Origin: Acidobacteriaceae bacterium
GTDB taxonomy: Bacteria > Acidobacteriota > Terriglobia > Terriglobales > Acidobacteriaceae
Length of the DNA stretch: 43,126 nucleotides
NCBI GenBank assembly: GCA_003152195.1
Contig: PLZN01000084.1
Coordinates: 1-43,126 of the forward strand
Direction of reading: 5' to 3'
Shown here: positions 1 through 43,126 of the stretch, piece after piece
How the letters are laid out: every line of letters starts with the position of its first letter
How positions within the stretch are numbered: position 1 is the first letter of the stretch
The notes under the pieces: model-generated
The model's input: only the letters and a program-made list of their open reading frames with translations
Database searches by the model: none
Told to the model about the DNA's origin: nothing
Translations under genes and position numbers: made by a program

Positions 1-2
1 GC

Positions 3-1250
3 GTGCCGGAGACGATGCGCTTTAACGGGAAAGGGTTTGAAAATGAAACCTGGATCCAAACGCCAGGGTTGAATTGCGCCGCGGATTCGAAACCTTATTA
101 CAATGCACGAACCCTTTCCACAGGAGCAGAGGTTTCGCTTTGGATCTGGCAGCAATACCTGGCGACCGGGAATCGCACATTTTTGGCGGCCAACTATCCC
201 GTCATGGCTGCGTCGGCTGAGTTCCTGCTTGCATACGCGAAGAGCGGCCAAGATGGATTGCTACACACGTACCCGTCGAACGCACATGAGACGCAATGGG
301 ATGTGCATGACCCTACGACCGACATCGCTGCGATGCGCTCTCTTTTCCCCGCTGTGCTGAAGGCGGCGCAAACGCTCCACCAAAACTCGCCCCTACTCCG
401 GCGGATTCGTGCGGCCCTCTTGCACCTTACCCAGCTACCTCGAACGGATGATGGAACACAAAAGGAATTGCTCACAGCCTCCGACGACGGTGCCGGACAC
501 GATGTCATCGCAGAGTCCTACGACCCTGGCGCTCCCTCCCACAATACGGAAAACGTCGGCCTGGAACCGGTCTGGCCGTATTGCCTGATCGGGGATGACG
601 GACCGCGGCATGAAGTGGGTGTTCGGACTTATATCCATCGGCCCAACAAGGTCAATGATGACTGGAGCAGCGATCCGATCCAGGCAGCTCGTTTGGGTCT
701 GGCAAGCGAAGTTAGGTCGACACTCATCGAGCTCACGGAAAAGTATCAGGCATACCCCTCCGGCCTTGCAGAATTTATGGGGCCAGAGTTCTATGTGGAG
801 CAGTTCGGCGTGGTGGCTACCGCTCTGCAGGAGGCCTTAGTTCAAGACTATGACGGACTTGTGCGCATCGCCCCGGCCTGGCCCAAGGACTGGGAAGGCG
901 ACGGTACAGTCTATATCCAGCAAGGAAGCAGCGTGGATGTGCAGATGCGTGGCGGGCAGCCGGTTTGGGTGATCATCAGGGCCGGCTTCTCCGGGCTTCT
1001 ACGCGTTCGCAATCCATGGCCTGCTGAGCCGTTTGATGTGACAACAGAAGAGGATCAGCATCGTATCGCCGAAGCAAATGCGAGCACTTCCATTTTGCAA
1101 TTTCGAGTAAGGGCAGGGAAGTCCTACCTGCTTGCGCGCCGCGACAACGTGAATCCGACCCTGCCTCTCGCCGAGAGTTCGCCGCCGACGACCCCAAAAT
1201 TCCTCGGTAACCGCTCGATTGGTTTGGCTAAAGAAGCGCACAAGGAGTAA
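3..1250 (+). CDS. GH95-like glycoside hydrolase, C-terminal part (5' end outside window)
   Basis: The frame is open from the left edge, so the true start probably lies upstream and about 415 residues of the C-terminal part are visible. Residues near 95-115 contain NAHETQWDVHDPTTDIAAM, followed by a helical stretch (LFPAVLKAAQTL). This resembles the (alpha/alpha)6-barrel catalytic domain of family 95 and related glycosidases, in which a conserved Pro/Ser/Asn segment precedes D-x-x-I. A second conserved-looking patch is ENVGLEPVWP near residue 183. The last 100 residues look like the C-terminal beta domain. It probably cleaves a plant or microbial polysaccharide side chain outside the cytoplasm; substrate and family number are inferred. 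It lies 26 bases upstream of the ThuA-like gene on the same strand, so the two may be cotranscribed. Confidence 0.6.
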   Translation: MPETMRFNGKGFENETWIQTPGLNCAADSKPYYNARTLSTGAEVSLWIWQQYLATGNRTFLAANYPVMAASAEFLLAYAKSGQDGLLHTYPSNAHETQWDVHDPTTDIAAMRSLFPAVLKAAQTLHQNSPLLRRIRAALLHLTQLPRTDDGTQKELLTASDDGAGHDVIAESYDPGAPSHNTENVGLEPVWPYCLIGDDGPRHEVGVRTYIHRPNKVNDDWSSDPIQAARLGLASEVRSTLIELTEKYQAYPSGLAEFMGPEFYVEQFGVVATALQEALVQDYDGLVRIAPAWPKDWEGDGTVYIQQGSSVDVQMRGGQPVWVIIRAGFSGLLRVRNPWPAEPFDVTTEEDQHRIAEANASTSILQFRVRAGKSYLLARRDNVNPTLPLAESSPPTTPKFLGNRSIGLAKEAHKE

Positions 1251-1276
1251 AGGAGTATGGTTACTTTTTACATCTC

Positions 1277-2197
1277 ATGACCATTTCTCGAAGGCAATTT
1301 ACGCTACGCTCCCTCGCGCTTTTGGCGGTATCGTTTCGCGATGCGCATTCCCAACCCGCGCAAGCGCGAGTCCTTATCGTTGATGGCGTCAACAATCACG
1401 ACTGGATGACGGCGACGCATGCCATAGCTGAGATCTTGACCGCGACCACCCTATTTTCAGTTGAGGTATCCACGAGCCCACCACGGGGGGCTCCCCAGGA
1501 GGCATGGAATTCCTGGGGCCCCGATTTTTCTCGCTACGACGTGGTGATCAATAACTTTAATGGGGGCGATCAGGCAAATGGAATCGAGTGGCCCCTCAGG
1601 GTTCAAAAATCTCTGGAGAAGTTTGTCCGGGATGGAGGCGGACTGGTCGTCTACCATGCGGCGAACAACGCCTTTCTAACATGGAAGGCATACAACGACA
1701 TGATCGGGTTAGGCTGGCGTTCGAAATCATTTGGACCCGGACTGGCAGTATCCAATGATGACAAGATCGTGGTCATTCCAAAGGGAACAGGGTTGGAGCC
1801 CGGCCATCCTGAACGGTTGGACTTTCAAATCCACGTCCGGGATACCCACCATCCAATTACCGCGGGGATGCCAAGGGTGTGGATGCATCCTTCTGAGCAG
1901 TTGACCCACGGTCAACATGGTCCTGCTGAAGGCTTGACGATTCTTACCTATGCTCATTCGCCTGTCTCGATCCAGAATGAGCCTATGGATTGGGTCCGGC
2001 CCTACGGAAAAGGCCGTGTCTATACCACCATGCTTGGCCATACCTGGGTAGGTGAACCAACACCGAATCTTGATTGTGTGGGCTTTCAAACCCTGCTATC
2101 ACGAGGCGTCCAATGGGCTGCAACAGGAGCTGTCACGATTCCAATCCCGTCGAATTTTCCCGGGCCGGAGGAAGTCTCACTCCGCAAGCTGACCTGA
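1277..2197 (+). CDS. ThuA-like domain protein, exported (Tat-type signal)
   Basis: 306 residues. The N terminus MTISRRQFTLRSLALL has a twin-arginine pattern (SRRQF) followed by a hydrophobic stretch, so Tat export is likely. The mature part matches the trehalose-utilisation ThuA-like, glutamine amidotransferase-type fold: ARVLIVDGVNNHDW at the first strand, RYDVVINNF, LEKFVRDGGGLVVYHAANNAF, and GKGRVYTTMLGHTW near the C terminus. Such proteins in Acidobacteriota are commonly linked to sugar metabolism, but the reaction is not known. A seven-codon mini-ORF (1257-1280) with AAGGAG upstream ends in a TGA overlapping this ATG, so translation may be coupled. Otherwise the start has no well-spaced ribosome binding site. 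Confidence 0.8.
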   Translation: MTISRRQFTLRSLALLAVSFRDAHSQPAQARVLIVDGVNNHDWMTATHAIAEILTATTLFSVEVSTSPPRGAPQEAWNSWGPDFSRYDVVINNFNGGDQANGIEWPLRVQKSLEKFVRDGGGLVVYHAANNAFLTWKAYNDMIGLGWRSKSFGPGLAVSNDDKIVVIPKGTGLEPGHPERLDFQIHVRDTHHPITAGMPRVWMHPSEQLTHGQHGPAEGLTILTYAHSPVSIQNEPMDWVRPYGKGRVYTTMLGHTWVGEPTPNLDCVGFQTLLSRGVQWAATGAVTIPIPSNFPGPEEVSLRKLT

Positions 2198-2333
2198 GAG
2201 GGGCGACACGATTGCACTCTCCGCTGGGGGTCACACGGATCGAACCGCTAGTAGCGCTGAAGCCGGGCGATAGGGGGTCGATTACGGGCTGCTGTTCGGG
2301 TTTGAGATCAATCGTTATGGATGTCCTCGCGTA

Positions 2334-2356
2334 AAGGCCGTTTCTTTCCCGGCCTT
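2334..2356 (-). terminator. Hairpin downstream of the minus-strand gene pair
   Basis: Perfect 7-bp inverted repeat AAGGCCG / CGGCCTT with a 9-nt loop, starting 10 nt after the stop of the gene ending at 2367. On the minus strand the 3' arm is followed by only a short U-rich stretch (TTTACG), so this is a weak intrinsic terminator candidate. Confidence 0.4.
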
Positions 2357-2366
2357 CCGCGCCAAC

Positions 2367-2675
2367 CTAAGCCTCAAGAGCGGCCGCGCGTTGAGCGAGG
2401 AGGGCTTGCCATTTGGCAATCAGGTGCAAGACGGCTACCATTGCGGCCTCGGCGACTGTTCCCGGTCCAAAATGCCCATCTGTCACCGTGTAGCCTATCC
2501 AGTCACCTGGACGCCCTGCAAGCCACACCTTTACATGCCATGCTGCTTCTTCTGTGTACCGCCAACCTGTCACTTCGTAGTCGCCGAACGTGCCACTGCG
2601 AGTCACTTTTCCTTTTGAGGGTTCCATCTCTTCGCCCATTCTCTCGCCACTTTCCGTTCGTATCGTTTGTATCAT
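2367..2675 (-). CDS. Small hypothetical protein (102 aa), coupled to upstream gene
   Basis: No family recognised. Start chosen at 2675 because its ATG overlaps the TGA of the upstream gene (ATGA at 2672-2675), the usual mark of translational coupling. The protein is soluble-looking: an acidic N terminus (GERMGEEME), a middle with regularly spaced Trp and Tyr (FGDYEVTGWRYTEEAAWHVKVW) that reads as antiparallel beta strands, and an Ala-rich amphipathic C-terminal helix (HLIAKWQALLAQRAAALEA). Codon usage looks normal for the window and better than the opposite-strand readings. A hairpin follows the stop. Function unknown. Confidence 0.5.
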   Translation of the reverse strand: MIQTIRTESGERMGEEMEPSKGKVTRSGTFGDYEVTGWRYTEEAAWHVKVWLAGRPGDWIGYTVTDGHFGPGTVAEAAMVAVLHLIAKWQALLAQRAAALEA

Positions 2676-2998
2676 TTTGCCGTGTTGCACTCGTAGCAGT
2701 ACCAGCACCAGAGGTCTCTAGCACCTGGGGCAGTGTTTTTAGGCCGCGTAATTGCCATGTAAGAGTGGGGGTGCCGTTTTTTGGGACAGACCTTCATGCT
2801 GCGGTTGGCAGGGTCAATTTGTTCTAGTGCTGGTGGCACTGCCGGAAGCAAATTGAAATACCCGTATCGCTTTCCATAATAGCGGCCGCCGCTGTCTAGC
2901 GATGCACATTTGAAAATGACTGTAGGCAAAACGGACGATTGCTCAGGCCACATCTTGAAATGATGGCAATCACATAAGGGAACTTTGTCTGCACTCAT
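2672..2998 (-). CDS. Cys-rich small hypothetical protein (108 aa)
   Basis: No family recognised. It carries paired cysteines at both ends: CDC near residue 9-11 and WCWYCYEC near the C terminus, plus single Cys at about 31 and 71. This suggests a zinc-binding or redox-active structural domain. A central region is rich in Tyr, Pro and Leu. It starts with ATG at 2998 without a clear Shine-Dalgarno sequence and ends in a 4-base overlap with the next minus-strand gene, so the two form a small operon. A mobile or accessory origin is possible but not shown. Confidence 0.45.
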   Translation of the reverse strand: MSADKVPLCDCHHFKMWPEQSSVLPTVIFKCASLDSGGRYYGKRYGYFNLLPAVPPALEQIDPANRSMKVCPKKRHPHSYMAITRPKNTAPGARDLWCWYCYECNTAK

Positions 2999-3503
2999 AT
3001 TTCAAGTATGCGCCGAATTGAGCGCTCTGAAGTCTTTGATTACGGGTTTAACGAAGAGAAGTTGCAAAAGCTGGGGCATTCGGCTCGGCGGTCAAGAGAA
3101 CGATAACGCCTTGGACTCGCAGTTTGGGCGGGTCAATCGGGGTTTTCGCGATCCTTCGGGTCGAGCGGAACGTTGATCTGTCGCGAAACTCCTGGACTCC
3201 GGGCCAAATACTGGGCTTAGCGTCCCTGAGAGCCGTCTGGTGAATCAGTCGAGGACGCGTTTCTCAGTTTTCAAGTACTGCTGTGGTCCGGCTTATACCG
3301 TTTCCGAGGCGCCTATCTCATGAACAAAGAGCGATTCGGAACAATTCGTGGTTGGATGTACGTGATCGGGCTTGCAGTCATTGCCAGCGCAGCGTGGTTC
3401 CTGCATCGGTGATTGCAGCTCGCTGGTCACTCCGGTCAGCAACATTTGTTAAGTTCAGAGTGCTAAATCCCTGGCTTCGCCCGAACCCGTTCAAACCCTG
3501 AAA
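2999..3503. other. 505-base stretch with little coding signal
   Basis: It separates the small operon ending at 2367 from the 3' end of the Lnt-like gene. No stable RNA, terminator or repeat is evident. The only item that reads like a gene is a 30-codon ORF at 3320-3412, listed separately. The other open frames have irregular composition. Confidence 0.5.
3320..3412 (+). CDS. Possible 30-residue single-span membrane protein
   Basis: ATG-started ORF. The first 11 residues are basic/polar (MNKERFGTIRG), residues 12-28 form a hydrophobic helix (WMYVIGLAVIASAAWFL), and it ends HR. This is the classic layout of a very small bitopic membrane protein. There is no strong Shine-Dalgarno sequence (CCGAGG lies slightly far upstream) and no partner gene, so it may be chance. 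Confidence 0.28.
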   Translation: MNKERFGTIRGWMYVIGLAVIASAAWFLHR

Positions 3504-4937
3504 TTATTGGCGCAGGCGAAAAACCTGGGTAATACTGAAGACTAGGGTTCCCATGGCAAGCCAAGCGAACCAGTCCCCCAACAAAAGGTAGATAGTCGCG
3601 CTGTGCGCAGCGGGTATGTTCACTACGAGGGCGGGGAAGGGCGCAGAATCGCTGCGTGTTTCCGCAACGATACGGCCTCGGCTGTCGCTCACTGTCAGAT
3701 AACCGTTTTTCGCCGCACGGACAATGCTAAAGCCGTCCTCCACGCCTCGCATCACGGCCATATGACCGTGCCAGCTTCGGTCCAGGTTAAAATCCCATCC
3801 GGGAACGAGCATCAGGCCCACTCCGGCCTTTCCGTATTGACGCGATAATGGGGTGAAGTCCATGTCCTTACAGATTGCGACGCCCCATTTCTGATTGGTT
3901 CTCGACAGTGTTACCAGACCTGTTCCTGGTGTGAGATTCGACTCCATCGGTGGCAGCAGGTGTTGTTTGTTATAGAACAGGGCGGCCGTCATTGGCTGGT
4001 AGATTCGCGCTTGGTTGTATTTATGAGGCGGAACAACGTAAACCTGACCTACGACAAACGTCGAACCCGTTCTGTCGGCTAAGGGTTGAAAGATGGAGTC
4101 CGAATTCTTGCTGTCGGAATCCAGGACCACACCCAACTTCTCAGGAAGCACGATGACTTGAGCACCTCGAGTGGAAAGCTTTTCCGCCTCGCCGGCATAA
4201 CTTCGGAATAAACGCTCCGTGTCTGCCCCATTTCCCGCAACATCGTCGTTGGTTGGCTCGCCGGACGTGATGACTCCTACCTTGACTTGCTGCCCAGGCG
4301 GAGGCATGGCGAGGCGCACGCTGCCGAAGACCAGCACGACAGCGATGGTACCCACGGCCGCCGCTACGATACGCAGCCCTTGTTTAGGGGATGTTATACG
4401 GAGATGCAGGCCGATGGTGATTCCAGCAGGGAAAAGCAGCAGGAGAAAGGTCATGCCCCAGGGTCCGGTGATGGAAGCAAGCTGAAGAAAGGGCAAGAAC
4501 GTCAACTGCGAGTAAGCAAGACTGCCAGCCGTGCCATGAGCGGCCGTGAGATTGCGCACGTACTCCAAAGATACCCATGTTGCCGGAAACGCAAGCAGGC
4601 CAGTCCACAGCGCACCCCGCAGTACTAATGCTCGAAAGAGTAGTACCGCGGTCGCAAAAGCGAGCGCGGCGGTGAAAAAGATGCTTAGCCACACGGCAAA
4701 CGGCAGAACGCGAAAATAGCCCCACAGGTTCAAGCTGCCGAGCAGCCACGCCGCTTCCGCAACCAGCGCCGCGGCCCACCACGGGCGGCGCAGGGCAAAC
4801 AAGAGAACTGGAAGAGGCGCGAACCAGAGCAGCGGCCACCAAGGGTCGAGACCGTTGCCGAACCAGACCAAAAGTGCCGTCGAGAGGACGACCGACGATG
4901 GGACGAGAATGCCGGTCATCTTATTTACGAATGCCAC
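3504..4937 (-). CDS. Apolipoprotein N-acyltransferase-like membrane protein with nitrilase domain
   Basis: 477 residues. About six membrane helices fill residues 8-205 and are followed by a carbon-nitrogen hydrolase domain (about 215-445). A final helix follows near 452-472. The nitrilase catalytic triad is visible as Glu266 (VLPEKLG), Lys324 (FYNKQHLLPP) and Cys356 (GVAICKDMDF). This architecture is that of Lnt, which acylates the N-terminal Cys of lipoproteins at the periplasmic face. However, the CKDMDF motif and the TetR-linked position suggest a paralogue with a more specialised role, not the housekeeping enzyme. The GTG start at 4937 has AGAGG eight bases upstream and overlaps the TetR gene by 17 bases, so they form an operon. 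Confidence 0.75.
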   Translation of the reverse strand: MAFVNKMTGILVPSSVVLSTALLVWFGNGLDPWWPLLWFAPLPVLLFALRRPWWAAALVAEAAWLLGSLNLWGYFRVLPFAVWLSIFFTAALAFATAVLLFRALVLRGALWTGLLAFPATWVSLEYVRNLTAAHGTAGSLAYSQLTFLPFLQLASITGPWGMTFLLLLFPAGITIGLHLRITSPKQGLRIVAAAVGTIAVVLVFGSVRLAMPPPGQQVKVGVITSGEPTNDDVAGNGADTERLFRSYAGEAEKLSTRGAQVIVLPEKLGVVLDSDSKNSDSIFQPLADRTGSTFVVGQVYVVPPHKYNQARIYQPMTAALFYNKQHLLPPMESNLTPGTGLVTLSRTNQKWGVAICKDMDFTPLSRQYGKAGVGLMLVPGWDFNLDRSWHGHMAVMRGVEDGFSIVRAAKNGYLTVSDSRGRIVAETRSDSAPFPALVVNIPAAHSATIYLLLGDWFAWLAMGTLVFSITQVFRLRQ

Positions 4938-5502
4938 GGAGATACCTCTTGATCGATCGGCGGCAGAAGGCGCGGAAGCGGGTAGCTGACATGTCCATCC
5001 GGCCGCCTAGATAGAGCATGGTGAGACCTTGAAACAGCGCTCCGGTCTCGAAGACGATGGGCCAGACATCCTGCCGGCGGAAATATCCAGTCGCCATGCC
5101 TTCCTTTAGCAACTCTGCCATCAGACTTGCAGTAGGAGACTTGCCGGCCTTGAAGTCATGTGGGTACTGGCGGGCACCTTCACGCGGCGTGAGAAACATA
5201 AGCTCGAAAAGCCGTGGAGTCCGCAGCGCAAACGTGAGAAATACGTCGAGGGCCTTCAGAATTCGCGTCTCAATGCCGCCGCTTAAGGATGTGGCCCGCA
5301 ATTGTTCAGACAACTCCCGGAAACCCTCCTCCGCCAGCGCGTTGAGTAGACCTTTGCGATCAGGGTAGTGCCGATAGATCGCCATCGCCGTGAGTCCTAC
5401 CGCTCTGGCGACGCGACGCATTGTCACGGCTTCGATACCCTCTTCGTCCAGTAGGAGGCGAGCGGCGCTGGCGATGCTCCCCGCGGTTGAGTCAACGGTC
5501 AT
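4921..5502 (-). CDS. TetR/AcrR-family transcriptional regulator
   Basis: 193 residues. The N-terminal DNA-binding domain reads AARLLLDEEGIEAVTMRRVARAV and GLTAMAIYRHYPDRKGLL, the typical TetR helix-turn-helix with the Y-R-H-Y-x-x-K signature. The C-terminal part (residues 65-190) is a helical ligand-binding domain resembling the WHG/TetR_C_25-type group. It overlaps and precedes the Lnt-like gene, so it probably controls both. A perfect 15-bp palindrome abuts its start codon, pointing to autorepression. There is no Shine-Dalgarno sequence before the ATG, so a leaderless transcript is possible. Confidence 0.85.
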   Translation of the reverse strand: MTVDSTAGSIASAARLLLDEEGIEAVTMRRVARAVGLTAMAIYRHYPDRKGLLNALAEEGFRELSEQLRATSLSGGIETRILKALDVFLTFALRTPRLFELMFLTPREGARQYPHDFKAGKSPTASLMAELLKEGMATGYFRRQDVWPIVFETGALFQGLTMLYLGGRMDMSATRFRAFCRRSIKRYLRGIRK

Positions 5503-5517
5503 GTATACAGTGTATAC
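5503..5517. promoter_or_regulatory. Palindromic operator of the TetR-Lnt-like operon
   Basis: GTATACAGTGTATAC is a perfect 7-1-7 inverted repeat directly adjacent to the minus-strand start codon at 5502. Its size and position suit a TetR-family dimer repressing its own gene. The site would also overlap the -10 region of a leaderless promoter (TACACT, seven bases before the ATG on the minus strand). Confidence 0.65.
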
Positions 5518-5820
5518 TGAAATCCAAAGTTGGCGCAGTGAGTCACGGTTGTGTCTGCCGCGAACAACGCGGAGTGGTATGGGCAGAATATTCCGGAGGC
5601 ATAGTTGAAGATATTTCCCGGCAACCTAGGCCATTTTGTCTTTGGTTCAGTTTGCACACCGGTGGGTGTGAAGGCTAGTTTGTGTGCCAGGATGCAGAGG
5701 GTGTGAGCCGCGCCGAGGTCCATCGGGAGACAGAACGGTTGGCATTGCAGTTCTTCGATCGAAACCTGGGTATGCATTGATGGAAAATCGGCAGACGCAG
5801 CGGGCTTATCATTCGTTTCG
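5518..5820. other. 303-base intergenic stretch
   Basis: It lies between the TetR operator and the 3' end of the minus-strand secreted protein gene. I see no convincing gene, RNA or repeat. The longest open frame on the minus strand has irregular composition and runs into the operator. Confidence 0.5.
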
Positions 5821-7212
5821 CTAGCGAGACGGAGAGGTCTTCTGCTTAACCTCCGGGCTTTCTAATTGGTTACGACCCGGCGTTGTCGTGACTTCAATAC
5901 GCGTATTTTTCACAAAAACAACATCGTGGCCTCGCGCCAGCCAGAGGTCGTAGAAAGAAAGCGCAGCGCCGTAAATGCCTATACCGGCCGCGACGTTCCG
6001 TGAACTCGCCAGGATGCCGACCACGCGGCCCACAATTCCGAAGCCGTTGGATGCGACAGCGCTATGGCCGGCTAGGCTTCCGTCATTATCGAAAGCACGC
6101 CCGGCGAGTAGGGTCAGTACCAGCGGTACGATCACACGGTTCTGTGATTTGGGCTGTATGCCGCCTTCGGAGTCGATTTGTAAATTTTCTGACTTGTTCG
6201 AATCGACGCCGGCCAAGGTACCTTCGACAGGCTGGGAGAAGCCGCTCGGTAGCTTCAATTGCCGAAATCGAAACCGAAGCTTTCCTTGGCGCCCAAAAGA
6301 ACGAGCTCGTTTCGTCTGCGTGATCTCCCCAATAAGAAGGGAGCCTTGAGGAACCGCAAGGATGTGGTCCGAGTTGAACACCGGCTCCGCGACCAGCGCT
6401 TGGAAAGTGTCACCCGGCTTTTCCTTGGCGGAGCTGATCGTTTGTTCCAGATATGCGTGTATTTGCCATGCGGTCTCTTGATCCGATAGTGCTCCAATCG
6501 GATCCGCCTGCTTGGCTTTTCCCTGAACGACCGGATCATCCGGCGGAATGTTCTTGAGCTTCAGGTCTAGAGGCTGACCCAATTCGACCGTCCATGAAGT
6601 TCCGGTTTCGATCCTTTCCGGGTGATAGGGCAATTGTGTATAGACGAATTGAACCAGCCGGTCGCCTCGACCGGGTTTGGTGAATAGATCGGCGGCATCT
6701 CTCAACCGCTGTTTCTCTTGAGCTATCTGCCGAGCGATGAAAGAGCCTTTCCTCTTGCCGGGCGGAGGGGACAGGCGCAAAATCGGGACGCCATCCTTGG
6801 CGCTATCACTCACAATCGGTTGCAGGGTTCCGTCAGGGAGAACCAACTGATCGAAGCGCACAATCGGGATATGAAATGGCGTGAAATCCCCCCTGAGACG
6901 CGAGCGGATCCGGCGGCTTCGGTCTGAATCGAGTTGAATTACGCTGCCGCGAAGAATCGTGCCCGCCGGGACCGCGATCCGGTTCTCGACGTAGACCGGA
7001 TAAAGCAGGGAACCTTCCAAAGGCTCCCCCGCCTTCATGGGAACGTGCTGAGGCAATTGAACCGAGAGTGAAGTTGTGGAAGGAATCTGGATAGAGATCG
7101 CTTGCCCATGCGAGAAAGCCGGGAGCAGCGCTACAAGAGACGCGAAGGTGAAAGAACGACCTCGTGACCAGATGGCAGAGCTTTTCCGAAGAGTGTAGTC
7201 TCTGGCACTCAT
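5821..7212 (-). CDS. Secreted protein of unknown function, internally repetitive
   Basis: 463 residues from the chosen ATG at 7212. The frame extends to 7356, but residues before this point look non-coding. The new N terminus gives a signal peptide: basic RKSSAIWSRGR, hydrophobic SFTFASLVALLPAF, then SHGQ. The mature part has two related segments, each with a bounded-value phrase: IAVPAGTILRGSVIQL near residue 80 and ILAVPQGSLLIGEI near residue 300. Each is followed by FRF/L-PDG/L-PSG strands. The VPxGTxLxG phrase recalls the beta-rich domain of VirB10/TrbI proteins, but there is no further support. Divergent from blaI, its promoter probably lies within 7213-7452, close to the BlaI operators. 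Confidence 0.65.
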   Translation of the reverse strand: MSARDYTLRKSSAIWSRGRSFTFASLVALLPAFSHGQAISIQIPSTTSLSVQLPQHVPMKAGEPLEGSLLYPVYVENRIAVPAGTILRGSVIQLDSDRSRRIRSRLRGDFTPFHIPIVRFDQLVLPDGTLQPIVSDSAKDGVPILRLSPPPGKRKGSFIARQIAQEKQRLRDAADLFTKPGRGDRLVQFVYTQLPYHPERIETGTSWTVELGQPLDLKLKNIPPDDPVVQGKAKQADPIGALSDQETAWQIHAYLEQTISSAKEKPGDTFQALVAEPVFNSDHILAVPQGSLLIGEITQTKRARSFGRQGKLRFRFRQLKLPSGFSQPVEGTLAGVDSNKSENLQIDSEGGIQPKSQNRVIVPLVLTLLAGRAFDNDGSLAGHSAVASNGFGIVGRVVGILASSRNVAAGIGIYGAALSFYDLWLARGHDVVFVKNTRIEVTTTPGRNQLESPEVKQKTSPSR

Positions 7213-7383
7213 TTCGCTTTTGACCGTACCTCTTGCCGAGTGCTGCCCAAGGCGGCAGGCCGCTGGGCTGACACAGCCGCATTGCCGTTCGGGCTCGTTC
7301 GGGAGTTGGCGGATTCTGTCCGTATGTTCCGTGAACCGCAACGTAAAAATATTCAATTCCTCTCATCAGATGTAGAATTAAGA

Positions 7384-7401
7384 CTCTTTATTCGTTAAGA
7401 G
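7384..7401. promoter_or_regulatory. Candidate BlaI operator 1a (blaI promoter, distal)
   Basis: CTCTTTATTCGTTAAGAG fits RTCTTAA-N4-TTAAGAY with one mismatch in the left arm. It starts 33 bp before a second, perfect copy. Confidence 0.55.
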
Positions 7402-7416
7402 GTGGAATCCACAGTT

Positions 7417-7434
7417 ATCTTAAACTATTAAGAT
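7417..7434. promoter_or_regulatory. Candidate BlaI operator 1b (blaI promoter, proximal)
   Basis: ATCTTAAACTATTAAGAT is a perfect 7-4-7 inverted repeat ending 18 bases before the blaI start codon. The position suits autorepression by a BlaI dimer. Confidence 0.75.
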
Positions 7435-7452
7435 TTCATTTGCGAGGCACCG

Positions 7453-7884
7453 ATGCGAAACGAACTGTTAAAGGTTGCGCGAGGAAAGCAACAGCTTTCC
7501 GTACCGACCGCCGGGGAGATGCGCCTTCTGCAGATTTTATGGGATCGGGAAGAGGCCACCGTTGAGGAGGTGGTCGATGCTCATCCGGAGAAAGAACAGC
7601 CCCACTACAAGACGACACAGACTTTACTCCGTATTATGGAACAGAAGGGTTTTATCACGCATGAGAGTCGAGGCCGCGTCTTCGTCTTCAGGCCGTTGGT
7701 CTCTCGGAAGACCATAGACGACCTGTCGGTACAGGCGCTGGTGTCTCGGAACTTCCACGGATCAGCGGCGGGGCTGCTGATCAAATTGCTGGAAGCCAAT
7801 CCAATCAAAAAGACAGAGCTGGATGAACTCGAAGCGTATGTCCGAGAGTATCGTAAAAGGTACGAGCTAGGCGATCGCGAATAA
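7453..7884 (+). CDS. blaI: BlaI/MecI/CopY-family repressor
   Basis: 143 residues. The winged-helix domain covers residues 17-85: LSVPTAGEMRLLQILWD, ATVEEVVDAH, HYKTTQTLLRIMEQKGFITHE and the wing GRVFVFRPLVSR. The C-terminal third (LSVQALVSRNFHGSAAGLLIKLLE...) is the dimerisation helix pair. In this family DNA binding ends when a partner M56 protease responds to a signal and the repressor is cleaved. The start is supported by GCGAGG five bases upstream. It lies 13 bases before the M56 gene. Two inverted repeats of the window-wide motif precede it, so autoregulation is likely. No beta-lactamase gene is nearby, so the regulated targets are probably different. Confidence 0.93.
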   Translation: MRNELLKVARGKQQLSVPTAGEMRLLQILWDREEATVEEVVDAHPEKEQPHYKTTQTLLRIMEQKGFITHESRGRVFVFRPLVSRKTIDDLSVQALVSRNFHGSAAGLLIKLLEANPIKKTELDELEAYVREYRKRYELGDRE

Positions 7885-7897
7885 CGCAGGGATGCTA

Positions 7898-9307
7898 ATG
7901 AATCCAGATCTTTTGCTTCGTGTTGTGGCCACACTTGCGAGCTTCGTCTTGAAGACGACACTTGCGTTCGGGGTATGTTTGGTCTTTAGTTGGCTGGTCG
8001 ACTCACCAAACCGAAGATTTATGATCTGGTTGGGTTTTCTTTACGGGTCGGCAGCATATTGGCTCTGGCTGGCGAAAGGCTTTCTGGCAGGTGGGCAGTC
8101 GGCAGGCGCTCCAAGCGCCTGGGTTCAACCGGTGGCCTCCTCTGTCGGCGCCTGGCAGGTTCCAGGCTCATGGGCCTTCCCGCTTGGTATCACGCTTGAT
8201 GTGATCGGGATTGTTTACCTACTGATCTTGAGCTACGTTTTCTTTGCTCATATCAAGGAACAGCGGCATCTGCAATGGGTTCTCGGATTCAGCACCGAAC
8301 CACCGGTTGAGATTGCAGAGATTTTTCGACGCCTGACGAAGAGCCTCCACGTTGACCGTTCACGATTGTTAGTGCTGTCGGGGACCACATCTCCGGCGAC
8401 GTTCGGATGGCTTCAGCCAACCATCCTGTTGCCGGCCCTCTGTCTCGAACAGGACCGCTCCGAACTCGAAGATATTTTGCGTCACGAACTACACCATGTC
8501 CGCCGCTGGGATTTTGTCTGGAACGGGATCGCTATCGTATGCCGCGGGCTTCTTTTCTTTCATCCCGCGGCCTGGTACGCAGTCCGAAAAATGCAATTCG
8601 ACCGTGAACTCGCCTGCGATCTTGCAGTTATCGCTGACTCTCCAGGAAGAAGAGCAATGTATGCGGAGTGTCTGGTTCACTTTGCGCGGTTGAACTTATC
8701 CCAGGACCCGAAGGCCTGGGGTATAGATTTCGCGGCATCATCTGAACATTTGAAGGTTCGCGTTCACTCCATCCTGGCTGGATCAAAAAAGCGTTCGGGC
8801 TGGTTGCTTGCCTTGCGCGCTGCTTGTGCGGTGACTCTCTTTGCCGGTTTTCTCGGCGTCGTGCCATCTCTGGCAATCCTGCTTACCTACGCCCACCAGC
8901 GGATATCGCAACCATTGACATCAGCGATCCGCGCTTCTTTTTCAGCAACTGGCGCGAGAGCAAATAGAAGAATTCGGTCGTTACCATTTCCGGCTCCAAG
9001 GAGCACGGATGCGGCCGTTGCAAACTTGAACCAGCCGGAAGCCGTGGCGCAGCCCATGACGGACTCGCCATACGGCAAGGTTGAGGAATTGTCTCCAACG
9101 CCAGGTCCACGACTCCTGCACAGACCTCCGGCGTCTGCTACGCCTGGCAACACCGGTGTAAAGCAGCAAACTGTGGCTTTAATTGACGACAATGCGTCGG
9201 GCCAAATTGGTAAGACCGGAGATCGTGAGGGCAAGCAGGCCCTCCAGCAATCCGCTACTGCGGCCATGGGTATATATAAGCGACTGTCTATTGTCGATCG
9301 CCACTAA
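7898..9307 (+). CDS. M56-family (BlaR1-like) membrane zinc protease, no penicillin-sensor domain
   Basis: 469 residues from the ATG at 7898, preferred over 7892 because AGGG lies six bases upstream. Membrane helices are near residues 10-32, 42-62, 95-117 and about 305-330. The protease domain faces the cytoplasm with HELHH at 196-200 (HExxH zinc ligands) and the downstream ELACD (Glu237). In BlaR1/MecR1 this domain triggers cleavage of BlaI. Instead of a C-terminal beta-lactam-binding domain, residues 335-469 are low-complexity Pro/Ala/Ser-rich, so the sensed signal is not a beta-lactam in the known manner. It forms an operon with blaI. Confidence 0.92.
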   Translation: MNPDLLLRVVATLASFVLKTTLAFGVCLVFSWLVDSPNRRFMIWLGFLYGSAAYWLWLAKGFLAGGQSAGAPSAWVQPVASSVGAWQVPGSWAFPLGITLDVIGIVYLLILSYVFFAHIKEQRHLQWVLGFSTEPPVEIAEIFRRLTKSLHVDRSRLLVLSGTTSPATFGWLQPTILLPALCLEQDRSELEDILRHELHHVRRWDFVWNGIAIVCRGLLFFHPAAWYAVRKMQFDRELACDLAVIADSPGRRAMYAECLVHFARLNLSQDPKAWGIDFAASSEHLKVRVHSILAGSKKRSGWLLALRAACAVTLFAGFLGVVPSLAILLTYAHQRISQPLTSAIRASFSATGARANRRIRSLPFPAPRSTDAAVANLNQPEAVAQPMTDSPYGKVEELSPTPGPRLLHRPPASATPGNTGVKQQTVALIDDNASGQIGKTGDREGKQALQQSATAAMGIYKRLSIVDRH

Positions 9308-9459
9308 CGCATTTCCAAGTTGGTTTAAAACAACAAGGGCTCGTGAGGCATAAGTTCCAATCTCCTAAGCTCGCGGTGACTGTGCAGACGATAGAGTGCT
9401 CTGCCAGCGGGTCGTAGTGGCGAGCCTCTCCGTACCCTCCATTCGCACGATTCTCGCAG

Positions 9460-9582
9460 CTAGCGAACAAAGATCAAGAAGGTGGCGACTGCGGCGACCG
9501 CAATTACAACAATGACCCCGACTACATAGAGCAAGTACCTAGCCGGTAGATCTTCATCTGAGACCATGTGGATTTCGCTCAT
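9460..9582 (-). CDS. 40-residue single-span membrane protein
   Basis: ATG at 9582, TAG at 9460-9462. The first 15 residues are acidic/polar (MSEIHMVSDEDLPAR). Residues 16-39 form one long helix (YLLYVVGVIVVIAVAAVATF then LIFV) ending in Arg. AAGAG lies about six bases upstream of the ATG. It runs tail to tail with the M56 gene. No family recognised. The clean N-out/helix architecture and ribosome binding site argue that it is real, and its length would make automatic gene callers miss it. Confidence 0.5.
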   Translation of the reverse strand: MSEIHMVSDEDLPARYLLYVVGVIVVIAVAAVATFLIFVR

Positions 9583-9880
9583 TTCGGCTCTTACTTTGTC
9601 GGGTTTGAGCCTTTGCAATCATGACCGAGGAACGCAGCACGAAAACGTATGGCGCGGGAAAATCTGAAGGAACCGCACCCTCCAAAGAGAGGGATGGCAA
9701 AGCTTTTACCGCACGCCGTACATTCGTACACGACAACTCTTCCGAAGCGCATCCCTTGCCGGGAGACATCGTTTCGTCACGCTCGCAGGGTGGACCCCTT
9801 TATTCGACAGCCTCCGTCAAAAGTGGTCCGGCCGTCGAAACCTGGCTCGGGCTAACACAAATTCAACCGTCGAATTCACA
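9583..9880. other. About 300-base intergenic stretch before the second BlaI operator pair
   Basis: It contains an 88-codon open frame on the plus strand (9621-9887) that is polar, has no ribosome binding site and runs into the operator, so I do not call it a gene. No RNA structure or repeat was seen. Confidence 0.45.
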
Positions 9881-9898
9881 GTCTTAAGGTGCTAAGAC
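9881..9898. promoter_or_regulatory. Candidate BlaI operator 2a
   Basis: GTCTTAAGGTGCTAAGAC matches the RTCTTAA-N4-TTAAGAY pattern with one mismatch. It starts exactly 33 bp before operator 2b. Confidence 0.65.
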
Positions 9899-9913
9899 TA
9901 AATGTCAAGTAAA

Positions 9914-9931
9914 ATCTTAATGTGTTAAGAC
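9914..9931. promoter_or_regulatory. Candidate BlaI operator 2b
   Basis: ATCTTAATGTGTTAAGAC is an inverted repeat (TCTTAA/TTAAGA) upstream of the outer-membrane-type protein gene. The 15-bp spacer between 2a and 2b contains ATGTCA, similar to TTGTCA in the third operator pair, which may be a shared -35 element. Confidence 0.68.
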
Positions 9932-10005
9932 TAATGGTGTTGTGCGAGGTGCAACTGGACCGCGTTAAATTGATGTGCGGATTTGCAGCATCGATATTGA
10001 AGGCG

Positions 10006-10848
10006 ATGCCCTTTCAGAAGGCATACGTGTGTGCGATTGGATTGACCGCCCTGCTGACCTTGGGTTCACAGAACGCATACGGCCAGGACAACTACGAAAT
10101 CCAGGTGTACGGTTCCGATACGGTGGCGCCGCAGACGACCATGCTTGAGCTGCATAGCAACTTCACGGTGGACGGGTCCAAGGCCGTCCCCGGTTCAAAG
10201 TTTGCGGCTGATGGGACCTATCCAACAAATCATGCCGAGCATGAAACCATCGAGATTACGCAAGGGCTGAACGACTGGTCGGAGGTAGGATTCTACATCT
10301 TTACCAGCGAACGAAGCGGCCAGGGTGTTCAGTGGGTTGGCGATCACATCCGGCCGCGCGTACGCGTGCCGGACAGTTGGCATTGGCCGGTCGGCGTGAG
10401 CCTTTCCACGGAGATTGGGTATCAGCGGCGGGTCTTCTCAACGGATACCTGGACGTGGGAAATCCGCCCAATCGTCGATAAATCGATCGGCCGATGGTAC
10501 TTTGCATTGAATCCAGCGTTGGAGAGATCCTTTCACGGGACAAGCGTGAACCAGGGCCTGCCCTTTTCTCCAAATGCCAAGTTCAGCTATGACTTCAATA
10601 AGTACATCAGCGGAGGCCTGGAGTACTACGCAGCCTACGGAAAGATTGGGGATTTTCTCGGCTTGCACGATCAGCAGCAGCAGTTTTTTCCCGCGGTCGA
10701 TCTGAATGTGTCACCGAACTGGGAGATTAATCTCGGCGTGGGGGTGGGACCGACGGCCGCCACCGATCATCTCATTGTAAAAGGCATTCTCGGGCGGCGC
10801 TTTGATTGGAAGCATCACCGCGCCGGCAGCTCCGGCAGCATACAGTAA
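10006..10848 (+). CDS. Outer-membrane beta-barrel-type protein of unknown function
   Basis: 280 residues from the ATG at 10006. The frame is open further upstream to 9922, but that region holds a predicted operator. Starting here gives a clean signal peptide (MPFQKAYVCAIGLTALLTLG then SQNAYGQ). The mature sequence has many short alternating aromatic/polar strands (TWTWEIRPIVDKSIGRWYFALNP, YISGGLEYYAAYGKIG, INLGVGVGPT) and ends IVKGILGRRFDW, the style of a small outer-membrane barrel. It is followed 12 bases later by the multicopper oxidase locus, so it was probably one operon under BlaI-type control and may have had a metal- or redox-related role. The start is uncertain because GAAGG is only two bases from the ATG. 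Confidence 0.6.
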   Translation: MPFQKAYVCAIGLTALLTLGSQNAYGQDNYEIQVYGSDTVAPQTTMLELHSNFTVDGSKAVPGSKFAADGTYPTNHAEHETIEITQGLNDWSEVGFYIFTSERSGQGVQWVGDHIRPRVRVPDSWHWPVGVSLSTEIGYQRRVFSTDTWTWEIRPIVDKSIGRWYFALNPALERSFHGTSVNQGLPFSPNAKFSYDFNKYISGGLEYYAAYGKIGDFLGLHDQQQQFFPAVDLNVSPNWEINLGVGVGPTAATDHLIVKGILGRRFDWKHHRAGSSGSIQ

Positions 10849-10860
10849 GGAAGGATCGGG

Positions 10861-11827
10861 ATGGATCGTCGCGCATTCCTTGCGCTTTCGAGCGCGGTCA
10901 CAGCGGGCGCCGCTCTTTCTTCAAAGATGACGGCTGGAGCCCAGTCTGCGGCCGACGTCATGCTGGAAGTCGCGCCCGTGAAGCTGGAAATCGCGCCCGG
11001 CAAGGTGGTGCACACCGTGCCTACAATGGCCAGGTGCCGGGGCCGCTGCTCCGCTGGCCCGAAGGCAAGCCAATCACCATCGACGTGCTCAACGGCACGG
11101 CGATCCCTGAGATCGTACATTGGCATGGGCTTTGGATTCCGTCCGACATGGACGGCGCCGCGGAAGAGGGTTCACCCATGATCGTACCCGGCGGCAAGCG
11201 ACGCTATCGCTTTACGCCTCGTCCCTCCGGTTTCCGCTGGTGCCACACCCATAGCTTTGCCGGCCACGACCTGAAAAGGGGAACCTATAGCGGGCAGTTC
11301 GGTTGTTTCTACGTCGAACCTAAAGAGGATCGTGGCGCATACGATCAAGAGCTTTTTCTCACGCTTCATGATTGGAACGCCTCGATGGGCGGGGGAAGCG
11401 ACGCCTCCATGGACGCTTTCTATGATTATGCAACCATCAATGACCGAATGCTGGGTTTCGCCGATCCCGTCAAGGTGCAGGAAGGACGAAGTTCCACGGA
11501 CACGGTGACTTCGACTACTGGACGATCAATAAAAAATCTTTTCCGAAGACTGACACGATTGCGCTGCAGGAAGGCAAGCGCTACCGCCTGGTCATGACCA
11601 ATCGTAGCGCGGACGACCACCCGGTCCACCTGCACCGCCACACTTTCGAGGTGACAAGCCTCGATGGCCAGCCGCTCTCAGGGTTGTACAAGGATGTAGT
11701 TGTGGTGAAGGCGAACAGCACCGCGGAGGTCGATTTTACTGCGTCCAATCCGGGTGCGACGCTCTTCCACTGCCACCAGCAGAGTCACGTGGATTTCGGC
11801 TTTATGATGCTCTTTCGCTATCTATGA
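10861..11827 (+). pseudogene. Multicopper oxidase, broken by a frameshift and an internal deletion
   Basis: The first frame gives a Tat-like start (MDRRAFLALSSAVTAGAAL) and reads to KVVHTV. A missing base near 11017-11022 then shifts the frame to one reading YNGQVPGPLLRWPEG, HWHGLW and WCHTHSF up to VKVQEG. A second break near 11481-11490 moves to a third frame reading FHGHGDFDYW, then NKKSFPKTD, RLVMTNRS, HPVHLHRH and HCHQQSH. All four copper-binding motifs survive (HWHG, HTH, HPVHLH, HCHQQSH), but the cupredoxin section normally between VKVQEG and the late FHGHG segment is absent. The intact enzyme would oxidise copper or a phenolic substrate in the periplasm. The single-base shift could be an assembly error, the deletion less easily. 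Confidence 0.8.
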
Positions 11828-11861
11828 GCCCGCGTAGGCCACGATTGCATAGTTGCCGTTG

Positions 11862-12836
11862 TCAAGAGCCGCGGTCAGTTGCGGGCACGTTGCGACCTTC
11901 GCCATTGCTCAAGATCCAGAATGCGTTCGCGTTTCCTGCAAGTCCAAGCACTTGATGCAGCCGGTCCGTAGCTTCTGTCTCTCCATCATCGGCCAATGAA
12001 AAGGTTCCGAAGTGAATGCCCACTGCCGTGCCAGCACCAAGAGTTGCGTGCGCTTCGACCGCTTGCTCTGGATTCATGTGTATGGAACCCATAAACCATT
12101 CCGGCTGGTAGGCTCCTATCGGCAAGAGTGCGAGGCGCAGGTTCTGGAAGCGTCTTGCGATGGCGGCGAAATGTTTACCAGATCCGGTGTCACCCGCAAA
12201 GTAGATGTCGCCGGTAGGGCATTCGACGACCCATCCACACCACAGGCTGCGGTTGCGGTCAAACGGTGTCCGCGCAGAGAAGTGCTGGGCAGGGACACAG
12301 CCGAGTCTCAACTGACGCCAAGGTTGATCCTGCCACCAGTCCAGTTCATAAATTTCTTGAAAGCCAAGTTTTCCGACCAACTTTCGCAGCCCCAACGGGC
12401 AAAAGATGGTTGGCCTATCGCGTACGAGAAGCCGGCGCAAGGTAGTCTTATCGAGATGGTCGTAGTGGTTATGGCTGATCAGGATGCAATCGATGTGCGG
12501 CAGATCCTGAAAGAGGATGCCGGGATCGCGATGCCGCTTCGGACCGATCCACTGTACCGGGCTGGCGCGGTCCGACCAGATAGGATCGGTGATGAGATTG
12601 CAGCTTTCCGTCTGCAGCAACACCGTAGCGTGATTGGCGAAGGTGACACGGAGATCGCTTCCAGCCACGACCGCGGGCGGTTTTTCTCCTGGAATCGAAG
12701 GAATGAAGTTTCGCCAAGGCCCAACGCGGCGGTGCGTTATCCATTTCAGGAATTTGCGGAAGCGTTGTGGCGGGACGCTGGGATTGAAGAATCTCCCGTT
12801 CTTGTAATGTTCGGGAGATTCCAGTTGCTGTGTCAT
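11862..12836 (-). CDS. MBL-fold metal-dependent hydrolase, NAPE-PLD-like
   Basis: 324 residues. The metallo-beta-lactamase signature is HNHYDH (His122, His124, Asp126, His127). Further ligands are probably in VPAQHFSART, YFAGDTGSG and VGIHFGTF. The N-terminal segment (FRKFLKWITHRR...) and the NHATVLLQT strand match the L-ascorbate/NAPE-phospholipase D-like branch, whose bacterial members are cytoplasmic phosphodiesterases or lactonases of uncertain substrate. The start has GGGG seven bases upstream. It converges with the multicopper oxidase locus and shows no clear link to the neighbouring operons. Confidence 0.85.
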   Translation of the reverse strand: MTQQLESPEHYKNGRFFNPSVPPQRFRKFLKWITHRRVGPWRNFIPSIPGEKPPAVVAGSDLRVTFANHATVLLQTESCNLITDPIWSDRASPVQWIGPKRHRDPGILFQDLPHIDCILISHNHYDHLDKTTLRRLLVRDRPTIFCPLGLRKLVGKLGFQEIYELDWWQDQPWRQLRLGCVPAQHFSARTPFDRNRSLWCGWVVECPTGDIYFAGDTGSGKHFAAIARRFQNLRLALLPIGAYQPEWFMGSIHMNPEQAVEAHATLGAGTAVGIHFGTFSLADDGETEATDRLHQVLGLAGNANAFWILSNGEGRNVPATDRGS

Positions 12837-12931
12837 CGGGCAACCCCGCCGCAGGCATTGATCATAGGTTTACGTCGACAAGTGGTTTTCATATAGATGC
12901 TTGAACCACCGGAACGGAATCAACCGTACGG

Positions 12932-13387
12932 ATGCGACGGAGGGATCGGATTTTGGCTCACCCATTCTTTGCCCGTCTATTGTTGACCAGCCTCGCGGCC
13001 AGCCAAGGCTTGGCTGCACTCAAGATTGATCTGCATCGAAGCCACGCCACCAATCCTCTGTGGCTCCCGCACGCTCGTTTCCATGTTGTGTGGCAGGTCC
13101 TGAACCTGGCATTGCTCGCGCTCGTCGAGGCCGTACTCATCTGGTGGTCCGGAGCCTGTGCTGGCGCTGGTTTCTATCTGGCTGCATTCCTGACCGCGAC
13201 CACGCTTGTAGCTTTCTGGATGGCACTGGCGTCCATGCGCCTATACTCTGGAGCGCTGTTCGACCCAAACGGGATTGTCCCATGGAAGGTGCGCCTTAGG
13301 GGAAGAATTCTCCGGTTAGACATGAACACGATGGCAGCCGCCCTGGGATCGATCTTGCTCGTGATATCGGTCGTACTCTACCGATGA
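12932..13387 (+). CDS. Small four-helix membrane protein with HRSH..NP..PHARFH motif
   Basis: 151 residues from the ATG at 12932. A TTG at 12953, in frame and preceded by GGAGG at good spacing, is an alternative start that removes seven residues. Four hydrophobic helices are near residues 12-30, 52-72, 76-100 and 130-150. Between the first two sits a conserved-looking polar segment with H-R-S-H-A-T-N-P and P-H-A-R-F-H, which might bind metal or heme; this is speculative. Its last 10 bases overlap the 3' end of the convergent MFS-CcoO gene. Function unknown. Confidence 0.65.
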   Translation: MRRRDRILAHPFFARLLLTSLAASQGLAALKIDLHRSHATNPLWLPHARFHVVWQVLNLALLALVEAVLIWWSGACAGAGFYLAAFLTATTLVAFWMALASMRLYSGALFDPNGIVPWKVRLRGRILRLDMNTMAAALGSILLVISVVLYR

Positions 13388-15279
13388 CCAGCAAGTCCGG
13401 CTACCCATTCAGCGATCGCCGCCACCTGAACACCAGGGAGATACTCATGCCCGGGCATGTCGGTGCCGGGCAACCCGAATTTGATAATTTCGGATATCCG
13501 CTTCAATCGCCAAGCCGGGTCTGCAGATATGGGCACATAAAGTAGTGGACCGGCCGCCAGATTTGGGGGCAGCCGCCGGAACCCTTTCTGCCAGGCGACG
13601 CGGGTGGCGCCATCCGCCTGGTGGCAGGTTGCGCAGTACTCGTGAAAGAGCAGAGCGCCGTCGATATGGTGTGCCATCTCCACTGCTTCGGGTGACGGAC
13701 TCCACGCTTCCGCTACCTGGATACGATGTTCACGGCCGCCCGCGCTGCGCAGACTTTCCATGTAGGCCACCAGTGCATCGCCGCGGTTGTCCCGGAACAG
13801 GTAAGCATAGGACGGCATGAAAGACGAGTGACTCACAGCGGCCGGATTGATGAAATGAGCCTTGAGCCATAACAAAGAACGCCGGTCGCCGACTTCAGCA
13901 AGGTCTGGGCCCTGACGGCGGTTGCCAATCAATGGCGGTTGCTCGTGCAGCACGGCATCCACACTCTCCGCAGGGCCCCACATGATTACGTCAGGAGAGT
14001 TCGGACGAACATATTGCGAGTGGCAGTTGATGCAGCCTTCGGAAATGTAGGTCTGGTGTCCAAACTCAACCAGCGTTCTGGTGGCCGGTTGCCGGTGCAT
14101 GCCGGTGTATAGGGACGCAACCCTTTGCACGCCAAAGGCAATGGCCAGCAACGCGGCAGTCACCAGCGACTCTCGTTTACGGTGTTTAAAGAATCGCCAG
14201 AGCCACGGTGACAGGAATAACGCGGCGGCTCCCAAAACGAAGGCAAGAGGGATATGTCCAAGGTTTTGTCCCATCCCGATGCCCAAGGCAGATCCCACCC
14301 AGCCGGCAACTGCGTAAATCAAACCGGCCTTGCGACCCCGCTGCGCCACCGTAGCCGCAGGCGCCAGAAATGATGGATACGCGACCAGGGCCACGGAATA
14401 CAAGGAGACGCCCAGAGGATAGAAACCAGATGCGAGAGCCGCACGAGCGGGATCAGAGAGCAACAGACAGGCGCCGGCTAGAAAACCAAATGCTACCGCG
14501 AGGGTAACCTCCAGTCCACGCCGTCGAAGCAGCCAAGCACTTCCAAGTGCGGCAGTGAAATGAAGCCCACCGTTCACCCAGAGGTGAATCGTACCTTCCC
14601 ACGTGCCTTTCTTTAACGCAGGGGTGTTTTGAATGATGAAGAATGCGGCGGAGTCCAACCAGACCAGAGCGGTGAAGCAGGCAAGCACTAACAGAAATGA
14701 CGGCGCCGCCGCTTGGCGTGAAGGTGGGTCCGTGGCCGGGATTTCTGCGAGCATCCGGTTGGCGATTCCAATTCCCAAAACACAGAAGGCGGCGGAGACG
14801 AGCGCCTGTGTCCGCGGAGATGCATCGAATAACTGTGGGCAGTTGCACACCAGGTAGCCAATACCGGTCCCCAGGCCCACTTTGAGGAGCGGTCGAGTCC
14901 CGCCAATCCAGGAGCGCAGGTGCGTCACCAGGGTCACGGTCAGTACGCCCAGCGCACTTCCGATCAGAAAAGACACGGCCACGCTTTCGACAAGGTCTAA
15001 GCGCAGCAAAGCGAAGCCCGCAGCGAGAGCACATCCAGACAAAGCCGTCTGCAATCTTCGATGGGCAGATCCGCCGGCGCTGATGCGAGAGGCAAACAGG
15101 CTGGCCAGAATGCCGCCTGCCGCCATCGCGCCCATCACGGTTTTGAGGGAGTTCCCTTCGATACCGATGCTGGCGAGATGTTTGAGAAAACCGAACTGAG
15201 CGAAGATGAGAAAGTAGACATAGGTGATCGCGACCAAACTGACGCCGCGCCAACCCTCCCATGACCGCTCAATCTTCAA
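13378..15279 (-). CDS. MFS-like membrane domain fused to CcoO and a second cytochrome c domain
   Basis: 633 residues. Residues 12-390 hold about 12 membrane helices with MFS-like spacing (for example RRLQTALSGCALAAGFALLR). Residues 400-515 are a CcoO-type cytochrome c: FGHQTYISEGCINCHSQYVR with heme site CINCH at 416-420, then RRQGPDLAEVGDRRS and axial Met488 in SSFMPSYAYLF. This follows cbb3 oxidase subunit II closely. Residues 530-633 are a second class I cytochrome c with CATCH at 549-553 and Met608 in GTDMPGHEYLP. The start is a TTG overlapping the previous gene by 11 bases, with no better in-frame start. It is last in the six-gene operon and the likely electron-transfer partner of the subunit I-like protein. 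The MFS assignment is by topology only. Confidence 0.8.
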   Translation of the reverse strand: MKIERSWEGWRGVSLVAITYVYFLIFAQFGFLKHLASIGIEGNSLKTVMGAMAAGGILASLFASRISAGGSAHRRLQTALSGCALAAGFALLRLDLVESVAVSFLIGSALGVLTVTLVTHLRSWIGGTRPLLKVGLGTGIGYLVCNCPQLFDASPRTQALVSAAFCVLGIGIANRMLAEIPATDPPSRQAAAPSFLLVLACFTALVWLDSAAFFIIQNTPALKKGTWEGTIHLWVNGGLHFTAALGSAWLLRRRGLEVTLAVAFGFLAGACLLLSDPARAALASGFYPLGVSLYSVALVAYPSFLAPAATVAQRGRKAGLIYAVAGWVGSALGIGMGQNLGHIPLAFVLGAAALFLSPWLWRFFKHRKRESLVTAALLAIAFGVQRVASLYTGMHRQPATRTLVEFGHQTYISEGCINCHSQYVRPNSPDVIMWGPAESVDAVLHEQPPLIGNRRQGPDLAEVGDRRSLLWLKAHFINPAAVSHSSFMPSYAYLFRDNRGDALVAYMESLRSAGGREHRIQVAEAWSPSPEAVEMAHHIDGALLFHEYCATCHQADGATRVAWQKGFRRLPPNLAAGPLLYVPISADPAWRLKRISEIIKFGLPGTDMPGHEYLPGVQVAAIAEWVAGLAGHR

Positions 15280-15688
15280 AGTTCAACCAGCCCTTACTCA
15301 AGCCGATCCATTGAATCAGCGCCAGCGTGCCATCTGTAATAGCAACAGTGAGCCACGCGCGTTCCATCCGTCCTAACAGAATCTCCCCTAACAAAAATAC
15401 AGCTACCAAAGTCCGGATGAGAGCTGTCAGAGCCCAGATCGTCTGCCAGCGCGCCGTATTGGCTGCAATCAAAGGAAGACGCGTGGCATATAGATAGGTA
15501 ACACCCACTCCAAGTACAAATACGCCGGCAAAGGACGCAAATTCGATTGGTTGTGGAATGCGGTGAACGCCCATAAGCGTAAGTGTCCATTGCGGCTCTA
15601 ACACCAGCAGCCAACCGGTCGCCGTGTCGCTGAGGCCGGCAAGATACTGATACGTTAGAAGCCAGAATAATGCGCGATGCTTCGTCAT
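15269..15688 (-). CDS. Four-helix membrane protein of unknown function
   Basis: 139 residues with about four membrane helices (near residues 8-28, 48-68, 82-102 and 110-130) and few charged residues. The sequence includes DTATGWLLVLEPQWTLTLMG and ends KGWLNFED. It overlaps the gene before it as ATGA (15685-15688) and the gene after it by 11 bases. The tight coupling to the oxidase-like proteins suggests a subunit or assembly factor of the same complex, but no family was recognised. Confidence 0.7.
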   Translation of the reverse strand: MTKHRALFWLLTYQYLAGLSDTATGWLLVLEPQWTLTLMGVHRIPQPIEFASFAGVFVLGVGVTYLYATRLPLIAANTARWQTIWALTALIRTLVAVFLLGEILLGRMERAWLTVAITDGTLALIQWIGLSKGWLNFED

Positions 15689-17067
15689 AGAGCTTTGGCG
15701 CTCGCCAAGTCACGTGCGGCTGGCAAATCCATTGACGCCTCCGGACGAACGCTTGCCGGTTGAGCCCGGACCAGACGTGAAGCACGCAAGAGCCAGCTGA
15801 GGGACGCCACGGTCATCAAGGCGCCGAGAACCAGGCGCGCGCTATAAATCACATTGCGTCCAGCGCCCGGGACCATGGCGAACATCGGGTTGTATCCCTC
15901 GATCCAACCGGAGAGGAACATGATGGCGATGTAGCCGAGGGTGCTTCCGTGCCACATGATGAACGCCCATCTTGCGGCGAATATTTTGCCGTCTTCGCCG
16001 AGCAGAACAACCAGGAGAAAGATCAGGAGACTGGTGACGAAACCCGCCATGGCCATAAGCGCATGCCCTACCAGCCCGTCAGTGTATTTAAAATGGTCGA
16101 GCAGGCCAGGCAGGAAAAGGCACCACCCAGTAGGCACCAGCAATACCCACCAGCAGAGCCATCCGAGTTGCCAACGCCTGCTATTTGCGGGCCACTCGAA
16201 GGAACGATAGTAAGCGGGAATCAGTGGCACCCACAGCAGGACACTGCCCAGGCTGAGAAATTGTGCCGGGCGATGATGGCTGTTATTGCCCCGGCCAAGC
16301 GCGATACACAGCAGAACTTCCACGGCGAAAGCAGTGCCGGCGATAGAGCGCCAACGAGAGCTTGCCGGCTTTCTGTGGCTGATCGCAAATGGCAGCATCA
16401 GCAGTATGGCGACGATGGCTAACGTGGACTCAAGCTGGCTTGCGCCCGTCGGCCCTCCGGTAGCGGGATTCACCGGTGGGTAAACTCTCGGATCGGCCGA
16501 CCAGTAAAGGACCAGTGGCACCAGAAACAATAGCGCAAGCCCGGTGGTCTTGATCATGCGCACCAGGCGCGGTGAGTTCTCCTTATCGGTCCAATGGCAG
16601 CGCAGCGACCAGGCCAGCAACAGCCAAAGAAGGGCAATTGCGGTGGGAAAGAAGACGCGCGCATATCCCGTCCAATCGAGGAACAGTTTGCCGCTGGAGT
16701 GACCGGTCAACCATGAAAGCGATCCGACGGTGAGCGCCGCAGACCATGCCCAGAAAGCGGCACGGCTCCAGCGTGCCACCGGCTCAAGATCAACCTGGTA
16801 GACCTTCATCAAAAGTGCGGCCAGTGGCAGACTGCACCAGCCATAGAGTTGAAGATTAATGTGCACCGGCATCCAACGGCCGTACGTCCACTCCCCGAGC
16901 CAATTGTTCAATCCCGGAAAGAGCAAAAGCGTGGCCAGCAGCACGCCAACGAGATTCGCCGCGGCCAGCCAGGCAAGGCTGTGCCACGCGGCCGTAACAA
17001 ACACGCCAGGCCACTCTCCGTGCAGAGTGTCCTGCAAGTTTTCCCGGGCCAGCCCTTTAGGATTCAT
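15685..17067 (-). CDS. Divergent cbb3-type oxidase subunit I (CcoN)-like membrane protein
   Basis: 460 residues from the ATG at 17067, about 12 membrane helices. Similarity to CcoN is local: RWMPVHINLQLYGW (His69) resembles the helix II low-spin heme ligand region, TGHSSGKLFLDW the loop after helix III, NNSHH (264-265) could be the copper ligand pair, and LVGHALMAMAGF (His335) lines up with the helix X H-x-H region. There the second His is replaced by Leu. No obvious helix VI copper His is seen. It may therefore be a modified oxidase or a heme protein that does not reduce oxygen. It lies between the ABC ATPase and the MFS-CcoO fusion in one operon. Confidence 0.65.
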   Translation of the reverse strand: MNPKGLARENLQDTLHGEWPGVFVTAAWHSLAWLAAANLVGVLLATLLLFPGLNNWLGEWTYGRWMPVHINLQLYGWCSLPLAALLMKVYQVDLEPVARWSRAAFWAWSAALTVGSLSWLTGHSSGKLFLDWTGYARVFFPTAIALLWLLLAWSLRCHWTDKENSPRLVRMIKTTGLALLFLVPLVLYWSADPRVYPPVNPATGGPTGASQLESTLAIVAILLMLPFAISHRKPASSRWRSIAGTAFAVEVLLCIALGRGNNSHHRPAQFLSLGSVLLWVPLIPAYYRSFEWPANSRRWQLGWLCWWVLLVPTGWCLFLPGLLDHFKYTDGLVGHALMAMAGFVTSLLIFLLVVLLGEDGKIFAARWAFIMWHGSTLGYIAIMFLSGWIEGYNPMFAMVPGAGRNVIYSARLVLGALMTVASLSWLLRASRLVRAQPASVRPEASMDLPAARDLASAKAL

Positions 17068-17755
17068 AAGCCCGCCCGTCGTGCATCTCAACCAGGCGGT
17101 CGCATTGCTCGGCGAGTGCCCGGTCGTGGGTAGCCATCACTAGCGTGATCCCTTCGGTCTCGACGAGTTCAAGCAGCAACTCAAAGACCTGGCCGCTGGT
17201 GTGTTCATCAAGCGAACCCGTCGGCTCGTCTGCCAGCAAAATGCGCGGCCTGTTCATCAAGGCACGGCAAAGAGCCGTGCGTTGACGCTCGCCGCCGGAG
17301 AGCTTCTGGATACGTTGATCGAGCCGATGCGTCAAACCGGTGCGTTCCGTGAGTTGCATCAGACGCGCGTGAGCCTGGCGCCGGTTGGTCCCGGCGGCCA
17401 CTGTGGGAATAAGACAGTTCTCTTCGAGCGTGAGATCAGGAATTAGATTGTGCAGCTGGAAGACAAAGCCTACCTGATAGCGCAGCAGCCGCAATGAACT
17501 GCGGCTGAGCCGGAGAGGTGCTCCGTTCAAGGAAATGCTGCCGCGATCAGGCTCGTCCAGTCCCCCCAACAGGTGTAACAAGGTGCTTTTACCGCAACCG
17601 GATGGACCGCACAATGCTACCGTGCGACCGGCATGGGCGTGGAAGTCAACTCCATTCAGCACCTTGATGCTGCCGTTGTCATAGCTCTTCCAAACGTCCG
17701 CAGCACGCAGAACGGCAAGTTCGGACGAAGATGAATACTGTGCGGCATCACTCAT
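17057..17755 (-). CDS. ABC transporter ATPase, MacB/LolD-like
   Basis: 232 residues. Start set at 17755 because its ATG overlaps the permease stop (ATGA). Walker A is GPSGCGKST, the Q-loop region QLHNLIPDL, the signature LSGGERQRTALCRALMNRP and Walker B ILLADEPTGSLDE, followed by the switch His in MATHD. The sequence after the Q-loop and the pairing with an FtsX-type permease place it with MacB/LolD-type mechanotransmission transporters. These work on the cytoplasmic face to drive extraction or efflux of lipids, lipoproteins or peptides from the inner membrane. In this context the substrate may be a prenyl lipid or a complex component, which is an inference. Confidence 0.92.
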   Translation of the reverse strand: MSDAAQYSSSSELAVLRAADVWKSYDNGSIKVLNGVDFHAHAGRTVALCGPSGCGKSTLLHLLGGLDEPDRGSISLNGAPLRLSRSSLRLLRYQVGFVFQLHNLIPDLTLEENCLIPTVAAGTNRRQAHARLMQLTERTGLTHRLDQRIQKLSGGERQRTALCRALMNRPRILLADEPTGSLDEHTSGQVFELLLELVETEGITLVMATHDRALAEQCDRLVEMHDGRAYES

Positions 17756-18864
17756 TCGAAACGCAATGCCTCCACAGCGCGGATTCGGACGGCGTAGAAA
17801 GCCGGGTATAACGCTCCCGCGATCCCGGTGATACAGGCGAGCCCCACCACGGCGAGCATCACGTATAGCCTTACGTGAGCATCTACGTAGCCATGCAGCG
17901 CGGGCACAAACTTGAGTGCGAAGATTGCCATCCATCCAATCAGTAGGCCGGCGGCCGCACCGGCAACCGATACCAATGCCGATTCGCCAAAAATCATCCC
18001 CGCAATCTGCTTGTTGGAGAAGCCATTGACACGCAAAATGGCGATCTCACGAATTCTGGTGAATACCGACATGATCATCGTATTTGCAACCCCGAGGCCC
18101 CCAAGGAGAAGGCCGCATCCGCCTACCGCCCAGGCGGTCGCTGTCAGGATCTTGAATTGTGAATAAGACTGGTTGAACTCCTTGTCTTCCAGCGCAATCA
18201 GATTTGGGTACCTGGCTTGCACTGCGCGCTCGAACGCCGCTGCATTCTCCTTGTTCTTGAGCTTCACGGTCGCCACGGAAGACAGGCCTTGCTTGTGAAA
18301 GAAAGTCTGGGCGGTTCCCAGCGGCATAAACACGCCCCCGTCTTCAAACCCATTTGCTGTCCTGACAATGCCCAGGACATTAAAGCTTCCATGCCCGATC
18401 TGAACCCGGCTGCCGGACCTGGCATTCAGGAATTCGGCGGCGCGTTCTCCAAGCACGACCTGGGAATCGTCTTTAGCAAAGTCATCGCGGCTTCCCGAAA
18501 GCCAAGTGGCGTTGTGAATCCGCGCGTCGGAAGGAGTCACTCCGAAGCAGGTGATAATGGGATGATCGGAACTAGACACAATTCCGAACAGGACCGCATT
18601 AGCATGTTGCACCGTGGGCCACGCGCCGATCCGCATGACCGCTTCATCAGGCACGTTGCTGAAAAATAGATCCGAAACATTGCGCTCGAAAACGATCAGC
18701 TCGCTGTCGCTGGAAAGGATTCCGGAGAACATCGCGACCGCTCCCTGCAGAATCGTAACTACCGTGAGCATGGCGGCGACACTGAATGCAATACCAGCAA
18801 TGCTTATCAAACTGCGCACACGATGCCGCTGCAAGTTTGTAACAATCAGCTTGAAAAAGATCAT
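17752..18864 (-). CDS. MacB/FtsX-type ABC permease
   Basis: 370 residues. One helix near 17-40 (SLISIAGIAFSVAAMLTVVT) is followed by a periplasmic MacB core domain (about 45-240) and three C-terminal helices of an FtsX domain (about 243-365) containing FTRIREIAILRVNGFSNKQI, the usual coupling-helix region, and PAFYAVRIRAVEALRFE at the end. It starts in a 4-base overlap with the prenyl synthase stop and ends in a 4-base overlap with its ATPase, so all three are translated together. It has a four-helix topology without a second FtsX half, so it probably works as a homodimer. Confidence 0.9.
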   Translation of the reverse strand: MIFFKLIVTNLQRHRVRSLISIAGIAFSVAAMLTVVTILQGAVAMFSGILSSDSELIVFERNVSDLFFSNVPDEAVMRIGAWPTVQHANAVLFGIVSSSDHPIITCFGVTPSDARIHNATWLSGSRDDFAKDDSQVVLGERAAEFLNARSGSRVQIGHGSFNVLGIVRTANGFEDGGVFMPLGTAQTFFHKQGLSSVATVKLKNKENAAAFERAVQARYPNLIALEDKEFNQSYSQFKILTATAWAVGGCGLLLGGLGVANTMIMSVFTRIREIAILRVNGFSNKQIAGMIFGESALVSVAGAAAGLLIGWMAIFALKFVPALHGYVDAHVRLYVMLAVVGLACITGIAGALYPAFYAVRIRAVEALRFE

Positions 18865-19862
18865 AAGCCGCGTGCTGGCCTGGTGACTTCAAACCCTGCG
18901 ATCTCTTCGCGAAAGCGAAGACGAAGTTCCTCCATAAACGACAGAGATGGCAGACGCCGCTTCAGCCTATCCAGGACTCGATCTCCTAACCGCATGAGCC
19001 GCTCAATGCGGAGCAGGGAGTTCTTCGCGCCAAGATCCAGAGCGACATTGGGACGGTTCAGCCTTGCATCACGATCGGCAGTCTTGCCGGTTTGATCCGG
19101 CTTCTGGTAGACATCCTTGAGGTCGTCGAGAATTTGGTAGCTCAAGCCCCAGAAAACCGCGAGATGTTCGAGCATCCGCAATTCAGCTGCATGCGCTCCG
19201 CCGGCCAAGGCCGGCAGTACAAGCGAAAGCCTGATCAACGACACAGTTTTGCTGAGAGCAACCTTCTCTGAGGAAAAGCCGCCCTGGGCTAATCCCGCAT
19301 AGTGAAGATCCTGACTTTGGCCATTCAAGAGGCCTTCGACGCCCAGCCACTTTTCAACATAGGCCAGGGAGGCGGACTGCTGTCCTGGAGGCAAGCCTGC
19401 AAGCGCTTGCCAGAGCAGGGCGTACGCCCGATTGATGAGCGCCAAAGCCGCTAAAATAGCCGCCGCCTCTCCATAGACCTGGTGGACACATAGCGCCCCA
19501 CGACGCTCGTCTGCGTTGTCCATGCACGGAAGATCGTCGAAGAGCAAAGACGCACTGTGAAAATATTCGATAGCGATGGCTAACTCTTGCGCATGGTTAT
19601 CTTCTATTTTGTACGCAGCAGCCATCTGATAAACGAGTTGAGCTCGAACCATGCTGCCCGGGAGTTGCAGTACCTGGCACAGTGCGCCAAGCAGCTGGGG
19701 CTCGGTCCCAGCTGGTAGGCTTAGGCTGGAGGCAAAGGCCCTCAGCAATTGATTTTTCGGCAGAAAATTACTCGGTTTTACGGCTGTGGCCACGTGCTGC
19801 GGTCCTCGACGGTCTGCCGGATGGAGAGCGATAGCGTCCAATACGCTGAAATGCAGTCCCAT
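18861..19862 (-). CDS. Polyprenyl (isoprenyl) diphosphate synthase
   Basis: 333 residues from the ATG at 19862; a GTG at 19916 is possible. The first Asp-rich motif is LLFDDLPCMDNADERRG (Asp109, 110, 115) and the second QILDDLKD (Asp246, 247, 250), with GQSQDL between them. These define trans-isoprenyl diphosphate synthases, which condense IPP with allylic diphosphates. The DDLPCMD form is that of bacterial FPP/GGPP-type enzymes, so the product is probably C15-C20. An N-terminal extension of about 40 residues is unusual. It is first in the six-gene operon, facing yceI, and could supply a special quinone, heme side chain or lipid for the membrane complex encoded downstream. Confidence 0.85.
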   Translation of the reverse strand: MGLHFSVLDAIALHPADRRGPQHVATAVKPSNFLPKNQLLRAFASSLSLPAGTEPQLLGALCQVLQLPGSMVRAQLVYQMAAAYKIEDNHAQELAIAIEYFHSASLLFDDLPCMDNADERRGALCVHQVYGEAAAILAALALINRAYALLWQALAGLPPGQQSASLAYVEKWLGVEGLLNGQSQDLHYAGLAQGGFSSEKVALSKTVSLIRLSLVLPALAGGAHAAELRMLEHLAVFWGLSYQILDDLKDVYQKPDQTGKTADRDARLNRPNVALDLGAKNSLLRIERLMRLGDRVLDRLKRRLPSLSFMEELRLRFREEIAGFEVTRPARGL

Positions 19863-20019
19863 GCCTGCGGTTCTCTCTTCCTTGTTTCCAATTGCGTTTG
19901 ACCATGATCCCGGCACCGTCTTTGCACTGGACTTCCACTTTTGGCGGCTACTCCCTCATGTTTAGCTGACGGCTAGGCACTGGTTTGCGGCCGAACAGCG
20001 AAGACGCCTCACATTACAA

Positions 20020-20037
20020 GTCTTAGCCTATTAAGAT
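20020..20037. promoter_or_regulatory. Candidate BlaI operator 3a (divergent yceI / oxidase-like operon)
   Basis: GTCTTAGCCTATTAAGAT matches RTCTTAA-N4-TTAAGAY with one mismatch. It lies between the two divergent transcription units and begins exactly 33 bp before operator 3b. Confidence 0.65.
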
Positions 20038-20052
20038 TTCACTTGTCAAGAT

Positions 20053-20070
20053 GTCTTAACGAGTTAAGAT
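20053..20070. promoter_or_regulatory. Candidate BlaI operator 3b
   Basis: GTCTTAACGAGTTAAGAT is an inverted repeat with perfect TCTTAA/TTAAGA arms. TTGTCA at 20044-20049 could be a -35 element for yceI, with the operator filling the -35/-10 spacer. Confidence 0.7.
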
Positions 20071-20206
20071 ATCCAAAGGAGGCGTTTTGGTTGCCGCAGG
20101 AACTGCACAGAGTCCTCCGGGTTTCTGTCACTTTCGGAGGTTGTTGCCAAGCGGAGAGAGGGTGTCTGCAAGAGAAGCAACAAACCAATTTTGAATGGGA
20201 GTGTGT

Positions 20207-20785
20207 ATGCGTTGGTGTTTTGGAGTTTCTTTTCTTGCGCTTCTCGGTATCTCCACCGCGTTTGCTCAAACTGAGACGTTCACGGCGAAGCCTGACCAGA
20301 GCGAGGTTGCATTTTCATTGGGTGACGTGATGTATTCCGTTCACGGCACATTTCACGTTGAGAGAGGAAGTGTGCTGTTCGACCTTAGTTCCCCACAAAT
20401 GTCCGGTTCCATCGTTGTTGCCGCCGGAAGCGGTAAGAGCGGGAATGACACGCGCGATCACCGCATGAGCACGGACGTCCTCAATGCCTCACAGTTCTCG
20501 GACGCAACTTTCAGTCCCAAGCACATGAACGGCTCAATCTCCGCTCCTGGGGACTCTACTGTTCAAGTGGATGGGGTTTTTACGCTCCACGGCACACCGC
20601 ATGATTTGACCGTTCCGATGCAGATTCACATGGAGGGCGAAAACTGTACAGCAAAGACGCGCTTCATCATCCCGTACGTGAAGTGGGGGCTAAAAGACCC
20701 CAGCACTTTTCTCCTGCGAGTCGGCAAAGAAGTCGACATCAACATTACCCTTGTCGGTCAGCTGTCCGCAAAGACGGCGCAGTGA
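20207..20785 (+). CDS. YceI-family periplasmic isoprenoid-binding lipocalin-like protein
   Basis: 192 residues. Start at 20207 is supported by GGGAG five bases upstream and gives the signal peptide MRWCFGVSFLALLGISTAFA. The mature protein shows the YceI pattern: F.AKPDQSEVAFSLGDVMYSVHGTFH, a Lys/Asp-rich loop RDHRMSTDVLNASQFSDATF, VQVDGVFTLHGTPHDLTVPMQ, and a C-terminal strand VDINITLVGQL. YceI proteins are beta-barrel carriers that hold long isoprenoid chains in the periplasm. Being divergent from a prenyl diphosphate synthase operon, with shared operators in between, suggests it carries a product of that operon. This link is inferred. Confidence 0.88.
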   Translation: MRWCFGVSFLALLGISTAFAQTETFTAKPDQSEVAFSLGDVMYSVHGTFHVERGSVLFDLSSPQMSGSIVVAAGSGKSGNDTRDHRMSTDVLNASQFSDATFSPKHMNGSISAPGDSTVQVDGVFTLHGTPHDLTVPMQIHMEGENCTAKTRFIIPYVKWGLKDPSTFLLRVGKEVDINITLVGQLSAKTAQ

Positions 20786-20860
20786 GCTTGGTCCTAGCGC
20801 TGCAGTAGGTGCTTCCGTCTTGAACAGGAGGTTCCCATAGCTGCCCACGACGTTTGACCC

Positions 20861-21724
20861 GTGAAGAAAATGACGATGCAACAATTACCTCGTCGGCTGG
20901 TCATATCGGTGTTCTGCTTCGCTTTCTGTTCGGGCCATGTGCCGTACACAAGCGTATCCGCTCAAGGGCGACAAGCCTTGTCAGCGATAGAGATGGTCAG
21001 TCAGATGGTGCGGGCTGAAACTGCCGCGATGAGGAACCGCCAGCACTTTCTGTATCGAAGAGAAGTGAGGTCGGCACGCACCAAGGGCCATCTCTGGGAT
21101 GAGTTGGTGGTCGAGACTTCGGATGGGCGCATACAGCGTCTCATCTCTGAAGACGGTAAGCCTCTATCCGACAGACAAAGGAAGGCCGAAGGTAGCCGCA
21201 TCACTTATTTGGTAAGTCACCCGGAAGAATTCCACCGGGAAACCCAGGGACGTAAAGACGATGAGGCACGGATGGCTTCATTACTGAGAGAACTGCCACA
21301 AGTCTTTCTGTTCAAGACGGCCGGCTCGATGGGCGACTGTACACGCATCACTTTTCAGCCGAATCCGTCGTTTCAGGAGCAGAGCTATCAGGATCGCGTG
21401 GTTCACGCGATGTCAGGGGCGTTGCTCATTCATACGACGGACATGCGGCTATGCGGGCTGGATGCGCACCTCGAGCATAGAGTGGAGTTTGGCTTCGGAA
21501 TTCTCGGCGAGGTCAGTGACCAGAGCCACTTCTCCATCGCGCGCCAAGCGGTCTCTCCCGGCCAATGGAAAACGACAAGAGTTCGGGTGCATGTGGATGG
21601 AAGCATCCTGCTTTTGAAGAGCATCTCCCGTGATGAGGACTCGTTGCATTTCGGTTTCGAACCAGTTGCTCGTGACCTGACTCTGGCAGAGGCAGCGGCT
21701 ATTGTTTGCTCAAAAACCTTCTAG
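20861..21724 (+). CDS. Secreted protein of unknown function
   Basis: 287 residues. The N terminus (PRRLVISVFCFAFCSGHVPY) is a signal peptide. The GTG at 20861 and internal ATGs at 20870 or 20876 are all possible starts, none with a strong ribosome binding site. The mature part begins with a helical stretch (MVSQMVRAETAAMRNRQHFLYRREVRS) and continues as beta-rich segments (DELVVETSDGRIQRLISEDGKPLSD, VVHAMSGALLIHTTDMRL, VRVHVDGSILLLKSISRDED). This resembles acidobacterial secreted proteins without assigned function. It is 75 bases after yceI on the same strand and may be in the same unit. Confidence 0.65.
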   Translation: MKKMTMQQLPRRLVISVFCFAFCSGHVPYTSVSAQGRQALSAIEMVSQMVRAETAAMRNRQHFLYRREVRSARTKGHLWDELVVETSDGRIQRLISEDGKPLSDRQRKAEGSRITYLVSHPEEFHRETQGRKDDEARMASLLRELPQVFLFKTAGSMGDCTRITFQPNPSFQEQSYQDRVVHAMSGALLIHTTDMRLCGLDAHLEHRVEFGFGILGEVSDQSHFSIARQAVSPGQWKTTRVRVHVDGSILLLKSISRDEDSLHFGFEPVARDLTLAEAAAIVCSKTF

Positions 21725-21937
21725 ACGTGTTTCAGCTTGAAACGAGGACGATTCTCAAGCTTCGATCACTGAACGCGAGCGTTTGCCCCTCCAGACGGCC
21801 GACTGCCACGAGGCGAACGACCTCGATCGAGTTACGAGTCCAGCCAGTAGAGTCGGGACGACCGCGATCGGTATTACGTCAGAAAAGCACTCTATCTGGA
21901 TAACGTTGGCGTACGGCGAAAAGAAGGAGGATTTCAG

Positions 21938-23092
21938 ATGCAATGCGACAAGATCACCTATCGCGGCATCCTTCCGGGTGCTGAAGGAGTTACGGGTAAG
22001 AAAGCTATGGATTGGGATGCCATGACGCGCAGGACGCAGTGCGCGGAAGAACCAGGAGGTAGATTTGTGACAACAAGAAAGCCGCATAAAGAAGTTTTAG
22101 AAATTGCCGTGCTCCAGGAGAAGATCGAAGCACGGATTGAGGGCTGGTTTCGTACGGTCTTCGAGAACAGGAAGGTCCTTCTGGCTGCCCTTTTGATGAT
22201 TCTTCCATTCTCATGTGCTCAAGCCCAGTCCAACGCACAGATTGTCTTTCTAATCGTGATCGAGAACCACAACTGGATTGGTTCCGGCGGTATCTCGGGA
22301 AGCTCGGAAGCTCCCTACATTAACAAGACGCTAGTTCCTATCGCGGCCGTCGCAAACAACTATTTCAACCCATCGGGCAATCATCCCAGCTTGCCTAATT
22401 ATCTCTGGATGGAGGCGGGCCAGAACTTTGGCTTGCACGACGACGGACTACCCAGCCAGTATCATCAAAGCACGCACGCCCATCTGAGCGAGCTTTTGCA
22501 GAACGCGGGAGTTGCGTGGCGTGCCTACGAGGAATCTATCTCGGGAACGGACTGTCCGTTGGAGCCTCACGGGCCAAAAGATTCCAGCGGTAGTAACCTC
22601 TACCAACCTCAACATTTTCCACAGATTTACTTCGATGATATGACAGGTGCGCGGAACCCTGCCTCCTCCTATTGCATCCAGCGAGCAAGGCCACTCGCCT
22701 CACTCGCCAGCGATCTTAAGGAGAACAAAATAGGACGGTACAACTTCATCACGCCCGACATGTGTCATAACGGCCATGACCCTTGCGGTGGGAATAAGAT
22801 CGCACATATTGACGCCTGGTTGAAGGCCACGCTGCCGCTCATCTTGGAGTCCGCCCAATACAAGGCGGGTCACGTCGTCATCTTCATCACAGCGGATGAA
22901 GCGCAGAATGGCGATGGACCCATTCCGTTCCTAGCCCTTGGAAATGGTGTAAAGAAGGGCTACAGGAACGAGATCCGTTACACGCATAGCTCCCTGCTGC
23001 GAACACTGGAACAAATCTTCAAGGTAAGCCCGATGCTTGGGGGTGCAGCCAACGCTACCAGCTTGGAGGATCTGTTCTCCGTCTATCCATAA
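21938..23092 (+). CDS. Phosphoesterase (acid phosphatase / phospholipase C-like superfamily)
   Basis: Two in-frame starts have ideal ribosome binding sites: ATG 21938 (AAGGAGG, 7-base spacing) giving 384 residues, and GTG 22067 (AGGAGGT, 6-base spacing) giving 341. The membrane-export segment RKVLLAALLMILPFSCAQAQ sits about 75 or 32 residues in, long for a signal peptide. The catalytic domain shows IVFLIVIENHNW, NNYFNPSGNHPSLPNYLW, YNFITPDMCHNGHD and HVVIFITADEA, the alkaline-phosphatase-superfamily pattern of bacterial phosphoesterases such as AcpA and non-hemolytic phospholipase C. It probably cleaves phosphate esters or phospholipids in the periplasm. Confidence 0.75.
   Translation: MQCDKITYRGILPGAEGVTGKKAMDWDAMTRRTQCAEEPGGRFVTTRKPHKEVLEIAVLQEKIEARIEGWFRTVFENRKVLLAALLMILPFSCAQAQSNAQIVFLIVIENHNWIGSGGISGSSEAPYINKTLVPIAAVANNYFNPSGNHPSLPNYLWMEAGQNFGLHDDGLPSQYHQSTHAHLSELLQNAGVAWRAYEESISGTDCPLEPHGPKDSSGSNLYQPQHFPQIYFDDMTGARNPASSYCIQRARPLASLASDLKENKIGRYNFITPDMCHNGHDPCGGNKIAHIDAWLKATLPLILESAQYKAGHVVIFITADEAQNGDGPIPFLALGNGVKKGYRNEIRYTHSSLLRTLEQIFKVSPMLGGAANATSLEDLFSVYP
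22054..22069 (+). promoter_or_regulatory. Internal ribosome binding site before alternative GTG start
   Basis: AGGAGGT followed six bases later by an in-frame GTG, inside the phosphoesterase frame opened at 21938. This may produce a shorter form of the same protein. Confidence 0.5.
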
Positions 23093-23192
23093 CAATGTTG
23101 AGGCTATCGGATGAAGCGCGGGGGATCGATCGAAGCGGCTTGTTTCAACGGGTCCAGGCGCTCTCCAGCATCTGGCGCTGCGGAGAGATCGG

Positions 23193-23633
23193 TTACTGCG
23201 CCAGCTCCTTCAGCATTTCTTCCACGGTACGAACCCGGCCCATACGGGGGAAGATATTCCGCACCACAAAACCATGTGCCGCGGCGCTGACGCTGCTCAT
23301 CGCATCTTCGACGAAGATCAGCTCATAGCCTCGATCGTGGGCGGCACGTATGGTGGATTCGACACCGAAGTTGGTGGCGGCTCCGCCCAGGATGATCGTA
23401 CGGATTCCTCGCCGGCGTAGCTGCTGGTCGAGCTCCGTACCGTAAAAGGCGCCCCACTGCCGCTTCGTGATCAGCAGGTCGCTGGTCTGATACCCGCTCT
23501 CGGGAATGAGCTGGGAAGCGGTGGCTGGCGGTGGCGGCGCATTCGGATCCCGGCTGGGCGCATCGACCGGAAGATGGAGCGTATCGGTTACATCAACCCG
23601 AACATAGACTACGGTTCCACCCTTTGCGCGGAG
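23193..23633 (-). pseudogene. Isochorismatase-family hydrolase, 5' part deleted
   Basis: About 146 residues remain open, bounded upstream by an in-frame TAG at 23634-23636 and with no plausible start. The sequence reads KGGTVVYVRVDVTD, QTSDLLITKRQWGAFYGTEL, RGIRTIILGGAATNFGVEST and AHDRGYELIFVEDAMSS, a clear match to the C-terminal two thirds of isochorismatase/YcaC-type cysteine hydrolases. The usual catalytic Cys position reads Ala-Thr-Asn, as in the ATNFGVEST subgroup. The missing N-terminal part includes the first catalytic Asp. It abuts the similarly truncated TetR fragment, suggesting one deletion removed both 5' ends. Confidence 0.8.
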
Positions 23634-23639
23634 CTAGGC

Positions 23640-23974
23640 TCAGCATCAAGCAGTTGGTCGATCGGATCTTCGACGTGATGATCGATTTCATGGAGAATCG
23701 ACCGGCCTACATCCCACTGCTGAATGCGCCGAGAAACTATAAACGGGATCCTGCAGCAAGAAACCGGCTGCGGGAACACTTTGCTGCCGCATTTCGTGAA
23801 AAGCAGCCTGAAATGACTCAAGAGGCCGCTTTCCGTGTGGCAACGGTGACCGTGCAGGTAGTGAAAGGGATGAACCCTCTCTATGCCGATGCGAAGGCCG
23901 CCGAAAGAGAGGAGATCGTCAGAGAATTCAAGCTGCTGTTAACGAGCTACCTGAGCTCGCGTCTGCATGGCTGA
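23640..23974 (+). pseudogene. TetR-family regulator, only C-terminal domain left
   Basis: The fragment begins at LSIKQLVDRIFDVMIDFMEN and continues NRLREHFAAAFREK, TQEAAFRVATVTVQVVKGMN and FKLLLTSYLSSRLHG, the helical ligand-binding half of a TetR regulator. The helix-turn-helix domain is missing. The open frame upstream (to 23531) is antisense to the isochorismatase remnant and not homologous to a regulator. It starts where the opposite-strand isochorismatase breaks off. Confidence 0.75.
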
Positions 23975-24015
23975 TTTGGTTCAAAGCGGCGATCGAGTGA
24001 CGGACAAACGGGAAA

Positions 24016-24243
24016 CTACCCAAGAGTTTGCGTGCCACGAAGGGTCGTGAGGGCTACCGCGCAAAGTAGCTTGGCAAACAAGTGGCGGTTTGATTCCCTT
24101 TGGCTATCGACTAAACGAGCACTGTGCGTACGGCACATGACCGGCGTGACTTCATCGTAGCCGTGTACGATAAACTTGGTTCGGCACGGTTCTCCCGCCA
24201 TCGCGAAACAGGTCGAGCAATAAACATCAATACCCTTGTCCAT
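24016..24243 (-). CDS. Small Cys-rich, possible zinc-binding protein (75 aa)
   Basis: Start at 24243 chosen because the frame upstream lacks coding character. Residues 9-36 carry C-S-T-C, then GEPCRT and further on VMCRTHSARL. This C-x2-C-x6-C-R-T...C-R-T-H pattern resembles small zinc-ribbon-like proteins of phages and actinobacteria that contain CxxC...PGxPCRT. The C-terminal half is helical. No ribosome binding site is evident. Function unknown; a phage-derived origin is possible. Confidence 0.42.
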   Translation of the reverse strand: MDKGIDVYCSTCFAMAGEPCRTKFIVHGYDEVTPVMCRTHSARLVDSQRESNRHLFAKLLCAVALTTLRGTQTLG

Positions 24244-24710
24244 AGTATTCACGGTAGGTACTGCGACGAGGGAATGGATGCTTTCGCTGGCTCGGCCGTT
24301 GTGCGCTCTGAGGCCGAACGAACCTGCGAATAACGGCGAATAAGCACGGCGACTCACCTTGTTCCACTATCGAGTCCCTCCCCCGAAAGAATCGATCACA
24401 GAGTCCGGAGAGTCGCCGCTTGTTGAAGAGCATACTGGGTCCTTCAAGATTTGCTACAGTCCTTGCGTAATAAAAGGGAAAATTGTGGTAACGCCGGATG
24501 GTAATGACTGCTCACCATCGGCGTTTCTACAAGGCGCCAAATCCCAAAAAACTTCCTGTAGGGTGGTCGCCGATGGAATGCGGGCTCTGCCGCTTGACAC
24601 CCAACTCATATCGGAATCTAATCGCCCACGTTCCTTTTTGCCAGGGTACGCAATTCGGCCAGGTCGAAACCAAAAGAAAGATAAGCGGAATTTCCGGACG
24701 ACTAAAAAAT
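24244..24710. other. 467-base leader region of the PQQ dehydrogenase gene
   Basis: It contains repeat copy A (24372-24506). Open frames run through it toward 24711, but their composition is unlike the neighbouring proteins. After copy A comes a segment coding in one frame for KIVVTPDGN, the phrase also encoded after copy B. No terminator or riboswitch was recognised. Confidence 0.45.
24372..24506 (+). repeat. Dispersed repeat, copy A
   Basis: Shares about 107 of 137 aligned positions (hand count) with 32612-32748, including an exact 22-base start (GAGTCCCTCCCCC then GAAAGAATC) and the block ATTGTGGTAAC near its end. Alignment needs one 2-base gap. No terminal inverted repeats seen. Confidence 0.7.
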
Positions 24711-26783
24711 ATGCACCTCAGCATCTCGTTTCTACTCGTTGGCTCTCTGGCCATCTCTATCGGGGCTTGCAAGAAATCCACTCCGGCAACGGCCGCCGGC
24801 GATGGGGCCGATTGGACCATGTACGGAAGGACCAACGACGAGCAACGGTTCAGCCCCTTACGTCAGATCAACGAGCAGAACATTGGGCAGCTCGGCCTCG
24901 TCTGGAGTAGAGAACTCGGCACGACACGTGGCCTGGAAGCTACGCCACTAGTCTCGAATGGAGTGATCTACACGACGGGGGAGTGGAGCGTCGCCTATGC
25001 GCTGGATGCCAAAAACGGCAAAATCCTATGGACCTTTGATCCCAAGGTACCTCGTACCCATGCGCGCACGATCTGCTGCGACGTTGTCAATCGAGGAGTT
25101 GCCCTCTACCACGGCAAGGTGTACCTGGGCACGCTTGACGGCCGGCTCATCGCTCTAGACGCCAAATCCGGGAATCCTGTTTGGGATGTAGTCATCGCCG
25201 GCCAATCCAAACCCTATGCGATTACCGGCGCACCACGCATCGTCAAGGGGATGGTTCTTATCGGGAACGCCGGCTCAGAGTTTGGTGTGCGAGGTTACAT
25301 CTCCGCATACGATGCGGAAAGCGGGAAGCTGGTCTGGCGCACCTACACCGTGCCAGGCGATCCCGCGCTGGGGTTCGAGTCCAAAGCACTGGAAAGTGCC
25401 GCGAAAACCTGGCACGGAAAGTGGTGGGTTGCGGGCGGCGGAGGCACGCCGTGGGACGCAATCGTCTATGATCCCGAACTCGATCTCGTCTACGCCGGCA
25501 CGGGCAACGGAACGGCGTGGTACCGCGAACTGCGCAGCCCGGGCGGAGGCGACAATCTGTATATCGCCTCCATATTGGCGCTGCGCGCAAGCGACGGGGA
25601 GTTGGTGTGGCACTATCAGGTAACGCCGGGGGAAAACTGGGACTACGATGCTACGCAGCCTTTAATGCTCGCAGATCTGAAAATAGACGGCACAGCACGC
25701 AAGGTCATCATGCAGGCATCGAAGAACGGATTTTTCTACGTGCTTGATCGCCAGACCGGCCAGTTCCTTTCTGCGAAACCGTTTGTCAAGGGCGTTACCT
25801 GGGCCAGCGGAATCGATCCCAAGAGCGGACGACCAGTGGAATCGGCAACTGCGCGTGACGGCCTTAACGCGGTAGTGGTTTCCCCTGCACCGGGTGGCGC
25901 TCACAACTGGTATCCCATGGCGTTTGATCCCACCACAGGTCTTGTCTACGTGCCTGCAAGAGAAGGCTCTTCTGCGCTTCACGCTCCAGACAAGCATTGG
26001 ACCTCAAATATCACGAACTGGAATCGCGGCGAGGATGCAGCGTACGACGGGCCGCTTCTGGCCAAATTTCTGTCTTCTCCTCCCATGACGGGCCATTTGA
26101 TCGCCTGGAATCCGGTCGAGCAACGCGAGGTGTGGAGCGTCTCTCTTCCCCAGGTCGAAAGCGGCGGCGTCCTGGCGACCGCGGGCAACCTGGTCTTCCA
26201 GGGCCGCTCGGATGGAGTGTTCTGCGCCTATCGCGCGACCGACGGCAAGAAGCTTTGGGAGTTCAACGCTGGCACGGGCATTATGGCTCCGCCCGTCACG
26301 TACCTCCTCGGCGGAGTTCAATACATTACGCTCATGGTTGGCTGGGGCGGCGCCGCGGGAATTAACAATATCCCGGGCAGCGGCCCTGTCACGCCCGGCT
26401 TTGGCCGCATCCTTACCTTCGCCCTTGGCGCCAACGCAAGACTCGAAATTCCTCCATTCGGACATCAAGGGCCGCCTTCGCCCGCTATCCACATGAACGC
26501 CACGCCAGCTACCATCCACGAAGGCGATATCCTTTTCACGCGGCACTGTTTCTACTGCCACGGAGTGGGGGTAGTCTCGAGCTCCGGCATTCCTGACCTG
26601 CGCTATGCTACCGCGGAAACCCACCATCAATTCGAGTCCATCGTGCTGGGAGGCGCTCGCGAGCAATTTGGAATGCCGTCGTTCAAAGACGCGCTCACGC
26701 GTGATCAAGTGCGAGCGATCCAGGCCTATATTTTGTCCCGCGCTGCAGCCGCAGCCCATCCGCCGTCGAGCAAAGCACCCTGA
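24711..26783 (+). CDS. PQQ-dependent type II (quinohemoprotein) alcohol dehydrogenase
   Basis: 690 residues from the ATG at 24711. The N terminus is a lipoprotein-type signal with Cys20 in AISIGAC. The PQQ beta-propeller (about 35-580) shows the vicinal disulfide Cys122-Cys123 (TICCDVVNRG), GSEFGVRGY, TGNGTAW and the catalytic Asp311 in NWDYD. It has Asp at position +2 (Asp313), where well-known calcium enzymes of this type have a different residue. The C-terminal cytochrome c domain has CFYCH at 613-617 and a Met ligand in FGMPSF. It would oxidise alcohols or aldehydes at the periplasmic side and pass electrons through the heme. No cotranscribed partner is evident. Confidence 0.92.
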   Translation: MHLSISFLLVGSLAISIGACKKSTPATAAGDGADWTMYGRTNDEQRFSPLRQINEQNIGQLGLVWSRELGTTRGLEATPLVSNGVIYTTGEWSVAYALDAKNGKILWTFDPKVPRTHARTICCDVVNRGVALYHGKVYLGTLDGRLIALDAKSGNPVWDVVIAGQSKPYAITGAPRIVKGMVLIGNAGSEFGVRGYISAYDAESGKLVWRTYTVPGDPALGFESKALESAAKTWHGKWWVAGGGGTPWDAIVYDPELDLVYAGTGNGTAWYRELRSPGGGDNLYIASILALRASDGELVWHYQVTPGENWDYDATQPLMLADLKIDGTARKVIMQASKNGFFYVLDRQTGQFLSAKPFVKGVTWASGIDPKSGRPVESATARDGLNAVVVSPAPGGAHNWYPMAFDPTTGLVYVPAREGSSALHAPDKHWTSNITNWNRGEDAAYDGPLLAKFLSSPPMTGHLIAWNPVEQREVWSVSLPQVESGGVLATAGNLVFQGRSDGVFCAYRATDGKKLWEFNAGTGIMAPPVTYLLGGVQYITLMVGWGGAAGINNIPGSGPVTPGFGRILTFALGANARLEIPPFGHQGPPSPAIHMNATPATIHEGDILFTRHCFYCHGVGVVSSSGIPDLRYATAETHHQFESIVLGGAREQFGMPSFKDALTRDQVRAIQAYILSRAAAAAHPPSSKAP

Positions 26784-26861
26784 AGAAGCTCCACCAAAAG
26801 CTCGCTAGAGTCCGCTTTCGCCCCGGGTACGGGCGATTGATTGCTGATACACTTCGGGGCT

Positions 26862-27086
26862 ATGAGCATAGAAAGCAAGTTCGTCCACGGTGACATCGTT
26901 AAAGTGTTCCCAACTGGAGAGACGGGTACAGTAAAGGGAGTTCGCGAAAGCGACAACCGATATGTCTACGGAGTGCAGCTTGGCGAAAACGCAGCCACAG
27001 AGACCGACGTCGCAGAAGATAAGCTTGAACTGGTGAAGAAAGCTAATGACGATGAGACCGGGTTTGCCATCCGCTACATCTCATAG
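26862..27086 (+). CDS. Small beta-rich hypothetical protein (74 aa)
   Basis: Begins MSIESKFVHGDIVKVFPTGE and continues TGTVKGVRESDNRYVYGVQL, then an acidic segment TETDVAEDKLELV. The GD-V-V/G-TV/Y-V-V spacing recalls short SH3- or KOW-like barrels. Composition is clearly protein-like. It has no strong ribosome binding site (CGGGG two bases upstream) and lies 78 bases after the PQQ dehydrogenase. No specific function recognised. Confidence 0.6.
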   Translation: MSIESKFVHGDIVKVFPTGETGTVKGVRESDNRYVYGVQLGENAATETDVAEDKLELVKKANDDETGFAIRYIS

Positions 27087-27198
27087 GAAGAAGCGGTTCG
27101 GGAGGGAGGCAGGCAATTTCTCTCACGAACGGGATCGCTCTGAGGAAAGGACGGCCACCCCGAAAGGCCGCCGCCACGACCAAAACAGGTCCTCTTGC

Positions 27199-28308
27199 TT
27201 ACCAATAGTAAACAGTCATTTCATGAATATATGACGTTATAGAGCCACTGCCAGCATCGCGGCCGTCAAGCTGGAAGTTAGTGAGAAGGCCGCCAAGTGC
27301 CCAACCCAGCGGCTGGGCCGAAGCACCGGCCGCATTGTTGAAGACGCTCTGTGTTGCATCCAGAGTCACCCAGTCGTGAGTCACCACCCCGTTGCTGTCG
27401 CGATGTACACCGACCTGGATGTGATGCCATGTGTTGGCGGTCCAAGTCGTGGGGTTGCAGGGAATATTGGAGGGAAGCCAATGAGGCCTGCCGTTCCTGA
27501 TGACCGTGTACTCCCAGGTTTTCGAGCCGCTGGCACATTGGGTGCCAAAGATCACCGTCTCGCCGTTAGCCATTACCTGATTTACGTCCATCTCGACATT
27601 CTGTACCTGCGATGGATCGACAAAATAAATGTAAGTGTCATAGACAAAATGGGTAGCGCTCGGACTGTTGCCAAAGGAAAGATGCCAACGCTCACCGCCG
27701 TAGTCCGAGTATGTCATGTAAAACTCCCGGGCATCGTCAAACGATGGTGTGGTCGCCGGATACAAGGTGGATCCCACCGATGCTCCCGGGGTGCCAGTAT
27801 CATGCTCATACTCCCAGCTGGTTGCACCGTCTATATCACCGGATGAAGTGGCATTGGATGGAATGGTACCTGGGGGCGATGGGGGTGATGGGGGCGGGGG
27901 CAGTGCCGGGGAGGGTGGGGGCGCGGTCCCACTTACAGTGAATGTGGTATTGATAACCGGGCATATGCCGTTGCTGGTCCATGACTTGAAATGAATCGTA
28001 TGGCTTCCGGCAGCAATGCTTTGATTGGTGACATCGATATCGTTAGCTGTAGCCCCTAAGGTAAGGGTGCTGCTATTGTCGATGGAGTAGCCGAAAGCGG
28101 ACGGCGAAAGACTGTCACATCCGATATTGTGCGCCCGCACCCAAACAGGAGATGAGACATTCGTGCCGTTGACCGGGCTGGCGACTGTAATATCCGATGC
28201 AAGAGCAGGCTGAGACAGCATCAGTCCGGACGGTGTCGCAAGAAGCAATAGAGCCAACCGGCGCCTCGGTGCATCGCCCAAATGTAACCAATTTCTCTTT
28301 ATGTGCAA
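27199..28308 (-). CDS. Secreted Pro-linker protein with Ig-like and lectin-like domains
   Basis: 369 residues from a TTG at 28308, chosen because AGGAGA lies six to seven bases upstream. ATG starts at 28347 or 28395 lack this. The signal segment is PRRRLALLLLATPSG..PALA. Residues 45-130 look like a bacterial Ig-like domain (ITVASPVNGTNVSSPVWVRA, TLTLGATANDIDV). A Pro/Ser linker (about 135-150: PPPSPALPPPPSPPSPPG) leads to a beta-sandwich-like C-terminal domain with many Trp and Tyr (WEYEHDTG, YMTYSDYGGERWHL, WHHIQVGVHRDSNG). The fold suggests carbohydrate binding, but there is no catalytic motif I can name. Confidence 0.7.
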   Translation of the reverse strand: MHIKRNWLHLGDAPRRRLALLLLATPSGLMLSQPALASDITVASPVNGTNVSSPVWVRAHNIGCDSLSPSAFGYSIDNSSTLTLGATANDIDVTNQSIAAGSHTIHFKSWTSNGICPVINTTFTVSGTAPPPSPALPPPPSPPSPPGTIPSNATSSGDIDGATSWEYEHDTGTPGASVGSTLYPATTPSFDDAREFYMTYSDYGGERWHLSFGNSPSATHFVYDTYIYFVDPSQVQNVEMDVNQVMANGETVIFGTQCASGSKTWEYTVIRNGRPHWLPSNIPCNPTTWTANTWHHIQVGVHRDSNGVVTHDWVTLDATQSVFNNAAGASAQPLGWALGGLLTNFQLDGRDAGSGSITSYIHEMTVYYW

Positions 28309-28908
28309 CGTGATTCTCCTAGAGGGGTTAACTACGGATCGCAACATCTCGCTGTGCCTTCCGAGCGGAGAATAGATTAAGTTAGCTGGTGTCATAGATT
28401 GTCTGACTTATCTAAGGCGTCACATACCCAGCATTAACTCGACAACATCGGCGTTACATTCTTGGGAGGCATAAGCCTCAGCTTATCCCCCGGAACTCTA
28501 CAGATGGGCAGAACACTTTAGGTAATTTTCTAAAGCGGATGATACACAATTCTGCGGACTCGAAAAGCCATTTTCGCTGATTATTTCGAAGAAAAGGCGC
28601 CGCTTAAGCAACCTTTATCGATGTGTGCAGATTCTGCGCGCACCGGGTAAAAACGCGCTACTCGGGGTGGGGGTAATTACACGCTGGACCAATGCCATTC
28701 GCAAGTTGGAATGGCACTGGGGACACGGCGCAGGCCGTATCTGACCCATTAGTGGGACTGCGCATGGCTATCGACGCGTGGTAGACCTGCTCTCCCGCTG
28801 CTTGCTGCATGTAACTCGCACGGCTGCGACATTCGCGGTATCTGATGTCTCTTTATCCGATGTCCTTATCGCTGAGAGACTCCATTGGATCTTTGAGGAG
28901 CAGCAAGA
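28309..28908. other. 600-base AT-richer intergenic region
   Basis: No gene recognised. It contains an inverted repeat ATAAGC-CTCA-GCTTAT near 28470-28485, an 8-bp hairpin at 28693-28716, and an imperfect tandem repeat around 28838-28871 (GATGTC twice, TATC three times). It may hold promoters for the TTG-start gene at 28308 or a small RNA, but nothing is decisive. Confidence 0.45.
28693..28716. repeat. Perfect 8-8-8 inverted repeat
   Basis: TGCCATTC, 8-base loop, GAATGGCA. It lies in the gene-free stretch and has no T-run after it, so it is not a standard terminator. Confidence 0.5.
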
Positions 28909-30195
28909 TTAACCAAGTCTAGATGAAGGCGTGATGGCTCCGAGGGGCCGTTCCGGGTGAACAAAATACCAGCACACTGCGCCCAGGAGGTAGAGCACGG
29001 CTGTCCAGTAGAGGGGCGCGGTCCAGGTGACACTGTTTCTGATCAGGACCGCGAAGATGACGGGGCTCAAAATGCCGCCAATCTGTCCCGAGGTGTTCAT
29101 TGCGGCACTAAGCGTAGCTGCGTGGTTGCCTCCTATATCCGCGCAGGCGCTCCAGCTAGCTCCAAGTAGAAAATTCGACGAAGCAGCAGCCAGCGCAATC
29201 AGAACGGCGGAGGTCCATCCCTGCGCCACCGAGCCCGCGAACAGAAAAACACCAGCGGCCGCCAAAGAGCAGAACCCGACCAGGCAGCGGCCTCGACGCA
29301 GACCGGAACTGCGGCTCAGCCGATCGGTGACAATGCCTCCGAACAAGTCCGCAGGAACACTGAGTAACAGCGGCAGCCCGGCAAAGATACCCAGCGCGCT
29401 CCCATGCAGCTTCTTTTCGTGCTGAAGATACGTCGGCAGCCAGGTCACATATAAGTTGAAGCCATAAGTTTGCGTGAAATACATCAAGCACAAAAACCAG
29501 ATTCCCGGCGTGCGCAAAGCTAAATGAAACATAGAGCCTGCAAAGGCTTCCTCCGCGGGCGCGTGCCTGCGAGCCTCGATCCAATCGAGTTCTTCCGCGC
29601 TCACAGACGGATGGTCACGGGGTTCATCCCTATACCAGTGGAACCAGAATGCCGCCCAAACGAATCCGAGGATAGAAAGCACGGGAAACGTGGCGCGCCA
29701 ACCGATCCGGAATGCAATGGCTGCAACCAGTAGCGGGGTAAGACCGCCGCCCAAGTGCGCTCCCATGAAAAATATGCCTTGCGCAGTCCCTCGCTCTTCA
29801 CTGGGAAACCAGCGCGACAAGGCACGCGCCACCGTGGGCCACGCTCCAGCTTCGCCTGCGCCAAACAGAGCTCGGAGAGTTACGAGTGAAGGAAAATTCC
29901 AGGCTGCGGCAGTCAACCCGGTGAAAACAGACCACCAGACGACTATGCGGGTCAGAACACGGCGGCTGCCGGCCCGGTCAGCCCACCAGCCCGTCGGGAT
30001 TTCGAACAACGCGTAGCCCGCGGTAAAGGCGCTGAATACGATTCCCATCTCGATTGGGGTGAGCCGTAAATCGCGGAGGATCGCCGGCGCGGTCACCGAG
30101 ATGCAAACCCGGTCCATGTAGGTGAGGAAAGCCAGTGCCACCGTCATCGCCAGCACACGCGACCGCACTCCGGAATAAAAGCTCGGCTTTTGCAT
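28909..30195 (-). CDS. MFS transporter, anion:cation symporter (ACS)-type
   Basis: 428 residues from the ATG at 30195 (GGAT five bases upstream). The frame continues to 30306 without coding character. Twelve helices. The first loop has YMDRVCISVTAPAI and the 2-3 loop GWWADRAGSRRVLT, the MFS signature as seen in sugar-acid transporters (ExuT/GudP/phthalate group). LRALFGAGEAGAWPTVARALSRWFP is typical of the ACS family, which imports organic anions with H+ or Na+. Substrate unknown, perhaps a sugar acid. It is divergent from brnT. Confidence 0.88.
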   Translation of the reverse strand: MQKPSFYSGVRSRVLAMTVALAFLTYMDRVCISVTAPAILRDLRLTPIEMGIVFSAFTAGYALFEIPTGWWADRAGSRRVLTRIVVWWSVFTGLTAAAWNFPSLVTLRALFGAGEAGAWPTVARALSRWFPSEERGTAQGIFFMGAHLGGGLTPLLVAAIAFRIGWRATFPVLSILGFVWAAFWFHWYRDEPRDHPSVSAEELDWIEARRHAPAEEAFAGSMFHLALRTPGIWFLCLMYFTQTYGFNLYVTWLPTYLQHEKKLHGSALGIFAGLPLLLSVPADLFGGIVTDRLSRSSGLRRGRCLVGFCSLAAAGVFLFAGSVAQGWTSAVLIALAAASSNFLLGASWSACADIGGNHAATLSAAMNTSGQIGGILSPVIFAVLIRNSVTWTAPLYWTAVLYLLGAVCWYFVHPERPLGAITPSSRLG

Positions 30196-30309
30196 TGCGA
30201 TCCAGACTACGCTATGGCTATGAATCTTCCGCTTTAGTGACACTCGGCGAGAGATCGCGTCGAACAGCGGGAAGGCGGTGATCGCAGTATCCACATATGT
30301 ACCCATTGA

Positions 30310-30333
30310 ATAATTACAAATTTATAATTACAA
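30310..30333. promoter_or_regulatory. Direct repeat in the brnTA promoter, candidate BrnA operator
   Basis: ATAATTACAA occurs twice (30310-30319 and 30324-30333), 14 bp apart, in an AT-rich block ending seven bases before the brnT GTG. BrnA antitoxins bind DNA and autoregulate, so this is the obvious place to bind. The block may also hold the -10 element. Confidence 0.45.
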
Positions 30334-30340
30334 TCACTGC

Positions 30341-30649
30341 GTGATCGCCATTCGATTCGAGTGGGACGAGGCAAAGAATCGCTCCACTCGGCGCAAGCAT
30401 GGTGTGGGGTTTGAGGAAGCCAGCCAGGTATTTCTCGACCCGTTCTGTGTCTCCGTGCAGGACCGCATCGAAGGAGGAGAACAGCGCTGGCGGACCATTG
30501 GCTTGGTCGAAGGTTTGCTCCTTGTGATGGTGGCCCACACCGTCCGAGAGGAACACGATGACGGCACCTCGGTCGAGGTCATTCGTATCATCTCGGCTCG
30601 ATACGCGACCCGGAAGGAGAAGCGACGTTATGAAGAAGAAAATGGTTAG
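30341..30649 (+). CDS. brnT: BrnT-family toxin (ribonuclease)
   Basis: 102 residues, GTG start. The protein shows the BrnT pattern: FEWDEAKNRSTRRKHGVGFEEA at the start, VFLDPF, RWRTIGLVEGLLLVMVAHTV and a C-terminal IRIISARYATRKEKRRYEE. BrnT has an RelE-like fold and cleaves RNA, stopping growth until bound by BrnA. It overlaps brnA by 20 bases. All expected elements appear intact. The upstream direct repeat suggests autoregulation. Confidence 0.9.
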   Translation: MIAIRFEWDEAKNRSTRRKHGVGFEEASQVFLDPFCVSVQDRIEGGEQRWRTIGLVEGLLLVMVAHTVREEHDDGTSVEVIRIISARYATRKEKRRYEEENG

Positions 30650-30947
30650 CTATACATTAGATACGTTGCCGCCGCTGACGGGCAAACAGCGTACGACGTT
30701 GAGGTCGCTGGCGACTCGTCCGAACAGCGAGATCGACACCAGCGACATCCCCGAAATGACGGATGAGCAGTGGAAGCATGCCAGGCGAGGCCACTTCTAT
30801 CGTCCAGTCAAACGGCAGATAACCGCGCGCGTCGATGCCGACGTGCTGGATTGGCTCAAAACACAGGGGAAGGGCTATCAGACCCGTATCAACGCGATCC
30901 TGCGGCGCGAGATGCTGAAATCGCTCAAATCCGCAACGGCAAAGTAG
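30630..30947 (+). CDS. brnA: BrnA-family antitoxin
   Basis: 105 residues from the ATG at 30630, with GGAAGGAG nine bases upstream and overlapping the end of brnT. The C-terminal half reads KRQITARVDADVLDWLKTQG and YQTRINAILRREML, the ribbon-helix-helix DNA-binding domain of BrnA. The N-terminal half (SEIDTSDIPEMTDEQWKHARRG) is the usual toxin-binding segment. It neutralises BrnT and represses the operon. Confidence 0.9.
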   Translation: MKKKMVSYTLDTLPPLTGKQRTTLRSLATRPNSEIDTSDIPEMTDEQWKHARRGHFYRPVKRQITARVDADVLDWLKTQGKGYQTRINAILRREMLKSLKSATAK

Positions 30948-31059
30948 CGTTTGGGACCTCGCAGGCTGATGACGACGAGTCCGGATGTCTGAAGGCGCCG
31001 AGATCGTGAGAGCAAGAAACGGGGTGCGCCGCGGGTGGTCTTGCTGATACCTTCAGCGG

Positions 31060-32481
31060 ATGGATCAGACGCGTTCTGCCTTCTGTGAACCCTTATCTGC
31101 AGCGCTCAAGCACGCCCTAGGCCACCTTGCTCCGGCCCGCGAGCTTTCGGTGGCAGCGACGGCGAGCCTGGAAAGCCTGCGAGCAAAACTCTGTTTCTCT
31201 TTGCCGGAGGCTGGAACCGACGGAGCAAGAGTCGTCGACGAACTGGTTTCGGGCGTGGAGGGCGGAATTATCAACTCCGCCGGCCCGCGATTTTTCGGCT
31301 GGGTTATCGGTGGATCGCTTCCCGCGGCGCTTGCCGCTGATTGGCTGACATCCGCATGGGATCAGAATGCAGGCCTCTACGCCTGCTCACCCGCAGCAGC
31401 GATCGTTGAAGAAGCGGCCGGGCAGTGGCTGAAGGGGCTACTCCATCTTCCTGCAACGGCGAGTTTTGCTCTGGTGACCGGTGCACAGATGGCCCACGTA
31501 ACGTGCCTGGCGGCGGCGCGTCATGCACTGCTTGCGAAGCAGGGGATCGATGTGGAGAGGGACGGGCTGTCGGGCTCGCCTGCCATCCGAATTCTGACCA
31601 GCACTGAGAAACATGGAACCATCGTTCGGGCTGTACGTCTGCTGGGGTTGGGCGAAAAGAACCTGATCAGCCTGCAAGCCGATGCGGATGGACGCCTGCC
31701 TGCGGAAATCCTCACGAATGCTTTGCAAGAGAATTCCACGGCACCCTCTGTTGTCGTGCTCCAGGCAGGCGACCTCAACATCGGTGCATTCGATGATTTT
31801 CAAACTCTGATCCCAATTGCCAAGAAGCACGGAGCGTGGGTTCACATCGACGGAGCGTTCGGACTCTGGGCGGCGGCGAGTGCTCGCTACAGACATCTCC
31901 TCGCAGGAGCGGGGCAGGCAGACTCCTGGACGACGGACGGACATAAGTGGCTGAACGTCCCTTATGACTGTGGTTATGCTTTTGTCGCCGATCGGGAGGC
32001 ACACCGGGCGTCGCTCTCGCATCGAGCGGCCTACCTCACCCATGATGCCGATGCGCGCGATCAGATGGATTGGACTCCTGAGTATTCTCGCCGGGGAAGA
32101 GGATTCGCGACCTACGCAGCGCTTCGTCAACTGGGCAAGGCCGGAGTGGAAGCGCTGATCGATCGAACGTGCGGACACGCCCATGCGCTCGTCACCAGGA
32201 TGGGTTCTCTTCAGGGAGCAGAAATGCTTTGGGAGCCACAGATCAACCAGGGCCTGATCCGCTTTCACGACCCGCGCAACGGAGCCACCGACGCGGATCA
32301 TGATGCTTTCACGGATCGAATCATGGCCGCGATTTTAGCTTCGGGAGAGGCGTTCTTTACCGGCACCACATGGCGAGGGCGTCGCGCGATGCGCGTCAGC
32401 GTCTGCAATTGGCAGACCTCCACAGAAGATGTAGAGCGCGTGATCAAATGTGTAGCCAGAACGCTCGAAGCGGCCAAATAG
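31060..32481 (+). CDS. PLP-dependent group II decarboxylase
   Basis: 473 residues. The PLP lysine is in SWTTDGHKWLNVPYDCG near residue 297, with the Asp of the PLP ring pocket in WVHIDGAFG. The N-terminal GPRFFGWVIGGSLPAALAADWL and SFALVTGAQMAHVTCLAAAR match aromatic-L-amino-acid/glutamate-type decarboxylases of fold type I. Some members instead act as sphingosine phosphate lyase-like or aldehyde synthase enzymes, so the substrate is open. It stands alone on the plus strand, 112 bases after brnA. Confidence 0.85.
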   Translation: MDQTRSAFCEPLSAALKHALGHLAPARELSVAATASLESLRAKLCFSLPEAGTDGARVVDELVSGVEGGIINSAGPRFFGWVIGGSLPAALAADWLTSAWDQNAGLYACSPAAAIVEEAAGQWLKGLLHLPATASFALVTGAQMAHVTCLAAARHALLAKQGIDVERDGLSGSPAIRILTSTEKHGTIVRAVRLLGLGEKNLISLQADADGRLPAEILTNALQENSTAPSVVVLQAGDLNIGAFDDFQTLIPIAKKHGAWVHIDGAFGLWAAASARYRHLLAGAGQADSWTTDGHKWLNVPYDCGYAFVADREAHRASLSHRAAYLTHDADARDQMDWTPEYSRRGRGFATYAALRQLGKAGVEALIDRTCGHAHALVTRMGSLQGAEMLWEPQINQGLIRFHDPRNGATDADHDAFTDRIMAAILASGEAFFTGTTWRGRRAMRVSVCNWQTSTEDVERVIKCVARTLEAAK

Positions 32482-32611
32482 GAAGTTGAGAAGCTATGGG
32501 CGATTTTAGGAGAAGGGCAGAAAGTGATTCTTGAGGGCAACCAGGGATAGCGAGCTGAGAACTGCCATGAGGCGGAAATGCGAACAGCGATTCTCCACAT
32601 TCCACTTCATT

Positions 32612-32748
32612 GAGTCCCTCCCCCGAAAGAATCAATGAAAGAGTTTGTAGAGAATCGCCGCCTGTTGAAGAGCATACCGGTTCTGGCAGAATGCGCTAGA
32701 GTGCTTGAGTAATGAAGAGCAAGATTGTGGTAACTCCAACTGGTAATG
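32612..32748 (+). repeat. Dispersed repeat, copy B
   Basis: Counterpart of copy A at 24372-24506; see there for the alignment. In copy B the last third overlaps the start of a 49-codon ORF. Confidence 0.7.
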
Positions 32749-32861
32749 GCGGCTCGCTCGCTACCGCTTCGCAGCCAGAATCAAGAGGATGTTATTTCAA
32801 CTCGGATGAGCGCTCCGCTCGGATCGCGTTCAAGCTTGAGAGAAAAATTATCACTGACTGA
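32712..32861 (+). CDS. Possible 49-residue peptide, shared N-terminal phrase with copy A
   Basis: ATG at 32712 and TGA at 32859. It begins MKSKIVVTPTGNGG and ends KLERKIITD. The phrase KIVVTPxGN is also encoded after copy A, where the start codon position reads ATA. The downstream parts differ between copies, so at least one is degenerate. No family recognised. Confidence 0.25.
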   Translation: MKSKIVVTPTGNGGSLATASQPESRGCYFNSDERSARIAFKLERKIITD

Positions 32862-32902
32862 ATTTCTGCTTCGGATCTTCCCGAAAGAAACGTCTCGAGC
32901 CG

Positions 32903-33112
32903 TTGGTTGATCCCGGAATAAAACGAATTGACCTTCTGCAATTTCTTAGCATTGACTTTGACCAATATGCTCCGGCGGTCCTTGGGATTGGGCTGACGCT
33001 TGAGCGGGCCTACACCAAACCAGAGCTTGAGGAGATGCTGGCGAAAGCCGGCTTCAAGGAGGCCGAGGTCCGCACGAATGATATTGGCACGGAGGCATGG
33101 TTTGAAAAGTAG
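32903..33112 (+). pseudogene. C-terminal fragment of a SAM-dependent methyltransferase
   Basis: About 69 residues. GLTLERAYTKPELEEMLAKA then GFKEAEVRTNDIGTEAWFEK is the usual last strand-helix-strand of class I methyltransferases (AGF-E-A-V pattern). The SAM-binding Rossmann part with GxGxG is absent upstream. The TTG at 32903 is only the first possible start codon in the open frame. Confidence 0.55.
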
Positions 33113-33136
33113 CTCCCTGGTGACGAGGACGCTGAG

Positions 33137-35609
33137 TTACTTCGCGCCGATCAGCCGTATGCGCGCCGTAAGCGCCCTGCCCTGAAACTCGCTGAAGGTC
33201 CGAAATTCGGGTGAATCCACGACGTTGTTCACAACGGCAGGGTTCCTGCTATCGGTGGCATTTTCCATAACGCCTCGCAGGCCGAAATATGATCCGCGGA
33301 AATGGAACCGCCATTCGAGACCAGGGCTGAAGGAGAGATAGTCAGGGAACCGTTGAGAACCAGCCAGACCAACTACCTGTTGATTGGCATTCACAGCTGT
33401 GAAGGGGAAACCGGAACGCCAGTCGAGGGTGTAGACGAAGTCCCAGCTCTTCTTAAATTTCGGTAGCAGCAAGGGCAGCCATCCCCAGGAAATCACGCGG
33501 TTGGGCGTATCCCAGGCCAACGGACCGTTCTGCTGAGGGCCGAGCAGCGATACGGTAGGTACGTAATCCAGAGCCGCATTGGTGTGTGCCGAGGAGTGCG
33601 TATAAGCCGCAAACAGCCTGTATCCATTGGCAAAGGTGCGCCGCGCCTCAAACTCTTCCGAAGCATAGTGGTCCTGCCTCGCGTTGGTTAGCAGATATGT
33701 TCCCGACAGCGCCCCGGAGCCGTCTTGATTGGCATAAGTGAAGCCGTCGGAGACGCGCTTCTGGATAAACTTCGCCCCAGCGTAAATCGAGCCGGGAAGC
33801 TTCCTCTCGATGCCAACGCTCCAGTTGATGGCGCGCGTTTGCTTTAGGGAGGCATCGTTCGCATTAAAGGCCGTCAGCAGTGGGCCGCTTACCGGAGTGA
33901 GGCCATCGGCTGCGTAGTACGTGTCATAGCGCACCCCGGCCAGAGCGCTCGTTAGATACTCCAACTGTGTGTGCTCATAATAGAGCCCAACGCCCGCCGA
34001 TAGCTTGGTTGTTGCTTCTGCGCCGGGCGGCGAATACGTGACGGCGAGACGGGGTGAGAAGAGCGGGCGCCGGATGATTTCGTCCCAGTCGAAGCGCAAA
34101 CCTGGCTCGATGAGCAGCCCCTGATGCGCGAGCCAGCGGTCCTGAAAATATGCGCCCGTTTCGAAATTATGGCGCGCGAAAGGACCCTGTTCGGGAAACG
34201 TGCTGCGACGCAGCAACGTTCCGTCCTCGCGCAGATAGCTTACCGGCGCGCGCGAGAGGCTTTCGTCGAAGCCGATGTGGTCGAGATCGAGGCCGGCTTT
34301 CAGGTCATGACGTCCCTCCCAATGGCGTGGGGGCAGGTATAGAGTTGCCGTCCCCTCCTCGCGCTGCGAGTGCGCGGTCAAGTCTTCAAAGTAGCTGCCA
34401 TTTGTAAGTTCCGGAGTAATTTCATAGGGGCTATCTCCATGCGGCTCGTAACCGTCGCGGAAGCGCACAACGCCGGCGCCAACCTCCAGCAGCGCTCCGT
34501 TCGCGAAAGCATGCTGGTCGCGGACGTAGGGGAGCCATGCGGTGATATCGGTCTTGATAGTGCTCTGTTGCGGTACCAGAGACGAGATGCCGTCGTAGGG
34601 AGAATGGTAATCGTTGAAGAGTAGTCCGCCGGAAAGGATGTTGGCGGGCGTGAGGTTCACCTGGGTTTTTACCAGGTTGCTGCCGCGCAGCAGGCGGTTC
34701 GTATCGGCATTGGACGGAAGCTCCTGAATGTAGATATTGTCGTATTCCATCTCCAGGCCATCGAAGAACCACGCACGGTTGCGCACGATGGGTCCGGAAA
34801 AGGTAATGCGGGGTACGAACTTGTCGAAGCGTAGCCCGTTGAGCTCCTTGAAGGAGGGAAAAAAGTCGGTTGCGTTAAAGCGGAGCTTGTTATCGCCCAT
34901 CCCGGTGTAGAACGCCACTACACCTCCTGTGGCTTTGCCGAATTCCACCGGATATCGGGTTGTTTCCGTGTCAATGGAACGAACTGCATCCGCGCTGACG
35001 CGCATAGCGAGCGCACCGCTGACGGGCGAACGGATATCGAATCCGTCCAGCAGGTCGAGCGTCGCATAGGTTTCCGATCCGGCAAGATGAACCTGACCCG
35101 TCGCGTCCTGCACGACGCCTGGGTTGAAGGGGAGGAGGTTGCGAATATCGCGCGAAGTTGGATACGGCACATTGACGATCTCCGGAGTATTGAGGGTGCT
35201 TTTGTCGGAGGTTTGTTCCGTATCGATGCGGGCGGTGGAGGAAAGCACATTCACCTCCTGACGCACCACCTGTTCATGAGCCAGCACCACTTCGACGGTC
35301 TGCCGGTAAGCATCTACCTGGTTTCCCACGCTCTGATAGAAGCCAGGCTTTTGCACACGAAGCTGGTAAGGCAAGTCCCGTTGAAGTGAGTAGGCACAGC
35401 GGCCGGCGTGATCGGTTTGCAACTGGATGGCGGGGTGCCCTTGCTCGGAGAGCGTAACCTGGGCGTCGGAGACAGGTAACCCGTCCTCGTCAACGACCAG
35501 TAAAAGTGACCGTCGAGCTTGGCGCCGGCATTTGTCCGCTTGCAAGGACCGTGCTGCAAAAGAGAAAAAAGCCAAGAACCATCCCGCTGGCAGGACCACA
35601 ACGGTGCAT
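33137..35609 (-). pseudogene. TonB-dependent receptor (Oar-like), frameshift separates signal peptide
   Basis: The signal peptide lies in one frame from the ATG at 35609 (MHRCGPASGMVLGFFLFCST then VLASGQMPAPSS), which stops at 35490. The rest lies in the next frame: a carboxypeptidase-regulatory-like domain (LLVVDEDGLPVSDAQVTLSE), a plug (TSRDIRNLLPFNPGVV) and a long barrel ending LTARIRLIGAK. Removing one A from the AAAA run at 35502-35505 (TTTT on the coding strand) joins them as TVTLLVVDEDG. So this is a real inactivating shift, a phase-variable tract or an assembly error. The family imports large substrates such as oligosaccharides. It is divergent from the cytochrome c-PQQ operon. Confidence 0.75.
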
Positions 35610-35810
35610 GCTATGAGTGTAGTCAACGTGGAACCAAGCGGCGCGGATACGGGACTTTCTACGACAAAACTTTGGCGAGTACAGACATGCTCCTGTAGCT
35701 TGGATGGAGCAAAAACGCTGTATCGTCGATCGAAAGGCAACCCAGGGATTTGGTAACATCCTGGCAGCCAACAATCCACGCATTATTGAACTGGCACTTA
35801 AGGTCGTTTC

Positions 35811-36638
35811 TTGAGGATGCTTCGATCGATTGGTATTTCACTGCTTTTGGCTGGGGCAAACTGTATCGCCCCCGCTCAGGCCGCTTCTCCCAACAATCCA
35901 CTAGGAACGGGACCCGAAGCCGTTGCTGCGGGTCACGTAATCTTCAATCGAACCTGCACCGCATGCCACGGCACGGATGGCGCAGAAGGAGAGCGGGCGC
36001 CCGCGCTGGTGGGAGATCGCCGGTTCTTCCGGCTGAGCGAAAATGCCATCTTCGACACTATCAAGAACGGCATTCTGGGTACGGCAATGCCCGCGCTCGG
36101 GCTGCCGGATGACGACATCTGGCGCATCGTGGTCTTCATCCGCGCGATGCGCGCTTCCGCATCGGACGTTGATGTTCCCGGCGATGCGGAGCATGGCGCC
36201 GCCGTCTTCTCCGGCAAAGGCGGATGCCTGAAGTGCCACATGCTTCTGGGGCAAGGTGGGATCATCGGTCCGGATCTGTCGAATATCGGAGCCCAGATGA
36301 CCTTGCAGCATCTGCGCGAGTCCTTGACCCAGGCGCGGCCGATTCCAATCGGATATCGTCCCGTCAAGGTGGTGACGCGTAGCGGCGAAACGGTCGAAGG
36401 CATCGCCAAGAATGAGGACGGGTTCTCCATTCAGATCCTCGACTTCCACGACAAACTTCATCTCTATGACAAGAGTGAGCTGCGCCAGATCGTTCACGGG
36501 ACAACCTCGCTGATGCCGCGCAACTACGATCAGGCGCTGACCCCCGGCGAGTACCAGGATTTGGCCGCAATGCTTGGCCACCAGGTCACGGTCAAGCTGC
36601 ATGTGAAGGACCAGGGAGAGGGCGAGGTCGGACGATGA
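35811..36638 (+). CDS. Diheme cytochrome c with putative heme-binding domain
   Basis: 275 residues. Start at the TTG 35811 because AAGGT lies about seven bases before it; the ATG at 35817 is the alternative. Signal peptide LRSIGISLLLAGANC..AQA. The first heme site CTACH is at 49-53, with a Met ligand in TAMPALG. The second, CLKCH at 139-143, lies in the GKGGCLKCHMLLGQGGIIGPDLSNIG block, the start of a plant/planctomycete-type 'putative heme-binding' domain ending VEGIAKNEDGFSIQ and SLMP. It overlaps the PQQ dehydrogenase as ATGA, so it is the likely electron acceptor for that enzyme. Confidence 0.88.
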   Translation: MRMLRSIGISLLLAGANCIAPAQAASPNNPLGTGPEAVAAGHVIFNRTCTACHGTDGAEGERAPALVGDRRFFRLSENAIFDTIKNGILGTAMPALGLPDDDIWRIVVFIRAMRASASDVDVPGDAEHGAAVFSGKGGCLKCHMLLGQGGIIGPDLSNIGAQMTLQHLRESLTQARPIPIGYRPVKVVTRSGETVEGIAKNEDGFSIQILDFHDKLHLYDKSELRQIVHGTTSLMPRNYDQALTPGEYQDLAAMLGHQVTVKLHVKDQGEGEVGR

Positions 36639-38239
36639 AAAGGCTCGCGCTGACTCTCTCATTGGCTCTTGCATCCTCGTTATGCGCCCAAGTTACTGAC
36701 AAACAATTGGAGCTATCGCCGGACAGCGATTGGCTCCACTACAACGGCGGTTACAGCAGCCAGCGCCACAGTGGGCTGGATCAGATCAGGCTCTCGAATG
36801 TCGGTTCGCTGGTGAGCAAGTGGGTGTATCACGTGCCCGGAGGCGGTGGCCTGCAGTCTGTGCCGATTGTGGTCGATGGCGTGATGTACATCACGCAGCC
36901 GAATGAGATTTACGCGCTCGACGGCCGCAGCGGACGATTGATCTGGCAGTATCACCATATTCTGGCCAAGGCGCCGGATCGTGAAGGCCCCAACCGGGGC
37001 GTGGCTGTCTTCGAAGACAAGGTTTACTTCACCACCACCGATTCTTTCCTGATCGCGCTGAATACGGCCAGCGGGAACGTTCTCTGGCAAAGCAAGATCG
37101 CGGAGGCAAGCGAGGGGTACCATTCGTCTGCGGCGCCGCTCGTGGCCAAAGGGAAGGTGATGGTTGGGGTGATTTACGGTGATCGCGGGCTCAACGGCTT
37201 TCTGGTCGCGTTTGACGCCAGGACCGGCGAGCGTTTGTGGCAATTTGACTCGATACCGAAGCCGGGCGAACCTGGCTCAGAGAGCTGGGTAGGGGACTCC
37301 TGGAAGCACGCCGGCGGAGCCACCTGGCTGACGGGCAGCTACGATCCGGAGCTGAACCTTCTCTACTGGGCGATCGGGAACCCTTCTCCGGATTTCAACG
37401 GCGACGTGCGTGAGGGCGATAACCTTTACACCGACTCGATGGTCGCTCTCGGCCTGAACACGGGCAAGATGAAATGGCACTTCCAGTTCACGCCGCACGA
37501 TGTTATGGATTGGGACGGGGCCGAGATTCCGGTGCTGGTGGATGCCCCCTTTGACGGTAAGATGCGCAAGCTGCTGGTGCAGGCGGATCGCAACGGTTTC
37601 TATTACGTTTTAGACCGCGAGACCGGGCAGTTTCTGCACGGCAGCAAACTTGCGCGCCAGGTGAATTGGGCTACCGGTCTCACTGCGCAGGGCCGGCCCA
37701 TTCTTGTCCCGGGGATTGAACCGAGCCTGAAGGGGACCAAGGTTTGCCCGTCCTCGACTGGCGCAACGAACTGGATGTCGCCTACGTACAACCCGCAGAC
37801 CGGGCTCTTCTATTTCGTTGCTCTCGAAGGCTGCGGGCTGGCGACCAAGAACACGGAGAAGTTCCGTCCGGGTGGCTTTCAGTATCGCGCAGGGGGCGAT
37901 GTCCTGCTTAAGGACGATACCTGGAAAGTGTATGTGCGGGCGCTTGAACTGACGACGGGCAAACAGGTGTGGGAACAGGAACGCGTCGGATCGGGTAGCC
38001 TGGGAGGCGGATTGCTCTCGACCGCAGGCGGGGTAATTTTTTCCGGCGAGCTTAACGGAGAATTCGTCGCCCTGAATGCCAAGACCGGCCAGCCTGTGTG
38101 GCACTTCAACACCGGCCAACCGATCAACTCGCAGCCGATGACTTATATGGTGGATGGAAAGCAATACGTAGGGTTGACGGCGAACTCCGATGTTTTTGGC
38201 TTCGCGCTTTTCGAGCCGGAAAAGGCGCTGGCAAAATGA
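36635..38239 (+). CDS. PQQ-dependent dehydrogenase (methanol/ethanol dehydrogenase family)
   Basis: 534 residues with a signal peptide (MKRLALTLSLALASSLCAQ). Propeller repeats of the type IYALDGRSGRLIWQ and VLWQSKI are present. It lacks the vicinal Cys pair (GPNRGVAV in its place). The active site reads PHDVMDWDGAE, with the catalytic Asp292 and a second Asp at +2 (Asp294), as in lanthanide-using enzymes. The upstream Glu ligand region reads YGDRGLNGF, with Asp instead of Glu. There is no fused cytochrome domain; the preceding gene supplies it. Translation is coupled at both ends (ATGA with the cytochrome, ATGA with the epimerase). It probably oxidises a sugar or alcohol in the periplasm. Confidence 0.88.
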   Translation: MKRLALTLSLALASSLCAQVTDKQLELSPDSDWLHYNGGYSSQRHSGLDQIRLSNVGSLVSKWVYHVPGGGGLQSVPIVVDGVMYITQPNEIYALDGRSGRLIWQYHHILAKAPDREGPNRGVAVFEDKVYFTTTDSFLIALNTASGNVLWQSKIAEASEGYHSSAAPLVAKGKVMVGVIYGDRGLNGFLVAFDARTGERLWQFDSIPKPGEPGSESWVGDSWKHAGGATWLTGSYDPELNLLYWAIGNPSPDFNGDVREGDNLYTDSMVALGLNTGKMKWHFQFTPHDVMDWDGAEIPVLVDAPFDGKMRKLLVQADRNGFYYVLDRETGQFLHGSKLARQVNWATGLTAQGRPILVPGIEPSLKGTKVCPSSTGATNWMSPTYNPQTGLFYFVALEGCGLATKNTEKFRPGGFQYRAGGDVLLKDDTWKVYVRALELTTGKQVWEQERVGSGSLGGGLLSTAGGVIFSGELNGEFVALNAKTGQPVWHFNTGQPINSQPMTYMVDGKQYVGLTANSDVFGFALFEPEKALAK

Positions 38240-38940
38240 ACCATCGATTCACGCCAGTCGCAGCACTTCTAGCCTTTGGCCTTGCCGCTCACCTGAGCTT
38301 CGGCCAAGACCGCTACACCGTATCGGAGGAAGATGCCAACGGCCCGGGATCGCCGCGTGTTGTGGTCTTGCGGGATAGCGTCGCCGGCGTAGAGGCGGCC
38401 GTCGCTCCCTCCGAGGGCGGAGAGCTCAGCAGCTACAAAGTAAAGTTCAACGATCAGTGGATCGAACTACTCTATCGTGCCCGCGATTATTCGAGCCGTC
38501 CGGGCTTCAGGGGTAAGGCCATGCAACTCTGGCCTGCAGTTGGTCCTCAATATCCGGTAGGTACGATCCCCAAAGCAAGCTGCGGCGATGGTACCTATCC
38601 GGTCGCCGGCAAGACCTATCCGATGCCGTGTCACGGTTTTGCTAAAACTCTTCCATGGAACGAGATCACTAGATCGGCGGACGACAAAGGCGCACGAGTC
38701 ACTGTGGAACTGCGCGATTCAGACGCTACGCGCCGCTTTTATCCATTTGCCTTCAAAGTGGATACCACTTATCAGATTGCCAATGGACAGCGGTCGCTCA
38801 ACTACGTAGTGACCTCGGATCCTTCAAACAAGGAAGCGCTCCGGGCACTTGCTCCTCTAGTTTACGACGGCGGGGTATGGGTCAGGTCGGGCTCAGCCGC
38901 AATCCAGGCAAGTAGCTGTTCGCGCTGCGTATCCTCTTAG
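38236..38940 (+). CDS. Aldose 1-epimerase-like protein, C-terminally truncated
   Basis: 234 residues. It starts MNHRFTPVAALLAFGLAAHL with a signal peptide, so it would be periplasmic. The first two thirds match galactose mutarotase-like folds: AAVAPSEGGELSSYKVKFND, MQLWPAVGPQYP, MPCHGFAKTLPWNE and FKVDTTYQIANGQRSLNYVV. The family normally continues with a conserved His in a GNHITF-type strand and a catalytic Glu. Here the sequence changes after DPSNKE to an unrelated tail ending SSCSRCVSS. It is therefore probably inactive, a remnant of the third gene of the cytochrome-PQQ operon. Confidence 0.7.
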   Translation: MNHRFTPVAALLAFGLAAHLSFGQDRYTVSEEDANGPGSPRVVVLRDSVAGVEAAVAPSEGGELSSYKVKFNDQWIELLYRARDYSSRPGFRGKAMQLWPAVGPQYPVGTIPKASCGDGTYPVAGKTYPMPCHGFAKTLPWNEITRSADDKGARVTVELRDSDATRRFYPFAFKVDTTYQIANGQRSLNYVVTSDPSNKEALRALAPLVYDGGVWVRSGSAAIQASSCSRCVSS

Positions 38941-38983
38941 CGGATACGCCTCGGATAAAATCAGGTTTCAAGGAGCGTGGGTC

Positions 38984-39778
38984 TTGGCAAGATCTCTGGC
39001 TGTTATCACGGGAGCGTCCAGTGGCATCGGCGTGGTATTCGCGCGAAAGCTTGCGGTGGAATATGATCTTCTGCTGATTGCGCGCCGCAAGGAACTGCTG
39101 GAAGCATTGGCGGCAGAACTTATCGCTCTGCACGGATCAGTCGTCGCAGTGCTTCCGGCCGACCTCACCAATGCCCGGGATCTAGCCGTTGTCGCGGATC
39201 GCATCGCGAGCGAGCCGACTCTGGCTCTTCTGGTAAACAACGCTGGTTTCGGAACCAGCGGAGTGTTCTGGGAAGCAAACCTCGAGGGACAGGAACAGAT
39301 GCACCGGCTGCACGTCACAGCGACGGTCCGGCTAAGCCATGCCGCTCTGAAGAATATGGTGGGGAGAAATTCCGGCGGCATTATCAACGTGGCCTCCGTA
39401 GCCGCGTTCGTGCGAAGATCCGGCAGTGCCAGCTATGGGGCCACCAAGAGCTGGATGACGGCGTTTACCGAGGGACTGTACCTTGACTTGCAGAGTGTCC
39501 AATCTGCGGTCAAGGTCCAGGCACTGTGTCCTGGTTTCACCTATTCGGAATTCCACGACACGATGCATGTCGACCGGAAGGGCCTGGCGCCGCCCTCCCT
39601 ATGGTTGCGCGCGGAATTCGTGGTGGACGAGTCGTTGAAAGCCCTGCCTCGAGGAAAGCTGTTCGTTGTTCCCGGGTGGCGTTATCGGGCGATTGTGGCC
39701 CTGGTTTCAAAGCTGCCCACTCCGCTACGCCTTGCGTTCGAGGCAGCTGGATCAAAAAGAGGATTCAGCGGGAAATGA
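38984..39778 (+). CDS. Short-chain dehydrogenase/reductase (SDR)
   Basis: 264 residues, TTG start at 38984 with AAGGAG eight bases upstream. The NAD(P)-binding motif TGASSGIG is at residues 9-16, followed by NNAGFGTSG and the catalytic SVAAF...SYGATK. This is the classical SDR pattern (the region after LVNNAGFG resembles the dihydroxyacetone/ketoacid type). The C-terminal VVPGWRYRAIVALVSKLP with basic ends suggests membrane association. Substrate unknown. Confidence 0.88.
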   Translation: MARSLAVITGASSGIGVVFARKLAVEYDLLLIARRKELLEALAAELIALHGSVVAVLPADLTNARDLAVVADRIASEPTLALLVNNAGFGTSGVFWEANLEGQEQMHRLHVTATVRLSHAALKNMVGRNSGGIINVASVAAFVRRSGSASYGATKSWMTAFTEGLYLDLQSVQSAVKVQALCPGFTYSEFHDTMHVDRKGLAPPSLWLRAEFVVDESLKALPRGKLFVVPGWRYRAIVALVSKLPTPLRLAFEAAGSKRGFSGK

Positions 39779-39832
39779 CTTGAAGGGACTGGCCTGGATA
39801 TCTCACCCACTGTGATCGGATGTGGGCCTTCC

Positions 39833-39938
39833 CCCGGATTTCCTGCGAGGCTTGGCGGAATCAGGGAACTTCATGTGGCTTTCCTTACTGAAAGCCACAG
39901 ACGCGAGCATGGGTGGTGCCGTGCACAGGAAATCCGGG
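39833..39938. repeat. Nested inverted repeats, possible MITE- or REP-like element
   Basis: Outer 13-bp arms CCCGGATTTCCTG (39833-39845) and CAGGAAATCCGGG (39926-39938) are a perfect match. They enclose a 9-6-9 hairpin GTGGCTTTC-CTTACT-GAAAGCCAC (39875-39898). No target-site duplication was seen. Confidence 0.6.
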
Positions 39939-39963
39939 TCGGCCATCTTCATCGTCCCAGGTA

Positions 39964-39980
39964 CGCTGGGGCACCCAGCG
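39964..39980. repeat. Small hairpin
   Basis: CGCTGGG-GCA-CCCAGCG, a perfect 7-3-7 inverted repeat, 25 bases after the nested element. Confidence 0.5.
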
Positions 39981-40038
39981 CTTCGCTTGGGCTCAGATGT
40001 GCGCACCGGCCGTTAGTAGCGGTGTGGGGGCACCCATG

Positions 40039-40060
40039 GTCCCTTTTGCGCAAAAGGGAC
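40039..40060. promoter_or_regulatory. 22-bp perfect palindrome upstream of padR
   Basis: The half-site GTCCCTTTTGC reads the same on both strands over 22 bases with no spacer. It ends 38 bases before the padR start and could be the operator for PadR autoregulation, or the last hairpin of the repeat cluster. Confidence 0.5.
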
Positions 40061-40098
40061 AACTTCGGTATTCTCCTGTCAGTGACTGAGGGGAATAG

Positions 40099-40428
40099 GT
40101 GACCAAATCAACCGAACTGCTCCAAGGCACGCTAGACCTCCTCATTCTGAAGGTTCTGAGTCTGGAGCCAATGCATGGGTGGGCCATCGCGCAACGCATT
40201 CGTCAGCTCTCGAAGGATGTTCTACGCGTGAATCAGGGCGCTTTGTATCCGGCGCTGCACCGGCTTGAACATCAGGCCTGGATCGAAGCAGCGTGGGGAG
40301 AGTCTGAGAATAATCGGCGGGCTAAATACTACTCTCTAACGAAAGCGGGACGGGCACGGCTGGGGGCGGAGGAGCAGTCATGGGATCGGCTATCAACCGC
40401 GGTCCAAGGCGTCTTAAGAGCTGTGTGA
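40099..40428 (+). CDS. PadR-family transcriptional regulator (acidobacterial type)
   Basis: 109 residues, GTG start with GAGGGG five bases upstream. The winged-helix domain reads LLQGTLDLLILKVLSLEPMHG, AIAQRIRQLS, VNQGALYPALHRLEHQAWIEA and RAKYYSLTKAGRARL. It matches the PadR group that sits directly before ADOP permeases in Acidobacteriota. It probably represses its own operon, and a 22-bp palindrome upstream is a candidate binding site. Five bases separate its stop from the permease start. Confidence 0.93.
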   Translation: MTKSTELLQGTLDLLILKVLSLEPMHGWAIAQRIRQLSKDVLRVNQGALYPALHRLEHQAWIEAAWGESENNRRAKYYSLTKAGRARLGAEEQSWDRLSTAVQGVLRAV

Positions 40429-40433
40429 ATCGT

Positions 40434-43121
40434 ATGCGTTTATTGCAGAGTCTACTCCGGCGCTGGCGATCCTTTCTTGAAAAGGACTCGAGCAATGTCG
40501 AGTTAGGCGAAGAACTCCAGTTCCACCTGGAGCGCCAAACAGAAGAAAACATAGCCAATGGGATGTTACCAGAGCAAGCGCGAGCAGCAGCGAAGATTAG
40601 TTTTGGCAGCGTCACAGAGGCCACGGAGGACAGCTACAACGCGCGGGGTGTGGCGTGGATCGAGGACCTTTTTCACGACGTTCGCTACGGCTGGCGGACG
40701 TTCCTCAAGCATCGTTCCTTCACCTTTGTCACGGTCCTTACGTTGGCTCTGGGAATTGGATCCTGTACTGCAATCTTCAGCTTGGTGAACGCGGTGCTCA
40801 TCCGATCGCTGCCCTATGGCGAGCCGGAGAAACTGGTCTATCTCTTCACTCCAAACCGGCATTTGAATATCCCCGCGGAGGCCTTTGGACCCTGGAACGC
40901 GGACTTCTTCGATCTAAAAAAGCAGAACCATTCCTTCGCGGAGATGACGTTCTTTCGACAGGGGACCTATAACCTCGCAACGGATGACCGGGTAGAGAGA
41001 GTGAGCGCGGCAAAGGTCGATGCAGACTTCTTCAGCACTTTGCAATCTGCTGCTGAGTTTGGTCGCGTCATCGGCCTAAGCGATGAGCAACCAGGCAACG
41101 ACCGTGTCGTTGTCATCAGCTATGCACTTTGGCGGAGCATGTTGGGGGGGAGCGCCGACATCTTAGGCCACACGCTGCAGCTCGATGGAACGCCATATCG
41201 GGTGGTAGGCGTTATGCCGCCGGACTTTGGATACCCTCACAAGAGTGATCTTGCCTATGGGAACGGCCACGTCGAGACAACGCAGCTTTGGTTGCCCTCC
41301 GCTCTGACGCCTCAGCAACGGGCAGATCGAGAAGGATCCGACGGTTTTGCTGTTGCGCGCCTGAAGCCGAACGTCAGTTTGCGGGAGGCCCAGGCGGAGA
41401 TGAGCACGATCATGTCGCGACTCGACCTGCTGCACAGACCAGATATGCGCGGATGGGTTGCGCTGGTCAAACCGTTTCCCGATGCGGCTCTTGGTCCGGT
41501 GAAACCCTTGATGTGGCTTCTCCTGGGAGCCGTCGGCTTGGTGTTGCTCATAGCATGTGGCAACGCTGCCAACCTGCTTTTGTCGCGTGCCGCAAGCCGG
41601 ACCCACGAATTGGGTGTGCGGGCAACATTGGGCGCTCGGCGAGGCCGGCTGTTGCGTCAGATGTTGACCGAGTCCCTGATGCTGAGTGCGGTAGCAGGCT
41701 TTGTGGGCATCGGGCTAGCGTACCTCTTTCTTCACGCACTTCTGAAACTCGATCCCGGAGATATTCCGCGTATGCAAGACGCAACGCTGGATCTCCGCGT
41801 CATGACCTTCCTTGTCTTTGTTACGGTGCTGACAAGCGTTCTCTTCGGGATATTACCTTCACTCTCTGCGACCCGCATCAACCTGGCGGAGTTTTTGAAG
41901 AGTGGCGGAACGCGGGGAATCATGGGCGACCGAAGGCGGGTGAGAAACGGTCTGGCGATTGCGCAGGTCGCGCTCGTGGCCGTACTGCTTGCCGGAACCG
42001 GCTTACTATTGCGGAGCTATGCCAATGTCCTAGCCGTGCATACCGGCTTCTCGGCTTCAACCATCACTGTGAGCGTGCAGCTCAGCCCGGAGATTGTACA
42101 GCCGAGCCGACAATATGACACCGCGCAAAAGAGGCGGGTCTTCTTCGCGGAACTACTCGACAGGATACGACCGATCCACGGGGTCCAGGCTGCCGGGTTG
42201 GTGGACTTTCTACCTTTGAGCAACTCAGAAGGCCTGACCCGCTTTGAGCCGGAGGGTTATCCAAACCAGAAGGATCAATTGGTGGAGGCGCGGAGGGTCA
42301 CACCAGATTATCTTGCGGCGATGCAGATTCCATTGGTCAAGGGCCAGGGCTTCACTGACCAAGACGGACCAGGGCATCCTTCCGTAGCGATTGTCAACCA
42401 GGCCTTTGCCAAGATTTACTTGGGAAATAGCGATCCAACTGGACATCACCTTCGCCTCTCCCACACTGACCCGTGGATCACGATCGTCGGGGTCATGGGA
42501 GATGTTCGGAATATGAGCCTTGAGGCCGCTGCACCGCCACAAATTTACTTTCCATTCTGGCAAGAGCCTGCGAACAGCGCCTACCTTGCAGTGCGCTCGT
42601 CGCTTCCTCACGACGCTGTTGTCTCCGAAATTCGCGCAGCATTGCGAAGTATCGATCCAAACCTGGCGATCGCAGACGTTCATTCGATGAGCGGTCTGGA
42701 GGCAAGGGCTACAGCAAGACGCCGGTTCCAGACAACTCTGCTGACCTTGTTCTCAGGGATAGCTATGTTCTTGGCTGTAGTTGGGGTCTACGGGCTGCTT
42801 GCCTACTCCGTTAGACAAAGGACGGGGGAAATCGGAGTCCGTATGGCGCTTGGTTCATCCAGGGTCCGCGTAGTACGCCTCGTCGTACGGGAAGGGCTTG
42901 GATTGCTTGGGCTAGGCTTGTTGGTTGGGATGGCGGGTGCACTTGCTTTGACGCGACTTTTAGCCGGTTTTCTCTATGATGTGCCCGCCCTCGATCCACT
43001 CACGTTTGCACTGGTCCCAATTTTGCTGTTCGTTGCGACCCTGGTCGCGTGCTTGATTCCGGCTCGCAGGGCAGCGGCAGTCGATCCAATGGATGCACTG
43101 CGGCTGTTCGTAGCAAGTTAA
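40434..43121 (+). CDS. Acidobacterial duplicated orphan permease (ADOP), FtsX/MacB type
   Basis: 895 residues from the ATG at 40434. A cytoplasmic N-terminal segment (VELGEELQFHLERQTEENIA) is typical of ADOP. Then comes helix 1 (FVTVLTLALGIGSCTAIFSLVNAVL), a MacB periplasmic core, FtsX half one (LMWLLLGAVGLVLLIACGNAANLLLSR), a linker (RRRVRNGLAIAQVALVAVLL) starting a second MacB core, and FtsX half two ending PARRAAAVDPMDALR. No ATPase is encoded beside it, as usual for these orphans, so it must borrow one or act differently. Function in the cell is unknown. The gene ends within the window. Confidence 0.92.
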   Translation: MRLLQSLLRRWRSFLEKDSSNVELGEELQFHLERQTEENIANGMLPEQARAAAKISFGSVTEATEDSYNARGVAWIEDLFHDVRYGWRTFLKHRSFTFVTVLTLALGIGSCTAIFSLVNAVLIRSLPYGEPEKLVYLFTPNRHLNIPAEAFGPWNADFFDLKKQNHSFAEMTFFRQGTYNLATDDRVERVSAAKVDADFFSTLQSAAEFGRVIGLSDEQPGNDRVVVISYALWRSMLGGSADILGHTLQLDGTPYRVVGVMPPDFGYPHKSDLAYGNGHVETTQLWLPSALTPQQRADREGSDGFAVARLKPNVSLREAQAEMSTIMSRLDLLHRPDMRGWVALVKPFPDAALGPVKPLMWLLLGAVGLVLLIACGNAANLLLSRAASRTHELGVRATLGARRGRLLRQMLTESLMLSAVAGFVGIGLAYLFLHALLKLDPGDIPRMQDATLDLRVMTFLVFVTVLTSVLFGILPSLSATRINLAEFLKSGGTRGIMGDRRRVRNGLAIAQVALVAVLLAGTGLLLRSYANVLAVHTGFSASTITVSVQLSPEIVQPSRQYDTAQKRRVFFAELLDRIRPIHGVQAAGLVDFLPLSNSEGLTRFEPEGYPNQKDQLVEARRVTPDYLAAMQIPLVKGQGFTDQDGPGHPSVAIVNQAFAKIYLGNSDPTGHHLRLSHTDPWITIVGVMGDVRNMSLEAAAPPQIYFPFWQEPANSAYLAVRSSLPHDAVVSEIRAALRSIDPNLAIADVHSMSGLEARATARRRFQTTLLTLFSGIAMFLAVVGVYGLLAYSVRQRTGEIGVRMALGSSRVRVVRLVVREGLGLLGLGLLVGMAGALALTRLLAGFLYDVPALDPLTFALVPILLFVATLVACLIPARRAAAVDPMDALRLFVAS

Positions 43122-43126
43122 AATGT

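Follow-up and report, generated by a model that had tools for sequence, protein, structure and literature searches.

Facing 5' ends lost from a TetR–isochorismatase gene pair in an acidobacterial draft genome: a probable deletion scar

What removed the starts of two neighbouring genes at the same point of an acidobacterial genome? In a 43,126-nucleotide stretch of Acidobacteriaceae DNA, here called the window, a hydrolase gene of the isochorismatase family and a TetR-family regulator gene lie head to head, each cut off where the two meet (Table 1). A sequence-only reading had attributed this arrangement to one deletion that took both N-terminal regions and the shared promoter between them. The window is contig C199 of a draft genome (G000; 6.8 Mb in 631 contigs, 77% complete, 3% contamination), and an error of assembly has to be weighed against a real loss. 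The comparisons below lead us to favour, with good though not full confidence, a real deletion at the junction, with decay of a gene module as the best explanation.

Table 1. Features at the junction (window positions)
Feature	Position	Strand	Remark
Probable start remnant of EmrB/DHA2-type efflux gene	23146..23175	-	8 of 10 residues as in L083 residues 8-17
Isochorismatase-family (YecD-like) hydrolase gene, 3' part	23193..23633	-	First ~44 codons absent
Putative deletion junction	23634..23638	.	~460 bp absent relative to intact pairs
TetR-family regulator gene, 3' part	23639..23974	+	First ~94 codons, including the helix-turn-helix, absent

Two truncated genes at one junction

The hydrolase fragment matches positions 38-175 of the 175-position PF00857 Isochorismatase profile (E 5.5e-31). 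The first 37 positions are absent and the domain is thus incomplete. In the TetR fragment only the C-terminal Pfam models PF17918 and PF17928 found a match, and the TetR_N helix-turn-helix was not detected there. A blastn alignment to the intact isochorismatase gene of a genome from the same bacterial family (G014, locus L006) spans 23194-23639 and ends at that point. The reading frames are broken in the same place: in the hydrolase frame a stop codon immediately precedes the first homologous residue, and this frame has no listed ORF of at least 60 aa with an ATG, GTG or TTG start. Upstream of its homology the TetR frame continues only through the antisense of the isochorismatase, from a GTG at 23531. 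Five bases separate the two homologies. Profiles, alignment and frames therefore agree that both genes are 5'-truncated at one point, and the breakpoint at 23634-23638 falls within the 23634-23640 first proposed.

The hydrolase fragment scored best among NCBIfam models with PRK11440, from position 45 and at 146.5 bits, and the intact hydrolase of locus L085 reached 193.8 bits, just below the cut-off of 195. With both scores under the cut-off, 'YecD-like' denotes likeness and no membership. The closest named isochorismatase relatives of the fragment are acidobacterial. In isochorismatase-family domains the catalytic Asp lies in the N-terminal part, and intact relatives of the hydrolase carry a 'LIDLQ' stretch at the N-terminus. 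Neither remnant is expected to work, given a regulator without helix-turn-helix, the lack of an intact promoter region and a hydrolase domain that, for the most part, has no in-frame start.

Intact pairs in relatives and the missing segment

Of 299 genomes of the class, 48 have relatives of the TetR protein and 135 have relatives of the isochorismatase; at the family level, TetR relatives were found in 52 of 398 genomes (G000 counted each time). Of 108 fetched loci compared with the two fragments, 44 matched both and 64 the isochorismatase only, some of the latter with little upstream sequence. All 44 loci matching both have the two genes in divergent orientation. Of these, 19 had been fetched via TetR hits or because both hits lay close together and 25 via the isochorismatase alone. 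As a TetR gene faces the isochorismatase in 25 of the 80 loci for which the isochorismatase was the sole query, the pairing is no product of selection.

Across the 44 loci, the two points that meet at the window junction lie 444-611 bp apart. The four rows that score best for both genes together have identical values in pairs and look like duplicate fetches of two loci. The first (L085/L079, an Acidobacteria MAG) shares 72% identity in TetR and 73% in the hydrolase and has 464 bp where the window has 5; the second (L083/L081, Granulicella sp. dw_53) shares 63% and 75% and has 468 bp. These distances indicate that about 460 bp are missing from the window. Judged by L085, the absent block encodes about 94 TetR residues, including the DNA-binding domain region, and about 44 hydrolase residues, and in intact pairs it also comprises the region between the two genes, that is, the shared promoter region. 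The relatives thus show what the window, as assembled, lacks. The intact divergent pair that had been predicted in relatives was indeed present, and, for the assembled sequence, the loss of both N-terminal regions with the shared promoter is supported. One event accounts for the junction most simply.

A DNA search recovered no intact pair from any sequenced congener, so the ancestral state is drawn from other genera. The nearest isochorismatase relative, that of G014 (81%), has neither the TetR nor the efflux gene alongside. This lone hydrolase is an awkward fit to the proposed history of the module. Trees placed both fragments among acidobacterial sequences, both with poor resolution. Comparing 21 flanking genes of the window with 87 relative loci gave only weak ABC and MFS matches (25-32%), none of which neighbours a pair in the window's arrangement, a neutral result. 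On either side of the site the window has a phosphoesterase gene (21938-23092) and a PQQ gene (24498-26783). Among the papers listed by literature searches, titles and abstract openings contain no description of this locus or module.

Intact pairs also share a sequence signature between the genes, consisting of two TGAGG-N4-CCTCA palindromes with a start-to-start spacing of 31-38 bp. We hand-picked 28 of the 44 loci, spanning Acidobacteriota and Burkholderiales (e.g. L083, L085, L031), and all 28 had at least two palindromes at 8 or more of the 10 letters. Shuffling the letters would give 6.5 matches where these loci have 58; because the motif had been spotted in the same sequences, this count describes the motif rather than testing it. 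By eye, the first palindrome of several loci lies between TTGACA-like and TATTAT-like boxes pointing at the hydrolase. The twin palindromes are probably operators of the TetR protein, which would then act by repression. Near the window junction the palindrome is absent, and the one near match in the window (31701) is at chance level.

This absence bears on whether the remnants might still be used, as a 147-aa frame from the GTG at 23531 that would join an antisense-coded leader to the TetR C-terminal domain. That frame is open and its TetR part has no stops. However, the junction has neither an intact promoter/operator region nor a nearby palindrome, and none of the pairs examined contained such a fusion. 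We give a functional fusion almost no credence and continue to read the two fragments as remnants of a deletion.

The letters of the relatives place the breakpoint to about five bases. A few bases of homology may have been present at the breakpoint, and the deletion presumably arose through short homology or end joining. A repeat search of 23100-24100 returned only short two-copy families, none bracketing the junction; on this ground we rejected the idea that an insertion element or some repeat lies there, a weak test as a deletion removes one copy. A mobile origin of the TetR fragment was likewise rejected. The fragment had no plasmid match at E 1e-5, and of the 18 stretches in viral contigs that matched a pattern none encoded a relative.

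A probable efflux-gene remnant beside the hydrolase

In four of the six best distinct pairs (L083, L085, L078 and L080, not L084 or L031) an MFS gene directly follows the hydrolase gene, and in L085 its product passes the TIGR00711 cut-off as an efflux protein of DHA2/EmrB type. Among 109 loci, such a gene directly follows in 14 of 45 TetR-paired and 0 of 64 unpaired loci, where the 14 include two likely duplicates and a few loci end too soon downstream. Just beyond the isochorismatase stop, the window reads PDAGERLDPL on the minus strand, and its frame relative to the hydrolase stop is that seen in L083. Likeness to the L083 protein stops after these ten residues.

The match itself is short, with E = 0.74 in a search of the whole window, which is not significant, and 0.020 in a 1.7 kb stretch. 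The same stretch gave a match at E 0.006 antisense to the TetR fragment, with an internal stop, which we deemed meaningless. At the start position the window has ACC and no ATG. The case for a remnant instead rests on its place, its frame and an N-terminus control, in which its score against four N-termini in three frames was reached by none of 2000 random 100-mers and none of 2310 slices of the window, the four references having been picked after the likeness was noticed. No close copy of the transporter was found elsewhere in the bin, the best long hit having 32% identity and a short one 53% over 74 residues. The ten codons are thus probably what is left of the efflux-gene start, with a probable second scar near 23146, about 490 bp from the junction, and no other part of the gene left. 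What remains here resembles a ruined TetR/hydrolase/efflux module.

Could the two fragments instead come from different places and have been joined by a rearrangement? The nearest isochorismatase relative, in G014, stands alone, and the tree neighbours differ in order: L031 then L085 for TetR, but G014, L083 and L085 for the isochorismatase. Both trees are poorly resolved, however, and such a join would have to bring together two natural partners, head to head as they normally stand. The probable efflux remnant also marks the window isochorismatase as the TetR-paired type, as the efflux gene follows only paired loci in the counts above. We regard a rearrangement as very improbable and retain deletion within one pair.

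The preferred history would begin with an acidobacterial ancestor in which a TetR gene faced a YecD-like hydrolase gene that was followed by an EmrB-type efflux gene, as a TetR-controlled module. About 460 bp would then have gone in one deletion: some 94 codons from the TetR start, the promoter/operator region that both genes shared, and some 44 codons from the hydrolase start, so that only the 3' parts remained, facing each other head to head. The efflux gene would have disappeared almost entirely through a second loss.

Neither fragment contains a stop. The hydrolase fragment and the intact G014 copy (81%) diverged with a dN/dS of 0.19, and of the 27 residues at which they differ, 11 changed on the window lineage and 8 on that of G014, with 8 unassignable. 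The low ratio and the absence of stops indicate divergence mostly under constraint, which implies that the loss is recent or else not real. The suggestion that the region was recently rearranged gains some support from these constrained-looking fragments and from the probable second scar.

Real loss or assembly error

We surveyed the window and 60 other G000 contigs (617,893 bases, at most 20 kb per contig) and 40 contigs of a congeneric genome, G001. In the G000 sample, 95,610 bases were protein-covered and held four frame-changing junction clusters; the G001 sample held none in 82,709. This difference is only a hint, as the query sets differ, the oxidase described next was deliberately sought, with relatives fetched for it, and the numbers are small. 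The four clusters lie in that oxidase, on C17 (one) and on C33 (two).

The multicopper oxidase gene (PF07732; window 10830-11821, plus strand) has lost about 376 bp internally relative to L178 and L179. Residues 1-217 of L179 align at 10830-11480 and residues 345-456 at 11486-11821, in different frames; the loss is estimated from these nearly abutting segments. The C17 cluster (L196, near 8500) is a frame-changing internal loss of about 104 nt, with a match identity of only 25-36%. On C33 (L232), near 7918 and 8347, an internal loss of about 233 nt accompanies a frameshift. An aldose-epimerase-like gene in the window (38098-38940, plus strand) matches only positions 13-147 of the 299 in PF01263 and may be truncated. 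The G000 bin, at 6.8 Mb, exceeds the two congeneric genomes searched (3.0 and 3.2 Mb).

Such losses could mean that G000 is gathering pseudogenes or that the assembly dropped pieces. For the junction, an assembly artefact would mean that the cell keeps an intact module of which the draft skipped about 460 bp, e.g. where read pairs were merged in error or a gap was closed badly. The bin is fragmented, the oxidase gene on the same contig also lacks a few hundred bases with a change of frame, clusters were seen in G000 and not in its congener, and the fragments are undecayed beyond the break, as whole genes would be. Against this, the missing halves were not found on other contigs. TetR hits elsewhere in the bin had 25-40% identity, none of them a high-identity copy of the missing half, and the hydrolase start was likewise not found, the only other isochorismatase hit being an intact paralogue on C16. 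The probable second loss in the same module would need an independent artefact, and the broken C33 gene, with its 233-nt loss and separate frameshift, resembles decay more than random skips.

A search with 76 E. coli housekeeping proteins returned no G000 row at E 1e-15 and at least 38% identity in the 617,893 bases (matches below 38% were dropped uncounted) and 7 rows in the G001 sample (507,833 bases). E. coli RpoC, searched without a positive control, had no match in the whole G000 bin. This empty search has no bearing on assembly error.

That the module and C33 each carry two lesions is more in keeping with decay, and we infer that the assembly is true at the junction. An artefact is unlikely, although it keeps a real share of our doubt. 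A wider version of the decay reading, in which G000 as a whole is decaying on a large scale and loses accessory genes through internal deletions of about 100-500 bp that break the frame, with the module as one visible case, seems unlikely to us.

Assembly error aside, the scar would thus be ordinary gene decay. Taken alone, it matters little: a regulator gene and an enzyme gene, both broken, in the draft bin of a soil acidobacterium. The intact module with its twin palindromes offers a clean target for finding what this TetR/efflux system, common to Acidobacteriota and Burkholderiales, responds to. The repeated losses of a few hundred bases point to an eroding assembly or an eroding genome and call for caution with 'missing gene' claims from G000.

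In gene families, order and orientation, the site corresponds to the intact TetR/YecD-like hydrolase/EmrB loci of Acidobacteriota (L083, L085), with the efflux gene represented by a probable ten-codon remnant. Set beside these loci, the window has neither the helix-turn-helix nor the hydrolase N-terminus; the intergenic region with its twin palindromes is gone, and so is almost the whole transporter. Deletion across a divergent promoter, leaving a pseudogene pair, is a known general kind of event. Our case, read from a draft assembly, does not differ in kind from known deletion-made pseudogene pairs, in which both divergent 5' ends and the shared promoter are lost at one junction, as here.
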